The position numbers and the translations under genes are program-made. From assembly GCA_009909065.1 (NCBI GenBank), contig JAAANZ010000057.1, forward strand, positions 1 to 64,000: DNA of 64,000 nt, in the 5' to 3' direction. Shown here in pieces: positions 1 through 64,000 of this stretch. Every line of letters starts with the position of its first letter. Position 1 is the first letter of the stretch. The notes below the pieces were generated by a model, which did not search any database, was not told the DNA's origin, and was given only the letters and a program-made list of their open reading frames with translations. Source of the DNA: Alphaproteobacteria bacterium (GTDB lineage: Bacteria; Pseudomonadota; Alphaproteobacteria; Caulobacterales; Hyphomonadaceae).

Positions 1-576
1 ATTGCGGCGCTCCTGGCGACACTCGTCTTCTTTGCGAGCCTTGCCGCGGGCTTCCTGGTCCTGCGCAAGGCCGGCCAGCTTTATCCCGCGCTCAGCTCCG
101 CGGCGCATATCACCGCCATGGTGTTCCTCATCCTGATCGGCGCCTCGCTCTTTGCCCTCGTCTTTCGCGGCTATGGCGGCGACGAGCTAGTCGGCGAGCT
201 CCTCGCCGCGACGCCCGGCGGGAAATGGGGCGCGCTCGCCATCACCATGCTGGTGATGTTCGTGCTCGGCTTCTTCCTCGACTTCATAGAGATCGTTTTC
301 GTCGTTGTCCCGCTGGTCGCCCCGCCATTGATCATTCTCGGTTTCGATCCGGTCTGGCTGGCCATTCTCATGGCGCTGAACCTTCAGACCTCTTTCCTCA
401 CCCCGCCTTTCGGCTTCGCGCTGTTCTATCTGCGCGGGGCGGCGCCGGATACGCTGGCGACCCTCGATATCTGGCGCGGCGCCCTGCCTTTCATCGCCCT
501 GCAACTCGTGATGATCGCGCTGGTGGCGCTGATTCCGGGGCTGGCGACTTGGTTGCCGGATCTGGTGGTGAACTAG
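1..576 (+). CDS. TRAP transporter large permease (DctM-like), C-terminal fragment; start lies before the window
   Basis: Frame open from base 1; hydrophobic segments and motif LGFFLDFIEIVFVVVPLVAPPLIILGFDPVWLAILMALNLQTSFLTPPFGFALFYL typical of DctM. Confidence 0.88.
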   Translation: MAALLATLVFFASLAAGFLVLRKAGQLYPALSSAAHITAMVFLILIGASLFALVFRGYGGDELVGELLAATPGGKWGALAITMLVMFVLGFFLDFIEIVFVVVPLVAPPLIILGFDPVWLAILMALNLQTSFLTPPFGFALFYLRGAAPDTLATLDIWRGALPFIALQLVMIALVALIPGLATWLPDLVVN

Positions 577-585
577 CCGGCCGCT

Positions 586-684
586 AAAGCGGCGCGTTCC
601 CAAACGGAATCAACGCGCCGCTTCAAGTCCTTGTTTTTACGCGCTTCCAGACGGCGAACCGGTGCCCACTTCGCCTGGAAGCGC
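586..684. repeat. Bipartite palindromic intergenic element (two adjacent hairpins, RIME-like)
   Basis: AAGCGGCGCGTT(587-598)/AACGCGCCGCTT(612-623), then GCGCTTCCA(641-649)...GGCGAA(653-658)/TTCGCC(670-675)...TGGAAGCGC(676-684); first hairpin followed by GTTTTT. Confidence 0.7.
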
Positions 685-685
685 T

Positions 686-1249
686 TTAGAACTCCACCTT
701 CGGCACGACGGACAGGGCCTCGCGGGCCTCAATCCCGACATCGAAGAAGCTGCGCGGTTCAAAATCGAACATGCCGGCAATGATGGAGGCCGGGAACTGC
801 TCGCGGGCGGTGTTGTAGTCCTGGACCGCGGAATTGTAGAAGCGGCGCGCCGCGGCGAGCTTGTCCTCGATCAGGGAAAGCTCTTCCTGCAGGGCCTGGA
901 AGTTCTGGCTGGCCTTGAGGTCGGGATAGGCCTCGGCAAGGGCGAACAACCGGCCCAGCGCGCCGGAAAGCATGCTTTCGGCCTCCTGCATGCTTTCCGG
1001 CTCGCTGGCGGCCTGCGCGGCATTCCTGGCCTCGATCACCTGCTGGAAGGTTTCCTGCTCATGGCTGGCATAACCCTTCACCGTCTCGACGAGGTTCGGG
1101 ATGAGGTTCTGGCGCTGTTTCAGCTGCACATCAATATCGGCAAAGGCCTGGTTGCAGCGCTGTCGCTTGCCGACAAGCGTGTTATAGATGATGATTACGG
1201 CCACGGCCATGACCGCGATGATACCGAGAATGATGTAAAGTCCGGTCAT
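686..1249 (-). CDS. lemA: LemA family protein
   Basis: N-terminal TM then YNTLVGKRQRCNQAFADIDVQLKQRQNLIPNLVETVKGYASHE, classic LemA. Confidence 0.95.
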   Translation of the reverse strand: MTGLYIILGIIAVMAVAVIIIYNTLVGKRQRCNQAFADIDVQLKQRQNLIPNLVETVKGYASHEQETFQQVIEARNAAQAASEPESMQEAESMLSGALGRLFALAEAYPDLKASQNFQALQEELSLIEDKLAAARRFYNSAVQDYNTAREQFPASIIAGMFDFEPRSFFDVGIEAREALSVVPKVEF

Positions 1250-1314
1250 GGCTGACCCTCCCCTGATAACCCTTTAGGCCGAGTGCCTACCCCCATGCGC
1301 GCAGCTTGCCAAGC

Positions 1315-3552
1315 TCAGCCATTGAGCCGGCCGGACCGCGGGAAACCCCTCGGCACAGGTTTGCCGGCCTGGGCGCGCTTTCCGATCCAGTCCTCCCAGT
1401 TGGGAAAGCCGCGAAGGCGACCGCTCGGCTCAACGACCATGAGCCCGTCCTCACTGTCGAAGATCATGGCATCCTTCAGCTTGTCGCCGCCGCGGAAATT
1501 CTGCAGTTTCACGCCCTTGCCGCGCGTCATCTCGGGCAGTTCCTCGCGCTCGAAAATCAGCAGTTTGCGATTGGTGCCGACCACCGCCACACGGTCTCCC
1601 AGGGCGCGCTCACAGACCACAAGCTTGGCGCCCTCCGGCAAGGTCACGACGGATTTCCCGGCCTTGCGGGTGGACACCAGCTCGCTTTCGTCAACCACGA
1701 AGCCATAGCCGACATCAGAACACACGATCCGCTTGCGGGTCTCGTCCAGCTTGAACATGGCGACAATCTCGACATTGTCCTCAAGCTCCAGGGACAGCCG
1801 GATCGGCTCGCCATGGCCGCGACCGCCCGGCAGCTTGTCGGCCGCCAGCGTGAAGGCGCGCCCGTCAGAGGCCATCAGGATCAGCTTGTCGGTGCTCCAC
1901 ACCTCGACGGAGGCGAAGAGACTGTCGCCTTCCTTGAACTTCGCCGCCGCGGCATCGAGGCCATGCCCCTTCAGAGCGCGGATCCAGCCCTTCTCGGACA
2001 GGAGCGCGGTATAGGGCTCTTTCGGCGTGGAGGCTTCCAGCGCCGCGTCGAGATCGATATCGGGCGCATCGCCAAAGCCCGCGCGGCGACGGCCCAGATC
2101 GGTGGACGGACCGAGGACATCGCGCGCGGCGCGCAGCTCGTCGCCGACACGGCCCCATTGCAGCTCCTCGGAATCGAGCAGCGCCAGGATCCGGTCGCGC
2201 TCCTGCGACAGGCTCTCATGCTCGCGCTTGAGCTCCATTTCCTCGAGCTTGCGCAGGGCCCGCAGGCGCAGATTAAGGATCGCCTCGGCCTGGATGTCGG
2301 TGATGGCAAACCGCTCGATCATGACGGCTTTCGGTTCATCTTCCTCGCGGATGATGCGGATCACCTCATCGATATTGAGGAAGGCCACGATATAGCCGTC
2401 GAGGACGTGCAGGCGCTTTTCGATCTTGTCGAGCCTGTGACGCGCGCGGCGCAGGGCCACCTCGCGGCGATGATCGAGATAGGCGCGCAGGACCTCGCGC
2501 AGGCCCATGACCTGCGGCACGCCGTCATTGAGCACATTCATGTTCAGCGAGAAGCGCGTTTCCAGGTCGCAGGACTTGAAAAGGCTCTCCATCATCACGT
2601 CCGGCTCGACGGTCTTGGCACGCGGTTCGAGGATCAGGCGGATATCCTCGGCACTCTCGTCACGCACATCGGCCAGAAGCGGGATCTTCTTCTGCTCGAG
2701 GAGTTCGGCCAGCTTTTCGATCAGCTTGCCTTTCTGCACCTGGAACGGGATTTCGCTGACAACGACCTGCCATGTGCCCCGCCCCAGATCCTCGACATGC
2801 CAGCGCGCGCGCATCCGAAAGCTGCCGCGTCCGGTTTCATACGCCTCCTCGATGGCCGAGCGGCTCTCCACGATCACCCCGCCGGTGGGGAAATCCGGTC
2901 CCGGCATGACGCCGAGCAATTCGGAAACCGGCGCCTGCGGGTTATCGATCAGCAGAAGCGCGGCATCGATCACTTCGGCCGCATTGTGCGGGGGGATCGA
3001 GGTGGCCATGCCCACGGCGATGCCAGAGGCGCCATTGGCCAGCATGTTGGGATAGCCGGCCGGGAGGACCGCCGGCTCCTCGCCGAGCTCGTCATAAGTG
3101 GCGCGGAAATCGACCGCATCCTCGTCCAGCCCCTCCAGGAGGAGGCGGGCCGCCTCGGTCATCCGGCTCTCGGTATATCGCATCGCCGCGGGGTTATCGC
3201 CGTCGATATTGCCGAAATTGCCCTGCCCGTCGACCAGCGGGTAACGCACCGAGAAATCCTGCGCCAGGCGCACCAGCGTGTCATAAATCGCATTGTCGCC
3301 ATGCGGATGGTAATTGCCCATAACCTCGCCGACGATCTTGGCGCATTTGCGATAGGCGCCTTCGGGATTGAGCTTGAGCTCGCGCATCGCATACAGGATG
3401 CGCCGCTGCACCGGCTTGAGCCCGTCGCGCACATCCGGCAGCGCCCGCGAGGTGATCGTGGACAGGGCATAGGCCAGATAACGCCGCGAAAGCGCCTCGT
3501 TCATCGGCTCATTGATGATGCGGCCGGATTCATCATCGGTGAGGTCTGACAT
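1315..3552 (-). CDS. parC: DNA topoisomerase IV subunit A
   Basis: [33 protein letters not shown] ... [48 protein letters not shown]; short C-terminal domain. Confidence 0.96.
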
Positions 3553-3743
3553 TGAAACTCCCTGACGGTATGTCCTCCGCCGGCGGGCGGCGACTCATGG
3601 AAAAGGTAAAGTTAACAGAAATGCGCCATGGGTTAAGGAAGCGCAAACCGCGCGCCGCAAGTTGACACCTGTCAAGGCACAGCTTCCCCGCAATTGCGAC
3701 ACATGGGGGACGCTGGGGCGTTTCGGGCTGGCGAACCGGTGAG

Positions 3744-5642
3744 ATGACGGGATGGCCGATGACCGAAAGAGCCGCAACCACGCAGGACAGAAAGACTCCA
3801 CAAGAGGACACGCGCGCACTGCCGGGCGATTCCGGCTTCCAGCCCGAAGAAGTATTCGAAGAGTCCAGCAGGTCAGGCGACCGGGTTGGCGCGCGCCAGG
3901 CGGGCGGCGCCGCGCCCTCCCGGCGGCGGGAAGCCGGGCAGCTGGACACGCTCGACCGGTATCTTCGCGGGGCCGTCTCGCGCCAGACCGGCGGTGTTTC
4001 CTACTGGGCCGCGCTCCAGGCCTGGGAGGACTGGGCCTATCACATGGCCGGCTCGCCGCTTCGCCAGGCGCGCCTGGCCATGGAAACCGCGATTACGGGC
4101 TGGAGTCTGGCGACACAGGCCATGCTGCCCCCTCCCCTGCGCGCCGCTTATCCCGCCTTCACAGCCGAGCGCGGCGATCACAGGTTTGAATCGCCGGCGT
4201 GGAAACGCGCGCCCTATGACCTGTTTGCCCAGACCCATCTGGCGCGCGAGGCGCTGTGGAAGACCGCAACCGAGCCGCTCGCCGGGGTACGCGCCCATCA
4301 TATGCGCCGGGTCTGCTTCATGGGGCTGCAGATGCTTCGCGCCGCATCACCCTCAAATCTCGCCATGACCAATCCCGATGTGCTCGATACGATCCGGGCA
4401 AGCGGCGGGCAATGCCTGCTGCGCGGGGCGCAGCTCTATCTCGATGACCTGCAGACCCTGGCGCGCGACGGGAACCTGGCCGGGCGGGTGACCCATGAGA
4501 TCGGCAAGGATATCGCCGCCACGCCGGGCAAGGTCATCTATCGCAACCGGCTCATCGAACTGATCCAGTATTCGCCTCAAACCGATGAGGTCGAGGCCGA
4601 ACCCATCCTGATCGTGCCGGCCTGGATCATGAAATACTATATTCTCGATCTCTCCCGGCACAATTCGCTCATTCGCTATCTCGTCGAACAGGGCTTCACC
4701 GTCTTCTGCATCTCATGGCGAAACCCGGATTCGAATGACCGGGACCTGACTCTTGAAGATTATCGCCGCGACGGCGTCATGGCGGCCCTCGATACCGTGT
4801 GCGAGGCGGTGCCGGGCGAGAAGATCCATGCCGTGGGCTATTGTCTCGGCGGCACGATCCTCTCCGTCGCCGCCGCCGCCATGGGCCGCGATGAGGATGA
4901 GCGCCTGGCCACGATGAGCCTGCTTGCCGCCCAGACCGATTTTACCGAGGCGGGCGAGCTGATGATGTTCACCGATGAAAGCCAGATTGCCGCGCTGGAG
5001 GATCTCATGACGGTGCAGGGCTATCTCGATGCCGCGCAGATGTCGAGGGCGTTTTATTATCTGCGCGCCAATGACCTTGTCTGGTCGCGCATGGTCGAGC
5101 GCTATCTGAAGGGAGTTGACCGCGAGATCAGTGATTTCGACGCCTGGTTCACCGACCCGACCCGGATGCCGGCGCGCATGCACTCGCAGTATCTCAGATG
5201 GCTTTTCGAGGAAAACCGCCTGGTCCAGGGCTATTTCGAGGCCGGCGGCCGCCCGGTGACACTCAAGGACATCACCATGCCCGTCTTCGCGCTCGGCGCC
5301 GAGAAGGATCATATTGCGCCCTGGCGCTCGGTTCACAAGATAGGCCTGTTCGCAGGCGCCGAAACCGATTTCATCCTCAGCGGTGGCGGACACAATTCCG
5401 CGGTTGTCAGCCCGCCGGCCAAGCGCGGAGCCTATTACCGGCAGAAGACGATCGGCGATTGCGACGATTATATCGGCCCGGACGCCTGGGTGGATGACGC
5501 GCCGCGACTGCCGGGGTCCTGGTGGCCGGCCTGGCGTGACTGGCTGCGCGAGCGCTCGTCGGGTGAGCGTGCCGGTGCGCGCATGCCGGATGCGAGCCGC
5601 GTGATCTGCGAGGCTCCGGGACGCTATGTTCACCAGCGGTGA
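3744..5642 (+). CDS. phaC: Class I poly(3-hydroxyalkanoate) synthase
   Basis: PHA synthase N-terminal region and lipase-like box GYCLGGT; C-terminal GAEKDHIAPWRSVHK...GGGHNSAVVSPP. Start could also be 3759. Confidence 0.93.
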   Translation: MTGWPMTERAATTQDRKTPQEDTRALPGDSGFQPEEVFEESSRSGDRVGARQAGGAAPSRRREAGQLDTLDRYLRGAVSRQTGGVSYWAALQAWEDWAYHMAGSPLRQARLAMETAITGWSLATQAMLPPPLRAAYPAFTAERGDHRFESPAWKRAPYDLFAQTHLAREALWKTATEPLAGVRAHHMRRVCFMGLQMLRAASPSNLAMTNPDVLDTIRASGGQCLLRGAQLYLDDLQTLARDGNLAGRVTHEIGKDIAATPGKVIYRNRLIELIQYSPQTDEVEAEPILIVPAWIMKYYILDLSRHNSLIRYLVEQGFTVFCISWRNPDSNDRDLTLEDYRRDGVMAALDTVCEAVPGEKIHAVGYCLGGTILSVAAAAMGRDEDERLATMSLLAAQTDFTEAGELMMFTDESQIAALEDLMTVQGYLDAAQMSRAFYYLRANDLVWSRMVERYLKGVDREISDFDAWFTDPTRMPARMHSQYLRWLFEENRLVQGYFEAGGRPVTLKDITMPVFALGAEKDHIAPWRSVHKIGLFAGAETDFILSGGGHNSAVVSPPAKRGAYYRQKTIGDCDDYIGPDAWVDDAPRLPGSWWPAWRDWLRERSSGERAGARMPDASRVICEAPGRYVHQR

Positions 5643-5651
5643 CAGGGGTTT

Positions 5652-7157
5652 TCAGGATGTGACAAGCGCCATGACCCGGTCCGCCACCTCTTCCGGCGTG
5701 CCCGAGGCGTCGAGCCTGTGCCATCCCGGCGGCAGCTCATCCGGTTCGCTCTGGCCTCTGGCCACGCGCGCATCCGCATCAGACGCATCTGCCCGCCGGG
5801 CGGCGATCCGCGCAAGGCGCTGGTCAAGCGGCAGGTCGAGCCAGACGCCGAGGGGCGCGGGATCCATCCGCGTGGACAGCGCCCGGCGCATGGCATCCTC
5901 CTGAAAGGTCGCATCGAGGATGACGCTGCACCCGGCCTCGAAGGCGGTGCGTCCGTCCTCGAACAGGCGCTCATAGACGGCGCCGCGCGCGGCCGAGCTA
6001 TAGGCGCCCGGGGCCGAGAGCGTCTCTTGCGGGTTCAGGTCAAGCGCGCGCTTGCGGATCATGTCACTGCGCAGGAGGCGGGCCCCGGCAGCGCCCGGAA
6101 GGCGCGGGGCAAGCTGGCGGGCAATGGTCGACTTGCCACTGCCCGACAATCCGCCGATCGCGAGCGCGACAGGGGGCGCGCGATCCATCAGCTGGCGCGC
6201 GAGCTGTCGATACGTGTCGGCCTCAGCCACCTTGCCCGCCTCGATATCCACCGCCATGCGCACTCCCGCGCGAAGGGCCATGAAGAAGGGCAGGATTGCC
6301 AGGGCCGCCTCGTCCTCTCCGGCCATGTCCCAGTAGCGGTTCATCAGCCGGCCCGCCGCGCTGCGGCGCCCGATCCGGGCCAGGTCCATCAGGAGGAAGG
6401 CCAGGTCATAGAGCACATCCGTCGTGGCCATCCGCTCATCGAATTCCAGAGCGTCGAACGGCGTCGGCCGGCCATTGAAGAGGCATATGTTTCGCAGGTG
6501 CAGGTCGCCATGCGTGCGGCGCACCTTTCCCCAGCGGCGGCGCGCCTCCACCAACGGGTCGATCCGCGCCAGTGCGATGTCGAGCTTACGGAAAATGTCC
6601 GGTTCGCCCGGCATCAGTCCCTGCTCATGAGCGCCATGCGTTTCGGTTGCACGCAGCTCATGGAGAATGCCCCGATAGTCGGCGGTATGGCCCGCGGTTG
6701 TCACGGCTGGGCAGTCACGATGGGCCGCCACAATCATGTCAGCGGTCGCATCGAGCATCTCCGGGGTCAGCCCCCCGCGCGCGGCCAGCTCGTCGAACTG
6801 GCTGGACGGGTCGAAGCGCTGCATCTCGACCACCCAGTCGAGCAGCTCGCCGTCGCCCTCGCCGAGACTGTAGGTGTCCGGCCCGGTGCGCCGGACAGGC
6901 TGCACCGCGAGATACATCTCGCCGGCGAACCGCCGGTTGACGTCCAGCTCCGCGCGGCAGGCGGCATGGCGCCGGGCAAGGGTCGAGAAATCCACGAAAG
7001 GCAGCCTGACGGCGCGCTTGAGCTTGTAGGCGCGCGTCGCGGTCAGGAAAACATGGCTGATATGCGTGTCGATGCGCGGCGCCGCGAGGCGGACCCCGCT
7101 TACCCGGCCAGTCTCGAAGGCGGCCACGATTTCAGACTGTTCAGGGCTCGGCGGCAA
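5652..7157 (-). CDS. Bifunctional aminoglycoside-phosphotransferase-like / AAA (P-loop kinase) protein
   Basis: N-terminal kinase-like HGDLHLRNICLFNGRPTPFDALEFDE; C-terminal Walker A GGLSGSGKSTIARQLA. Confidence 0.85.
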   Translation of the reverse strand: MPPSPEQSEIVAAFETGRVSGVRLAAPRIDTHISHVFLTATRAYKLKRAVRLPFVDFSTLARRHAACRAELDVNRRFAGEMYLAVQPVRRTGPDTYSLGEGDGELLDWVVEMQRFDPSSQFDELAARGGLTPEMLDATADMIVAAHRDCPAVTTAGHTADYRGILHELRATETHGAHEQGLMPGEPDIFRKLDIALARIDPLVEARRRWGKVRRTHGDLHLRNICLFNGRPTPFDALEFDERMATTDVLYDLAFLLMDLARIGRRSAAGRLMNRYWDMAGEDEAALAILPFFMALRAGVRMAVDIEAGKVAEADTYRQLARQLMDRAPPVALAIGGLSGSGKSTIARQLAPRLPGAAGARLLRSDMIRKRALDLNPQETLSAPGAYSSAARGAVYERLFEDGRTAFEAGCSVILDATFQEDAMRRALSTRMDPAPLGVWLDLPLDQRLARIAARRADASDADARVARGQSEPDELPPGWHRLDASGTPEEVADRVMALVTS

Positions 7158-7277
7158 GAGGCGATACCTTTGTGACCCGGAGCCTGTTTACGCCGCGCGG
7201 CGGTCGATGGCCTTGATTTGTGTCAGCCAGACCATGCTGCGAGCCTTGATTGTCCGCAATGAGAGGGAGATGATGAG

Positions 7278-8198
7278 ATGGACGAGCCTGGAAATTCGCC
7301 GGAAATCATTGGCGGCATCGAAATCACTCATCCCGCCCGGCCCGTCTTTCCGGGCGCCGGGGTCACGAAAGCCGATATTGCCCGTTATTATCAGCGTACA
7401 TGGCCGCTCATGAGCGGCCATCTGAAGGACCGCCCGGTGAGTCTTGTTCGCTGCCCGGGCGGCATGGCCGATGACTGTTTTTTCCAGAAGCACCCGTTCC
7501 AAGGAATGGCCGGGGAGATCGCAACCCTTCCTGTCAAAGAGACGAGCGGCGAAACAGGTGATTATCTCCTTTTCCCAAGCCTCCGAAGTCTGCTTACCGC
7601 CGTCCAGTTCGGCACGATCGAGTTTCATCTCTGGGGCGCGCGCAAGGACCGGCTGGAGCGTCCCGACCGGCTGGTCTTCGACCTCGACCCCGGCGATGGC
7701 GTGACGTTCGGGCAAGTGCGGGCGGGCGCCCATGAAGTGGCGGAACGCCTGGAAGTCGCCGGTCTCAGGAGCTGGCCATTGCTGACCGGCGGCAAGGGGA
7801 TTCATGTCGTGGTGCCCCTGGAACGCCGGCAGGGCTGGGAGGCGATGAGCGCGGCCGCGCACGGCCTCGCCCTTCAGATGGCGGGCGATGCCCCGGCGCG
7901 CTATGTCTCCAGCGCCGCGAAGGCGGAGCGGACAGGCCGCATCTTTGTCGACTGGCTGAGGAATTCTCGGGGGGCGACGGCCATCTGTCCCTTCTCGCTA
8001 AGGGCCCGGCCGGGCGCCCCGGTGGCCACGCCCGTCTCCTGGCAGGGGCTCGGGCAGGTGAACGGCGCTGCCGCCTTCGGCATTCATGCCCGGCCCGGAT
8101 TTCCGGCATCCCCGAAAAGCGACCCGTGGGAGGGTTATGACCGGGTCCGCCAGTCGATTTCGAAGCGGGTTCTCCGCACCCTGGGCGCGCCCGGTTAG
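7278..8198 (+). CDS. Stand-alone LigD-type DNA polymerase/primase domain protein (NHEJ-type)
   Basis: ITHPARPVFPGAGVTKADIARYYQ...RPVSLVRCPGG...CFFQKH...EFHLWGARKDRLERPDRLVFDLDPGDGV; ~306 aa, polymerase domain only. Confidence 0.9.
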   Translation: MDEPGNSPEIIGGIEITHPARPVFPGAGVTKADIARYYQRTWPLMSGHLKDRPVSLVRCPGGMADDCFFQKHPFQGMAGEIATLPVKETSGETGDYLLFPSLRSLLTAVQFGTIEFHLWGARKDRLERPDRLVFDLDPGDGVTFGQVRAGAHEVAERLEVAGLRSWPLLTGGKGIHVVVPLERRQGWEAMSAAAHGLALQMAGDAPARYVSSAAKAERTGRIFVDWLRNSRGATAICPFSLRARPGAPVATPVSWQGLGQVNGAAAFGIHARPGFPASPKSDPWEGYDRVRQSISKRVLRTLGAPG

Positions 8199-8232
8199 AG
8201 CCGTCTCCAAGACTGGCGGGAACGGCCGGCGC

Positions 8233-9033
8233 CTATTGGCCCTTAAAATCCGGGACGCGTTTTTCGAGGATCGCATCGACACCTTCCATATGATCCTCGG
8301 TGAAATGCATCAGCGCCTGCCCGGCGGCCGACATTTCCATGATCGTGTCATAGCCGGCGCTGGCCCCGTGGCGCATGAGCGTCTTGGCAAGCCGCAGCGC
8401 CTGCGGCGGCTGGCCGGCCATGCGTTCGGCCAGGGCGAGCGTTTCATCCATCAGGCTGTCGCCGGGCACGACCTGCGAAACCAGGCCCCAGTCGGCCGCC
8501 GTCCGGGCATCGATCACATCGCCGGTAAAAAGTAACTGCGCGGCCCGCGACTGGCCGATGATCCGCGGCAGGAGCCAGGCGCCGCCATCACCGGGAATGA
8601 GGCCGAGCTTGAGGAAGGTGACGCCGAATTTCGCCCGGTCGGACGCGATGCGCACATCGGCCATGCAGGCCACATCGCAGCCAAGCCCGATCGCCGCGCC
8701 ATTCACGGCTGCGATCAGCGGGGTTTCCAGATTGTAGAGCGACTTGACGATCAGATGGATATTGCGGCGATAGCCATTGCGCACCGCATTCGGGCTGCCG
8801 CCAAAAGCGCCGGATTTCTCCTTCATCGCCTTGACATCACCGCCGGCTGAAAACGCCTTGCCCGCACCGGTCAGCACCGTGACCCGGATCGCCGGGTCGG
8901 CTTCGATCTCCCCGCACAGGCGCTGGAAATACGCCCCGTCGCCATCCTGGCCGAGCGGATTCATCGTCTCGGGCCGGTTGATCGTCAGGACCGCGATGGG
9001 ACCGCGTTTTTCGAGCAGGACGGGTTCGGACAT
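8233..9033 (-). CDS. Enoyl-CoA hydratase/isomerase (crotonase) family protein
   Basis: AFSAGGDVKAMKEKSG, AAVNGAAIGLGCDVACMADVRIASDRAKFG; start re-assigned to MSEPVLLEKRG at 9033. Confidence 0.92.
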   Translation of the reverse strand: MSEPVLLEKRGPIAVLTINRPETMNPLGQDGDGAYFQRLCGEIEADPAIRVTVLTGAGKAFSAGGDVKAMKEKSGAFGGSPNAVRNGYRRNIHLIVKSLYNLETPLIAAVNGAAIGLGCDVACMADVRIASDRAKFGVTFLKLGLIPGDGGAWLLPRIIGQSRAAQLLFTGDVIDARTAADWGLVSQVVPGDSLMDETLALAERMAGQPPQALRLAKTLMRHGASAGYDTIMEMSAAGQALMHFTEDHMEGVDAILEKRVPDFKGQ

Positions 9034-9064
9034 GGGGCGTTCCTCTGGTCGTATACCGGAAGTC

Positions 9065-9460
9065 TCAGCTTGCCGGCCGCGCGGCGAAGACATCCGTGTT
9101 TGAAAAGTCATCGCCCTTGAAGAGCAAGACCCGGCCCTCGGTTTTGGCAAGGGCATAGGCGAAACAATCACCAAAATTCAGCCCAGCGCGGTGATTTCCG
9201 CGTCCGAATTGCCGATAGGCCTCGCGCGCGGCCCGGGCATGGGTGTCGGTCACGGGCACGATGTCTATCGATAATGCCGGGAACAGGTCGTCATAGCGCG
9301 CACCGACCTCTCGACCCGGACGGTCTATTCTGAGCGTGCCTTCAAACCAGTTCGCCGCTGATATCGCCACGTCGGCATTGTCGACAAGCGCCTGTCGATA
9401 GATATCAGCGTCCTTTTCCTTCAAGACGATGGCAAGAATGGCCGATGTATCGACGATCAT
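9065..9460 (-). CDS. vapC: PIN-domain ribonuclease toxin, VapC family
   Basis: MIVDTSAILAIVLKEKDA ... LNFGDCFAYALAKTEGRVLLFKGDDFSNTD; overlaps upstream antitoxin by 4 nt. Confidence 0.92.
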   Translation of the reverse strand: MIVDTSAILAIVLKEKDADIYRQALVDNADVAISAANWFEGTLRIDRPGREVGARYDDLFPALSIDIVPVTDTHARAAREAYRQFGRGNHRAGLNFGDCFAYALAKTEGRVLLFKGDDFSNTDVFAARPAS

Positions 9461-9702
9461 TTTGGTGCGCCCGACAGGTCATAAACCTCGTCATCCGGCA
9501 ACGGAATCAGTCCATCTTGTATGGGGTGTGCTGTATCCCATTGTTCCAGTGCGGCCGCTCTCGCGGCACGGCAATCAGGACCGGCCTGCTCACGCTCGGC
9601 CAGCTCGCGCAAGGCCCGCAGGACCGTGGCCGTCAGCGTCTCGCCGGTGCGCGCGGAAATTTCCAGCGCCAGGCGGTGCGCTTCCTCATTCTTGATGTTC
9701 AT
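9457..9702 (-). CDS. vapB: VapB-type antitoxin (PSK-family transcription factor)
   Basis: MNIKNEEAHRLALEISARTGETLTATVLRALRELAER, directly upstream of vapC; start trimmed from ORF start 9828. Confidence 0.87.
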   Translation of the reverse strand: MNIKNEEAHRLALEISARTGETLTATVLRALRELAEREQAGPDCRAARAAALEQWDTAHPIQDGLIPLPDDEVYDLSGAPK

Positions 9703-9824
9703 GCCCATGGTAGAAAGATAAGGTATAAAGGGCCGTGCGTCGAACCGGCCCGGCGCGCGAGGGCCGGGCCGCCATCTCCCGGCCCTCGACGAAGCCGCCC
9801 GCCAAGCCCTTGGCGCCGTTGAGA

Positions 9825-10982
9825 TCACTCCGCCGCGGCGGGAAGCTCTTCAGCCGACAGCGCCGTGTAGCGCTTGAGGTGATGATCGACATTGCCGAAC
9901 TCATGGTCGATCATGGTCATCCGCTTGAAATAATGGCCCACAGCCAGTTCCTCGGTCATGCCCATGCCGCCATGAATCTGGATCGCTTCCTGGCCGACAA
10001 AACGCCCGGCCTGCCCGATGCGCACCTTGGCCGCCGAAACGGCTTTCTTGCGTTCGGTTTCCGGCTCGTCGAGCTTCAGCGTCGCCATGTATGTCATGGA
10101 GATCGATTGCTCATGCTCCATGAACATATCCACCATGCGGTGCTGGAGCACCTGGAACTTGCCGATCGGCGTGCCGAACTGCTTGCGCTGCTGGGAATAT
10201 TCCACGGTCATCTTGTGGGCCACGCCCATCGTCCCGCAGGCTTCGGCGCACAGCGCCGCGGTGGCTTCGTCGGCCACCCGCTCGATCAGCGGCAGGGCGC
10301 CATCTACCTCGCCGACGACCGCCTCGGCCGGCACGGACACATTTTCGAAATGCACTTCCGAGGCGCGCCGGCCATCCACCGTTGGATAGTCCCGGGTGAC
10401 GACGCCGCTGGCCGACTTGTCGACGATGAAAAGCGAAATTCCGTTGGGCTCGCGCCGTGAACCTGCGGTGCGCGCGGACACCAGCAAGTGGCTCGCCCAG
10501 GGCGCCCCGATTACCACCGCCTTGTGGCCGTTCAGCGTGTAACCCGCGCCCGATTTCGTGGCCGTGGTTTCGAGATCGGCCAGGTCATAGCGCCCGCGCG
10601 GCTCGGCATAGGCGAAGGCGAAGACCTTCTCGCCCGACATGATGGCGGAAAGGTATTCCTGCTTCTGCGCCTCGCTGCCGGCATGCTTCAGGGCCCCGCC
10701 GGCGCAGACCACGCAGGGCACATAGGGCTCGACCACGAGACCCTTGCCGAATTCCTCCATCACGACCATGGCATCGACCGCGCCGCCGCCCAGGCCGCCA
10801 TCCTCCTCGCTGAACGGTGCCATGAGGAGGCCGAGTTCGGCAAATTGCGCCCACATTTCCGGGCGCCAGCCGGCATCGGAATTCACGACACCGCGACGCG
10901 TGTCGAAATCATACTTCTCGCGGATCAGCCGGGCGAGGCTGTCGCGGATCATGGTCTGTTCTTCGCTGAAATTGAAATCCAT
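9825..10982 (-). CDS. Acyl-CoA dehydrogenase family protein
   Basis: MDFNFSEEQTMIRDSLARLIREKYDFDTR...AYAEPRGRYDL...EAIQIHGGMGMTEELAVGHYFKR. Confidence 0.94.
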   Translation of the reverse strand: MDFNFSEEQTMIRDSLARLIREKYDFDTRRGVVNSDAGWRPEMWAQFAELGLLMAPFSEEDGGLGGGAVDAMVVMEEFGKGLVVEPYVPCVVCAGGALKHAGSEAQKQEYLSAIMSGEKVFAFAYAEPRGRYDLADLETTATKSGAGYTLNGHKAVVIGAPWASHLLVSARTAGSRREPNGISLFIVDKSASGVVTRDYPTVDGRRASEVHFENVSVPAEAVVGEVDGALPLIERVADEATAALCAEACGTMGVAHKMTVEYSQQRKQFGTPIGKFQVLQHRMVDMFMEHEQSISMTYMATLKLDEPETERKKAVSAAKVRIGQAGRFVGQEAIQIHGGMGMTEELAVGHYFKRMTMIDHEFGNVDHHLKRYTALSAEELPAAAE

Positions 10983-11033
10983 CTTCTTCCTCCCGAGGGC
11001 CCGGCGGGCCGCGTTCCAGTTGATAGTCTTGTT

Positions 11034-11645
11034 TCAGAAGAGGTCGCCGACCGCAATCTCGATCCGGGGCTCGAACAGCGGCGACACCGACTGGCCGGGG
11101 CCATGGCTGGAAACATCCGAATATTCGCCCCGTGCCGGTGAGCGGAATATGTGCAGCTTGCCATTCACCGTATCGACGATCCAGTATTCCGATATCTCGA
11201 CCGTCGCATAAGTCCGGCTCTTCCTGTGAATGTCCTGATCGAGGGTGGAATTCGACACCTCGATACAAAGGAGGACGTGTTCGGGTCGAAGCCTTGCCAC
11301 ATTGGCAGGATCCACGGGTGTAACAACCGCAAAGTCGGGTTGGACAAAGGTGTTGGTTTTCACCTGCAAGCCAGGTCCGGGCTGGGCAACGTAACTCCGG
11401 TTTTCCGGATCAACCGCGTCAATCGCAAGAATGAGCCGTTTGGCCAGACGCGCTTTGCTGTGTCCATGACGCTGACCCGGCGGCGGCGTCATGACGATTT
11501 GCCCATCCCAGAGCTCATAATGCATCGCATCATCGAAAAACCCATTGTCCGCGAGAACGAAAAACTCGTCCACGCTGAACCGCTTCTCCAGGTAGCCGCT
11601 GCGGTCACGTTTGCGGACATCGAGTTGGGCGATGCCGTCTGCCAT
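11034..11645 (-). CDS. Uma2 family (DUF820, restriction-endonuclease-fold) protein
   Basis: YELWDGQIVMTPPPGQRHGHSKARLAKRL...VQPDFAVVTP...LCIEVSNSTLDQDIHRKSRTYATVEISEYWIVD. Confidence 0.88.
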   Translation of the reverse strand: MADGIAQLDVRKRDRSGYLEKRFSVDEFFVLADNGFFDDAMHYELWDGQIVMTPPPGQRHGHSKARLAKRLILAIDAVDPENRSYVAQPGPGLQVKTNTFVQPDFAVVTPVDPANVARLRPEHVLLCIEVSNSTLDQDIHRKSRTYATVEISEYWIVDTVNGKLHIFRSPARGEYSDVSSHGPGQSVSPLFEPRIEIAVGDLF

Positions 11646-11677
11646 GAATCAAGCATACCTCGTCATCACGACGCCGC

Positions 11678-12874
11678 CTACAGCCCGAGTATCATCTTGG
11701 AGATGATGTTGCGCTGGATCTCGTTGGACCCGCCATAGATCGAGGTCTTGCGCATGTTGAAATAGGTCGGCGCGGCGGCGTGGGCATAGTCGGGCCCGAT
11801 GGGATATTCATTCGATCCCGCCTGCGGAAAGCCGCGGAAATACGGCGCCGCATAATTGCCGACCGCTTCCATGGTCAGTTCGGTCAGGCGCTGCTGGATC
11901 TCGGTGCCCTTGACCTTCAGGATCGAGCTTTCCGGCCCCGGCCCCTTGCCCTGCGCCTCTCCGGCGAGGGTGCGCAGCTCGGTGAATTCCAGCGCCGACA
12001 GATCGATCTCCAACTGACTGACCTTGCGCGAGAAATCCTCATCGCGGATCAGGGGCTCGCCGTCGAGCAGTTCGGTGGAGGCGATCTCCTTCAGCTTCTC
12101 GACGCCGCGCTTGGAGCGCGCCACACCGGCAATGCCGGAGCGTTCATGGGCCAGGAGGAACTTGGCATAGGTCCAGCCCTTGTTCTCCTCGCCAATCAGG
12201 TTTTCCACCGGCACGCGGACATCGGTCAGCCAGGTTTCATTGACTTCATGGCCGCCATCGATGGTAATGATCGGCTTCACCTCGATCCCCGGCGAGTTCA
12301 TGTCGATCAGCAGGAAGGAAATCCCCTCCTGCGGCTTGGCGGCATCGGGATCGGTGCGCACCAGGAAAAAGCCCCAGTCGGCGTGCTGGGCGAGCGTCGT
12401 CCAGGTCTTCTGGCCATTGACGATGTAATGGTCGCCATCGCGCACGGCCGTGGTCTTCAGCGAGGCCAGGTCCGAGCCCGCCCCCGGCTCGGAATAGCCC
12501 TGGCACCACCAGACATCGCCGCTGCGAATGCCCGGAAGGTGGCGCGCCTTCTGTTCGTCATTGCCGAAGGTATAAATCACCGGGCCGACCATGCTCACGC
12601 CAAAGGGAAGCGGCATGATCGTATCGGCGCGGGCATTTTCTTCCGACCAGATATATTTCTGCGTCGGCGTCCAGCCTGTTCCGCCATATTCGACAGGCCA
12701 GGAGGGGACCGACCATCCTTTTTCGCCGAGAATCTTGTGCCAGGCGAGAAACTGCTCGCGGGAAAGGTCGTCCCGCGCACCGTCGCCGATGAAATCGCGC
12801 GGATAATTGTCCGCGATGAACTGGCGCACTTCCTTTCGGAAAGCGACTTCTTCGGGGCTGAATTCGAGATTCAT
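11678..12874 (-). CDS. Acyl-CoA dehydrogenase family protein
   Basis: MNLEFSPEEVAFRKEVRQFIADNYP ... WCQGYSEPGAGSDLASLKTTA ... IYGGSNEIQRNIISKMILGL. Confidence 0.95.
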   Translation of the reverse strand: MNLEFSPEEVAFRKEVRQFIADNYPRDFIGDGARDDLSREQFLAWHKILGEKGWSVPSWPVEYGGTGWTPTQKYIWSEENARADTIMPLPFGVSMVGPVIYTFGNDEQKARHLPGIRSGDVWWCQGYSEPGAGSDLASLKTTAVRDGDHYIVNGQKTWTTLAQHADWGFFLVRTDPDAAKPQEGISFLLIDMNSPGIEVKPIITIDGGHEVNETWLTDVRVPVENLIGEENKGWTYAKFLLAHERSGIAGVARSKRGVEKLKEIASTELLDGEPLIRDEDFSRKVSQLEIDLSALEFTELRTLAGEAQGKGPGPESSILKVKGTEIQQRLTELTMEAVGNYAAPYFRGFPQAGSNEYPIGPDYAHAAAPTYFNMRKTSIYGGSNEIQRNIISKMILGL

Positions 12875-12955
12875 GGTGCGCGTCCTCCTTCGCGTGGCTA
12901 CTCACAGCTAACTACACGCCTCAGGCCCGCTGACAAGTTTACGCGCACGTTAACG

Positions 12956-13948
12956 TCAACTTGCCGCATCCATTGGCTTCGCCAGGAAAGGCGCACAGGC
13001 CGTCTTGAGGATGCCGATGGCCGTGGCCGAGCCAAGCCCGCCGCCCGTACTGAAACCGAATTCCACGAGCGGCTTCAGGTCGAGGCGTTCCAGCGCCGCC
13101 TGGTGAGCCGGGCGGCCCGTGGCGTGGGCGGCCACGACATGCGAGATCGCGTCCGGGTCCACGGCATGGATCACGCCCGCGGCAATCGTCGTGGCGAAAC
13201 CGTCAAGCAGCACCGGAATGCCTTGCTGACGGGCCGCGACAATGGCGCCGGCACAGGCGGCCATCTCGCGTCCGCCGAGGCGGGCGAGGGCTTCGAGCGG
13301 ATCTTCGGTATGGCCGCGATGCAGGCTGAGCGCCGTATTGACAAGCTCGGTTCGTTTGCGCGTGATCACCGATGGCGTGGCCGGCCCGGGGCGCACCCAG
13401 TAATCGGCCGAGCCGCCATACAGCGCGCAGGCGACGGCCGCCGCGGCGGTGCCGATACCCGCGCCGATCACGCCGATACTGAGCAGGTCGGGCAGGCCTT
13501 CCAGCGCCTCGAAACCATAAGCCATTGTGGCCACGCAGTCGGCCTCGCTCATTGCGGCAGCCTCGGCGATGTTGGGTGTCGGCTTCTCGATGGCCAGTTC
13601 GAAGACACGGATATTGGCCCCGACCTGCGCCGCGATGGCCGACAGGGGCGCGCGCCCCTGGCGCAGCGCCTCGACCTGGGCCCGGGTATCGCTGTCATCG
13701 GACAGGGACACACCTGCCCCGGTCAGCCCGTGCGCGCCGGCGAACATGGCGAGTGTCGGATTCTCCACACGGGGCGGATAGCGTCCCTGCCACTGCGCCA
13801 GCCAGGCCGCGGCATCGCCGAGCTGGCCGAAATCGCCTTCCCGGCCCATGCCCAGCAGCGCCTCACGGACCTCGCCGGCGCTGGCCGTGTCAGGCTCCAC
13901 CGGCTTGTGGATCAGCTCGCGGATATCGTCAAAAGGTGTCGTTGACAT
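12956..13948 (-). CDS. cobT: Nicotinate-nucleotide--dimethylbenzimidazole phosphoribosyltransferase
   Basis: GVGAGIGTAAAAVACALYGG, LARLGGREMAACAGAIVAARQQGIPVLLDGFATTIAAGV, LKPLVEFGFSTGGGLGSATAIGILK. Confidence 0.93.
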   Translation of the reverse strand: MSTTPFDDIRELIHKPVEPDTASAGEVREALLGMGREGDFGQLGDAAAWLAQWQGRYPPRVENPTLAMFAGAHGLTGAGVSLSDDSDTRAQVEALRQGRAPLSAIAAQVGANIRVFELAIEKPTPNIAEAAAMSEADCVATMAYGFEALEGLPDLLSIGVIGAGIGTAAAAVACALYGGSADYWVRPGPATPSVITRKRTELVNTALSLHRGHTEDPLEALARLGGREMAACAGAIVAARQQGIPVLLDGFATTIAAGVIHAVDPDAISHVVAAHATGRPAHQAALERLDLKPLVEFGFSTGGGLGSATAIGILKTACAPFLAKPMDAAS

Positions 13949-14074
13949 GGCTCAGCTCGTCCCTGATCCTTTCTCCGTGGTCCCCCTGAGGCGGGCCGTG
14001 CGGCGTCCAGGCTGCAGATATTGTATCGCGTCAGCAATTCCTAAAGCTTATGAACGGATTCAGGAGTCACTTTC

Positions 14075-14281
14075 ATGACAGAACCCGTGATCACATCCCC
14101 CTGTATCAAGGTTTGTGCCGTGGATGGCCAGACCGGGCTCTGTCTTGGCTGCGGGCGCACGCTGGCGGAAATCGGCGGCTGGTCGGGCCTCGGCCAGCCG
14201 GGCCGCGAGAAGATCATGGCACAGTTGCCGCAGCGCATGCAGGGCTTGCGTGACCTTGGCAAGCTGGGAGGTGAGGAATGA
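14075..14281 (+). CDS. DUF1289 domain-containing protein
   Basis: SPCIKVCAVDGQTGLCLGCGRTLAEIGGWSGL; AGGAG ribosome-binding site upstream. Confidence 0.92.
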   Translation: MTEPVITSPCIKVCAVDGQTGLCLGCGRTLAEIGGWSGLGQPGREKIMAQLPQRMQGLRDLGKLGGEE

Positions 14282-14832
14282 AACTGCCCGACATCCTGGC
14301 CGCTGCGGCCGTGGCACTCGGCTGTGCCTTCGTGATCAGCGAAATGATCGCTCCTAAGATGACAAGCGAGCCGGCCCGCGAGCCCGCCGAGGCGAGTGGG
14401 GCCGACCGCGACCGGCCCGCCGGCGAAGCGGACAGACCCGCGCCGCCGAGCGCGTATAGCGCTGCGAACGCCGCGCTGCTCAAACTGGAGGATGACGGCC
14501 ATTACTGGGCCAATGCCGAGGTGGACGGGCGGGCGATCGAATTCATGGTCGATACCGGCGCATCGACCGTGGCGCTGACCTATCAGGACGCGCTGCGTAT
14601 CGGGCTGGATCCCGACCAGCTCGACTATTCCTGGCGTATCAGGACCGCAGGCGGGGAGGTCATGGGCGCTTCGGTCCTGCTTTCCTCGATCCGGATCGGG
14701 CGCGTCGAGATTGACGATGTCGAGGCCATGGTCCTTCGCGACGGGCTTTCGCAGTCGCTCCTCGGCATGACCTTCCTGCGCGAACTGGAAAGCTATGAAT
14801 TCAGGAAGGGAAACCTGATCCTCAGGCAGTAG
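14278..14832 (+). CDS. Retropepsin-like clan AA aspartic protease (TIGR02281-type)
   Basis: VDGRAIEFMVDTGASTVALTYQDALRIG...LLGMTFLRELESYEFRKGNLILRQ; ATGA overlap with preceding gene. Confidence 0.92.
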   Translation: MKLPDILAAAAVALGCAFVISEMIAPKMTSEPAREPAEASGADRDRPAGEADRPAPPSAYSAANAALLKLEDDGHYWANAEVDGRAIEFMVDTGASTVALTYQDALRIGLDPDQLDYSWRIRTAGGEVMGASVLLSSIRIGRVEIDDVEAMVLRDGLSQSLLGMTFLRELESYEFRKGNLILRQ

Positions 14833-15118
14833 GGTCGCGGGAAAGACAGCCGCTTTCACCGGGCACCAGGCTGAGACCGGCCATTCCGCCGCGCTGCCAG
14901 ACCACGCGGGCATGGGCGCGCAGACCCAGCGCCTGGCAGCTCAGCTGGATATGCTGCGGCAGCGATATCGGGGCCGTGAACCGGATGCGCAAAACGGTCT
15001 CGCTACGTTCCTTTATCACGGCGTCGTGGACATGACCTGTGCCATTATGGAGAAGGCATCGTGTGTTTTCCGGCGCGCGGGGCGCCCTGCCTGTGCGGTT
15101 TTCTTGTGTCGATGGCAT
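14822..15118 (-). CDS. PilZ domain-like protein
   Basis: Start at MPSTQENRTG (15118); LRIRFTAPISLPQHIQLSCQALGLRAHARVVWQRGGMAGLSLV resembles PilZ core; 3' end overlaps the converging gene by 11 nt. Confidence 0.6.
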   Translation of the reverse strand: MPSTQENRTGRAPRAPENTRCLLHNGTGHVHDAVIKERSETVLRIRFTAPISLPQHIQLSCQALGLRAHARVVWQRGGMAGLSLVPGESGCLSRDPTA

Positions 15119-15227
15119 TTCCTCGTCCCGCTCTGTCGGTGGGTGACAAGACAAGTGGGCTTGCAAGAACGCGGCCAGCCCCAACCCGACACCGGAACCA
15201 TGCGCACGGCAGCATTCGCTGCAGGTC

Positions 15228-16052
15228 TCAGCCGGCCAGTACCGAGTAGAGCATGCGGGCGCCGACCAGGGCGAGCGCCACGCCGAACATGCGCCGCAGG
15301 AGGCTCGCATTGAGCTTGTGGGCCAGCGAGGCGCCCAGCGGGGCCATCGTCACGGTGAACACGGAAATCAACGCAAAGGCCGGCAGGTTGACAAAGCCGG
15401 CCGAGCCGGGGGGCAGACCCTCGCGCCCCCAGCCGGCGATGACCGCCGCCGCCGCGGCCGGGGCCCCGATGGCGACACCGAAACCGGCCGCCGTCGCCAC
15501 CGCACCATGGATCGACTTTCCGAAAACCGTCATCAGCGAGACGCCGAATGTTCCCCCGCCAATCCCCATAAGGGCCGAGAGCGCGCCGATCAGGCTTGCC
15601 AGCCCCATCCGCCAGGCTCCGCCCGGCATCCGGTCGGCCAGGCGCCAGTTCGGACGCCCGAAAAAGAGCTGGGCGGCCAGGATGAAGGCCATCGTGCCGA
15701 AAATCGCGGTGAGCCCCGCGCCGGGGATAAAGCCCGCCGCCGCCATCCCCGCCAGCGCACCCGTCATGATGAAAGGCGCCCAGCTGCGCACGATCGCCCA
15801 GTCGACCGCGCCGCGCGCATGATGGGCCATGACCGAGCGGATCGAGGTGATGATGATCGTCGCCAGAGATGTGGCCACGGCCACATGCATGGCTGTCGCC
15901 TCATAGCCGAGGCCGGTGAACAGGAAGAACAGGACCGGCACGATCACCGCCCCGCCTCCAATGCCGAACAGGCCCGCCGCCAGGCCGGCGGTCAGCCCCG
16001 CTGCCACAAGTGCACCAATCAGCGGCCATTGCGTCGTCAGGAACTCGATCAT
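15228..16052 (-). CDS. Sulfite exporter TauE/SafE family protein
   Basis: Multiple TM helices; GLFGIGGGAVIVPVLFFLF and LSALMGIGGGTFGVSLM duplicated motifs. Confidence 0.93.
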   Translation of the reverse strand: MIEFLTTQWPLIGALVAAGLTAGLAAGLFGIGGGAVIVPVLFFLFTGLGYEATAMHVAVATSLATIIITSIRSVMAHHARGAVDWAIVRSWAPFIMTGALAGMAAAGFIPGAGLTAIFGTMAFILAAQLFFGRPNWRLADRMPGGAWRMGLASLIGALSALMGIGGGTFGVSLMTVFGKSIHGAVATAAGFGVAIGAPAAAAAVIAGWGREGLPPGSAGFVNLPAFALISVFTVTMAPLGASLAHKLNASLLRRMFGVALALVGARMLYSVLAG

Positions 16053-16097
16053 CGCCGCCCTATGGCCGTGATCATGCGCCTTGTCACGGGGCGCTCT

Positions 16098-16670
16098 CTA
16101 GCCGGCGGCCAGGCGTGGGCTGCGGCCGGGGTCGAGGCCAATCTCGCCGAGCAGTTCCTGCGCGTCCGCGATCTGCCTTTGTGCATGGGCGAAACTCCAC
16201 AGCTCCAGCTTGCCCCGGCGTGCCAGAACCGCGATACGCCCCGGCGGACCGGCGCCGGCGAGAAGGTGCCAGATCACCGGCGGCGTCAGCGCCAGCCGGT
16301 CCTCGGCAAACCTGCCCTGTGAGAGCGCCAGACGCGCCGCCTCGTCGAGCGCGGGATGGTTCTGCATGCGCCGGCCAAGGCTTTCCATCAGCGCCGTGCC
16401 GTCATGGCCGATCACGCGCCCCGGCTCGACCAGTTCGAACACGACGTCAAGGCGCCCGCGCTCGGGCAGCCACTCCAGCGCCCGGCGCACATCGACGGGC
16501 ACGGGCACCTCGCGCCCGCGCGCGCTCTCGCCGGCAATCTCTGCCACGTCCCAATGCAGCGCGCCCGGCGCGATATCCGCAATCCTGTGAGATGCCGTAC
16601 GGCCCATCCGGCTCTTCCGCCCTGTCCTGATCGTTTCGTTTTCAGAGAAATTGTGCAGGATCGGTGCCAC
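16098..16670 (-). CDS. Hypothetical protein (start possibly 16607)
   Basis: Long ORF in strand-consistent position, no family recognised. Confidence 0.5.
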   Translation of the reverse strand: MAPILHNFSENETIRTGRKSRMGRTASHRIADIAPGALHWDVAEIAGESARGREVPVPVDVRRALEWLPERGRLDVVFELVEPGRVIGHDGTALMESLGRRMQNHPALDEAARLALSQGRFAEDRLALTPPVIWHLLAGAGPPGRIAVLARRGKLELWSFAHAQRQIADAQELLGEIGLDPGRSPRLAAG

Positions 16671-16709
16671 GGAGGGATCAGAAAGGCCGGGTGGCCAGCT
16701 TTCCAGCCC

Positions 16710-17189
16710 CTACCTTTCCCGCAGGAGCCTGGCCTTCTGGCGTTGCCAATCGCGCTTGGCCTCGACATCGCGCTTGTCATGAGCCTTCCGGCCGGTCGCA
16801 ATGCCAATGAGGAGCTTGGCGATGCCGCGTTCATTGAAATACAGTTTCAACGGGACAATCGTGCGCCCGGCGCGCTCGACCGCCTGCGCCAGTCGCGCCA
16901 ATTCGCGCCGGGAGACGAGCAGTTTGCGCTTGCGCTTGGGTTCATGATTGAAGCGGTTGGCCGCCGGATAGATCGGGATATCGCAATTGATGAGCCAGAG
17001 CTCGCCCTCCTCGACCGAGGCATAGGCCTCGGCAATATTGGCGCGGCCTTCGCGTAGGGACTTGACCTCCGAGCCCTGAAGCACGAGGCCGGCCTCCAGC
17101 GTGTCCTCGACGCTGTAATCCCGGCGGGCACGCCGGTTCTCGGCCACCAGCCCGTCGCCGCGGCCCCGTGTCTGGTTTTTCTTCGCCAT
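16710..17189 (-). CDS. smpB: SsrA-binding protein
   Basis: [40 protein letters not shown]...[24 protein letters not shown]. Confidence 0.97.
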
Positions 17190-17200
17190 GGCCGGTTCCG

Positions 17201-18073
17201 TCAGATCCGCGCGCGTTCCAGCGCGGCATCAATCACTTTGCGGGCCGCATCATCTGGGCCCACCAGGGGCAGGCGCAAGTCCGGCGCGCACAGGCCGAGC
17301 TTTGATAGCGCATATTTTGCCGGCCCGGGGCTGGGGCTTTCGAACAGGGCCTTGTGCAGGTCGAAGAGTTCCGCGTCGATCTCGCGGGCCGTATCGAAAT
17401 CGCCGGAAAGCGCCGCGGTATACATCGCCGCGGTCTTCTCGGGCACGACATTGGCGGTCACCGAGATACACCCCTTGCCGCCCGCCGCGCAGAAAGCGAG
17501 CGCCGTGGGATCGTCCCCGGAAAGCAGCGTGAAGTCCGCCTCGCCGATCAGGTCGAGATGCTGGTAAACGCGCTCCATGTCGCCGGTCGCATCCTTGATG
17601 CCGATGATATTGGGAAGCTGCGCCAGACGCCCGACGGTGTCCGGGAGAATGTCGGAGGCGGTGCGCTTGGGCACATTATAGATGAAGACCGGCAGCTCGA
17701 CGGCATCATTGATCGCGCGATAATGCGCTTCCAGGCCGCGCTGGTCCGGGCGGTTGTAATACGGGCAGACGATCAGCGCGGCATCCGCGCCGGCCTGCTT
17801 GGCATGCCGGGCGAGCGAGATCGCTTCGGCAGTCGAATTCGACCCGGCCCCGGCAATCACCGGAATGCGGCCCGCAGCCACCTCGATGCAAAGCGATACC
17901 GTGTCGCGATGTTCCTGATGGGTCAGCGTGGACGTCTCGCCGGTCGTTCCGACGGGCACGAGCGCGCCCGCGCCGGCCGCGATCTGGCGTTCCACCAGGT
18001 CGGCAAAGGCCTTGCGGTCCACTTCGCCATCGCGGAAAGGTGTGATCAGCGCTGGGATGGAACCGTGAAACAT
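17201..18073 (-). CDS. dapA: 4-hydroxy-tetrahydrodipicolinate synthase
   Basis: [19 protein letters not shown]...[17 protein letters not shown]...[16 protein letters not shown]...GIKDATGD; start re-assigned to 18073. Confidence 0.96.
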
Positions 18074-18185
18074 CGTATTCTCGCCGTGATTCTTCTGTTG
18101 ATTTGCACGCCTGCCGGAAGACGTCGCGCTTCGCATGCGGACCCGTGAGTTACAAGCCACCTACAAGACAGGTCGCCCGAGAAAA

Positions 18186-20210
18186 ATGCCCAGATCGCTT
18201 ATTTTCGCAACCGTCGCCGCATTCTCGCTGATCTCGCCCGCCGCGGCCAGCATGCCAGCCACGCCCAGCCTGAAGCCCGAACGGCCCTATGCTTCCCGTG
18301 TCGTCTCCACTCGGGATGCCGGGACGCTGGACCGCGCCCTGCGCGCGGCTGAACGCGGCGACTGGCGCGAGGTCGCCCGGCTGCAGGACAGGGCCGGCGC
18401 TCAGGCGGTGAAGGATCTGATCCTTTGGCGCCGGGCGCGGGCCGGAGCTCCGGATATGAGCTTCGACGAGCTGTCGCGCGCCATCGATCGGCTCTCCGGA
18501 TGGCCGCGAATCGCGGCGATGCGCGTGCGGGCCGAAGAGATTATCGAGCTGAGCGCGCTGGATGCCGGCGAACGGGTCGAGTGGCTGCTCGCCTCCGGCC
18601 CGGTCTCCGGCAAGGGCCATGTCGCGCTCGCGCGGGCCTATTCGGCGCTCGGCAACACGCAGCAGGCCGCGCAGGCCATCCGGACCGCCTGGCACAATCA
18701 CACGCTCGACCGCCAGACCACTGACGAGGTGCTTGCGCGATATGGCAACCTGCTTTCCCCGTTCGATCATCAGCGCCGCGCCGATTTTCTCTTGTGGACC
18801 GGCCAGCGCTCGGCCGCCCACCGCCTGAAACCGCGTCTCGGCGATGGCTGGCGGCGCCTGGTCGATGCGCGTATCAAGCTGGCGGTGCGGGCGCCCGGTG
18901 TGGATAATGCAGTGCGGGCCGTGCCCGATGCGTTACAGGACAATCCGGGGCTTCTCTATGAGCGGGCCAAATGGCGGCGCCGCCGGGGCTGGCAGGATCG
19001 CGCGACGCCCCTTCTCGTTGGAATTGACGGGGCCGGCGTGCCCAAGCCGGGGCGTCACCGGCTCTGGGATGAGCGCCATATCGCGATGCGCTCCGCGCTG
19101 AAGGACCGGGACTTTTCCACCGCCTATGCCCTTTCGGCGCCGCATGGACTGGATTCGGGCTATGATTTCGCGCAGGCCGAATGGGCGGCCGGCTGGATCG
19201 CTCTGCGCCATCGTGATGATCCTGCGCGCGCGGCGAAGCATTTTCGCACGCTTGGCGAGGGTGTCGGAACGCCGATCAGCCAGTCGCGGGCCGATTACTG
19301 GCTCGGCCGCGCCGGCGAAGCACTGTCCGATGATGAGCTTGCCGACGCCGCCTATCGCGGGGCTGCCCAGTACCGCTACACTTTCTATGGCCAGCTGGCA
19401 GCCGAGAAGACCGGCGAGGCACGCATTGCGTTCGATAATCCGGGCGAGCCCACTCAGGAAGAGATCGACGCCTTTGAGGCGCGCCCTCTCGTCAAGGCCA
19501 TGCGCCTTCTCGCCGAGGCCGGAGAAAGCCGGCTGTTCCGTGTCTTCGCCTATCACCTTGATGACGCGCTGGAAAAGCCGACGCAATATATCCTGCTCAA
19601 GCGGCTGGCCGATGAATACCAGTATCATGGTGTCGGCGTGCGCGGGGCCAAGGCCGGTCTGGCAAAGGGGCTGGTCGCGCCCGACGCGGCCTATCCGGTG
19701 GTGGAGTATCCACTGCTTCGCGAGCCGCAAGTCGAACGCTCACTCATGCTTGCCCTGTCACGCCAGGAAAGCGAGATGAACCCCCGCGCCATATCTCACG
19801 CCAATGCGCGCGGCCTGATGCAGTTCATCCCCTCGACCGCGCGCCGTGAAGCGCGGCTGAGAGGCTTGCCCTATCGCACATCCTGGCTGACCGATGATCC
19901 CGGTTACAACATGACCCTCGGCGGCGCGCATCTCGACACGCTGCTCGAGGAATTCAATGGCAGTTATATCATGGCGACCGCCGCCTATAATGCGGGCGCC
20001 TCGCGTCCGCGCCGCTGGGCCAATGAGTATGGCGATCCGCGCAAGGGCGAGATCGACCCGGTCGACTGGATCGAATTCATCCCCTTCTCCGAAACGCGCA
20101 ACTATATCCAGCGCGTCTTGGAAAACACGCAGGTCTATCGCCATCGCCTGTCCGGACAGGAAGAGGAGATACGCCTGTCGGACGACCTGCGGCGCGGAAG
20201 CCTGCGCTAG
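18186..20210 (+). CDS. Soluble lytic murein transglycosylase
   Basis: C-terminal SLT domain SLMLALSRQESEMNPRAISHANARGLMQFIPSTA...ATAAYNAGASRPRRW; signal peptide at MPRSLIFATVAAFSL. Confidence 0.94.
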   Translation: MPRSLIFATVAAFSLISPAAASMPATPSLKPERPYASRVVSTRDAGTLDRALRAAERGDWREVARLQDRAGAQAVKDLILWRRARAGAPDMSFDELSRAIDRLSGWPRIAAMRVRAEEIIELSALDAGERVEWLLASGPVSGKGHVALARAYSALGNTQQAAQAIRTAWHNHTLDRQTTDEVLARYGNLLSPFDHQRRADFLLWTGQRSAAHRLKPRLGDGWRRLVDARIKLAVRAPGVDNAVRAVPDALQDNPGLLYERAKWRRRRGWQDRATPLLVGIDGAGVPKPGRHRLWDERHIAMRSALKDRDFSTAYALSAPHGLDSGYDFAQAEWAAGWIALRHRDDPARAAKHFRTLGEGVGTPISQSRADYWLGRAGEALSDDELADAAYRGAAQYRYTFYGQLAAEKTGEARIAFDNPGEPTQEEIDAFEARPLVKAMRLLAEAGESRLFRVFAYHLDDALEKPTQYILLKRLADEYQYHGVGVRGAKAGLAKGLVAPDAAYPVVEYPLLREPQVERSLMLALSRQESEMNPRAISHANARGLMQFIPSTARREARLRGLPYRTSWLTDDPGYNMTLGGAHLDTLLEEFNGSYIMATAAYNAGASRPRRWANEYGDPRKGEIDPVDWIEFIPFSETRNYIQRVLENTQVYRHRLSGQEEEIRLSDDLRRGSLR

Positions 20211-20227
20211 ATCCTAGCCAATATTCG

Positions 20228-21040
20228 TCAGAGTGATGTGACCACGAACAGGTCATAATCATCGAGCGAGAGATCGCGGAAGACTTCCTGTTCTTCCAGC
20301 CCTTGCTGGAGCGCTTCGCGCAGATTGACATCGATCGCCAGTTCAATGGCCGCCACGATTATCACACGGCGCTGGGCCGCCTGTTCGGCCCGGCAGGCCA
20401 TTTGTGTATCGCAATCGCCCGGGGCGCGCGCCTCGCCGAGATTGATCCCGTAGAGAATGGGCACCGGCCCGGCCGGGCATTCGGCGCGGACGCCGGCCAG
20501 CTTGCCCGAAACGCGTTCGCCGCGGCGCGCCGCAAGCTCGTGATTGACCGCCGTCGGACCCTCATGGGAGGCCGCACCGAGACTGAAAACCGCCTTGCCG
20601 GCGCAGAAACGCTGGAAAAATTCCGGCGTCGTCAGGATGGGTTCGAGTTCGACCGGCTCGCCATCATCCTCGACTTCGCGAGCCGAGCCGGCCTGCCAGT
20701 TATAACGGTCATGCAAGACGTAGAGCCGGAACTCGGCCTTGCGCCCCTCGCTGTCACGTCCGGAAAACGGGGCGCTCTCACCCCATGTGCCACCATCGAG
20801 CGGCGCCAGGCTGAGGCCGCATTCATTCTCGCCGAGCACGAGCCGGTCCCAGGCCGCCGCGCGGGCATAGCTTGGATCATCCGGCAGGTGCTGTGCGTCG
20901 GCATCATCGGTGCAGATCACGTCTCCGGTGCCCCACTCGACGCCATAAGTGCGTTCGGGGGTTTCGGACTGACCATTGGCCGGAAGCAACAGTGCGGCCG
21001 AAACCGCAAAGCCCAGCGCGAAACCTCTTGAGACGGACAT
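20228..21040 (-). CDS. Secreted hypothetical protein with OmpA-C-like segment
   Basis: Signal peptide MSVSRGFALGFAVSAALLLPANGQSE; LGAASHEGPTAVNHELAARRGERVSGKL...AQRRVIIV similar in layout to OmpA-like domains. Confidence 0.6.
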   Translation of the reverse strand: MSVSRGFALGFAVSAALLLPANGQSETPERTYGVEWGTGDVICTDDADAQHLPDDPSYARAAAWDRLVLGENECGLSLAPLDGGTWGESAPFSGRDSEGRKAEFRLYVLHDRYNWQAGSAREVEDDGEPVELEPILTTPEFFQRFCAGKAVFSLGAASHEGPTAVNHELAARRGERVSGKLAGVRAECPAGPVPILYGINLGEARAPGDCDTQMACRAEQAAQRRVIIVAAIELAIDVNLREALQQGLEEQEVFRDLSLDDYDLFVVTSL

Positions 21041-21101
21041 GGATACAAACCCTTGTTCGACCGGCCATCAACAGCCCCGAGGGCCTTGCATGGCGGGGCG
21101 T

Positions 21102-22088
21102 TCAGTTCAAGACCAGCCACTCCCCGAAAAGTCTTGAGTCCACGTTACCGCCGGAGATGACAATAGCGACGTCTTGGTCACGCATTGTTTTCGGCAGACC
21201 GCGCAATGCCGCCGCCAGCGCCACCGCTCCGCCCGGCTCTGTCACGAGCTTGAGATGGCGAAAGGCGAACTGCATGGCGCCGCGCACCTCTCTGTCACTG
21301 ACCGTCAGCCCGCCGGCCAGACGCGAGCGGGCGAGTGCAAACGGGATCTTCCCTGGTTCCGGCGTGAGGATGGCATCGCAGATCGAGCGCACCCCCGGCG
21401 CATTCGAAAGGATCCGGCCTTCGCTCAGCGAGCGCGCCCAGTCATCATGGCCTTCCGGTTCCACGCTCCAGAAGCGCGGCGGCGTGTCATCTTCATCGAA
21501 GGCCAGCGCCATTCCGCTCACAAGTCCGCCGCCGCCAGTGCAACACAGCACGTCACTCAGGCAGAGCCCGCGCACATCGGCCTGGCGCCGAAGCTCGAGG
21601 CCGACAGTCCCCTGCCCCGCCACGATCATCGGATCGTCAAAGCTCGGCACCAGGACGGCCCCGCGCGCCTCTGCAAGCTCGGCGGCAATCTGTTCGCGGC
21701 TTTCACGCTCACGGTCATAGAAGCGGATCCGGGCGCCATCGGCCCGCACACCCTGCGATTTCACTTCGGGCGCATCCTTCGGCATCACGATCTGCGCCGG
21801 CAATCCGAAATGGCGGGCCGCGCGTGCAATGCCCTGGGCATGATTACCGGATGAAAAGGCGACGACCCCGCCCGGATGATCCGCCGGATCAATCCGGGAG
21901 AGGCGGTTCATTGCCCCGCGAATCTTGAAACTGCCCGTGGTCTGCAGGCATTCGGGCTTGATCCAGACCCGCGCCCCGGCCGCCGCATCCAGCGCATCAT
22001 GGCGTATGAGGGGGGTTTCGATGGCCAGCGGTCGCACCCGCGCTTCGGCCTTGATGAGGTCGCCATGAACGGGAGGTGCGCCCGTCAC
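21102..22088 (-). CDS. PLP-dependent threonine/serine dehydratase family protein
   Basis: TTGSFKIRGAMNRL, SSGNHAQGIARAAR, GGGGLVSGMALAF. Confidence 0.93.
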   Translation of the reverse strand: MTGAPPVHGDLIKAEARVRPLAIETPLIRHDALDAAAGARVWIKPECLQTTGSFKIRGAMNRLSRIDPADHPGGVVAFSSGNHAQGIARAARHFGLPAQIVMPKDAPEVKSQGVRADGARIRFYDRERESREQIAAELAEARGAVLVPSFDDPMIVAGQGTVGLELRRQADVRGLCLSDVLCCTGGGGLVSGMALAFDEDDTPPRFWSVEPEGHDDWARSLSEGRILSNAPGVRSICDAILTPEPGKIPFALARSRLAGGLTVSDREVRGAMQFAFRHLKLVTEPGGAVALAAALRGLPKTMRDQDVAIVISGGNVDSRLFGEWLVLN

Positions 22089-22618
22089 CGGTCAATGCCC
22101 TGGCGCGTCTCGCAGGCTGTCGCGCCGGCGACAGGCAGGACCATATTCCAGCCATTCTCGCGGATCAGCCGGATCGAGCCGCCATCAATCCTGGAGCCAC
22201 CCGTGGATTTCCGGCCACGGCGGATCGACAGTTTCGCTTCAATGCCCTGGGCAGGCGCAATGAAGACCTGTTCGGAATATTGCTGGTCGAACACCTCGCC
22301 GGCGGTTTCGCTGCGCGCCAGCCTGACCAGCTCGCCATCCAGATTCATAAGTGCCGTGGCCTTTGCCGCATTCGAGAAGAAAACGAAACGCGGCGTCGGG
22401 CGGGCGACAAACAGGAACAGGCCGCATTCGCCCGGCCGGAGTTCCTGCGCGGGCAACTGCCCGATATCGAAGCCGTCGGGGATGTCTGCCGCCGGCGTTG
22501 CGCCACTCAGCTCGGCCGCCGCAGCGGCGTCATCGGCCGGGGCATTGGCACATCCCGGCATCAGGGCGATCACAGCGCCGGCCGCCAGCCCGGCGATGGC
22601 ATGTCGAATGAGGGTCAA
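22085..22618 (-). CDS. Putative lipoprotein
   Basis: Lipobox in MTLIRHAIAGLAAGAVIALMPGC; overlaps next gene ATGA-style; placed directly after gspN. Confidence 0.6.
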   Translation of the reverse strand: MTLIRHAIAGLAAGAVIALMPGCANAPADDAAAAAELSGATPAADIPDGFDIGQLPAQELRPGECGLFLFVARPTPRFVFFSNAAKATALMNLDGELVRLARSETAGEVFDQQYSEQVFIAPAQGIEAKLSIRRGRKSTGGSRIDGGSIRLIRENGWNMVLPVAGATACETRQGIDR

Positions 22619-23388
22619 TTCCGCAACTCCTTTTCAGCCGGCACGCGCTGGGCATTCGTCCGCTCATAAACGAACCGACCGTCAACCTCCTGGAAATCGA
22701 GCGCGCGCAGAGCCTGCATCACACCGCGATTGCCTGTCTCCACCCGGGCCGTGACGTCATAGGTGACAGCGGGGATGTTCAGCCTCGCCGTTGCGGCAAT
22801 ATCATCCTGCGCGGTTGCGCCGGTCATGGAGACGCGCAGCGCGGCGCCGTCGCACTCCAGGTTTCCGCGCATTGCCGGACCGGCCCAGTTCCAGCGCTGC
22901 CCTGCCGTTTCCAGCAGGTCTGTCCGCACGCCGCCTTCGGCGCGCACGCACTGACCGTCGCGCGAAAGCTCGACCTGGCGCAGGGTCAGCGCCAGGCTTG
23001 CCGGCGCCTCCCGCAGGCGGGCATCGAGGCGGTCGATTTCCTGCAGGTTCACGTCGCCGACGAAGCCGGTCAGGCGCACGCTCCGATCGGGGCCGACGCC
23101 GAGCTCGCCGCGCGCCTGCATGGCCGGGCCGCTTACATCGAGATCATATGCCAGCCGGCCCGATATCAGCGCGCCCGGCTTCAGACGGAAACCCGCCCGC
23201 CCGAGCGGCTGACCGGCGACATGCAAGCGCGCCACCTCGCCTGACCAGACCGTGCCGGAAATCCGCATATAATCGATGCCCGATCCGCGCAGGTCGAGCT
23301 GGCGGGCGACAAAACTCGCCGGAAGTCCGGCAATGAGCAGGCCCAGGAAGACCGGCACGAACAGGAGAAAAGCCATCCAGCGCGGCAA
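22615..23388 (-). CDS. gspN: Type II secretion system protein N
   Basis: Position after gspM; single N-terminal TM, GLPASFVARQLDLRGSGIDYMRISGTVWSGEV typical GspN. Confidence 0.88.
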   Translation of the reverse strand: MPRWMAFLLFVPVFLGLLIAGLPASFVARQLDLRGSGIDYMRISGTVWSGEVARLHVAGQPLGRAGFRLKPGALISGRLAYDLDVSGPAMQARGELGVGPDRSVRLTGFVGDVNLQEIDRLDARLREAPASLALTLRQVELSRDGQCVRAEGGVRTDLLETAGQRWNWAGPAMRGNLECDGAALRVSMTGATAQDDIAATARLNIPAVTYDVTARVETGNRGVMQALRALDFQEVDGRFVYERTNAQRVPAEKELRN

Positions 23389-23391
23389 GGC

Positions 23392-23868
23392 CTACTCCTG
23401 CCTTTGCAGGAAGAGATTGGCGGTGACCTTGTCTCCTTCCTGGTTGCGGCGGATGGCGGCGCGTTCGACACGCACGCCATGTGAGCGCTCCAGATCGGCC
23501 ACCCAGGCAAACAGCAATTGCGGCGAAGCCGAATCCAGCCAGACATTCATGCCGTCCGCCTCGGCCGGCACGAGGCGTGAAATCGTCAGCCCGTAGAGAC
23601 CGGACGTATTTGTCAGGACCGCCTGTAGCGGCTGCTCGCGCGAGGGAACACTGCGCGTCTCCATCATGTTGTCCGTCACCGAAGAGACATAAGCGTATTC
23701 CGACAGGGCCGCCGAGAAGGCCCGCTCCTGCTCGGCCCGGAACGCGGAGGACGGCATGAACGCGAACTGGTAAGCCGCGATCAGCACACACAGAGCGCCG
23801 GCCACCGCCAGCAGCAGTTTCTCCCTCGGCTCGCGTTCGAGCCACCACTGCCTGACGCCCCCCGTCAT
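23392..23868 (-). CDS. gspM: Type II secretion system protein M
   Basis: WWLEREPREKLLLAVAGALCVLIAAYQFAFMP; position between gspL and gspN. Confidence 0.87.
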   Translation of the reverse strand: MTGGVRQWWLEREPREKLLLAVAGALCVLIAAYQFAFMPSSAFRAEQERAFSAALSEYAYVSSVTDNMMETRSVPSREQPLQAVLTNTSGLYGLTISRLVPAEADGMNVWLDSASPQLLFAWVADLERSHGVRVERAAIRRNQEGDKVTANLFLQRQE

Positions 23869-25022
23869 GAGCGCCTCACGACAATATCACCGGCACGCCG
23901 GTCGCCCTGCTGGCGCGAGCCACCCTCTTCGACCGCTCCGCCGGCCGCTTCGATACGGCCGCGAAACTGTCCGAGAGCGTCATAATCCTTGAACAGGACA
24001 CTCACATTGAGTTCGTCACTCTGGCCGTCAAAGCGGATCGAGGCGACTTCGACCGCCGGAACCGCCTCGGCGGCCCGGGCCACATAGGCCGAGAGCAGCA
24101 GAAAATCCGGCGCGCCCGTGCCGGTGTCGCGCACGAGCGTGCGAAGCTGCGCGCGGGGATTGGCAACGCGTTCGACCTGCGGAAAGGCGCTGCGGAAGAC
24201 CTCCGTCGTCTGCGTTTCGATCGCTTCCGCGCCGGCTTTCAGTCGGTAGCCTTCGACAAGATTCAGCGCCACCCAGCCGAGTGTCGCCGCCGCGGCCAGG
24301 CCGGCCGCCATGCCCAGCCGGGCCCCGCGCAGCCCTGCCGGCCCGTCGGCGCGCGAAGCCTGCCGGCCCCGGGTCAATCCCCATTTCGCCCCCGCGGCCC
24401 GGACCGCCATCTGGTCGAGCTGTTCCTCAAGCGGCATGTCCGCGCGAACCGCCTCCGAACCGGCCTGCGTCAGGCGCAGTTCGATCAGGCCATTGAGGAC
24501 CTGCGGGCCCAGCGCCGTGTCCACGCCGGCGCCCCAGTCGCCATGACGCAGCAGTGTCCGGGTGGCGAGTTCGGCGATCTGCAAGCCGTCGGCCTCGTCC
24601 GGCAGGGCGAGATAGTCCGGAAGGATCACATCGGCTTCCAATCCGGCCTGCGCCAGGGCCTGCGTCCAGGCGGAGATGAGGTCCTTGTCGACCGCATACA
24701 CCACACGGCCCGCACTGTCGGGCGCCTTGCGGCCCGGGGCCACGGCCACATGCAGCTGTTCGAGCTCGGTGCCGACCTGGTCCTCGATTGCGAATGGCGC
24801 GGCCGCGAGCAACTGGCGCTCCGACCTCGGCGCCAGCGCGGTTTCATGGGCTGTTACCAGGTCTCCCGGCAGGACGAGTGTGCACGATGCCCCGGAAAAA
24901 TCGCCGAGATCGCCGAGACACGCGTGGCCATTCGCACAAACGCCCGACCCATTGCGCACCTGTCGCCATTCCACCGCCTCCTGCGGGGTGGCACCGGCAA
25001 AGATGACGAGGCTGTCAGTCAT
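23865..25022 (-). CDS. gspL: Type II secretion system protein L
   Basis: Actin-like periphery, C-terminal TM and ferredoxin-like domain; position in gsp operon. Confidence 0.88.
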   Translation of the reverse strand: MTDSLVIFAGATPQEAVEWRQVRNGSGVCANGHACLGDLGDFSGASCTLVLPGDLVTAHETALAPRSERQLLAAAPFAIEDQVGTELEQLHVAVAPGRKAPDSAGRVVYAVDKDLISAWTQALAQAGLEADVILPDYLALPDEADGLQIAELATRTLLRHGDWGAGVDTALGPQVLNGLIELRLTQAGSEAVRADMPLEEQLDQMAVRAAGAKWGLTRGRQASRADGPAGLRGARLGMAAGLAAAATLGWVALNLVEGYRLKAGAEAIETQTTEVFRSAFPQVERVANPRAQLRTLVRDTGTGAPDFLLLSAYVARAAEAVPAVEVASIRFDGQSDELNVSVLFKDYDALGQFRGRIEAAGGAVEEGGSRQQGDRRAGDIVVRRS

Positions 25023-25025
25023 GCA

Positions 25026-26048
25026 TCAGGATCCATATCTGCGCGCCTCGCTCCTAACGCGTCCGTCCTCGAGGATCACCAGCCGCGATGTCATTTCCAC
25101 ACGGCTCGCGCGATAGTCGACCTCGATTGTCGCAATATAGCTTTGCGAGGAAAGCGCGAACAGCGCCTGAGCCTCTTCCGTTGGCACCCGGCCGCGAAAA
25201 ACCGGCTCGGAGAAAAACTGTTCCAGCGTCGCATAACCGCCCCTCGGGCGCTCGGCGATGATTTGCTCGGCTTCAAACAGGTCGAAATTCTCGCCGAGAT
25301 AGGCCTGAAGCAATGGCGCCTGGCCCGGACGCAGCGTATTGATATTGAGGGGGGCGAGTTCGTCATGGCCCTGGACGCAGGCCACCGGCTCGAGTGCGTT
25401 GGCAAGTTCGGCCGTGTAACCGCGCACGAGTCGCAGTTCCGACATGTCGACCATGAACTCGCCGGGCGTGCGATAGGGTGTTTCGAGCGCGGTATAGAAA
25501 TCATCCTCGGCCCCGCCAAATCCGGGCCTTGCATCGCTGTCGATCCAGTCGGCCAGTGATGCGGCAAGCGCCTCGGCCTCCCCCTCGGCCAGGCCCAGCG
25601 CTTGCAGCAGCCCGGAAAACCGGGCCCGGGTTTCCGGCTGCGTGCGCAGCGCGCCGGCCGGGTCTGCCTCGACCAGCGCATTGAGATTCAGGCAGTTCGC
25701 TCCGTCGCGCACATGGACCCGGACGCGCCCGTCCCGGATCGGGAATGTCACCGGCTGGCGCGTCCATTCGTCCAGGGCGGGAAAACGGTCCTCGCCCGAC
25801 TTGCGCATCTGCCTGATCGAGGCGGTCGCAAGCGTCTCCGCGCCAATCGCATAAAGCCGGGCCTGTTCCCGGTCGGACAGATTGATCGATGTGCGCACCG
25901 AGAAGCGCACCGTTTCGAGCAATGCGATGGCCGCCACCGCCATGAGCGAGACGATCAGCAGCGCCGAAAGCAGCGCGGCGCCCGTTTCACCGCTGCAGGA
26001 GGCTTCGTGCCGCGCGATCATGGTCCGGCTACCGTGAGAAATACGCAC
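25026..26048 (-). CDS. gspK: Type II secretion system minor pseudopilin K
   Basis: GETGAALLSALLIVSLMAVAAIALLETVRF; helix-hairpin-type PLNINTLRP; gene order. Confidence 0.92.
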   Translation of the reverse strand: MRISHGSRTMIARHEASCSGETGAALLSALLIVSLMAVAAIALLETVRFSVRTSINLSDREQARLYAIGAETLATASIRQMRKSGEDRFPALDEWTRQPVTFPIRDGRVRVHVRDGANCLNLNALVEADPAGALRTQPETRARFSGLLQALGLAEGEAEALAASLADWIDSDARPGFGGAEDDFYTALETPYRTPGEFMVDMSELRLVRGYTAELANALEPVACVQGHDELAPLNINTLRPGQAPLLQAYLGENFDLFEAEQIIAERPRGGYATLEQFFSEPVFRGRVPTEEAQALFALSSQSYIATIEVDYRASRVEMTSRLVILEDGRVRSEARRYGS

Positions 26049-26635
26049 TCGACGGGCCCGAACCTGTCATGACTGAAATCAAGGCGCACCGCAGGCGGCG
26101 CCGGGACCGGGCCGGCATTGGTCGGCGTGGCGGCTTCGAACACATCGCTCCAGCCATTGCCCGAACGGAAGCTGACATTGAGAGAGTCGAGCCCGTCGAT
26201 CAGGATGCGGGAATGTTTCGCCGGGTCGGGCGCGGCATCAACAAAGGCGCGGCTCTGGCGCACCAGCGTGCCCTGCCGGTAGAAATAGGTCACATGCTGC
26301 AGGCGCGAGCGGCGACCGGCCACGCCCGGAAGGGTGTAACCGGTGCGCACAAAACTCATCAGCCGTTCGCCTGTCGGGTCAAGCCCGCCTTCAAAGGCCG
26401 ATGCCTGCCGGGTGCCATACGGGTCGCGCGCGCGCCGGTTGACCAGCTGGGCGAGGTCCTGGCGGATGATGGCACGGGCAAGCTGAAGCTCCTCGACATC
26501 GGCGACGACCGTCTCGATCTCCTCGCGCGCCTCCAGCGTATTGGAAAGCATGGCTATTCCCATGGCCGAGAGGATCGCCATGATGAAGGTCGCCACCATG
26601 ACTTCAATCAGGGTGAAGCCGCTCTCGCCGGTCAT
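26018..26635 (-). CDS. gspJ: Type II secretion system minor pseudopilin J
   Basis: ESGFTLIEVMVATFIMAILSAMGIAML; gene order. Confidence 0.92.
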   Translation of the reverse strand: MTGESGFTLIEVMVATFIMAILSAMGIAMLSNTLEAREEIETVVADVEELQLARAIIRQDLAQLVNRRARDPYGTRQASAFEGGLDPTGERLMSFVRTGYTLPGVAGRRSRLQHVTYFYRQGTLVRQSRAFVDAAPDPAKHSRILIDGLDSLNVSFRSGNGWSDVFEAATPTNAGPVPAPPAVRLDFSHDRFGPVECVFLTVAGP

Positions 26636-26997
26636 GGGCGCGCCTTCCGGTAGGTGGTCAGCCGCGCCTCGCCGGATCTGCCGTCGGCCGCGCGCGCAAC
26701 GATCGTGAGCTCGAGGATGAGCGGATTGGACGTTTTGGCCACCCGTGTTTCCACCTCCCAGTACCTGCCAGCCAGACTCACGGTTTCGCCGGATACGCCG
26801 ATTTCCGGGCGCTGTGTCTCCAGGACCGCCTCGGCCAGCGCATTCTCGGCCACGATCGCAGCCATGGCGCGGCCCTCGACGATCCGCGCGGCCCGGGCCC
26901 CTTCGGAGGTCGCGCGCACCAGGCCCAGCGCGGCAATCGAGAAGATCGCCAGCGCCGCGAGGACTTCGACAAGCGTGAAACCGTCTTCTCGCGACAT
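26632..26997 (-). CDS. gspI: Type II secretion system minor pseudopilin I
   Basis: EDGFTLVEVLAALAIFSIAALGLVRATSEGARAA; gene order. Confidence 0.93.
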   Translation of the reverse strand: MSREDGFTLVEVLAALAIFSIAALGLVRATSEGARAARIVEGRAMAAIVAENALAEAVLETQRPEIGVSGETVSLAGRYWEVETRVAKTSNPLILELTIVARAADGRSGEARLTTYRKARP

Positions 26998-26999
26998 TG

Positions 27000-27548
27000 C
27001 TAGCCCGCCTCCTGCCCGTGCCAGGTCACATCGCCGGCTTCATCAAGCCAGAGCCTGTATTCGTGCTGGCCACTGCGCACGATTATCTCGGCGGCGGTGG
27101 CCTCGCCCACGGGCGAAAAGACAATCTGGCGGTGGAACAGCTCGGTTTTGTCCGTGCGCTCGGGATTTTCCCCGCCCATATTCGTGGCCGGCACCCGCCC
27201 GCCAGCCGGATAGACCACTTCCACATGGACCGTTCCGTCGGAACCGGAATCGCCGCCCGGATCGCGCGAACCGGTCATGACTTCCCACTCGCCGCCGACA
27301 AAACGCTCGAAACGCGAGCCGCCCTTCTCGCGCAGGGACCAGGCAATCGGCTGACCGCTGACAATGCTCTCGCGCGCGGCCTGTTGAAGCGCGCGCGAAA
27401 GCTCCCGGGCATGCGTTTCGGCCGGCGGAGCGGGTTTGGGCAGGTTGACGACCACGACCCCGGCCATCAGCGCGATGATGAAGACCACGACCAGCAATTC
27501 GACCAGCGTGAATCCGGCCTCTTTCGACAGGCGGGCCGAACGGGCCAC
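27000..27548 (-). CDS. gspH: Type II secretion system minor pseudopilin H (GTG start proposed)
   Basis: In-frame GTG at 27548 giving (V)ARSARLSKEAGFTLVELLVVVFIIALMAGVVVVN; longer ORF to 27887 overlaps gspG and is rejected. Confidence 0.88.
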   Translation of the reverse strand: MARSARLSKEAGFTLVELLVVVFIIALMAGVVVVNLPKPAPPAETHARELSRALQQAARESIVSGQPIAWSLREKGGSRFERFVGGEWEVMTGSRDPGGDSGSDGTVHVEVVYPAGGRVPATNMGGENPERTDKTELFHRQIVFSPVGEATAAEIIVRSGQHEYRLWLDEAGDVTWHGQEAG

Positions 27549-27552
27549 GGGC

Positions 27553-28005
27553 CTACTGCCAGTTGCCGATATCGGCGTCGAGGTCCTCCCCGCCCTGCTG
27601 CCCGTCGGCGCCAAGCGAATAGATATCGATCGCGCCATGCTCGCCGGGCTTCTCATACTGGTAGGGATTGCCCCAGGGGTCGCGCGGCAGGCGCTTGATG
27701 AATCCCTCGGCAGGATAGCTTGCCCCGCCGGGCAGATCCTCAGGCGCCTCGACCAGGGCCTCCAGCCCCTGTTCGGTACTCGGATAGTCGAACATCTGCA
27801 GGCGGTAGCGGTCGAGACTGCTTTCCAGCAGCGCGATATCGGCCCGGGCCTTCTGCACGCGGCTCTGGTCGACATTGCCGATGACATTGACCAGGACCAC
27901 GGTGGCCAGCAGCCCCATGATGAAGACGGTCACCATGAGTTCGGTGAGTGTGAAACCGGCCTCGCCAGAGGGGTTTCCGCAATCTTTCTTCTCGAATTCA
28001 GGCAT
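27553..28005 (-). CDS. gspG: Type II secretion system major pseudopilin G
   Basis: GEAGFTLTELMVTVFIMGLLATVVLVNV...LPRDPWGNPYQYEKPGEHGAIDIYSLGADGQQGGEDLDADIGNWQ. Confidence 0.96.
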   Translation of the reverse strand: MPEFEKKDCGNPSGEAGFTLTELMVTVFIMGLLATVVLVNVIGNVDQSRVQKARADIALLESSLDRYRLQMFDYPSTEQGLEALVEAPEDLPGGASYPAEGFIKRLPRDPWGNPYQYEKPGEHGAIDIYSLGADGQQGGEDLDADIGNWQ

Positions 28006-28021
28006 TGGTTTTCCCACGCTT

Positions 28022-29239
28022 TCACTGAAACGCTGCCCCGGTATTGAGTTGCAGGATGGGCAGCATGATTGCAAGAATGATGAGCATGACAAGCCCGCCC
28101 ATCACGACGGTGATCAGGGGTTCGAGCACGCCCAGCGCCATGCTCGTCGTGCTGTCGAAATCGTCTTCGAGATAGTCAGCCCCCTTGTTGAACATGGTGG
28201 CCAGGTCCCCGCTGGCCTCGCCACTGGCCGCCATATGGACGACAAGCGGGGGAAACGCGCCTGTCCGCGCCATCGCCGCGCTGAGGCTGCCGCCCTCGCG
28301 CACCGCCACGATCACCTCATCGACACCATCGCGCAGGACAAGGTTCGGCGTCGTCTCCCGCGCGGCCCTGAGACTGTCCAGCACCGGCGCACCGGAGGCG
28401 GCAAGCGTGGCGAATGTGCGCGCGAACCGGGCCGCGCCGACGCTTCTCAGTACCTTGCCGACGACCGGAAAGGACAGCATCCACCGGTCAACGCGCCGGC
28501 GGAACGCCTCCAGCGCATAGATCCGCCGGAATGCGACGATGGCGATGACAAGCCCGGCGAGAATGAAGAGCCCCCAGGACTGTAGAAAGCCCGACACCCA
28601 GATCATCACCGATGTCAGCGGCGGCAGGCTCTGGTCCATCGTGTCGAACTGCTCGACCACGCGGGGAACGACGAACACCAGAAGCGCAAGGATCACGGCG
28701 AGCGCCACAATGGCCAGTATGGCCGGATAGATCAGCGCGCCGATCATCTTGCGGCGCATGGCCTGGCTCTTCTCGAGGTGGACCGCCAGGCGTTCCAGCA
28801 CAGGGCCGAGTGCGCCGGCCTCCTCGCCCGCGGCCACCACGGAGCGGAAAAGCGGGGGAAAGGATCTCTCCTCGCCCCGCATGGCATCGGACAGCGAGCG
28901 CCCTTCCACCACGCCGGCCCGCACGCTCGCCAGAACGCTCTGGCCTGTCGCCGAACCAGCAGAGCCGCCGACGGCGGCCACGGCCTGCTCGACCGGCGTG
29001 CCGGAGGAAACCAGCATGGCGAGCTGGCGGGTCAGGAGGACCAGTTCGCCCGGTTTCAGTCGGCGCTTCTGGCGGGCCGGCTTGTCTTTCCGTGTGGTTT
29101 CGCGGGTCGGCGAAAGCTTGAGCGGCACGAGCGCCTGCCGGCGCAATTCCCTGCGCGCGGCCTTCTGGCTGTCAGCCGAGACGACCCCCTTGCGGGTGCG
29201 CCCGTCACTGTCGATCGCCTGGTATTCAAACGCCGCCAT
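28022..29239 (-). CDS. gspF: Type II secretion system inner-membrane protein F
   Basis: MAAFEYQAIDSDGRTRKGVV...LTRQLAMLVSSGTPVEQAV...three TM helices. Confidence 0.96.
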   Translation of the reverse strand: MAAFEYQAIDSDGRTRKGVVSADSQKAARRELRRQALVPLKLSPTRETTRKDKPARQKRRLKPGELVLLTRQLAMLVSSGTPVEQAVAAVGGSAGSATGQSVLASVRAGVVEGRSLSDAMRGEERSFPPLFRSVVAAGEEAGALGPVLERLAVHLEKSQAMRRKMIGALIYPAILAIVALAVILALLVFVVPRVVEQFDTMDQSLPPLTSVMIWVSGFLQSWGLFILAGLVIAIVAFRRIYALEAFRRRVDRWMLSFPVVGKVLRSVGAARFARTFATLAASGAPVLDSLRAARETTPNLVLRDGVDEVIVAVREGGSLSAAMARTGAFPPLVVHMAASGEASGDLATMFNKGADYLEDDFDSTTSMALGVLEPLITVVMGGLVMLIILAIMLPILQLNTGAAFQ

Positions 29240-30725
29240 CGGAGTCTCCTCCCTGGCGGACGACGCGCAGGACCTCCTCGCAGCTTGTCACGCCCGCCTG
29301 CACGAGGCGCGCGCCGGCATCGCGCAGCGTGTCCTCGCCCTGGAAGGCATGCGCCTCGATATCCTGCTCGCGCGCATCGTCATGGACCATCCGGCGCAAT
29401 TGGCTGTCCATCACGATCAGCTCATACAGCCCGACACGGCCTTCATAGCCGAGCCGGGCGCATTCCTCGCAGCCGACCGGGCGGTAGAATGTCTGTTGGT
29501 CCGACTCGGACAGTCCCAGAAGCGAAAGCTCCTTCGGGTCCGGCACATAGGGTTGCCGGCAATGCCCGCAGAGCCGGCGCACCAGGCGCTGGGCCACGAT
29601 TGCCGAGAGGGTGGATGACAGGAGAAACGGCTCCACACCCATGTCGCGAAGGCGCGTCACCGCAGCCGCAGCGGAATTGGTGTGAACGGTGGACAGGACA
29701 AGATGGCCGGTCAGCGAGGCCTGGACGGCGATCTGTGTCGTCTCGGAATCGCGGATCTCGCCGACCATGACGATATCCGGGTCCTGCCTCAGGATTGCGC
29801 GCAGACCCGTGGCGAAGGTCATGCCGACCCGGGCATTCACCTGGGTCTGGCCGATACCGTCCAGCCCGTATTCGATGGGGTCTTCCACGGTGAGAATATT
29901 GCGCGACTGGTCATTGAGCAGCGAGAGCGCGGCATAGAGCGTGGTCGTCTTGCCCGAGCCCGTGGGCCCGGTGACAAGTATGATCCCGTTCGGCTGGCGC
30001 AGCACCTGTTTGAAACGTTCCAGCGTGTCGGCCGGCATGCCGAGATCGTCAAGATCCAGATGCGCCTGTTCCTTGTCGAGCAGACGCATCACCACGCGCT
30101 CACCGAAGCGCGCCGGCAGGGTCGATACGCGCACGTCAATGGCCCGCCCGCCCAGGCTGAGCGAGATGCGGCCATCCTGGGGCACGCGCTTTTCGGCAAT
30201 GTCGAGGCGCGCCATCACCTTGATACGCGACACCAGGAGCGGGGCGACCTTGCGAGAGGGCGAGAGCACTTCACGCATCACCCCGTCAATGCGCAGGCGA
30301 ACCGACAACCGGTCCTCGAAGGGTTCGACATGAATGTCGGAGGCCTTCGTGCGCACCGCCTCGGCGATCAGGCCATTGATCAGCCGGATCACGGGGGCAT
30401 CGTCAGATGTATCGAGCAGATCGGCCGTCTCGTCGAGGCCTGCGGCGAGCGTGTCGAGGTCGCCCTGCTGCTCGAGCTGGGAGTCGATTCCCGAAGTGTC
30501 GATACCTTCGGCGGAATAGGTTTCGGACAGAAGGCGCTCGAACCGGGCGGCCTCCACCGGCTCGACCGGAACGCTCCGGCCGGCCACCCGCCGCGCCTCA
30601 AGCAGGGCCAGGGGCCCGGCCCCGCTGCGCACCGCCAGGCACAGGCCCGCCTCGCCCGGGACAAGGGCGACGCCATGCTCCTTGGCGAACGCATAGCTGA
30701 GCCGGGGATCCTGGATGTCACTCAA
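29226..30725 (-). CDS. gspE: Type II secretion system ATPase E
   Basis: Walker A VTGPTGSGKTTTLYAAL, QVNARVGMTFATGLRAILRQDPDIVMVGEIRD, tetra-Cys CGHC...CEEC. Confidence 0.97.
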   Translation of the reverse strand: MSDIQDPRLSYAFAKEHGVALVPGEAGLCLAVRSGAGPLALLEARRVAGRSVPVEPVEAARFERLLSETYSAEGIDTSGIDSQLEQQGDLDTLAAGLDETADLLDTSDDAPVIRLINGLIAEAVRTKASDIHVEPFEDRLSVRLRIDGVMREVLSPSRKVAPLLVSRIKVMARLDIAEKRVPQDGRISLSLGGRAIDVRVSTLPARFGERVVMRLLDKEQAHLDLDDLGMPADTLERFKQVLRQPNGIILVTGPTGSGKTTTLYAALSLLNDQSRNILTVEDPIEYGLDGIGQTQVNARVGMTFATGLRAILRQDPDIVMVGEIRDSETTQIAVQASLTGHLVLSTVHTNSAAAAVTRLRDMGVEPFLLSSTLSAIVAQRLVRRLCGHCRQPYVPDPKELSLLGLSESDQQTFYRPVGCEECARLGYEGRVGLYELIVMDSQLRRMVHDDAREQDIEAHAFQGEDTLRDAGARLVQAGVTSCEEVLRVVRQGGDSDGGV

Positions 30726-30761
30726 CTTTCTTGCACCCTTCCTGTCTCGAGAGGGTCGGTG

Positions 30762-32759
30762 TCACGGGTCCGTGCGTTCGAGATCCTCGATAAGCTGTTC
30801 CAGGCTGGAATAGCCATCCGGTGTCGCCTCGCGCTGGGCGTCGACGATATAGTCATAGCGCCGGTTCGTGGCCGCGCGCGCGTCGGCGGCATCGCGCACC
30901 ACGGTTGGCCGCAGGAACACCATGAGATTGGTCCGCGTCGATGACGTGTCGTCATAGCGAAAGGCTCGGCCCAGCAAGGGCACGTCACCCAGAACCGGCA
31001 CCTTCGAGACGCGCAACTGCTCGTCTTCCTGGATGAGCCCGCCCAGCACGATGATATCGCCGTCATCGGCGAGCACCGTGGTGGTCAGTTCGCGCTTGTT
31101 CGTGATGAGGTCGGCCGAGGCCGATGTCACCGGACCAAACACCGAGGACACCTCCTGGCGGATGAACAGCTTGATCGCATCGCCCTCGCCGACCTGCGGG
31201 CGCACTTCCAGCTGAACCCCGACATCCTCGCGCTCGACCGTGCGGAACGGATTGGCATTGTTGGTGCCCAGCGCCTCGCCGGTCGTGATCGGAATTTCCT
31301 GGCCGCTGAGGAAGGAGGCGGTCTCATTGTCCAGCGCCAGAACGGACGGGGTCGACAGGATGGAACTGTCCGTATCCTCGTCGACAGCATTCACGATCGC
31401 GCCGAACACGCCGCCATCATCGCTCGTCCCGCCGAAGCCAAGCAGGCTGCCACTCGTTCCGAGGAGCGAATTGACCGCCAGGTCACGCAGGGCGCTCGAC
31501 CCGCCGCCATTCTCCCCATTGTCGAAATTGTTGTCCGCCACCAGCGCGCCCGCAATGGACAGGATGTTCGGCGTGGCCCTGGAGAAATTCGTCGTGGCGA
31601 AGGGAACCGTATTGTCCTCTCCGCCGCCGACAACGAATTGCAGGCCGAGCTCACGCGTCGCCGTGTCCGACAGTTCGACGACAATCGCCTCGACAAGCAC
31701 CTGCGAGCGCCGGACATCGAGCTCGGCCACAACACTTTCCAGCTGGCGCAGGATCCGAGGTTCGGCATTGATGATGATGGCATTGGTCGGCTCGTGGATC
31801 ACGACGGCCGGAGCGGAAACCTCGCCCCGTCCGGGTGAGAGGGTCTCGGTCATCCTGGCGCCGAGCCCTTGAAGGATCGGCGCGATATCACTGGCCTGTG
31901 CATGGTCCAGCGGAATGACTTTCAGCGATTCCTCGGTCACGCGGCTGTCAGCATCAAGCTGCTCAACAATCTCGACCATGCGCGCCACGTCGCGCGTCTC
32001 CCCGCGCAACAGCAGCATATTGCCCGAATTGACCGGAACCGCCCCGATGTCGAAATTGAAGGCTCGGCTATTGCCCGATGTCAGGGCATTGACCGTCTGC
32101 GCCATCTCCTTGGCCGGAGTGTTCTCGAGCGCAACCGTGCTGATGCTTGACCGGTCCTCGTCTATCTGGGCGAGAATCTTGCGCACACGCGCAATGTTGG
32201 CCGCATAATCCACCACGATCAGGGAGTTCGTGTTCGCGCTCGTCGTGACCTGCCCCTGCGGATTGGTCACCGGCTTGATCATCTGGGCGGCCTCGACGGA
32301 ATCGACATTGCCGAGCTTGAACACAGCCGTTTCGACAAGGTCTCCGCCGACATCGGCGCGCGCGAGCGCGGCCTCGGCTGTTGCCGACTGCTCTGGGACG
32401 ATCTTGTAGACACCATTTGCCCCCGGAACCGCCGCAAATCCGTGTACGCGCAGCGTGCTCAGGAAGACCTGGAAGACTTCATCGGTCGACAGCGGCGTCT
32501 GTGAGGACACGGTCACCTTGCCGCGCACACTCGGATGCACAACGAATGTGTAGCCGGTGATCGTCGAAACATCGTCGATCAGCGCCGAAATCTCGACATC
32601 CTTCAGGTTGATGATGTGCTGGTTGTTGACCGTCTGAGCCTGGCCGGCGGCGCCGCTGGTGCTGTAGGTCTGCCCCCAGCCCGCACTTGCGCCGATCATG
32701 CCGCCCATGAGAAGGGCCGCAATGCCTTTCGACTTCCGGGCCGGTCTGTAATCACGCAT
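30762..32759 (-). CDS. gspD: Type II secretion system secretin D
   Basis: N-domains then secretin core VLVEAIVVELSDTATRELGLQF...VQLEVRPQVGEGDAIKLFIRQEVSSV...LGGLIQEDE. Confidence 0.96.
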   Translation of the reverse strand: MRDYRPARKSKGIAALLMGGMIGASAGWGQTYSTSGAAGQAQTVNNQHIINLKDVEISALIDDVSTITGYTFVVHPSVRGKVTVSSQTPLSTDEVFQVFLSTLRVHGFAAVPGANGVYKIVPEQSATAEAALARADVGGDLVETAVFKLGNVDSVEAAQMIKPVTNPQGQVTTSANTNSLIVVDYAANIARVRKILAQIDEDRSSISTVALENTPAKEMAQTVNALTSGNSRAFNFDIGAVPVNSGNMLLLRGETRDVARMVEIVEQLDADSRVTEESLKVIPLDHAQASDIAPILQGLGARMTETLSPGRGEVSAPAVVIHEPTNAIIINAEPRILRQLESVVAELDVRRSQVLVEAIVVELSDTATRELGLQFVVGGGEDNTVPFATTNFSRATPNILSIAGALVADNNFDNGENGGGSSALRDLAVNSLLGTSGSLLGFGGTSDDGGVFGAIVNAVDEDTDSSILSTPSVLALDNETASFLSGQEIPITTGEALGTNNANPFRTVEREDVGVQLEVRPQVGEGDAIKLFIRQEVSSVFGPVTSASADLITNKRELTTTVLADDGDIIVLGGLIQEDEQLRVSKVPVLGDVPLLGRAFRYDDTSSTRTNLMVFLRPTVVRDAADARAATNRRYDYIVDAQREATPDGYSSLEQLIEDLERTDP

Positions 32760-32762
32760 CCT

Positions 32763-33704
32763 TCACTCACCTTCCCCGGCCGGGCGTTCATCGCGCAGCC
32801 GGATTGTCAGTAGCCGAGGCCGGCCGCCTCTCACAAGCCGAACATCGATCCGCGACTGCGTTTCGAGATCGGCGAAAACCCGTTCGAAATCCGAGACAGA
32901 CCCGAGCCGGACACCGCCAATCTCCTGTACGACATCCCCGCCTCTCAGCCCGGCGTGCGCAAAGAGCTCCGCCTGCCGCGTCGGATAGATGGTGAAGCCG
33001 CCCTCGACCTGTCCGGTCCGGTCGTCGAAACGTATGGACCCAGCCAGTTTTTCCGCCTCCTGGCGTGTGATGGAGGCGAGGATTTTCTTCGGTTCCGTTT
33101 CGTCGCGTTCCGCCGCTGCGTCTGCCGCGTCTGCCTTTCTATCATCCGTCTCAGGTGCCGGCGCCTTGCCAGCCGGCGCGCCATCCCGGAGGGTGACGAT
33201 CCCGCTGGCGTCGGAACCGGCTTTCCGGGAGCCGGTCAGGCGCTCGCGTTGACCGTCACGATCGAGAATCACAGCGCCAGGCAGGATCCGCTGGATTTCG
33301 ACACCGCCGGCCGCATCGATCGTATCGCCGACCCGGTAACTTTTCTGTGCAGCCTCCTGGCCGACCGAGATATAGGCCACGCCGCCTGTATCGGCACGCA
33401 TGAGGACGCCGTGAAGCACGAGATCGAGCGTGGTATCGGGCGCGTCCGCCGGCGCCGGCGCCCGGTTCTCCGGCTCAGCGGAGCGGCGGAACGGTGTCAT
33501 GCGTTCCAGGACGCTGAAATCACCCGGTCCGACGCGCCCCGCACTTGCGGAAACGGGATCGGCCACCTGGATATCATGGCCGGGCTCGGCGATGATGACC
33601 CAGCTCAGCCGCGCCAGGGCCGAGGCGAGACACACCAGCGACATCAGAGACACCGCCAGGACGCAAAGCTTCAACAGCCGGGGAAAGGCGATCATGTTTT
33701 CCAT
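32763..33704 (-). CDS. gspC: Type II secretion system protein C
   Basis: Single N-terminal TM, LVLHGVLMRADTGGVAYISVGQEAAQKSYRVGDTI homology region, C-terminal PDZ-like GLRGGDVVQEIGGVRL; start trimmed to 33704. Confidence 0.9.
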   Translation of the reverse strand: MENMIAFPRLLKLCVLAVSLMSLVCLASALARLSWVIIAEPGHDIQVADPVSASAGRVGPGDFSVLERMTPFRRSAEPENRAPAPADAPDTTLDLVLHGVLMRADTGGVAYISVGQEAAQKSYRVGDTIDAAGGVEIQRILPGAVILDRDGQRERLTGSRKAGSDASGIVTLRDGAPAGKAPAPETDDRKADAADAAAERDETEPKKILASITRQEAEKLAGSIRFDDRTGQVEGGFTIYPTRQAELFAHAGLRGGDVVQEIGGVRLGSVSDFERVFADLETQSRIDVRLVRGGRPRLLTIRLRDERPAGEGE

Positions 33705-33829
33705 TTCAGACCAAGATTGCCAATGCCATAGAGAGCAGTCGATATGAATATCGCTTTTCGCCGGGCCTGACGAGCATGCGGCCCATTGCCTGCCTTGTGC
33801 AGGCGCACACATCCCGGAAAACGGCAAGG

Positions 33830-33858
33830 GGGCGACCGGTGTAACAAGCCGGTCGCCC
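33830..33858 (-). terminator. Putative Rho-independent terminator after TonB receptor gene
   Basis: GGGCGACCGG(33830-33839)/CCGGTCGCCC(33849-33858), 10-bp perfect stem, short T-run further downstream on minus strand. Confidence 0.6.
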
Positions 33859-33884
33859 TTCGAGAGACGCTTATCCCATGAACA

Positions 33885-36647
33885 TCAGAACCGCCGTTTC
33901 AGCGACACCGAGGCCGACGGGCCGAGATCATACGTATCCACATCGATCGACGCGCCGCCGGACTCCTGGACGGCTTCGTAACCATCCCCGAAGATATTCT
34001 GGACTTTCAGCCCGAATTCATACTCGCCTTCATAGAAATCGAACTGTTTCTTGTAGACGACATCCACCGAGACCGGCGGGCGTTCGAGAATGGCCGGTGA
34101 ATCGGAGGTGAAGGATTCGACCGAACGAATGCGCTCGCTCTGGAAATTGACGAGGAAGTTGAGATCCGACCGGGCGTCATTATCGCTGTAGCCGAACTGG
34201 AAATTGAACAGATGCTCGGACTGCCCCTGAAGCTGGCGGCCGGCCCGGAAATCGACAGGACGCGAGACAACCGCATCGATCCCGTTGACATCCGCGCTCC
34301 CTCCGGCCGGAACCAGGACGGTTTGTCCATTGGAGTCGGTTTCGAGCGTCACCAGTGTCGTCTGGGCGACATCGCCAACAAAGCCGGCAAGCTCACCTGC
34401 CGCGCGCTGATCGAGGAATGTCGCATCGCTGGATGCGGAGATCTCGGAGTCGGTGAAGGTATAGTTGGTGGTGACCCTGAAATCCTTTGAGTCGAGCCAG
34501 TCCCAGCCTGTCCACTCATCGAGTGGGATGGCTTTCTGGAACTCGAACTCCGCACCGGTCACATCGGCAGAATCGATATTGACGAACGTCACAAGGCGGC
34601 TTTCGCCGGAGCCGACATTGAACGCCTCGATCGGATTGTCCAGCTCCTTGGCGAAGACGCCGAGCGTGAGGAACTCATCCCGGCCGAAATACCATTCCAG
34701 ACGGGCGTCATAATTGGTGATATCGGTGCTTTCCAGGAAAGGATTGCCGAGGAATTGCTCGTTCGTTTCCGTGTTGGTGAAGCGGCTGGGTCCGACCTCG
34801 CGGAACTGCGGACGGTTGACCGTCTCGGAATAACCCGCGCGCAGTTGCCAGTCCTCCAGAACGCCGGGAAGCGTCCAGGTCACCGTGGCCGCGGGAAAGA
34901 ACTGGTCGTCTTCCAGCGGAGGCGTGATGACCCCGGGCGTGTTGCTGGCTGTGCGCGTTTCGATCACCTGGATGAAATCCTCGTACCGCCCGCCGAGGGC
35001 CAGTCGAACGAAATCGGTGAGCTGGGCGTCGATCCCGACATATCCGGCATCGACTTCCTGGGTGGCGATATAGAAGGCCGGCGACTGGGTCGAACGGGTA
35101 TTTTGCAGCCTGGAGAATCCATCGGATAGGATTTGCTGATAGGCCGCATCGACCCGCAGGCCCTGCGCATCCGCCCCTACGCTCTGAAGCACGAGGAAGT
35201 CGTTCTGGGTCTCGCGGTCCTTCTCGGTGTAGGCGTAACCGAACTTCACATTGAACTCCCGCTCGCCCAGCATCAGCGGCAGGAGCCCGTCAAAACCCCA
35301 ATCGGTGGTTTCGTCCTCGAGATCCGAGAATTCTATGCCGGAACGATTGCGCAGCACGAAATTGTCGTCGGCCCCGCGCTCATAGGAGTTGCGCACGGAG
35401 AAAGGCGCATCGCGGTCGGCTTGCGAATAGCTCGCGCGCCAGTCGATCTCGAGGCCGAGAAGGGCATCGAAGAAATGTGAGCCCTGAGCCTGTGTGGTCC
35501 AGAGCTGGCGTTCAACCCATTCCAGATCCTCGTTGCGCACATCCTCGTCATTCGTGAAGCCCTCGCGGACCTCGGTCTCCTTGTCGGTGGAGCGGGTGCC
35601 GAAGGCGAGAAACTTAAGCTCGTGATTGTCGAGAATGTCGAACCCGACCGAGGCCAGTCCGTTGACCCCGATCTCATTGGTTGTCGAACGGCGCTCGAAA
35701 CGAGACAGTGTATTGACCGTGCCGCCCGGTTCACCGGCGGTCAGGGCCGCCTCGCCGATGCCCTGTACGCCGTCCTTGGTCGACCACTCATTCGAATAGG
35801 ACAGCGCGCCGAGGAAACCGACGGACAGGGCGTCATTCACGTCGAGACGCCGGCCCAACGAGGCATCGATGCCGAAATCCGGCCCGACAACCCCCTCCTG
35901 AACCACGAGCAGGCCGGGATCGTCCGTCAGCGCCTGCGAAATGGCATTGCCATCGACATCGAAACTGTTGAACGTCCCATTGGCGAGCGCCGCACCGAGA
36001 CCGGCCGGCAGGTCACGCGCGCCATCATCATAGCCGAAATAATCCGTGTCGCTGCCGTCATGCAGGAAGCCGTCCTCGAAAGCCGTTTCCGTGTCGCCAC
36101 CCCCGGAGACGCCGATCTCGAAGAAATTCCGGTCGGGCACGGCGCGGGTGCGGATATCCAGAACGCCCCCGCCGAATTCCGCTGACATGTCCGGCGAGAA
36201 TGTCTTCTGGACCAGAGTCGACTCCAGCACGGAAGTGGGGAAAAGATCGAGCGGCGCCACTTTGCGCAGGGGTTCCGGGCTGGGAATGACCGAGCCGTTC
36301 AGCATCGAATTCGTATAACGCTCGTTCAGGCCGCGCACGAACACGAACTTGCCGCCGGTGTCGAGTGACACGCCCGTGGCCCGGCGCAGCGCGGCGGCGA
36401 CATCGGAATCGCCGCGCACGGCAAAATCCTCGGAATCGACAAGACTCGCCACTTCGGAGGTGTCGCGCTTTTCATCGGGAATGAACTGACCGCGCACGAC
36501 GACGGGCCCAAGCACCCGGTCCTCTTCCGCCTGCTGGGTCGTCTCCGCGGGATCGGCATCCTGCGCATACGCCGTCAGATCTTGAGTGAGGGCGGTGGTC
36601 GCGAACAACGCCACCGCGCCGTAGGAGAAACGAATGAACATGGGCAA
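33885..36647 (-). CDS. TonB-dependent receptor
   Basis: Signal peptide, plug domain VRGDSDVAAALRRATGVSLDTGGKFVFVRGLNERYTNSMLNG, barrel ending SVSLKRRF. Confidence 0.94.
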   Translation of the reverse strand: MPMFIRFSYGAVALFATTALTQDLTAYAQDADPAETTQQAEEDRVLGPVVVRGQFIPDEKRDTSEVASLVDSEDFAVRGDSDVAAALRRATGVSLDTGGKFVFVRGLNERYTNSMLNGSVIPSPEPLRKVAPLDLFPTSVLESTLVQKTFSPDMSAEFGGGVLDIRTRAVPDRNFFEIGVSGGGDTETAFEDGFLHDGSDTDYFGYDDGARDLPAGLGAALANGTFNSFDVDGNAISQALTDDPGLLVVQEGVVGPDFGIDASLGRRLDVNDALSVGFLGALSYSNEWSTKDGVQGIGEAALTAGEPGGTVNTLSRFERRSTTNEIGVNGLASVGFDILDNHELKFLAFGTRSTDKETEVREGFTNDEDVRNEDLEWVERQLWTTQAQGSHFFDALLGLEIDWRASYSQADRDAPFSVRNSYERGADDNFVLRNRSGIEFSDLEDETTDWGFDGLLPLMLGEREFNVKFGYAYTEKDRETQNDFLVLQSVGADAQGLRVDAAYQQILSDGFSRLQNTRSTQSPAFYIATQEVDAGYVGIDAQLTDFVRLALGGRYEDFIQVIETRTASNTPGVITPPLEDDQFFPAATVTWTLPGVLEDWQLRAGYSETVNRPQFREVGPSRFTNTETNEQFLGNPFLESTDITNYDARLEWYFGRDEFLTLGVFAKELDNPIEAFNVGSGESRLVTFVNIDSADVTGAEFEFQKAIPLDEWTGWDWLDSKDFRVTTNYTFTDSEISASSDATFLDQRAAGELAGFVGDVAQTTLVTLETDSNGQTVLVPAGGSADVNGIDAVVSRPVDFRAGRQLQGQSEHLFNFQFGYSDNDARSDLNFLVNFQSERIRSVESFTSDSPAILERPPVSVDVVYKKQFDFYEGEYEFGLKVQNIFGDGYEAVQESGGASIDVDTYDLGPSASVSLKRRF

Positions 36648-36712
36648 CCCCGAAAATCTGTGTCTGTTCGTGATGGCCGACCCGTCGGGGCTTATGGCCA
36701 GAAAAGAGGAAA

Positions 36713-36744
36713 GGGCCTCCCGCGGAAAAACCCGCGGGAGGCCC
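36713..36744 (-). terminator. Strong intrinsic terminator between lipoprotein and TonB-receptor genes
   Basis: Perfect 13-bp stem GGGCCTCCCGCGG/CCGCGGGAGGCCC, 6-nt loop, followed on minus strand by TTTCCTCTTTTC. Confidence 0.8.
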
Positions 36745-36761
36745 GGAATGCGACCCGGACC

Positions 36762-39695
36762 CTAGTTGGCCGAGGTAACTTCGCCGCTGGAGTCGACTGT
36801 CCAGCCGAGATACCAGTCATCATCCGGTCCAGCCACGGCACCCACAAAGGTGGTCGGGGCGAAGAAATCGGCATCGAGACTGGTCGGATCGACCACATCG
36901 ACATTCGCCTCAGCCGTTCCCGGCACGACGCCGAAATCCTTGCCGTAGAAGGAGAAGCCGCTGAGATTGTTGATGCCGTCTCCGCTCGTGACGTTCGTGG
37001 TCAGAGCCTCGACTTCAGCGGCCGTGAAGCCGTCATCGCCGTCTTCGGTGCCGAAATCGTCCTTGAACGGAACCGGGCTGTCGATGAGCAGGCTCTCCAG
37101 CGTCAGGGTCGCACCATCGTCCACTGTTTCACCATTCAGCAGGTCGAACGTGCCGCCCGTTTCGGCGGTGCTGTTGGGCTGCTCGATGTCGATACCGAAC
37201 TCGGTATTGACGATCACGCCATTGACGAAGGCACCGCCCATACCCTCGCGGAAGCGAGCGCCCGGCGTTGCGGCGTCACCGGCGCCCAGGATGGTGAAGT
37301 TGGACACCTGCGGCGTGGAACGCGGCGCCGTGTTCGGGGCGGCGTCGCTGCGATTGTCGCCTTCGAAGCCATAATCGCTGACATCGGAATGCTCGATCAG
37401 GGCATACTGGAGGTTGCCCGTCCAGCCATCCGTCCAGTCGACCGAGTCATCATCGGCGCCGGTGATAACCACATTCTTGGCATTGGCGGTGCCACCGAAG
37501 AACTCGATGCCATCGTCACCATTATTGTGGACCTGGATGAAGTTGATGTCGGTGCCGGTGCCGACGCCCTGGAAGGCGATGCCATTGGACTGATCTTCCT
37601 CGTTGAAGAAGATGCCGGCGAACTGGACGCGGACATAACGCAGCTCACCGCTGTCATCGTCCGGCGCATTACCGCCGTAAAGACCCGACGAGGCTTCGCC
37701 ATCATCCTCACATTCGGCGGTGCCGCCGACCGCGCCGTCAACATTACAATTGTTGATGGGGGCGCGACCATTGATCACCAGGCCAAGCCACTGGGCCGTG
37801 TCGGTGGCATAGTCGTTGAGACCGCGCACATCCGGGCCCGAGGTGAAGACGATCGGCTCCTCGGCGGTGCCAACGGCATTCAGCTGCGAGCCGCGCGCCA
37901 CATAGAGGCCATCGGTGGACGTATCGCCATAAACGGTCACGCCCGGCTCGATGGTGAGGGTCGCCGTATCCGCGCCCGAGATCGGATTGTCCGGATCGCT
38001 GCCGGCATCCTCACCCACGAAGACGATGTCATCCACGCGATAGAGGATCTCGTCACCATTTCCGAGGGTCGTGTCGACGGTGATCGTGCCGGAAACCGAG
38101 CAGACGATCTTGCCGTCAAGCTGGCCGTCCTGCTCGATCGTGTAGTCCGCCGGACTGCCCGAACTGGGGCACTCTGCGGCCGGCTGCTCATCTTCGGTGA
38201 ACACCGTGCCCGGCTTGGTCCAGCCGGCGGCCCAGTTGTCGGCCACTGTGTCGGACGGTGCGAAGGCGCCGATATAGCCGAGATTCTGCAGCTCGCCGAT
38301 GCCGTTCACGTCGAACACCGGAATGGTGCCGACCTCCGGGCCCGGAACGAAACTGGCCGACGCGAGCGGGCTGTTGGTCTCAACATCCTGCGTCGCCTCC
38401 GCAATCTCGGCGGCCGTATAGATGGTCACATCATCGGCTTCGTCATCCGTGCCCTGATCATCAACCAGCGGCTCGATCGGATTGTCCTCGACATTGAAGA
38501 AGTGCGAGGCGATCGTGACCAGACCGTCCGAAACGAGATTGTCGGCCGTCGGCTCATCGCCGAATTTCAGGCCATCGTCGAAACCGAAAATGATGCCATT
38601 GGCGAGCGTGGCGCCGGTGCCCTCACGCAGGCGGATCGCATCCTCTTCGGAATTGCCGATGAAGGTGAAGTTCGAGATCTTCGGATTGGAACGCGGCTCC
38701 AGATCGGCTTCCGCCACAGACCGGTTGTCGGCTTCGATGGCGAAGTCGGCGGCGTCATCGGATTGCAGAACGAGGACATTCTGCAGCGAGCCGGTCCAGC
38801 CATCGGTCCAGTCGACCGAGTCGTCAGAAATGCCGGTCAGGGCGACATTCGTGGCCGAAACCGTGCCGCCGAAGAACTCGACGCCGTCATCGCCATTGTT
38901 GTGGACCTGGATGTTCGACACCTGTGTGCCCGAGCCGACAGCCTGGAAGGCGATGCCGTTGGACTGGTCTTCCTCGGTGAAGAACACGCCGGCATGCTCG
39001 ACGCGGACATAGTTCAGGATGCCGGAATCATCTTCCGGGTCGCCGCCGCCATAGGTGCCGGAGCTGGCTTCGCCGTCATCCTCGCAGTCCGCAGTGCCCG
39101 GCGTGGCGCCATCGACATTGCAATTGTTGATCGGGGCAAAACCGTTGATCACAAGACCCAGCCATTCGGCGCGGGCATTCGGATCCGCCTCGAGCACGCC
39201 TTCCTGGCGCAACTTCTCATTCAGCGAGGTGAAGACGATCGGCGCGTCGGCCGTGCCGTCCGCAATGACCTGATGTCCGCGGGCGACATAGAAGCCCGAT
39301 TCCGGGCCGTCACCGAGGATTTCCGTGCCCGGCTCAATGGTCGCGGTCGGGTTGGTGGCGCCGTCCTCGCCAATCACGACGATGTCGCCGAGATACCAGG
39401 TGGCGTCAGCGGTGAGGGTGATGTCTTCCGTGACCGTGCCCGTCACCTGGGCGACCTCGACGGTTGTCCCGTTCGGGCCCGCGACTTCCACGACTTCGAC
39501 ATTCGGATGGGAATCGTCAAACCCGTCAGGCACCAGGTCCACATCCGCGCCCTGCGGCGGCGGCGGCGGGGGCGGGGGAGAAGGCGGCGGGGTCGTCGCG
39601 CCCGGCGAAGAGATGTCGGTGTCGGAGCATGCGACAAGCGCAATGCTGGCAGCGCCGAGCAGAAGCACGCGGCGGAAGTTCGTAGCCGATTTCAT
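36762..39695 (-). CDS. Large (~977 aa) lipoprotein with two tandem duplicated domains; candidate T2SS substrate
   Basis: Lipobox LGAASIALVAC|SD, Pro-rich linker, then two copies sharing NNCNVDGA..GTA-CEDDGEASSG-YGG, EEDQSNGIAFQ-VG-GT, QVHNNGDDG-EFFGGT, DDSVDWTDGWTG-LQ. Confidence 0.88.
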   Translation of the reverse strand: MKSATNFRRVLLLGAASIALVACSDTDISSPGATTPPPSPPPPPPPPQGADVDLVPDGFDDSHPNVEVVEVAGPNGTTVEVAQVTGTVTEDITLTADATWYLGDIVVIGEDGATNPTATIEPGTEILGDGPESGFYVARGHQVIADGTADAPIVFTSLNEKLRQEGVLEADPNARAEWLGLVINGFAPINNCNVDGATPGTADCEDDGEASSGTYGGGDPEDDSGILNYVRVEHAGVFFTEEDQSNGIAFQAVGSGTQVSNIQVHNNGDDGVEFFGGTVSATNVALTGISDDSVDWTDGWTGSLQNVLVLQSDDAADFAIEADNRSVAEADLEPRSNPKISNFTFIGNSEEDAIRLREGTGATLANGIIFGFDDGLKFGDEPTADNLVSDGLVTIASHFFNVEDNPIEPLVDDQGTDDEADDVTIYTAAEIAEATQDVETNSPLASASFVPGPEVGTIPVFDVNGIGELQNLGYIGAFAPSDTVADNWAAGWTKPGTVFTEDEQPAAECPSSGSPADYTIEQDGQLDGKIVCSVSGTITVDTTLGNGDEILYRVDDIVFVGEDAGSDPDNPISGADTATLTIEPGVTVYGDTSTDGLYVARGSQLNAVGTAEEPIVFTSGPDVRGLNDYATDTAQWLGLVINGRAPINNCNVDGAVGGTAECEDDGEASSGLYGGNAPDDDSGELRYVRVQFAGIFFNEEDQSNGIAFQGVGTGTDINFIQVHNNGDDGIEFFGGTANAKNVVITGADDDSVDWTDGWTGNLQYALIEHSDVSDYGFEGDNRSDAAPNTAPRSTPQVSNFTILGAGDAATPGARFREGMGGAFVNGVIVNTEFGIDIEQPNSTAETGGTFDLLNGETVDDGATLTLESLLIDSPVPFKDDFGTEDGDDGFTAAEVEALTTNVTSGDGINNLSGFSFYGKDFGVVPGTAEANVDVVDPTSLDADFFAPTTFVGAVAGPDDDWYLGWTVDSSGEVTSAN

Positions 39696-39914
39696 GAGAA
39701 TTGGCCCCCTCGTTTGACCATTGAAACTCTCGTCTGTGACCGGGATCGCTCACAGCACGGCGAGCCTATGGCACACGCATATGACGGGAGTATTACATGA
39801 CTGTAGGCTTCCGCGTGGCGCGGGCGCCGTTTTGCGCGCAAATCCGTTCACCCTCAAAGCCCTTGAAGGACATAGCATTAGCGCAGGAACCTGATCTGAA
39901 ACCGGAAATATGCA

Positions 39915-40514
39915 TCAGTGTGCCATGACCCACACCAGCCAGAATCCGGCAGACAGGTAAGGGCCGAAAGCGATCACTTTTTCGCGCCGGCCTGAGCTGT
40001 CTGCCAGGCGCGTCAGCAGTGTCACGGCCAGCCCTGCCCCCGAAGCCGCCAGGGCGACGAGCGGCAGCGCCGTCCATCCCATCCAGGCGCCGGCCGCAGC
40101 GACCAGCTTGGCATCGCCGAGCCCGAGCCCGGCGCGCCCGCGCAGCTTTTCGAACCCCCGGGCGAGCAGGGCGAAAACCCCGTAGCCGGCCATCGCCCCG
40201 ATCAGCGAATCAACCGGCGCGGGGGCGTTTGACTGAAACGCCCAGGCAATCCCGCCCGCGATCATGGGATAGGTCAGCGCATCGGGCAGGAGGAGGCGTT
40301 CATGGTCGATCAGCGCGCTCCAGACCAGGAGAATCGCCAGCGGGATCGCGACGAGATCGCGCCCGGTCGAACCGAAACTCCATTGCACGACCATTGCGAG
40401 AGCGACCAGCGCGGGCAAGACAAGCAAGCTGGCGCGCCGGGACAGGGAAAGCTTGCGCGCGATCTGTCCGGGTCGCCCATATGCGGTAAACCTATCTGGG
40501 AATCGCATCGACAT
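39915..40514 (-). CDS. gspO: Prepilin peptidase, A24 family, lacking N-terminal methylase domain
   Basis: Aspartate motifs ALIDHERLLLPD and GLGDAKL, multiple TM helices; linked to gsp cluster (gene symbol by function). Confidence 0.88.
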   Translation of the reverse strand: MSMRFPDRFTAYGRPGQIARKLSLSRRASLLVLPALVALAMVVQWSFGSTGRDLVAIPLAILLVWSALIDHERLLLPDALTYPMIAGGIAWAFQSNAPAPVDSLIGAMAGYGVFALLARGFEKLRGRAGLGLGDAKLVAAAGAWMGWTALPLVALAASGAGLAVTLLTRLADSSGRREKVIAFGPYLSAGFWLVWVMAH

Positions 40515-41157
40515 TCATGGCGATGGATATCCGCTCGCGCTGGCCCTCATAAGGGCGCACACCATGGCGCAGCCAGGCCGGAAACATGATCAGATCGCCG
40601 CGCCGGGGGCGGATTTCCGGCTGCACGGGCTGTGGCTGGCCATCCTCGCCGACAAAGCGGAACCGCGTATTGTGCATCATTGCAATCGGAAAGCGCGGGT
40701 CCTCGAAATAGAAATGCCCGCCGCATTCGCTGATATCATCGCCGTCATCGCCCGTCCCGCCCATGTCGAGATAAAGGACGGCCGACCAGAGATTGCCCGG
40801 GTGGACATGCATGTGATTCGAGGCGCCGGGGCCGGAAATATTGACCCACATCTGCGCCCACCAGTCGAAATCGTCATGTGTGGCATTCGAGAAGGCCGAA
40901 AGGCGTTTGGCCATGGCGATCGCCTTTTCGGCCAATGCGCGCGCCGGCGCCCCGCCCCAGTCGATCATTTGCGTGTCGGAATGCCAGCCGCCGACATTGG
41001 AGCGTTTCATGCCTTCCGGATCCTGCGCCATGCGGCGGCGCGAGACCTCTTCCAGGTCGCGCAGGAGCGCCTCGCCACCCGTCAGCTTTGCCGTCACCAC
41101 GGGCGTTTCGAAAAGCGCCCCCTTATGGGCCTGGACGCGTAGGTTTTCATAGGCCAT
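40492..41157 (-). CDS. Putative 2OG-Fe(II) oxygenase (TIGR02466-like)
   Basis: GASNHMHVHPGNLWSAVLYLDMG...GDLIMFPAWLRHGVRPYEGQRERISIAMNVD. Confidence 0.9.
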   Translation of the reverse strand: MAYENLRVQAHKGALFETPVVTAKLTGGEALLRDLEEVSRRRMAQDPEGMKRSNVGGWHSDTQMIDWGGAPARALAEKAIAMAKRLSAFSNATHDDFDWWAQMWVNISGPGASNHMHVHPGNLWSAVLYLDMGGTGDDGDDISECGGHFYFEDPRFPIAMMHNTRFRFVGEDGQPQPVQPEIRPRRGDLIMFPAWLRHGVRPYEGQRERISIAMNVDAIPR

Positions 41158-41247
41158 GGCGCGCTCACGCTCCGTCTGCGAACAGGAACGCCACTAGCGC
41201 AAAAAACCGGCCACGGCCAAGCCCGATCGGCCAGCCTGACCGAATGC

Positions 41248-41574
41248 TTAGAAAATTGCCATGGCGAGTTGATAAATGGCCACCCAGAAGGCCAGGCAGA
41301 TCACGATGATCGTGGCCAGGACCTGGCGCGGAGAGACATTGATCATGCCGTCGCGCATGACGCGGGCTTCCAGTTCGTCCTGGAGCGCGCGGGCCGGAGA
41401 CGGGGCCGGTTCGACATCATGCAGGACGGGCACGCCCGCCTCGCTCGCCGTCTCGACGCTGGCGGTCTTGTCGCGCGGCGCCGGCGCCGGTGCGAAGCCG
41501 TCTTCGAACTCATCCTGCTTGCGCTGTGCGGCCACATTCGCCTCCCTGCCTTGCGGACGACACGAACGTGACAC
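41248..41574 (-). CDS. Hypothetical protein with C-terminal TM helix
   Basis: Ala/Pro-rich N-terminus, TM LATIIVICLAFWVAIYQLAMAIF; exact start uncertain. Confidence 0.5.
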   Translation of the reverse strand: MSRSCRPQGREANVAAQRKQDEFEDGFAPAPAPRDKTASVETASEAGVPVLHDVEPAPSPARALQDELEARVMRDGMINVSPRQVLATIIVICLAFWVAIYQLAMAIF

Positions 41575-41619
41575 GACAAGCGTAAGGAAAAACTGAACGG
41601 ATCGCCGCGAATTTTCGTG

Positions 41620-42444
41620 TCAGGCGACGACTGGATCGGTCTCGGGCCCGGGAATGAATATATCCAGCGCGCCGAGAAATGCGCCCGCGACATAAAAGGC
41701 CGGCAGCAGGGCGATGGCCTCCATGGGCGCCCGCATCCACACGATCGCTGGCGCGATGCGAAAGCCAGAGGCCGCCAGCAACACCGGCAGTGTCATTACC
41801 AATATGAGTGCTGCGAGGATCTTCAGCCCATATCCGCGCGACCACTTCTGGGCTTCCAGCACGATGACGCGGCGTTTCGCGATAACGCCTGGAAGGAATG
41901 GCAGGCTGCGTGCAACGCCATAGACCCAGACGGCAAGCCCGAACAGAAACACGCCCTGGCAGATCAGCCAGCCCGGCGTGTCGCGATAGGCGGCCATGGC
42001 CTGGTCGAACCCTGCCCCGGGTGACCCGGCCAGGTCGAAATCGAACCCCGAGCCGGCCATCACGCCGATCACGACCAGTGTCGTGGTCAGCAATGTCAAA
42101 AGCAGGAGAAAACCGAGAACGAAGCAAAGCAGTGCGCACGCACTCAGAACCTTCGCGAATGTCGCCATCCCCTGCGGCGTTGCGGCGGGCGCGGCGCGTG
42201 CCGGCATCTGCACCGCGACCATCGCCTGGACGGCCCAGAGCGCCGCAAGCAGCATGAGAGCCCCCGCCCAGACCGGGACGTGAAGCGACAGGGCGACAAG
42301 CCCTGCGGCAAGCGCGCCGAAGCCAGCCAGGCCGGTCGCATGCTGTCGCATGCGCGCCAAGGTGTCGGCGCAAAGCGCGGTGATGCCGGGTGAAACAGCC
42401 CCTGTCATGGGCCGGCAACTAGCGCCCGGTCGGCAGGGCGGCAA
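41620..42444 (-). CDS. Hypothetical multi-pass membrane protein
   Basis: At least four hydrophobic segments (e.g. [28 protein letters not shown]); start uncertain. Confidence 0.6.
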
Positions 42445-42488
42445 TCCCGGTCTTGACCGGCTCGCGCCGGCGCCGCATTTCGCGGGTC

Positions 42489-43898
42489 ATGACAATTTCT
42501 CCCGTTCACATCATCGGCGGCGGCATGGCCGGCTCGGAAGCTGCCTGGCAGGCCGCGCAGATGGGCGTGCCCGTCGTCATCCACGAGATGCGCGGCGTGC
42601 GAGCCACGCAGGTGCACAAGACCGACCAGCTCGCCGAGCTCGTCTGCTCCAATTCCTTCCGGTCCGATGATCACGAGACCAATGCCGTCGGCGTCATCCA
42701 TGAGGAGATGCGCCGGGCCGGCGGGCTGATCATTCCAACGGCAGATCACCACCAGGTGCCGGCGGGCAGCGCTCTGGCCGTCGACCGGGACGGATTTTCC
42801 GCCGCTGTCACCGCGGCGCTGGAAGCCCACCCGAATATCACGATCCGGCGCGAGGAAATCACGGGCCTTCCCCCGGCTGACTGGCAGAGCGTCATAATCG
42901 CCACCGGCCCCCTGACCTCGCCGGCCCTTGCTGCGGCCGTGCGCACCGAGACCGGTGAAGACGATCTCGCCTTTTTCGACGCGATCGCGCCGATCATCTA
43001 TCTCGACTCCATCGACATGGACATTGCCTGGCGCCAGTCGCGCTATGACAAGCCGGGACCGGGCGGTGAGACGGCCGCCTATATCAACTGCCCGCTCGAC
43101 GCGGCCCGTTATAACGCCTTTATCGATGCGCTGATCGAGGGGGAGAAGACCGCGTTTCACGACTGGGAAAAGGACACGCCCTATTTCGAGGGCTGCCTTC
43201 CGATCGAGGTGATGGCCGAGCGCGGGCGCGAGACGCTGCGCTACGGACCGCTCAAACCGGTCGGGCTGACCAATCCGCACGCGCCCGACACCAAGCCCCA
43301 CGCCATCGTCCAGCTGCGCCAAGACAATGCCCTCGGCACGCTGTGGAACATGGTCGGCTTCCAGACCAAGCTGAAATACGGCGTCCAGGCGGAGATCTTC
43401 CGGATGATCCCGGGGCTTGAGAACGCCCGCTTCGCGCGCCTGGGCGGCATTCATCGCAACACCTTCATCAACAGCCCGCGCCTTGTCGATGCCCGGCTGC
43501 GCCTGAAATCCATGCCGCGCCTGCGCTTTGCCGGGCAGATCACGGGCGTTGAAGGCTATGTCGAGAGCGCCGCCACCGGTCTTGTCGCCGGGCGGCTGGC
43601 GGCGGCCGAGAAACTGGGCCTCGACCTGGCCGTGCCGCCCCCGACCACGGCGCACGGGGCGCTCATCAACCACATCACCGGCGGACATCTGGCCGAGGGC
43701 GCGAGCTTCCAGCCCATGAACGTGAATTTCGGTCTGTTCCCGGAACTCGATGAGGCCCCGCGACAGGATCCCGAGACGGGCCGGCGGCTGAAGGGAAAGG
43801 AGCGCGGGCGGGCACGCAAACAGGCCATGGCGAGGCGGGCGCTGGCGGATTTCACCGACTGGTCGGAGGCCATGCCACTGCCGATGGCGGCGCAGTAG
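42489..43898 (+). CDS. trmFO: Methylenetetrahydrofolate--tRNA-(uracil-5-)-methyltransferase
   Basis: [56 protein letters not shown]...[21 protein letters not shown]. Confidence 0.97.
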
Positions 43899-43904
43899 GC
43901 CCAG

Positions 43905-44921
43905 ATGACCGCGCGCGCCCGCCTGTCGGTCCTCGATCCTTCCCCGGTCTTCGCGGGGCGCACCGCGCAGGAAGCGCTCGGCGAGACCCGCGCCCTGGCC
44001 GAGGCCGCCGATTCCCTTGGCTATCGTGCCTTCTGGGTGCAGGAGCATCACAACGCGCCGAGTTTTGCCGGCACGGCGCCGGAAATCCTCATCGCCGATC
44101 TCGCGGCGCGCACATCGCGCCTGATGATCGGCTCGGGCGGGGTGATGCTGGCGAATTATTCGCCGCTGAAAGTCGCCGAACAGTTCACCACGCTCAGCGC
44201 GCTTTATCCGGGCCGGATCGAGCTGGGTCTCGGGCGCGCCACGGGCGCCGATCCGCGCACCTCGGCCGCCCTGCTCGGCCCCGGCAGCGAGGCCTTCCCG
44301 CAAATGCTGCGCATGCTGATCGACTGGCTGCAGGATGCCAGTGGTGAAGTCCCCCTGCCCGACAATCACCGCGCCCGCGGCATCCATGCCCGGCCCGCCG
44401 GGGCGCGCCCGGATGTCTGGCTGCTGGCCTCGTCACCGGAATCGGCCGCCTTTGCCGGCGCGATGGGCCTCAAGCTGGCCTTCGCGGAGTTTCTCAATCC
44501 CGGGGGCAGCACCGATGCCCTCAAGGCCTATCGCGAGGCTTTCGAGCCGTCCCTGATCGCGCCCGAGCCCCATGCCGGCGTGGCCCTTGTCACCCTGGCC
44601 GCCCCGACCCGAGAGGAGGCCCGCCGGCTCGGCGCGCCCGCCGCCGCCTGGAACATCAAGAGAGCGCAGGGCCGCTTCGCCCCCTTCCCCGGTGAGACGG
44701 AAACCGCCGCCATTCTGGACGAAGCCGGCCCGGCCGCCGTCGACTATGCCCGTGCGCGCAGCCTTTCCGGAACCGGGGCGGATGTGGCCGCCGGGCTTGG
44801 AGAAATCGCCCGGAGTGCCGGCGCCGACGAGTTCTTCCTTCTGACCATCGCACCATCGGTCGAGACCCGCATCGACTCTCTGCGACGGATCGCAGATGCA
44901 TGGGATAGCGCGGCATGGTAA
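43905..44921 (+). CDS. LLM class flavin-dependent oxidoreductase
   Basis: RAFWVQEHHNAPSFAGTAPEILIADLAARTSRLMIGSGGVMLANYSPLKVAEQFTTLSALYPGRIELGLGRA. Confidence 0.92.
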   Translation: MTARARLSVLDPSPVFAGRTAQEALGETRALAEAADSLGYRAFWVQEHHNAPSFAGTAPEILIADLAARTSRLMIGSGGVMLANYSPLKVAEQFTTLSALYPGRIELGLGRATGADPRTSAALLGPGSEAFPQMLRMLIDWLQDASGEVPLPDNHRARGIHARPAGARPDVWLLASSPESAAFAGAMGLKLAFAEFLNPGGSTDALKAYREAFEPSLIAPEPHAGVALVTLAAPTREEARRLGAPAAAWNIKRAQGRFAPFPGETETAAILDEAGPAAVDYARARSLSGTGADVAAGLGEIARSAGADEFFLLTIAPSVETRIDSLRRIADAWDSAAW

Positions 44922-44946
44922 ACCGGCCGGCAAGGGAGCCCAGACC

Positions 44947-45327
44947 ATGCTCGAAGACGCCAGACTGATCGGCTTCATCGCCACCTCGAAGCCGGGGGAG
45001 TCCCGCGTCTTCTATCGCGACATTCTGGGGCTCCGGCTGCTGGAGGAATCCGAACACGGCATGGCCTTCATGTCGGGCGGGCAGATGCTGCGCGTTCAGA
45101 AAGTCGGCTCGTTCAAGCCGCACAGTTTCACCGCGGCCGGCTGGGCGGTTCCCGATATTGCGCAATGCCTGGCCGATCTGGCCGCAAGCGGGGTTGAAGC
45201 CATCGATTATGATGGTCTGGAACAGGATGAAGCCGGGGTCTGGTCGCCGGCGCCGGGCGTGCGGATTGCCTGGTTCCGGGACCCGGACGGGAACACGCTG
45301 TCACTGACGCAATTGCCGACCGACTGA
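44947..45327 (+). CDS. VOC (glyoxalase/bleomycin resistance) family protein
   Basis: ARLIGFIATSKPGESRVFYRDILGLRLLEE...WFRDPDGNTLSLTQL; start trimmed to 44947. Confidence 0.9.
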   Translation: MLEDARLIGFIATSKPGESRVFYRDILGLRLLEESEHGMAFMSGGQMLRVQKVGSFKPHSFTAAGWAVPDIAQCLADLAASGVEAIDYDGLEQDEAGVWSPAPGVRIAWFRDPDGNTLSLTQLPTD

Positions 45328-45361
45328 CGCGCCCGCCCGCCGGGGTCCCGGGCGCGCGGGC

Positions 45362-46510
45362 CTATTGCGCGATATCCAGCCGGAAGATGCGCCCGTCGAG
45401 CTCGGCCGTGGCCAGATACAACTTGCCATCGGGGCCCTGGACCACATCGCGGAACGGTATGGCCTCGTCGGCCAGCAGATCCTCTCGCCCCGTGACCTGG
45501 CCGGCCTCATCGAGATCAACACGCACCAGTTTCTGGCCTGCCGGCCCGTTCATGGCGCCGATGAAAAGATCACCCTGCCAGCCGGGATAGACATCGCCGG
45601 AATAGAGCTCCATGCCCGATGGCGCGATGGAGGGCACCCATTTCATCTCCGGCTGGGCCATGCCCTCAGCCTCGGTCTGCGGGGTGATGATGGTGCCGTC
45701 ATAATTGACGCCATAGGTGATCTCCGGCCAGCCATAATTGGTGCCCGGCCGGATGATGTTGAGCTCGTCGCCGCCCTTCGGCCCATGCTCGTGGGCGTAG
45801 ATGATCCCGCGTGCGCCATCATAGGCGATGCCCTGCACATTGCGGTGACCATAGGTATAGACGGCCGGGTCGGCGCCCTCGCCAAGGTCGGGATTGCCGG
45901 GCGCCGGCGCGCCGTCTTCGGTCAGCCGGACGATCTTGCCGAAATGATTGGCCGGATCCTGCGCCTCGTCCATCCAGCGGAACCCATCGCCCAGCGTGAC
46001 CAGAAGCGTGCCGTCATTGAGGAATTGCAGGCGCGCCCCGAAATGGGCTCCGCCGCGCTTGCCGGGCACATCCGAGGCGAATATCTCCTCGACATTCTCC
46101 AATGCGCCCGCGTCCTCACTGAGGCGCGCGCGGATGACCGCGGTGCGATTGTCCTCCTGCGTGCCCTGGGCATAGGACATGTAGATGAGGCGGTTGTCGG
46201 CGAAGTCCGGATGCAGGATCACGTCGAGATACCCGCCCTGGTTCGACACATAAGCGTCCTGCGGCGCCCCGGCGACCGGCTCGGGATCGAGAGTGCCGTC
46301 CCGGATGATCCGAAGCCGGCCGTCGCGCTCCGTCACCAGCATGTCACCGGACGGCAGAAAGGCCATGCCCCAGGGAAACTCCAGGCCTTCGGCGATTTCG
46401 ACCAGTTCGAGACTGAAGGGCGTTGCGTCAGCTGCAGGGGCGCTGTCGGCCTGGCTGGAACAGGCGACAAGAGCGGTCGCGGTGAGCAGGCTCGTGAGGG
46501 TCAGGCGCAT
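45362..46510 (-). CDS. PQQ-dependent sugar dehydrogenase, lipoprotein
   Basis: Lipobox ATALVAC; LEFPWGMAFLPSGDMLVTERDGRLRI...GHRNVQGIAYDGARGIIYAHEHGPKGGDELN. Confidence 0.94.
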   Translation of the reverse strand: MRLTLTSLLTATALVACSSQADSAPAADATPFSLELVEIAEGLEFPWGMAFLPSGDMLVTERDGRLRIIRDGTLDPEPVAGAPQDAYVSNQGGYLDVILHPDFADNRLIYMSYAQGTQEDNRTAVIRARLSEDAGALENVEEIFASDVPGKRGGAHFGARLQFLNDGTLLVTLGDGFRWMDEAQDPANHFGKIVRLTEDGAPAPGNPDLGEGADPAVYTYGHRNVQGIAYDGARGIIYAHEHGPKGGDELNIIRPGTNYGWPEITYGVNYDGTIITPQTEAEGMAQPEMKWVPSIAPSGMELYSGDVYPGWQGDLFIGAMNGPAGQKLVRVDLDEAGQVTGREDLLADEAIPFRDVVQGPDGKLYLATAELDGRIFRLDIAQ

Positions 46511-46601
46511 GGATAGGTCTCCTGAACTGGCGCGTCGCGGAAGTTTATGACGAGGTTGGCCGAAAACGCGCAAAAAACAAGACGCCGGCGCCGGAAAAGC
46601 A

Positions 46602-46627
46602 AGGGCGGCCCCATTCAGGGCCGCCCT
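46602..46627 (-). terminator. Putative Rho-independent terminator after TonB receptor gene
   Basis: Perfect 10-bp stem AGGGCGGCCC/GGGCCGCCCT, loop CATTCA; TTTT follows on minus strand. Confidence 0.65.
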
Positions 46628-46665
46628 CTATACCCTCCCCCCGACAGCCGGGGTTGGTCCCGGGA

Positions 46666-49632
46666 TTACCAGGACTTGGACACGGTGACGCCGTAGGTCG
46701 CTGGCTCGTTCAGAAAGACATTGGTGAAAAGGCCGGAACTGTCATCGGTCAGATAGGCCCCGGTGATGACTTCCTCATCGGTCACGTTCTTGCCGAAGGC
46801 CCTGACCGACCATCCATTACCCGGATTGGCGAGTTCAACCATCAGATTGACATTGTCCCAGCTTTCAAGCTGATCGCGCGGCGTGTTCCAGATCCGGGAG
46901 AAGGCATCGGCCTGGTAGTAATAGTCCCCGCGCACGCGCAGGTCCCATTCACCGGCCAGCAAGCCTTCCCAGGTATATTCGGCGCCAAAGCTGAAGGTCG
47001 TGTCCGGAGTTCCGGGCAACGCGTTACCATCGAGATCGACCGCATCGCCGTCGAAGGGCTCCAGCGCCGTCGCCGTCTGTGTGTCACCATTGATATCGGT
47101 GTAGCTGACCGTCACGCCGTCAAGATTAAATGCGCCTTCCAGCCCCTGGAATGCGCCCGAGCACAGGCCCAGCGTATCGCCCGGATTGGCAGCTCCGGCC
47201 TGAATCGCACCAAGGACCGTCGCATAGCCTTGCGCCGAGACGACGCAATTGGTGGCATTTTCGAAGTTCTTGAGAACGACGAGATCATCGCGTCCATTGG
47301 TCCGGTCGAGCACATCGACACCGAATGTATCGACCACTTCGGCTTCAAGCAGGCCGAGATTGGCATTGATCACCAGCGTCGAGGTCGGGTTCCAGACCGT
47401 CTCGAATTCGAGGCCCTGGATCTCGGCATCGACATTGAAGTTGGCCGATGACCGGTTGACGATCTGGCTGATCTGGTAACCGTCATACTCATACAGGAAG
47501 CCGGTCGCATTGAGCTGAAGCGCTCCATTCGCCACGGTGTTCTTGGTGCCGAGTTCATACGCATCGATGAATTCCGGCTCGAAGAATTGCGGGAAGGCGC
47601 CCGGATTGTCCGCCGGCTGTGGCGGGTTGATGCCGCCGCCCTTGTAGCCGCGTGAATAGAAGGCATAGATCAGCGTATCATCGGTAAAGCCGAAATCCGG
47701 GGTCCAGTCGAAGCCGGCCCGGCCGGTGACTTCCTCGAACTGCGCGTTAAAGGTGCCGTCTCCGCCGAGGTCATCGGCGACCGGATTGCCATCGGCATCG
47801 AGGACCGGCGCGAATTCCAGCGGATTGGGCCGGGCCGCATCGGGCACCGCCAGGAAGGTCGGCAGATTACCCACTTCTTTCTGGTCGTCGGTGTAGCGAA
47901 GGCCGAGCGTGAACTGCAGCGTGTCGGTCACATCGAAATAGCCTTCGCCGAAGACCGCGAAACTGTCGAGCGTGTAGGGCGTGAGAGTGCGGAAATAGTT
48001 CCGTCCCGTGCCTTCCAGATTATCGAGCGGCGTGTCACCCGCATTGGCCGGATCGGCAATCGAGAAAGGCGCAGTTCCACCCGCCGCGACAGCCGCCGCA
48101 TTGTTCGCCTGGATGAAGGCGGAGCCAGTATTGAACAACACATAATAATTGTTGATTTGGTTGGCCGGATTCTGGTCGATTTCATAGTCGATCTTGATGG
48201 CACCGACATTGAAATTGAACGGGCCGGCGAAATCCGACTGCAGGCGAAGCTCATGGGTCGTTGATTCGGTCACCACGCCGGAAATATCGGTTTGCACCAG
48301 GGTGCTCGCCTGGCCAAGTTGCGGGTCGCTGACCACGCCGCCCGGGAACAGCGTCGGATAGGCAGCCGCGATGAGGGGCGCGGTTGGGCCATTGAGTGCG
48401 ATGAACGGGCCGGGCGTTTCGTTGAACTCGAATACGGGCGCGACTTCGTTATAGTCTTCCTGGGAGGTGTTCTCGCGCTCGTTGTAGCTGCCCAGATAAG
48501 TCACCGTCAGCGCATCGGTGACATCATACTCTCCCCGCCACATCAGGAAATTCTGTTCGGTCTCGAAGGTCGGGTCGATCACGCTTTCGATCTTGCGCAG
48601 GTCGGGATTGTAGGCGGCCGGCTCATTGACGTTGAACAGGTTCCCATTCTCGTCGATGTTACCCGTCAGGCCGGAAAGCAGGCCGAAGACACCCGCGCCG
48701 AGCGTCGATGTGCTGTTGATGCCCTCCAGCGAGGCGGGATCATTCACGGGCGCATCGACACAGCCCTGGGACGTGATGATCTGGTCGAAGGCCGAGATCG
48801 GAATGCCCTGAAAGGATGTGTCTGTGGGGTCGGTCGCGCAGAATTGCTTGCCCGAACGCAGGCGCGAATCATCCTCATTGAAATGCTCGAACATGAGCAG
48901 CCCGCGCAGCCTGTTCGTCGGCTCCCAGGCGAATGACCCGCGAAGCCCGTACAGCTCCCGGTCATCAACATCATTCCCGGTCGTGATATTGTCCACGAAA
49001 CCATCACGCGAGAGATAGGAGCCGGCCAGTCGCAGCGCGGCGGTCTCTCCGACCGGCAGGTTCACCATGCCGCGGGTCTTGATCGTATTGTAATTGCCGT
49101 AGGTCACGCTCGCATCGGCCTGGAATTCCTCCAGCACCGGCTTGGCCGTGATGACATTGACGACACCGCCCGTCGCATTGCGCCCGTAAAGTGTGCCCTG
49201 AGGTCCGCGCAGTGTCTCGACCCGCTCGACATCGAAGAACTCGGCTTCAAAGAGCGAGTTCGATGTCAGCGGCACATCATTGAGATGCACACCGACGCCG
49301 GCGTCCGCCGCGGTGGAGACAGCATCATTGCCAATACCCCGAATGCGGAAATTGAAGCCACTGAAATTCCCCTTGGTGAAATTCACATTGGGAATTGACT
49401 TGACCAGGTCCGGCCCGCCGACAAGCTGCTGGTCGTCCAGGGAGTCCTGGTCAAAGGCCGACACCGCAATCGGCACGTCCTGGATACTTTCTTCCTGTTT
49501 CTGGGTCGTAACCAGCACCGTGCCCAGCGTTTTCCTGTCTTCCTGCGCCTGTGCGGCCTGGCCAATGCCGGAAATGGCAAGGGCCGAGGCGCCGGCCAGA
49601 AGGACGGATTTCGAGTCCAGGGTCAATTTCAT
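46666..49632 (-). CDS. TonB-dependent receptor
   Basis: Signal peptide, VLVTTQKQEESIQDVPIAVSAFDQDSL plug, LRGPQGTLYGRNATGGVVNVITAKP, barrel end ATYGVTVSKSW. Confidence 0.95.
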   Translation of the reverse strand: MKLTLDSKSVLLAGASALAISGIGQAAQAQEDRKTLGTVLVTTQKQEESIQDVPIAVSAFDQDSLDDQQLVGGPDLVKSIPNVNFTKGNFSGFNFRIRGIGNDAVSTAADAGVGVHLNDVPLTSNSLFEAEFFDVERVETLRGPQGTLYGRNATGGVVNVITAKPVLEEFQADASVTYGNYNTIKTRGMVNLPVGETAALRLAGSYLSRDGFVDNITTGNDVDDRELYGLRGSFAWEPTNRLRGLLMFEHFNEDDSRLRSGKQFCATDPTDTSFQGIPISAFDQIITSQGCVDAPVNDPASLEGINSTSTLGAGVFGLLSGLTGNIDENGNLFNVNEPAAYNPDLRKIESVIDPTFETEQNFLMWRGEYDVTDALTVTYLGSYNERENTSQEDYNEVAPVFEFNETPGPFIALNGPTAPLIAAAYPTLFPGGVVSDPQLGQASTLVQTDISGVVTESTTHELRLQSDFAGPFNFNVGAIKIDYEIDQNPANQINNYYVLFNTGSAFIQANNAAAVAAGGTAPFSIADPANAGDTPLDNLEGTGRNYFRTLTPYTLDSFAVFGEGYFDVTDTLQFTLGLRYTDDQKEVGNLPTFLAVPDAARPNPLEFAPVLDADGNPVADDLGGDGTFNAQFEEVTGRAGFDWTPDFGFTDDTLIYAFYSRGYKGGGINPPQPADNPGAFPQFFEPEFIDAYELGTKNTVANGALQLNATGFLYEYDGYQISQIVNRSSANFNVDAEIQGLEFETVWNPTSTLVINANLGLLEAEVVDTFGVDVLDRTNGRDDLVVLKNFENATNCVVSAQGYATVLGAIQAGAANPGDTLGLCSGAFQGLEGAFNLDGVTVSYTDINGDTQTATALEPFDGDAVDLDGNALPGTPDTTFSFGAEYTWEGLLAGEWDLRVRGDYYYQADAFSRIWNTPRDQLESWDNVNLMVELANPGNGWSVRAFGKNVTDEEVITGAYLTDDSSGLFTNVFLNEPATYGVTVSKSW

Positions 49633-49914
49633 GGGGCTTACTCCTCCCGTTCCGCGCGCTGAACAGACTTCGGTTCGCTTGCGGATTTTTGCGTTTCCTC
49701 AACCGGGCCTTCCCTGTTTTCCGGACGGGAAGTGCCTCGTATCCATGACAGCTTCGGGGGCGACATTTTGTCAAGCGGCTTCTCTCATTATAGTCGGCTC
49801 GCATGACAGGCGTGTCATAAATGTGACGCTTTCCGGTTCGGCGCGGCGCCGATTTGCGCCGTCAGGAAGGGGTTTGCGCTTCCGGCCGGCCGGCGGGCCT
49901 GCTAGACAGCCCGC

Positions 49915-50625
49915 ATGACTGACCAGGCCAGCAAAGCGCTCGTCCTGTTTTCCGGCGGGCAGGATTCGACCGTATGCCTCGCCTGGGCCTTGTCGCGATT
50001 CGATCATGTCGAGACGGTCGGCTTCGACTATGGCCAGCGCCACCGGATCGAGCTTGACTGCCGCGAGAAGATCCGCGCCCATATCGCGGGCGGATTTGCC
50101 AACTGGGCCGGGCGGCTCGGCCCGGATCACCTGCTCGACGCCGGCGGGCTGCGCGAGGTCGGCGAGACCGCGATGACCCATGAGACCGAGATCGAGATGA
50201 CGGCGGCCGGCCTGCCCTCGACCTTCGTGCCGGGTCGCAACCTTATATTCATCGTTCTCGCCGGCGCGTTGGCCTATCGCCGCGCGGTCCCGAACCTGGT
50301 CGGCGGGATGTGCGAGACCGATTATTCCGGCTATCCCGACTGCCGGCGCGAGACGCTGGACGCACAGATGCGGGCGCTTTTTCTCGGCATGGAATATCCG
50401 CTGCGCCTGCACACGCCGCTCATGGAACTCGACAAGGCGGCGACCTGGGCGCTGGGCGAGAAGCTGGGCGGCGAGGCCCTCACCCAGCTTGTCATCGAGG
50501 ACACACATACCTGTTATCGCGGCGACCATGACACGCGCCATGATTGGGGCTATGGCTGCGCGGCCTGCCCGGCCTGCGAGCTGCGCGCGCGCGGCTGGCA
50601 GCGCTGGAAGAAAGGGCTCGCATGA
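49915..50625 (+). CDS. queC: 7-cyano-7-deazaguanine synthase
   Basis: [39 protein letters not shown]...[31 protein letters not shown]. Confidence 0.97.
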
Positions 50626-51266
50626 GCCGCATCTATTCGGTCAAGGAAGCCTATCCGACGCTTCAGGGCGAGGGGGCGCAGACAGGGCGCGCGGCCGTTT
50701 TCCTGCGCTTTGCCGGCTGCAATCTCTGGTCGGGGCGCGAACAGGACCGCGCCCGCGCCGTCTGCCAGTTCTGCGACACGGATTTCGTCGGCGTTGATGG
50801 CGAGAATGGCGGCCGGTTCGACAGCCCCGACCGCCTCGCCGCACATTTGGAAGGGCTCTGGAAGGGCGCGAGCGGACAGCCATATGTCATCTGCACGGGC
50901 GGGGAACCCCTGCTCCAGCTCGACGCGCCCCTGATTGCCGCTTTGAAGACCGCCGGTTTCGAAGTGGGCGTCGAAACCAATGGCACGATCGCCGCGCCCG
51001 ACGGGCTCGACTGGATCTGCGTGAGCCCGAAGGCCAATGCGCCGCTCATCCAGCGAGAGGGGCATGAGCTCAAGCTTGTCTATCCGCAGGCCGAGGCCGA
51101 GGCACAGCCGGAATGTTTCGCGGCGCTGGACTTTCGCCACTTTTTCCTGCAACCGATGGACGGTCCCGATATTGAACGAAACACCGCCGCCGCGGCGGCG
51201 TATTGCCAGAAGTATCCTCAATGGCGACTGAGCTTGCAGACCCACAAACTGATCGGCCTTCCATGA
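50622..51266 (+). CDS. queE: 7-carboxy-7-deazaguanine synthase (radical SAM)
   Basis: [34 protein letters not shown]...[10 protein letters not shown]...[20 protein letters not shown] overlap with queC. Confidence 0.96.
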
Positions 51267-51649
51267 GCCTGGACGGCGCGCGGTTCCGCATATCCAAGGC
51301 GGTCACCTTCGAGGCCGCGCATTTCATGGGCGCCAAGCCCGAGGGCCATCCCTATCGCAACCTGCATGGTCATTCCTTCCGGCTGGAAGCGAGCGTGGCT
51401 GGCCACGTGCGCGCCGGCGAGGAATGGGTGGAGGATTATTCCGCGCTGACATCGGCCCTGGAAGCGCTCGCCGGCGAGCTCGACCATCGCCTGCTCAACG
51501 AGATCGAAGGGCTGGAGGTGCCGACCCTGGAACGGCTCGCCTTCTGGGCTGCGGGCCGGCTGAAGGCGGATCTTCCCGGCCTCAGCGCTGTCACGCTGGA
51601 GCGCCCGAGCCTGTCGGAACGCTGCACGCTGGAACTCGACGGATCCTGA
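51263..51649 (+). CDS. queD: 6-carboxy-5,6,7,8-tetrahydropterin synthase
   Basis: FRISKAVTFEAAHFMGAKPEGHPYRNLHGHSFRLEASVAG...LDHRLLNEIEGLEVPTLERLAFW; ATGA overlap with queE. Confidence 0.96.
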   Translation: MSLDGARFRISKAVTFEAAHFMGAKPEGHPYRNLHGHSFRLEASVAGHVRAGEEWVEDYSALTSALEALAGELDHRLLNEIEGLEVPTLERLAFWAAGRLKADLPGLSAVTLERPSLSERCTLELDGS

Positions 51650-51662
51650 GGGAGAATATCCC

Positions 51663-51905
51663 ATGCGCCTTTCAACCCGTTTGCGCGTCGCCATGTCCAT
51701 CCTGGCCCTGCCGGTCGGGCTCGGCGGCTGCGTAGTCGGCACGGCGGTCGGCGTGGCCGGCGAGGCCGCCGAGGGCGCGGTCAACATCACCGGCGACGTT
51801 GCGGAGGGCGCGGTCAAGACGACGGGCGCCGTGGCCGGCGCTGTCACCCCCGGCGGGAGCGAGCCGGATGTCGAGGACGCCGACAAGGACCGGGAAGAAG
51901 AGTGA
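51663..51905 (+). CDS. Small putative lipoprotein
   Basis: Lipobox LALPVGLGGC; repetitive G/A/V-rich EGAVNITGDVAEGAVKTTGAVAGAV. Confidence 0.65.
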   Translation: MRLSTRLRVAMSILALPVGLGGCVVGTAVGVAGEAAEGAVNITGDVAEGAVKTTGAVAGAVTPGGSEPDVEDADKDREEE

Positions 51906-52005
51906 CACAAGGCGCGATCACATCTGCATGATCGTGAGGGCGGGCTCTGGAACACACCCCTCGTCCGGCGTATTGTTAACTCAACCCGCAACGAAGGTTG
52001 AGATC

Positions 52006-52494
52006 ATGACCCGGCTTTATGCACTCCTGTTCGGCACGGCGCTCGTGGCGGCGCCCATGGCCGTCGCCGCCGAAATCAATATCAGCTATTCCGATGAGTT
52101 CGCCGAAACGCTCGAAGAGGATTACGGCATGCGCGAGGGCGAACGGCTCATGGAAACCGTGCGCAAGGATCTTGAACAGGCCCTCGAGCGCCAGGGCGTG
52201 GATGTCGCGCAGATCGATGTGACTATCAATGACGCCAAACCGAACCGGCCGACCCTGCAGCAGGTCAGCGACCAGCCGGGCCTCGACATGTTCCGCTCAA
52301 TCTCGATCGGCGGCATGGACCTGACGGCCATGGCCTATGATGGTGAGGGAAATCTCGTCGCCGAAGTCCAGTATGACTGGTATGAGAACAATATCCGCGA
52401 CGTGATCGGCGCCAGCACCTGGTGGGATGCCGGGCGCGCCTCGGACCGTTTTTCCCGGCGACTGGCCAAGCAGCTGCCCGGCGCGGCAAGCTGA
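52006..52494 (+). CDS. Secreted hypothetical protein (DUF)
   Basis: Signal peptide MTRLYALLFGTALVAAPMAVAAE; start trimmed to 52006. Confidence 0.65.
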   Translation: MTRLYALLFGTALVAAPMAVAAEINISYSDEFAETLEEDYGMREGERLMETVRKDLEQALERQGVDVAQIDVTINDAKPNRPTLQQVSDQPGLDMFRSISIGGMDLTAMAYDGEGNLVAEVQYDWYENNIRDVIGASTWWDAGRASDRFSRRLAKQLPGAAS

Positions 52495-52522
52495 GGGGCG
52501 TCTCGCGCCGGACAGCGGGCCG

Positions 52523-54046
52523 CTACTCGGCCGCGACGGCGTCGGGCGCTGCCCGCTCCTCATCCTGGCCGGATGCGCCCGCGCCCGGATTCGAGAACAC
52601 CATCACACCGTCATCGAGATCGCGCGAACGGAAGAGCTTCTTTTCGCGCTTGTAGTCCTGCGGATTGATCCACGGCACCCGGTCGCCCTGTCTCGGCATC
52701 AGGGGCATGGCGCGCTGCATGTATCCGGCCGGAAAGCCCTCGATACAGTCGCGGGCGGGCATGTCGCGGTCTTCCTCGCGAAGCTTGGGCGTGGCCTGGC
52801 GCATCCCGGTTTCATCCATGTGATTGATCATCCGGCAGGCATATTCGGCCACGAGGTCGGCGCGCAGCGTCCACGAGGCATTGATATAGCCGAATGTCGA
52901 GATGAGGTTGGGCACGCCGGAATATCCCATTCCGAGATAGGTGAAAGTCTGCGAGAAATCGACCGCTTCGCCATCGACCACGAAATCGGCCTCACCGAGC
53001 ACGACGAGTTTCAGGCCGGTTGCCGTGATGATGACATCGGCCTCGAGATGCTCTCCGGATTCCAGCTTAATCCCGGTCTCTGTGAAACGCGCGATATGGT
53101 CTGTGACCACGGAGGCCGAGCCATTATTGATGGCTTCATATAGATCGCCGTTCGGGATGAGACAAAGGCGCTGGTCCCAGGGATTGTAGGGCGGGGTGAA
53201 ATGCGTCTCGACCATGTCCTCGCCTAGCGCCTCTTTCGCCATGCCAAGCAGGCGTTCCTTCGCCTTTTCCGGCTTCTTCCGGGTCTGCTTGTAGAAAAAG
53301 GACTGAAAGCCGACATTCTTCGCGCGGGTAATGTCATAGGCCCAGCTGTCGGGCAGGACCCGGCGCAGATTATTGGCAATCACATCCTGGTCGGGGCGCG
53401 CGACAACATAGGTCGGCGTGCGCTGCAGCATGGTGACATGGCCCGCCTCATCGGCCATGGCGGGCACCAGTGTCATCGCTGTCGCGCCGGATCCGATCAC
53501 GACCACCTTCTGGTCCTTGTAGTCGAGATCCTCGGGCCATAATTGCGGATGCACGATCCGGCCCCTGAAATCCGCTTCGCCGGGAAACTCCGGCTTGTGG
53601 CCTTCGCGATAGCTGTAATAGCCCGCACACATGAGCAGCATGTTGCAGGTCACGGTGACCTCTTCGCCTGTGTCGGAGCGGGTCGCGGTGACATGCCAGG
53701 CCGCATCGTCGCTCTTCCATTCGGCCCGGGTCATGGTGTGGGAAAAGCGGATATGCCGGTCGATCCCGGCCTCTTCGGCGGTCTCACGCACATATTCGCG
53801 GATCGAGGGACCGTCCGCGATGGCCTTGGCGTCGGTCCAGGGTTTGAAACTGTATCCCAGCGTGTGCATGTCGCTGTCGGAGCGGATACCGGGATAGCGG
53901 AACAGATCCCATGTCCCGCCGATCGCCTCGCGCCGTTCGAGGATCGCATAGGTCTTGCCGGGGCATTTGTCCTGCAGGTGCCAGGCTGCGCCGATCCCGG
54001 ACAGGCCGGCCCCGATGATCAGGACATCCACATCGGTATGGCTCAT
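52523..54046 (-). CDS. Flavin-containing monooxygenase (Baeyer-Villiger-type)
   Basis: VLIIGAGLSGIGAAWHLQDKCPGKTYAILERREAIGGTWDLFRYPGIRSDSDMHTLGYSF; second Rossmann VVVIGSGATAMTL. Confidence 0.94.
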   Translation of the reverse strand: MSHTDVDVLIIGAGLSGIGAAWHLQDKCPGKTYAILERREAIGGTWDLFRYPGIRSDSDMHTLGYSFKPWTDAKAIADGPSIREYVRETAEEAGIDRHIRFSHTMTRAEWKSDDAAWHVTATRSDTGEEVTVTCNMLLMCAGYYSYREGHKPEFPGEADFRGRIVHPQLWPEDLDYKDQKVVVIGSGATAMTLVPAMADEAGHVTMLQRTPTYVVARPDQDVIANNLRRVLPDSWAYDITRAKNVGFQSFFYKQTRKKPEKAKERLLGMAKEALGEDMVETHFTPPYNPWDQRLCLIPNGDLYEAINNGSASVVTDHIARFTETGIKLESGEHLEADVIITATGLKLVVLGEADFVVDGEAVDFSQTFTYLGMGYSGVPNLISTFGYINASWTLRADLVAEYACRMINHMDETGMRQATPKLREEDRDMPARDCIEGFPAGYMQRAMPLMPRQGDRVPWINPQDYKREKKLFRSRDLDDGVMVFSNPGAGASGQDEERAAPDAVAAE

Positions 54047-54140
54047 GCGCTTATCCTCCCTTAGCGTGCTCATACGTTTACGTAAGCGTTAGCATGAAGC
54101 CGCCAAGGATGCACCCCGTCGCCAAGCCGCGGATTTTGCC

Positions 54141-55151
54141 ATGGATCAATACACCGCAACCCTCCCTCGGCCAGACTGGCCGGGAGTTCAGGATGCGGAG
54201 ACACGCGGCATGTCGAATACACCAGGCGGGGCAGACGATGAGAGCGCCTTCGCGCAGCTGATGGACAGGGTCAGCGGCCCGCCGCTTCGCACCGCCGTGA
54301 TCCATCCGTGCGACCCGCTCTCCCTCGGCGCGGCCATCGAGGCGCGGGAACGCGGCCTGCTCGACCCGGTCCTTGTCGGCCCCGAGGAGAAGATCCGCAG
54401 AACAGGCGAGGAACTTGGCGCAAGCCTTGACGGCTTCGACATTTCCCCGGCCCCGCACAGCCACGCCGCCGCAGAGCTGGGAGTGGAACTCGTCCGCAAG
54501 GGCGCCGCCCGAGCGCTGATGAAGGGCAAGCTGCACACCAATGAGGTCATGGCCGCCGCCGTCGACCGCCGGAAGGGCCTGCGCACCGAGCGGCGCATGA
54601 GCCATGTCTTCGTGCTGGAAACGCCGGCCTATCCCAAATGGCTGCTGGTCAGCGACGGCGCGATCAATATCCAGCCCGACCTCACCTGCAAGAAATCCAT
54701 CGTCCAGAATGCCATCGACCTCGCCCGCGCCATCGGCACCGACGCGCCGGCCGTGGCCATCCTGTCGGCGACCGAGGAAGTCGATCCGAATATCGCGTCC
54801 ACCATAGACGCCGCCGCGCTGTGCAAGATGGCCGACCGTGAACAGATCACCGGCGGCCGGGTGGATGGTCCGCTGGCATTCGACCTGGCCGTGAGCGCCG
54901 ACTCGGTGCGCGTCAAGGGGCTGAAATCGGATGTGGCCGGCCATGCCGACGTGCTCATCGTGCCCAATCTGGAAGCGGGCAACATGGTCGCCAAACAGCT
55001 CGATTATCTCGCCGGCGCCAGCGCGGCCGGGATCGTGCTCGGCGCCCGGGCTCCGATCATCCTGACCAGCCGCGCCGACAGCGTGGTCGAACGCCTCGCC
55101 TCCTGCGCGCTGGCCCGGCACCTGGTCACCTGGCAGGAGCGCGAGGCATGA
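54141..55151 (+). CDS. pta: Phosphate acetyl/butyryltransferase family protein
   Basis: GVELVRKGAARALMKGKLHTNEVMAAAVDRRKGLRTERRMSHVFVLETP; start may be 54210. Confidence 0.88.
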   Translation: MDQYTATLPRPDWPGVQDAETRGMSNTPGGADDESAFAQLMDRVSGPPLRTAVIHPCDPLSLGAAIEARERGLLDPVLVGPEEKIRRTGEELGASLDGFDISPAPHSHAAAELGVELVRKGAARALMKGKLHTNEVMAAAVDRRKGLRTERRMSHVFVLETPAYPKWLLVSDGAINIQPDLTCKKSIVQNAIDLARAIGTDAPAVAILSATEEVDPNIASTIDAAALCKMADREQITGGRVDGPLAFDLAVSADSVRVKGLKSDVAGHADVLIVPNLEAGNMVAKQLDYLAGASAAGIVLGARAPIILTSRADSVVERLASCALARHLVTWQEREA

Positions 55152-56341
55152 GCGTGCCGGCCATCCTGACCATCAATACCGGCTCGTCCAGCGTCAAGGT
55201 CTCGGTCCATTCCCTCGAGAATGGCGATGCCGCAGAGCGTATTGCCGAAGGGGCCATCACCGGCCTTCCCGCAGCGGCAAAGCCTGATATGCTCATCACC
55301 GGAAAGGACCGGTCGCGCGAGGCCGCCGCGGCCATAGCGACGGATGGCAAGAGCCCGCCACAGATGGTCGCGGCTCTGGCGAAATGGCTGGCAGGCGAAC
55401 TGGAACCTCATGAAATCGTCGCCGTCGGCCACCGCGTGGTTCATGGCGGGCGAATGCATGACGGCCCGTGCCGCGCCCGCGCCGACACGCTCAGGGCGCT
55501 CGAGAAGCTTGCCCCGCTCGCGCCGGCCCACCAGCCGCACAATCTCGCCGGGGTCGAGGCGATCGCCGCACTCTGGCCGGACACGCTCCAGTCGCTCTCC
55601 TTCGACACCGCGTTCCACCGCACCCAGCCGGCCATTGCCGAGGAATATGCCCTGCCCCGCGCCCTGACGGCCGAGGGAATCGTGCGCTACGGCTTTCACG
55701 GCCTGTCCTATCAGCATCTTTCGGACCGTCTTGGCGAGGTGTTTGACGGGCGCGCGCATGACAAGGTCATCGCCGCGCATCTGGGCTCCGGCGCCAGCCT
55801 CGCGGCGCTGAAGGGCGGGCGCTCCATCGCGACCAGTATGGGCCTGACCGCGCTTGACGGCCTGCCCATGTCGACGCGGTGCGGCGATCTCGATCCCGGC
55901 GTGGTGCTCCACCTGATCCAGGGTCGTGGAATGTCGCCGGCCGGGGTCAGCGACCTGCTCTACAGCCAGTCGGGCCTGAAGGGCGTCTCCGGGATCAGCG
56001 GCGATGTGCGCGAGCTGCTCCAAAGCGAAGCCCCCGAAGCCGCTGAGGCCCTTGCGCTTTACGCCTATCGGATCGCGCGGGAAATCGGCTCCCTGGCCGC
56101 CGCTCTGGAAGGCGTGGATGCCCTGATCTTCACCGCCGGCGTCGGGGAAAACGCGCCCGAAATCAGGTCTGGCGTCTGTTCGCGTCTGCGCTGGCTGGGT
56201 GCGCATCTGGATGAGGCCGCCAATCGCGAGAATGCCCCCCTGATTTCCTCGCCCTGCAGCCGGATTGCCGTGGCCGTCGTGCCCGCCGACGAGGAAATCA
56301 TCATCGCCCGCGAAACCGCCAGAATATACGCTCAGGCCTGA
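55148..56341 (+). CDS. ackA: Acetate (carboxylate) kinase
   Basis: ILTINTGSSSVKVSVHSL, AVGHRVVHGG, FDTAFHRTQP, AHLGSGASLAALKGGRSIATSMGLTALDGLPMSTRCGDLDPG. Confidence 0.93.
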   Translation: MSVPAILTINTGSSSVKVSVHSLENGDAAERIAEGAITGLPAAAKPDMLITGKDRSREAAAAIATDGKSPPQMVAALAKWLAGELEPHEIVAVGHRVVHGGRMHDGPCRARADTLRALEKLAPLAPAHQPHNLAGVEAIAALWPDTLQSLSFDTAFHRTQPAIAEEYALPRALTAEGIVRYGFHGLSYQHLSDRLGEVFDGRAHDKVIAAHLGSGASLAALKGGRSIATSMGLTALDGLPMSTRCGDLDPGVVLHLIQGRGMSPAGVSDLLYSQSGLKGVSGISGDVRELLQSEAPEAAEALALYAYRIAREIGSLAAALEGVDALIFTAGVGENAPEIRSGVCSRLRWLGAHLDEAANRENAPLISSPCSRIAVAVVPADEEIIIARETARIYAQA

Positions 56342-56450
56342 AACCGCGTCTGTTGATCGACTGTCAGGAGCCGTTGCCGCCCGGCCATCGTCTGATAGGA
56401 CCCTATGCGACGGCGCGTTCCAGAACATGACATGAACACCGGGGCTGAAA

Positions 56451-58001
56451 ATGTCTGCAGATACCGATCCGATTGCGAGGGCGGCCCGCAACCCGCGTGA
56501 GCCGGCCATACTGGTCTGGAGCCGCGAGGCGATGCATGCCTGGCCCGTCGACCGGCTGGACGAGATACCCGCCGGAACGCCCGCCTATTCCGTGCCGCCC
56601 GTGTTTCCCGAGTGGCTCGGCGACGCCGGTTTTCGCGCAGCCCACGGGTTGAGATTTGCCTATGTCGTCGGCGCCATGGCGCGCGGGATCGCCACGGCGC
56701 AAATGGTGATCGAGGCCGCGCAGGCAGGCGGCATCGGCTTTTTCGGCAGCGCCGGCCTGACGATCGAAGAGATTGATGCCGCCATAGGCACTATCGCGGC
56801 CCGGCTTGAGCCGCAGGGGCTGGCCTGGGGGGCCAACATCATCCACACCCCACAGGAGCCCGGCCACGAGGCCGGGGTCGTAGACCTGTTTATCCAGCGC
56901 GGCGTGCGGCGGGCTTCGGCCTCGGCCTATCTGCGCCTGTCGCCGGAGATCGTGCGCTACACCGCCGCCGGTCTGAGCCGCGGCCAGGACGGTGCGATCC
57001 ATCGTGCGAACCATGTGTTCGCCAAGGTCTCACGGGCCGAGGTGGCCGCCCAGTTCATGTCGCCGGCGCCGGATAGGATGCTGCGCGAACTCGTCGCTGG
57101 CGGCCGCCTGGACGCCGCACAGGCCGAACTCGCCGCTCGGGTTCCCGTGGCCGCCGAGATCACCGCGGAGTCCGACTCCGGCGGGCATACCGACAATCGC
57201 CCGGCCGCTCCGCTTTTCAGCTCGCTGGCCGAAACACGCCGCGAGGTCTGCGCGCGGCATGGCTGGCCGGAGGACCTCATCCGGATTGGCCTGGCCGGCG
57301 GGATCGCCACGCCGCAAGCGGTCGTCGCCGCTTTCCAGATGGGCGCAGCCTATGTTCTGACCGGCTCGGTCAACCAGGCCTGTGCCGAATCCGGACTGTC
57401 CGGAGCCGGCCGCGAAATGCTTGCGACGGCCGGCCCGGCCGACGTGATGATGGCGCCGGCGGCCGACATGTTCGAACAGGGCATACGCGTGCAGGTGCTC
57501 AAGCGCGGGACACTGTTCGCTCCGCGCGGGGAGAAACTCTATGCAATGTATCGCGGCGGCGCGCGCCTCGATACGCTCTCGCCAAAAGATGCCGAATGGC
57601 TTGAGGGGGTCCTCGGCGAAACCCTGCCCCAGGCCTGGCAGGCCACCCGTGAATTCCTTGCGTCGCGCGCTCCGGCCACACTCGCGCAAGCCGAATCCGA
57701 TCCGGCCCGACAGTTCGCCCTGATTTGTCGGCGCTATCTGTTCCAGGGCGCGCAATGGGCGCGAGACGGCGACATTCGACGAAAGTCCGATTTCCAGATC
57801 TGGTGCGGTCCGGCAATGGGGGCGTTCAACTCATGGGTGAAAGACAGCCCGCTCGAGCCGGTTGAAAACAGGACAATTCGCCAGGTCACACTCAACCTCA
57901 TGGAGAGTTCTGCAGTTCTGACGCGCGCCAGCCAAATGCGTTCGATGGGACTTGTCGTTCCGGCCGGGTTGTTTAACGTAAAGCCGATAGAATATTCATA
58001 G
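56451..58001 (+). CDS. pfaD: PfaD-type enoyl reductase / nitronate-monooxygenase-like component of a PUFA/polyketide synthase
   Basis: GLRFAYVVGAMARGIATAQMVIEAAQAGGIGFFGSAGL, GLAGGIATPQAVVAAFQMGAAYVLTGSVNQACAESG, PAADMFEQGIRVQVLKRGTLFAPRGEKLYAMYR. Confidence 0.92.
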   Translation: MSADTDPIARAARNPREPAILVWSREAMHAWPVDRLDEIPAGTPAYSVPPVFPEWLGDAGFRAAHGLRFAYVVGAMARGIATAQMVIEAAQAGGIGFFGSAGLTIEEIDAAIGTIAARLEPQGLAWGANIIHTPQEPGHEAGVVDLFIQRGVRRASASAYLRLSPEIVRYTAAGLSRGQDGAIHRANHVFAKVSRAEVAAQFMSPAPDRMLRELVAGGRLDAAQAELAARVPVAAEITAESDSGGHTDNRPAAPLFSSLAETRREVCARHGWPEDLIRIGLAGGIATPQAVVAAFQMGAAYVLTGSVNQACAESGLSGAGREMLATAGPADVMMAPAADMFEQGIRVQVLKRGTLFAPRGEKLYAMYRGGARLDTLSPKDAEWLEGVLGETLPQAWQATREFLASRAPATLAQAESDPARQFALICRRYLFQGAQWARDGDIRRKSDFQIWCGPAMGAFNSWVKDSPLEPVENRTIRQVTLNLMESSAVLTRASQMRSMGLVVPAGLFNVKPIEYS

Positions 58002-58007
58002 AGAGGG

Positions 58008-61000
58008 TTGTCGGGGGTGACAGCAGATATTCGCACTGGTGGGCGCGAACCCGTCGCCATCGTTGCGACGGGCGCCATCTTCCCGGGGCGCGGGACCACG
58101 GATGGTTTCTGGCGCGACATCTTCGAAGGTGTCGATACGCTGTCGCAGGTTCCCGAAACCCATTGGCTGAGCGAGGATTTCTACGATCCGGACCCGGCCT
58201 CGCCCGACAAGACCTATAGTCGCCGGGGCGGCTTCCTGTCGCCGCAGGCCTTCGATCCGGTCGCATTCGGTATTCCGCCGCAAGCACTGGAAACCACCGA
58301 TACCAGCCAGCTGCTCGCCCTGCTTGCGGCGAAACGGCTACTGGCCACCGCGGAGCGCGAGAGCGGCGGCCGGCTCGACAAGGCGCGCACGAGCGTCGTG
58401 CTCGGCGTAGCCTCGGCCACGGAACTGATCGGCCAGATGTCGGGGCGCCTGTCCCGGCCGGCCTGGATCCGGGGGCTGAGAGAGGCCGGGCTGGCCGAAG
58501 ACGAAGTGCAGGACATAGCCTCGAAGATCGAGGCCAATTTCCCCGAATGGCAGGAAAGCACCTTCCCGGGCCTGCTCGGCAATGTCGTCGCCGGGCGTAT
58601 CGCCAACCGCCTCGACCTGGGCGGCAGCAATTATGTGACGGACGCGGCCTGCGCCTCGAGCCTTTCCGCCCTCCAGCTGGCCCTGCACGAATTGCGGGCC
58701 GGAGATTCCGATACGGTGATCACCGGCGGTGTCGATACGCTGAACGACATACTCATGTTCATGTGTTTCTCGAAAACGCCGGCCTTCTCGCCGAGCGGAG
58801 ATGTGCGGCCCTATTCGGCGCAGGCCGACGGTACCCTGATCGGCGAGGGGATCGGCCTGCTGGCGCTACGGCGTCTGTCGGATGCCGAACGTGACGGCAA
58901 CCGCATTCATGCGCTCATTCGCGGACTGGGCGGCGCGTCCGACGGCAAGGGCACCGCGATTTATGCTCCGCTGGCCGGAGGGCAGGCGAAAGCGCTGCGC
59001 CGGGCCTATGAACAGGCCGGTTACGGTCCCGACACGGTGACCCTCGTCGAGGGCCATGGCACCGGGACGCTGGCCGGTGACAGGACCGAACTTCGCGGCT
59101 TGCATGACGTGTTCGCGCCGCAGGGAGCTGTCTCGCAGCCCTGGTGCGCCATCGGATCGGTCAAGTCCCAGATCGGCCATACCAAGGCCGCGGCCGGGTC
59201 GGCCAGCCTTCTCAAGGTCGCCGGCGCCTTGTCTCGCCGGACACTGCCTGCGAGCATCAAGGTAGACCGTCCCAATGACGTCCTGTGCGACGGCAGCCCG
59301 TTTTACATCAACACATCGGCCCGCCCCTGGGTCCACCGCCCGGATGCGCCGAGGCGCGCATCCGTCAGCTCCTTCGGCTTCGGCGGCAGCAATTTCCACG
59401 TTACGCTGGAGGAATATCGCGGACCGAACGCGGCGCGCCCGAGCCGGGTTGCGAGCCATGAACTCGTCATTTTCAGTGCCGAAAGCGAGGCTGGCCTCGC
59501 CGAACAACTGCGTGACGCCATGCGACAGGCGACCAGTGAGGATGATCTCGTCCGCCTCGCCAGTGCGAGCCATGAACGCGCCGATCCGAAGGCGCCCGCC
59601 CGCGCGGCGATCACCGCGGCCAATCCGCAGGAGTTTCAGACCCGCGCGGAAAAGCTCGCGGCCCATTTACAGGCTTCGTCAGACCGACGCGGCCCGCTCG
59701 GCGCGGGCATTGCCTGGTCGAGCGCACCGCCGGCGGCCGGTAAGCTTGCTTTTCTTTTTTCCGGGCAGGCGAGCCAGTATGTGGGCATGGGCGCCGGGTT
59801 GGCCATGGCCTTCCCGGACGCGCTCAGGGTCTGGGACGAGGCCTTGTTGAATCCCGGTCTCGACGGTCTCGATCTTCACAATCTCGCCTTTCCGCCAACG
59901 CCCTTCAGCGAGGAGGAGGCCCTTGCCCAGGCGCATCGCCTTTCCCAGGTGCGCCACGCCCAGCCGGCCATCGCAGCCGTAACCCTGGCGCAGCTGGCGG
60001 TGCTCGAGCGTCTTGGCCTGCAGGCGGATATGTGCGCGGGCCACAGCTTCGGCGAGATCATGGCGCTGCACCATGCCGGCGCCTTCGATGCGTCAAGCGC
60101 ATTGTCGATGGCAGCCGTCCGGGCCCGAGTCATGGCCGACGCTGCCGAGGGCACACAGGGCGCCATGATGGCGGTCCAGACAGGCGCCGAACACGCCCGG
60201 AGCCTTCTGCCGGAGGATTGTGGCGTCGTCGTCGCCAATGACAATGCGCCGGGCCAGAGCGTGCTTTCAGGCCCGTGCGAGGCAATTGACGCGGTGGGCC
60301 CGCTGTTCGAAGCCAAGGACGTCAAGGCCCGCAAGCTGGACGTGGGCACCGGCTTTCACTCCGAGCTTGTCGCCGACGCCTGCGCGCCCTTTGCCGACGC
60401 GCTTGCCGAATACGAGATATCGGCGCCGCGCCGGCCTGTCATCGCGAACGGGACGGCAAGCGCCTATGGCGATGATCCCGGGCAGATCCGTGACCGGCTC
60501 GCCCGACAGATCGCCAAACCCGTCCGTTTCCGCGAATGCGTCGAGGCTCTCTATGACCGCGGCGCCCGGATTTTCGTGGAAGTCGGGCCCGGGAATGTCA
60601 TTTCGGGACTGGCGCGCAACACGCTGGCGGATCGCGACGTGCAGATCGTTGCGCTTGATACGAAACGCGGCGATGGGATTGCCGACTTCCTTTCCGGGCT
60701 GGGCCAGCTCTTTTCGCTGGGTCGCGCGCTCGATTTTGCGGCGCTGTTCGATGACCTGCCGCCTCCGCCCGAGCCCGAGCCGCCCGGCAAGTTCACCGTG
60801 ATGCTGAGCGGTGCCAATTACAACAAGCCCTACCCGCCCGAGGGCGGGAGCGCGGCCCTTCCGCCGCCGAATACGACAGCTGCAAGGACGCCAGAGATGA
60901 CCGAAGCCAAAACGACCCATGGCCATGCCGCCCCCTCCCCTGTCGCGGCGACACCGGCCCCGGCGCCGGCGAGCGAGGCCGAACGCGTTTATCACGACCT

Positions 61001-61904
61001 GGCGGCGCGCCATGCCGATTTCCTGCAGGCCATGACATCTGCGCATACCGCTTTCATGAACGCCGCATCAGGGCTGCTCGGCGCCGCCCCGACGAGCGCG
61101 CCCGCGGCTCACCCGAGGCTGCAGCCGCAGGCCGCCCCGGCCCCGACCCCGGCCCCGACCCCGGCCCCGGCGCCCGGCCCGGTCCCGGCAAGCCCTGCGC
61201 CTATGCCGGCACCGATGGCCTCGGAAACACCATCCAACGGGCCCGCAACCAATGGCGCCGCGGGCCATGCCATCCCCTCGCCGCCAGCGGCGCCCCCGGC
61301 CGCGTCGACGGCGTCGATGCCATCCCCGTCGGCCTCCGACCCGGTCGCGCTTGTCACGAAGCTTGTCGCCGAGAAGACCGGATACCCCGACGAAATGCTG
61401 GATGCGGACATGGACCTGGAAGGCGAGCTCGGCATCGACTCGATCAAGCAGGTCGAAATCCTGTCGGCGCTGCGCGAGGCGCGTCCGGATCTGCCCGAGG
61501 TCGCCCCCGAACGTCTCGCCGAGCTGCGCACGATCCGTCTCGTGGCAGATTTCATCGCAGGCGCCCCGCCAGCCCCCCATGACGCGCCGGACCCGGCACA
61601 AATGGCGCCCGCCGCCCAACCGGCCGCGCCCGCGCCGCCCCCGGCTCAGCCGGCCCTTGCCGAAGCCGATGGCGGGGCAATCACCACCGATACGGTGCGC
61701 GCGCTCATCGCCGAGAAGACAGGTTACCCACCCGAAATGCTGGAAGAGGACATGGACCTCGAGGGCGAGCTCGGGATCGATTCCATCAAGCAAGTCGAGA
61801 TCCTGTCGGCGCTGCGCGAATCCTATCCGGACCTGCCCGAGATCGAACCGGAGCGGCTGGCGGAACTGCGCACGATCGGGCAGATCGCCGGTTTTTTTCA
61901 CTAG
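58008..61904 (+). CDS. pfaA: PfaA-like multimodular synthase KS-AT-ACP-ACP; ORF terminates at TAG before the KR module
   Basis: KS DAACASSLSAL / EGHGTGT / IGHTKAAAG; AT GHSFGE; two ACP motifs LEGELGIDSIKQVEILSALRE; GTG-type start in ORF track. Confidence 0.9.
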   Translation: MSGVTADIRTGGREPVAIVATGAIFPGRGTTDGFWRDIFEGVDTLSQVPETHWLSEDFYDPDPASPDKTYSRRGGFLSPQAFDPVAFGIPPQALETTDTSQLLALLAAKRLLATAERESGGRLDKARTSVVLGVASATELIGQMSGRLSRPAWIRGLREAGLAEDEVQDIASKIEANFPEWQESTFPGLLGNVVAGRIANRLDLGGSNYVTDAACASSLSALQLALHELRAGDSDTVITGGVDTLNDILMFMCFSKTPAFSPSGDVRPYSAQADGTLIGEGIGLLALRRLSDAERDGNRIHALIRGLGGASDGKGTAIYAPLAGGQAKALRRAYEQAGYGPDTVTLVEGHGTGTLAGDRTELRGLHDVFAPQGAVSQPWCAIGSVKSQIGHTKAAAGSASLLKVAGALSRRTLPASIKVDRPNDVLCDGSPFYINTSARPWVHRPDAPRRASVSSFGFGGSNFHVTLEEYRGPNAARPSRVASHELVIFSAESEAGLAEQLRDAMRQATSEDDLVRLASASHERADPKAPARAAITAANPQEFQTRAEKLAAHLQASSDRRGPLGAGIAWSSAPPAAGKLAFLFSGQASQYVGMGAGLAMAFPDALRVWDEALLNPGLDGLDLHNLAFPPTPFSEEEALAQAHRLSQVRHAQPAIAAVTLAQLAVLERLGLQADMCAGHSFGEIMALHHAGAFDASSALSMAAVRARVMADAAEGTQGAMMAVQTGAEHARSLLPEDCGVVVANDNAPGQSVLSGPCEAIDAVGPLFEAKDVKARKLDVGTGFHSELVADACAPFADALAEYEISAPRRPVIANGTASAYGDDPGQIRDRLARQIAKPVRFRECVEALYDRGARIFVEVGPGNVISGLARNTLADRDVQIVALDTKRGDGIADFLSGLGQLFSLGRALDFAALFDDLPPPPEPEPPGKFTVMLSGANYNKPYPPEGGSAALPPPNTTAARTPEMTEAKTTHGHAAPSPVAATPAPAPASEAERVYHDLAARHADFLQAMTSAHTAFMNAASGLLGAAPTSAPAAHPRLQPQAAPAPTPAPTPAPAPGPVPASPAPMPAPMASETPSNGPATNGAAGHAIPSPPAAPPAASTASMPSPSASDPVALVTKLVAEKTGYPDEMLDADMDLEGELGIDSIKQVEILSALREARPDLPEVAPERLAELRTIRLVADFIAGAPPAPHDAPDPAQMAPAAQPAAPAPPPAQPALAEADGGAITTDTVRALIAEKTGYPPEMLEEDMDLEGELGIDSIKQVEILSALRESYPDLPEIEPERLAELRTIGQIAGFFH
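61139..61170 (+). repeat. Short tandem repeat (12-bp GGCCCCGACCCC, ~2.7 copies) encoding Ala-Pro linker
   Basis: GGCCCCGACCCC GGCCCCGACCCC GGCCCCGG, translating APTPAPTPAPAP between AT and first ACP. Confidence 0.75.
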
Positions 61905-61939
61905 GGGGCGATGCTGACAGGGCCGTTGCGCCTCGCCCC
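61892..61939 (+). promoter_or_regulatory. Candidate -1 slippage/frameshift signal: T7 slippery heptamer, 6-nt spacer, 7-bp potential stem
   Basis: GG T_TTT_TTT CAC TAG; GGGGCGA(61905-61911) complementary to TCGCCCC(61933-61939). Confidence 0.4.
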
Positions 61940-62023
61940 GAACAGCCGGCCGATATCGCCGACGCGCCCGCGGTCTACCAGGCGCGGCCCGTCCGCCTGT
62001 CGACGAAAGGGGGCCTGGCGGAA

Positions 62024-63367
62024 TTGCCGGCTCCGCCGGTGGCCGTCATCTCGCCGGACGACATTTTCAGCGAGACACTGTCCGCCCGGCTGGAGCGCGC
62101 CGGGTGCGACACGCAGGGGCCTGCCGCGATCGAGGGTTGCGCAAGTGCCATCCTTGCCGGTGCCCTTTTCGAGACCGACCCGCTTGCCACCTCTTGGGAC
62201 CTGCTTGAAACCGCCCGCAACCTGCGCGCGGGCGGCACTCGCGAACTGGTCTTCCTGCAGGATACCGGCGGGTGTTTCCGCTTCGGAGGGGATGGCGGCT
62301 GGTGCGGCGGCGTGGCCGGCCTGGCCCGCACGGCGCGGCGCGAATGGCCCGACATGGTGATCCGCCTGATCGACATTCCCGCCCATGCGATGACGCCCGA
62401 TGAGATCGGGAAAGCGGTTCTCGCCGGCCTGGCCTGCGGCGTCGAGGAGGTCGGCATCTGCGGCGAGAGCGACCCGCTGATTCCCGGTCATGTCCGCGCT
62501 TCGATGCCTGGCAAGGCCCGTCTCGCGCAGGAGCCGGGCACCTGGATCGTGTCGGGCGGGGCGCGCGGTGTGACATCGGACTGCGTGATGGCACTGGCGC
62601 GGCGCACGGGCGGAAGGTTCGCCCTGCTCGGTCGCTCCGGGCTGGCGCCCTGGCCCGAAGGCCTGCCGCAAACCGATGATCTTGGCGAACTGCGAAAGAA
62701 GCTGGCACAGGCGGCCCTGGCGCACGGGGAAAAACCCAGGCCCGCCGAGATTGACGCGGCCGCCCGTCATGCGCTGGCCGGACGCGAGATCCGCGACACG
62801 CTGAGCGCGATCGAGGCGGCCGGCGGCGAGGCGGCCTATCTGCCCTGTGACATCGCCGACCCCGAAGCCGTGGCGCGTGCCGTCCGGGAAGCCGAGGCGC
62901 GTTTCGGCTCCGTCACCGGCCTTATTCACGGCGCCGGCGTGATCGCCGACCGCCGAATGAGCGACAAGACATTCGGGGATTTCGCAAAGGTCTATCGCAC
63001 CAAGATAGACGGGCTACGCGCCCTGCTCAGCGCCGTCGATACCTCCAAGCTCACGCATATCGCCCTGTTCTCCTCGGCCGCCGCGGCGTTCGGCAATCCC
63101 GGCCAGGGCGACTATGCGCTGGCCAATGAGGCGCTCAACCGCGTGGCGCACAAGCTCAGGGCCGATCTGCCAGGGGCCCGGGTGAAGAGTTTCAACTGGG
63201 GGCCCTGGGATGGCGGCATGGTGAGCGAGGCCCATGCCCGGCATTTCGAGGCGCTCGGCGTGGCGCTGATCCCGCGCCCAGCCGGGGCCGACCTGTTTGC
63301 CGGGCACCTGCTTTTCGGCGATCCGGACGAGGTCGAACTCCTGGTCGGCGAGCCCTGGCCGGCATGA
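62024..63367 (+). CDS. Ketoreductase (KR) module of PfaA-like synthase, in the -1 frame relative to 58008..61904; first candidate start is TTG
   Basis: GTWIVSGGARGVTSDCVMALARRTGGRFALLGRSG...LIHGAGVIADRRMSDKTFGDF...SSAAAAFGNPGQGDYALANEALN...SFNWGPWDGGMVSEAHARHFEALGVALIP; frame open back through 61892 with no ATG/GTG. Confidence 0.85.
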   Translation: MPAPPVAVISPDDIFSETLSARLERAGCDTQGPAAIEGCASAILAGALFETDPLATSWDLLETARNLRAGGTRELVFLQDTGGCFRFGGDGGWCGGVAGLARTARREWPDMVIRLIDIPAHAMTPDEIGKAVLAGLACGVEEVGICGESDPLIPGHVRASMPGKARLAQEPGTWIVSGGARGVTSDCVMALARRTGGRFALLGRSGLAPWPEGLPQTDDLGELRKKLAQAALAHGEKPRPAEIDAAARHALAGREIRDTLSAIEAAGGEAAYLPCDIADPEAVARAVREAEARFGSVTGLIHGAGVIADRRMSDKTFGDFAKVYRTKIDGLRALLSAVDTSKLTHIALFSSAAAAFGNPGQGDYALANEALNRVAHKLRADLPGARVKSFNWGPWDGGMVSEAHARHFEALGVALIPRPAGADLFAGHLLFGDPDEVELLVGEPWPA

Positions 63368-64000
63368 GTATGGCTTTCGAACCGATCGCCATTGTCGGGC
63401 GCGGCTGCGTGCTGCCGGGTTGCCTCACCCCCGCCGCCCTGTGGGAGGCGGTGGCCGACCGCCGCAGCCTGCTGACCCCGACGCCGGCGGGCCACTGGGG
63501 CCTTACCGCCACAGAGGAGTATCTCGGACAGCGGATGGGCGGCTATGTCACCGGCTTCGATTCGGTTTTCGATCCGGCCCGCCACGATCTCGGCGCGCTT
63601 GATCCGATGCGTCTCGACCCTGTTTTTCGCTGGCCGCTTCATGTTGCGCGCGCGGCCATGGACGAAGCCGGCCGCCCCGAACCCGCGGCCGACCGGTTCG
63701 GCGTGGTCCTTGCCAACCTTTCCTATCCGAGCCGTGCAAAGTCCGATTATGCCGGCGATATCTGGCTGGACGGCGAAAGCGCAGTCGATCCGCGCAATGC
63801 ATTCAATTCGGGCCTTCCGGCGAAACTGGTCGCCCGCGATCTCGGCGCGGCCGGAGGGGCGTTTGCGCTTGATGCGGCCTGCGCATCCTCGCTCTACGCG
63901 CTTGCCATTGCCTGCCGCAAGCTCCAGTCGCGCAAGCTCGATCTCGCCCTGGTCGGCGCGGTCAACGCCGCTGACAATCTCAATCTCCATCGCGGTTTTG
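63364..64000 (+). CDS. Second ketosynthase-containing synthase (PfaC-like or other Pfa/PKS subunit), truncated by window end
   Basis: ATG overlaps KR stop (GCATGAG); translation MSMAFEPIAIVGRGCVLPGCLTPAALWEAVADRRSLLTPTPAGHWG...FALDAACASSLYALAIACRKLQSRKLDLALVGAVNAADNLNLHRGF; absent from ORF track because it has no stop in the window. Confidence 0.85.
   Translation, partial: MSMAFEPIAIVGRGCVLPGCLTPAALWEAVADRRSLLTPTPAGHWGLTATEEYLGQRMGGYVTGFDSVFDPARHDLGALDPMRLDPVFRWPLHVARAAMDEAGRPEPAADRFGVVLANLSYPSRAKSDYAGDIWLDGESAVDPRNAFNSGLPAKLVARDLGAAGGAFALDAACASSLYALAIACRKLQSRKLDLALVGAVNAADNLNLHRGF

Follow-up and report, generated by a model that had tools for sequence, protein, structure and literature searches.

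A conserved site for very likely programmed −1 ribosomal frameshifting in pfaA of the Hyphomonadaceae

The pfaA gene of the Hyphomonadaceae very likely contains a conserved programmed −1 ribosomal frameshift site. Comparison of genomes shows that the slippery site, spacer, stop codon and hairpin are conserved, that the frame under selection changes, that no alternative start codon is conserved and that the arrangement occurs only in this family.

The site was studied in a window of 64,000 nucleotides, by which we mean the whole stretch of DNA analysed. In its gene cluster, pfaD is followed by pfaA and then by a KS-AT-DH gene (Table 1). The zero-frame codons at the end of pfaA are GGT (61890-61892), TTT, TTT, CAC (61899-61901) and TAG (61902-61904), and the −1 frame continues for 489 codons without a stop, being open to 63364. 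A preliminary description, made from sequence alone, had reported a T7 tract, a TAG 3 nt after it, a 6-nt spacer, complementary arms and a −1 frame open into the ketoreductase (KR), and had stated that no ATG or GTG occurs in this frame before a TTG at 62024, which is its first ATG, GTG or TTG codon. When the bases were re-read, all of these claims held exactly.

Table 1. Features of the pfaA junction and its surroundings in the window
Feature	Position	Strand	Evidence
pfaD, PUFA synthase enoyl reductase family, upstream neighbour in cluster	56451..58001	+	TIGR02814, 525 bits
pfaA zero frame, KS-AT-ACP-ACP, ending GFFH-stop; short product 1298 aa	58008..61904	+	Pfam KS, AT, 2x PP-binding; TIGR02813 (PfaA) 8-890
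Slippery heptamer T_TTT_TTT (zero-frame GGT TTT TTT)	61892..61898	+	T_TTT_TTY in all 53 distinct sequences of the family
−1 frame: linker, N-terminal KR-associated region, KR domain; long product about 1786 aa in all	61898..63367	+	Pfam KR at 213-437 of P0001; TIGR02813 1913-2266; S-Y-N motif
6-nt spacer: one codon (CAC) and zero-frame stop TAG	61899..61904	+	Identical length in 53/53
Putative stimulatory hairpin: outer stem GGGGCGA (61905-61911) with complementary TCGCCCC (61933-61939), plus inner stem	61905..61939	+	Pair counts, covariation; covariance model R1 match 61892-61949
Start of downstream KS-containing gene	63364..64000	+	Pfam; sequence just beyond the window: KS, AT, three FabA-like DH stretches (pfaBC-like)

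The two frames match distinct, non-overlapping regions of TIGR02813, and the PfaA domain order KS-AT-ACP(n)-KR is present across them. The scores of the halves were 967.2 bits (zero frame) and 290.9 bits (−1 frame), both below the whole-protein cutoff of 1010.1. The single open reading frame usual for PfaA was not observed, the two frames being joined only by a −1 change; a single frame is usual but not required if frameshifting works. The second ACP match covers residues 1228-1296 of 1298, and the short product stops two residues later, so that both ACPs are complete in it.

The family sample comprised about 57 species genomes from three genera, several of them single-contig and including Hyphomonas chukchiensis, H. 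oceanitis and Henriciella. A KR was present in 57 of 105 family genomes, and the KR-bearing frame was short in every one. The junction was read in 61 loci, which gave 53 distinct sequences with a single pattern: ...(I)A(D/G/N)FF-x-stop at the same position relative to the ACP, with the −1 frame continuing. A slippery heptamer of the form X_XXY_YYZ in the correct phase, a requirement of a programmed −1 frameshift cassette, was found in all of them, as T_TTT_TTT in 37 and T_TTT_TTC in 16. The zero-frame stop after the spacer codon is TGA in 21, TAG in 17 and TAA in 15. The T preceding the Phe pair is invariant despite the differing amino acid (codon GAT in 51, GGT in 1 and AAT in 1), and the first Phe codon is always TTT, compared with 30% of Phe codons upstream in the same open reading frames. 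No further in-frame T_TTT_TTY was found in 47,564 codon positions upstream in these frames. The junction pattern is well beyond chance, since all 53 sequences share the heptamer class, spacer and stop placement and nearly all share the hairpin, without a second in-frame heptamer.

A cassette of this type also calls for a hairpin or pseudoknot at about 5-8 nt from the heptamer, and this is met here by pair counts and covariation. In the family sequences the hairpin begins directly after the stop codon, 6 nt from the heptamer. The stem alignment contained 46 distinct sequences, from which the broken copy of one genome (G050, described below) was excluded. The outer 7-bp stem was 95.0% paired, compared with 52.8-64.6% when the partner was slid. 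Its covariation score was 0.240 versus 0.184 and lay above all 500 shuffles, and the whole hairpin behaved likewise. The shuffle control leaves relatedness in, and more weight is therefore carried by the slid control and the types of pairs. Pair-preserving changes in the outer stem include G-C, G-U and A-U at columns 17-45 and C-G, U-G and U-A at columns 18-44, and double changes in the inner helix give G-C, C-G and A-U at columns 23-39. The only indel within the hairpin is of 3 nt and lies in the loop. The mean minimum free energy at the site was −26.0 kcal/mol versus −12.9 kcal/mol for other segments of these genes; the hairpin of the single, GC-rich sequence in Table 1 folds at −19.5 kcal/mol, with a z of only −1.4 against shuffles. 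A strong Shine-Dalgarno-like stimulator upstream (−5 kcal/mol or better) was observed in none of the 53 sequences, where the energy minimum, about −3 kcal/mol at positions −17 to −13, is weak. Such a stimulator is optional in bacteria and does not define a frameshift cassette.

Conservation of the site together with both frames is likewise expected of such a cassette, and this was observed. Differences were counted in 13 close pairs, not all of them independent. By codon position they were 5/2/135 upstream (zero frame), 162/98/370 downstream (−1 frame) and 6/2/6 across the hairpin. Around the site the codon-position bias thus passes from the zero frame to the −1 frame, and from this it appears that translation changes frame at this point. 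Third positions differed at 135 of 767 sites upstream and 370 of 1547 downstream, but at only 6 of 182 within the hairpin, so that synonymous change is held down at the stretch whose RNA is required. Apart from G050 (L130) and L154, which reaches a contig end, every sequence has a −1 frame of 467-502 open codons, and these two are also the exceptions to the S-Y-N motif of the KR, present in 51 of 53. In 16 sequences a −1-frame stop directly precedes the first TTT, which bars entry into the KR frame from upstream. In 42 of 53 the KR frame has no ATG, GTG or TTG close to the junction, and no start position is conserved, the first ATG ranging from codon 1 to codon 419.

Outside the family, ACP and KR lie in one frame at 81 of 83 callable loci. 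Relatives from other families of the same order carry fused genes whose open frames span about 2,000-2,800 codons. Of the 57 KR-bearing family genomes, 54 gave exactly one match each to the covariance model R1, and the other-family genomes of an order sample of 299 genomes gave none. As R1 matches its training genomes by construction, the informative results are the single match per genome and the absence elsewhere. A search of plasmids returned only distant matches. The three KR-bearing family genomes without a match are G052 and G055, where the KR lies at a contig start, and G050 (L130/L160; region 461-530 of L160). In G050 the heptamer and the 5′ arm are kept and the 3′ arm of the hairpin is altered or lost; a stop closes the −1 frame after 13 codons, and the KR sits in the zero frame beyond a TAA. 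It is the one family genome that combines a −1-frame block with loss of the 3′ arm. This exception probably reflects decay or an assembly error, but another route of expression is not excluded.

Four splits in other organisms are recorded here as separate observations. In Nostoc sp. NMS4 (L041, about 5451-5473) the ACP and KR frames differ by −1 and an A9 run lies at their meeting point; slippage, frameshifting and assembly error are all candidates. In a SAR324 MAG (L064, about 3427-3476) a −1 change interrupts this same linker between ACP and KR, with an A10 run. Another MAG (G830, L184) has an A-run of about 10 just before a zero-frame TAA, at about position 1186, with the −1 frame leading into the KR; in the rest of its family, genomes with the KR show either longer frames or a break near a contig end. 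In G796 (L173) a −1 change splits pfaA at about position 1144 on the reverse complement, with zero-frame GCC CCA AAG (C_CCA_AAG) upstream of the stop, and its family holds no second genome with pfaA.

Direct evidence is lacking both for slippage and for the two proteins; slippage, its efficiency and the role of the isoforms are inferred. In the proposed mechanism, ribosomes on pfaA mRNA would meet U_UUU_UUY while tRNA-Phe occupies both the P and the A site, and the hairpin six nucleotides ahead would make them pause, so that a fraction slips back by one base. Measurements in E. coli place U_UU.U_UU.Y among the efficient −1 motifs (PMC4066793). Ribosomes that do not slip would translate a single further codon before terminating, giving KS-AT-ACP2, whereas slipping ribosomes would read on into the ketoreductase and give KS-AT-ACP2-KR. 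One mRNA would then set the ratio of KR-less to KR-bearing PfaA. A PfaA without KR is biochemically plausible, because split pfaA genes are known (PMC3098273). A bolder reading is that the frameshift ratio tunes the iterative synthase: complexes would be mixtures of KR-less and KR-bearing PfaA, and translation would set the ACP:KR stoichiometry and possibly the frequency of beta-keto reduction. This would amount to translational control of megasynthase programming, and we regard it as possible while leaning slightly against it.

Besides programmed frameshifting, the preliminary description had left open RNA-polymerase slippage, a phase-variable tract, a lesion and a homopolymer sequencing error. 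Programmed −1 frameshifting is strongly supported by the comparative evidence. In the slippage variant, RNA polymerase would add a U in the T tract and fuse the frames in part of the mRNA. The T7 tract of 37 sequences speaks for this, as does the fact that polymerase slippage can also be stimulated by hairpins (PMC5009743). However, the 16 remaining sequences keep the same architecture with T6C only, and T6C is short for polymerase slippage. Moreover, the heptamer phase and the 6-nt spacer do not vary, a constraint set by ribosomes and not by polymerase, and the RNA hairpin is kept at ribosomal spacing. We consider transcriptional slippage very unlikely. Phase variation, a lesion or an error specific to the source genome could be suspected, since the source is a draft genome of 133 contigs and 80% completeness. 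The same split at the same base was nevertheless found in all family orthologues read, including the single-contig genomes G022, G044, G048, G058, G065, G077 and G078, and no fused or T8 version occurred among the 53 family sequences. Had every orthologue shown an in-frame linker and no T7 or T8 tract, this would have spoken against the preliminary proposal; within the family the opposite was found. These three options are all but excluded, and we rejected them on the evidence of the orthologues.

It could also be argued that ACP and KR are two separate genes and that the KR is made by re-initiation or internal initiation and acts in trans, as in Type D pfaA1/pfaA2 (PMC3098273). KR-only proteins occur naturally in split pfaA clusters (PMC3098273), and in some genomes a GTG or ATG lies in frame within a few dozen codons. 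Against this stand the unconserved start positions and their absence near the junction in most sequences, and the invariant T_TTT_TTY phase and the hairpin would be left unexplained. This explanation seems very unlikely to us, and an independent KR start was dismissed for want of a conserved start codon.

If programmed frameshifting is correct, gene callers split pfaA across a whole marine bacterial family, heterologous expression of such clusters depends on working frameshifting, and cells purposely make a synthase without ketoreductase. Ordinary bacterial enzymes seldom rely on deeply conserved −1 frameshifting. In the open-access literature searched, we found no prior report of frameshifting in a PUFA/fatty-acid or polyketide synthase; subscription journals and supplements were outside its scope. 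No PKS or PUFA synthase cluster is named in the main text of the GeneTack paper (PMC3711429), of PRFect (PMC10274946) or of the survey of E. coli motifs (PMC4066793). The frameshift claim is directly testable in cultured Hyphomonas.

Several known systems resemble the pfaA site in part. Type D pfaA of Psychroflexus has KS-AT-ACP and KR in different reading frames, and Type H pfaA of Agrobacterium vitis is also split (PMC3098273). Unlike the pfaA described here, both are presented as two genes, and the relevant passages mention no frameshift signal (PMC3098273). IS3/IS1-type transposases likewise use a −1 shift into a downstream domain to make a longer fusion, and U_UU.U_UU.C is among the IS motifs (PMC4066793), but these are genes of mobile elements, whereas pfaA belongs to a megasynthase gene cluster. 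In dnaX of E. coli and relatives, a heptamer with a hairpin a few nucleotides downstream gives two products per gene. E. coli dnaX uses A_AAA_AAG with an upstream Shine-Dalgarno sequence; the pfaA site, in contrast, has U_UUU_UUY and no strong Shine-Dalgarno sequence. The frameshift product of E. coli dnaX is the shorter one, while that of pfaA would be the longer; in Chlorobium dnaX the arrangement is predicted to be the reverse of that in E. coli (PMC5009743). The carboxysome gene csoS2 is, like pfaA, a metabolic, non-mobile bacterial gene, with a −1 shift, a 3′ structure and no apparent Shine-Dalgarno sequence (PMC5009743). Among cellular genes, dnaX and csoS2 are the closest counterparts of the pfaA site, with the difference that frameshifting shortens their proteins (PMC5009743) and in pfaA would add a catalytic domain.
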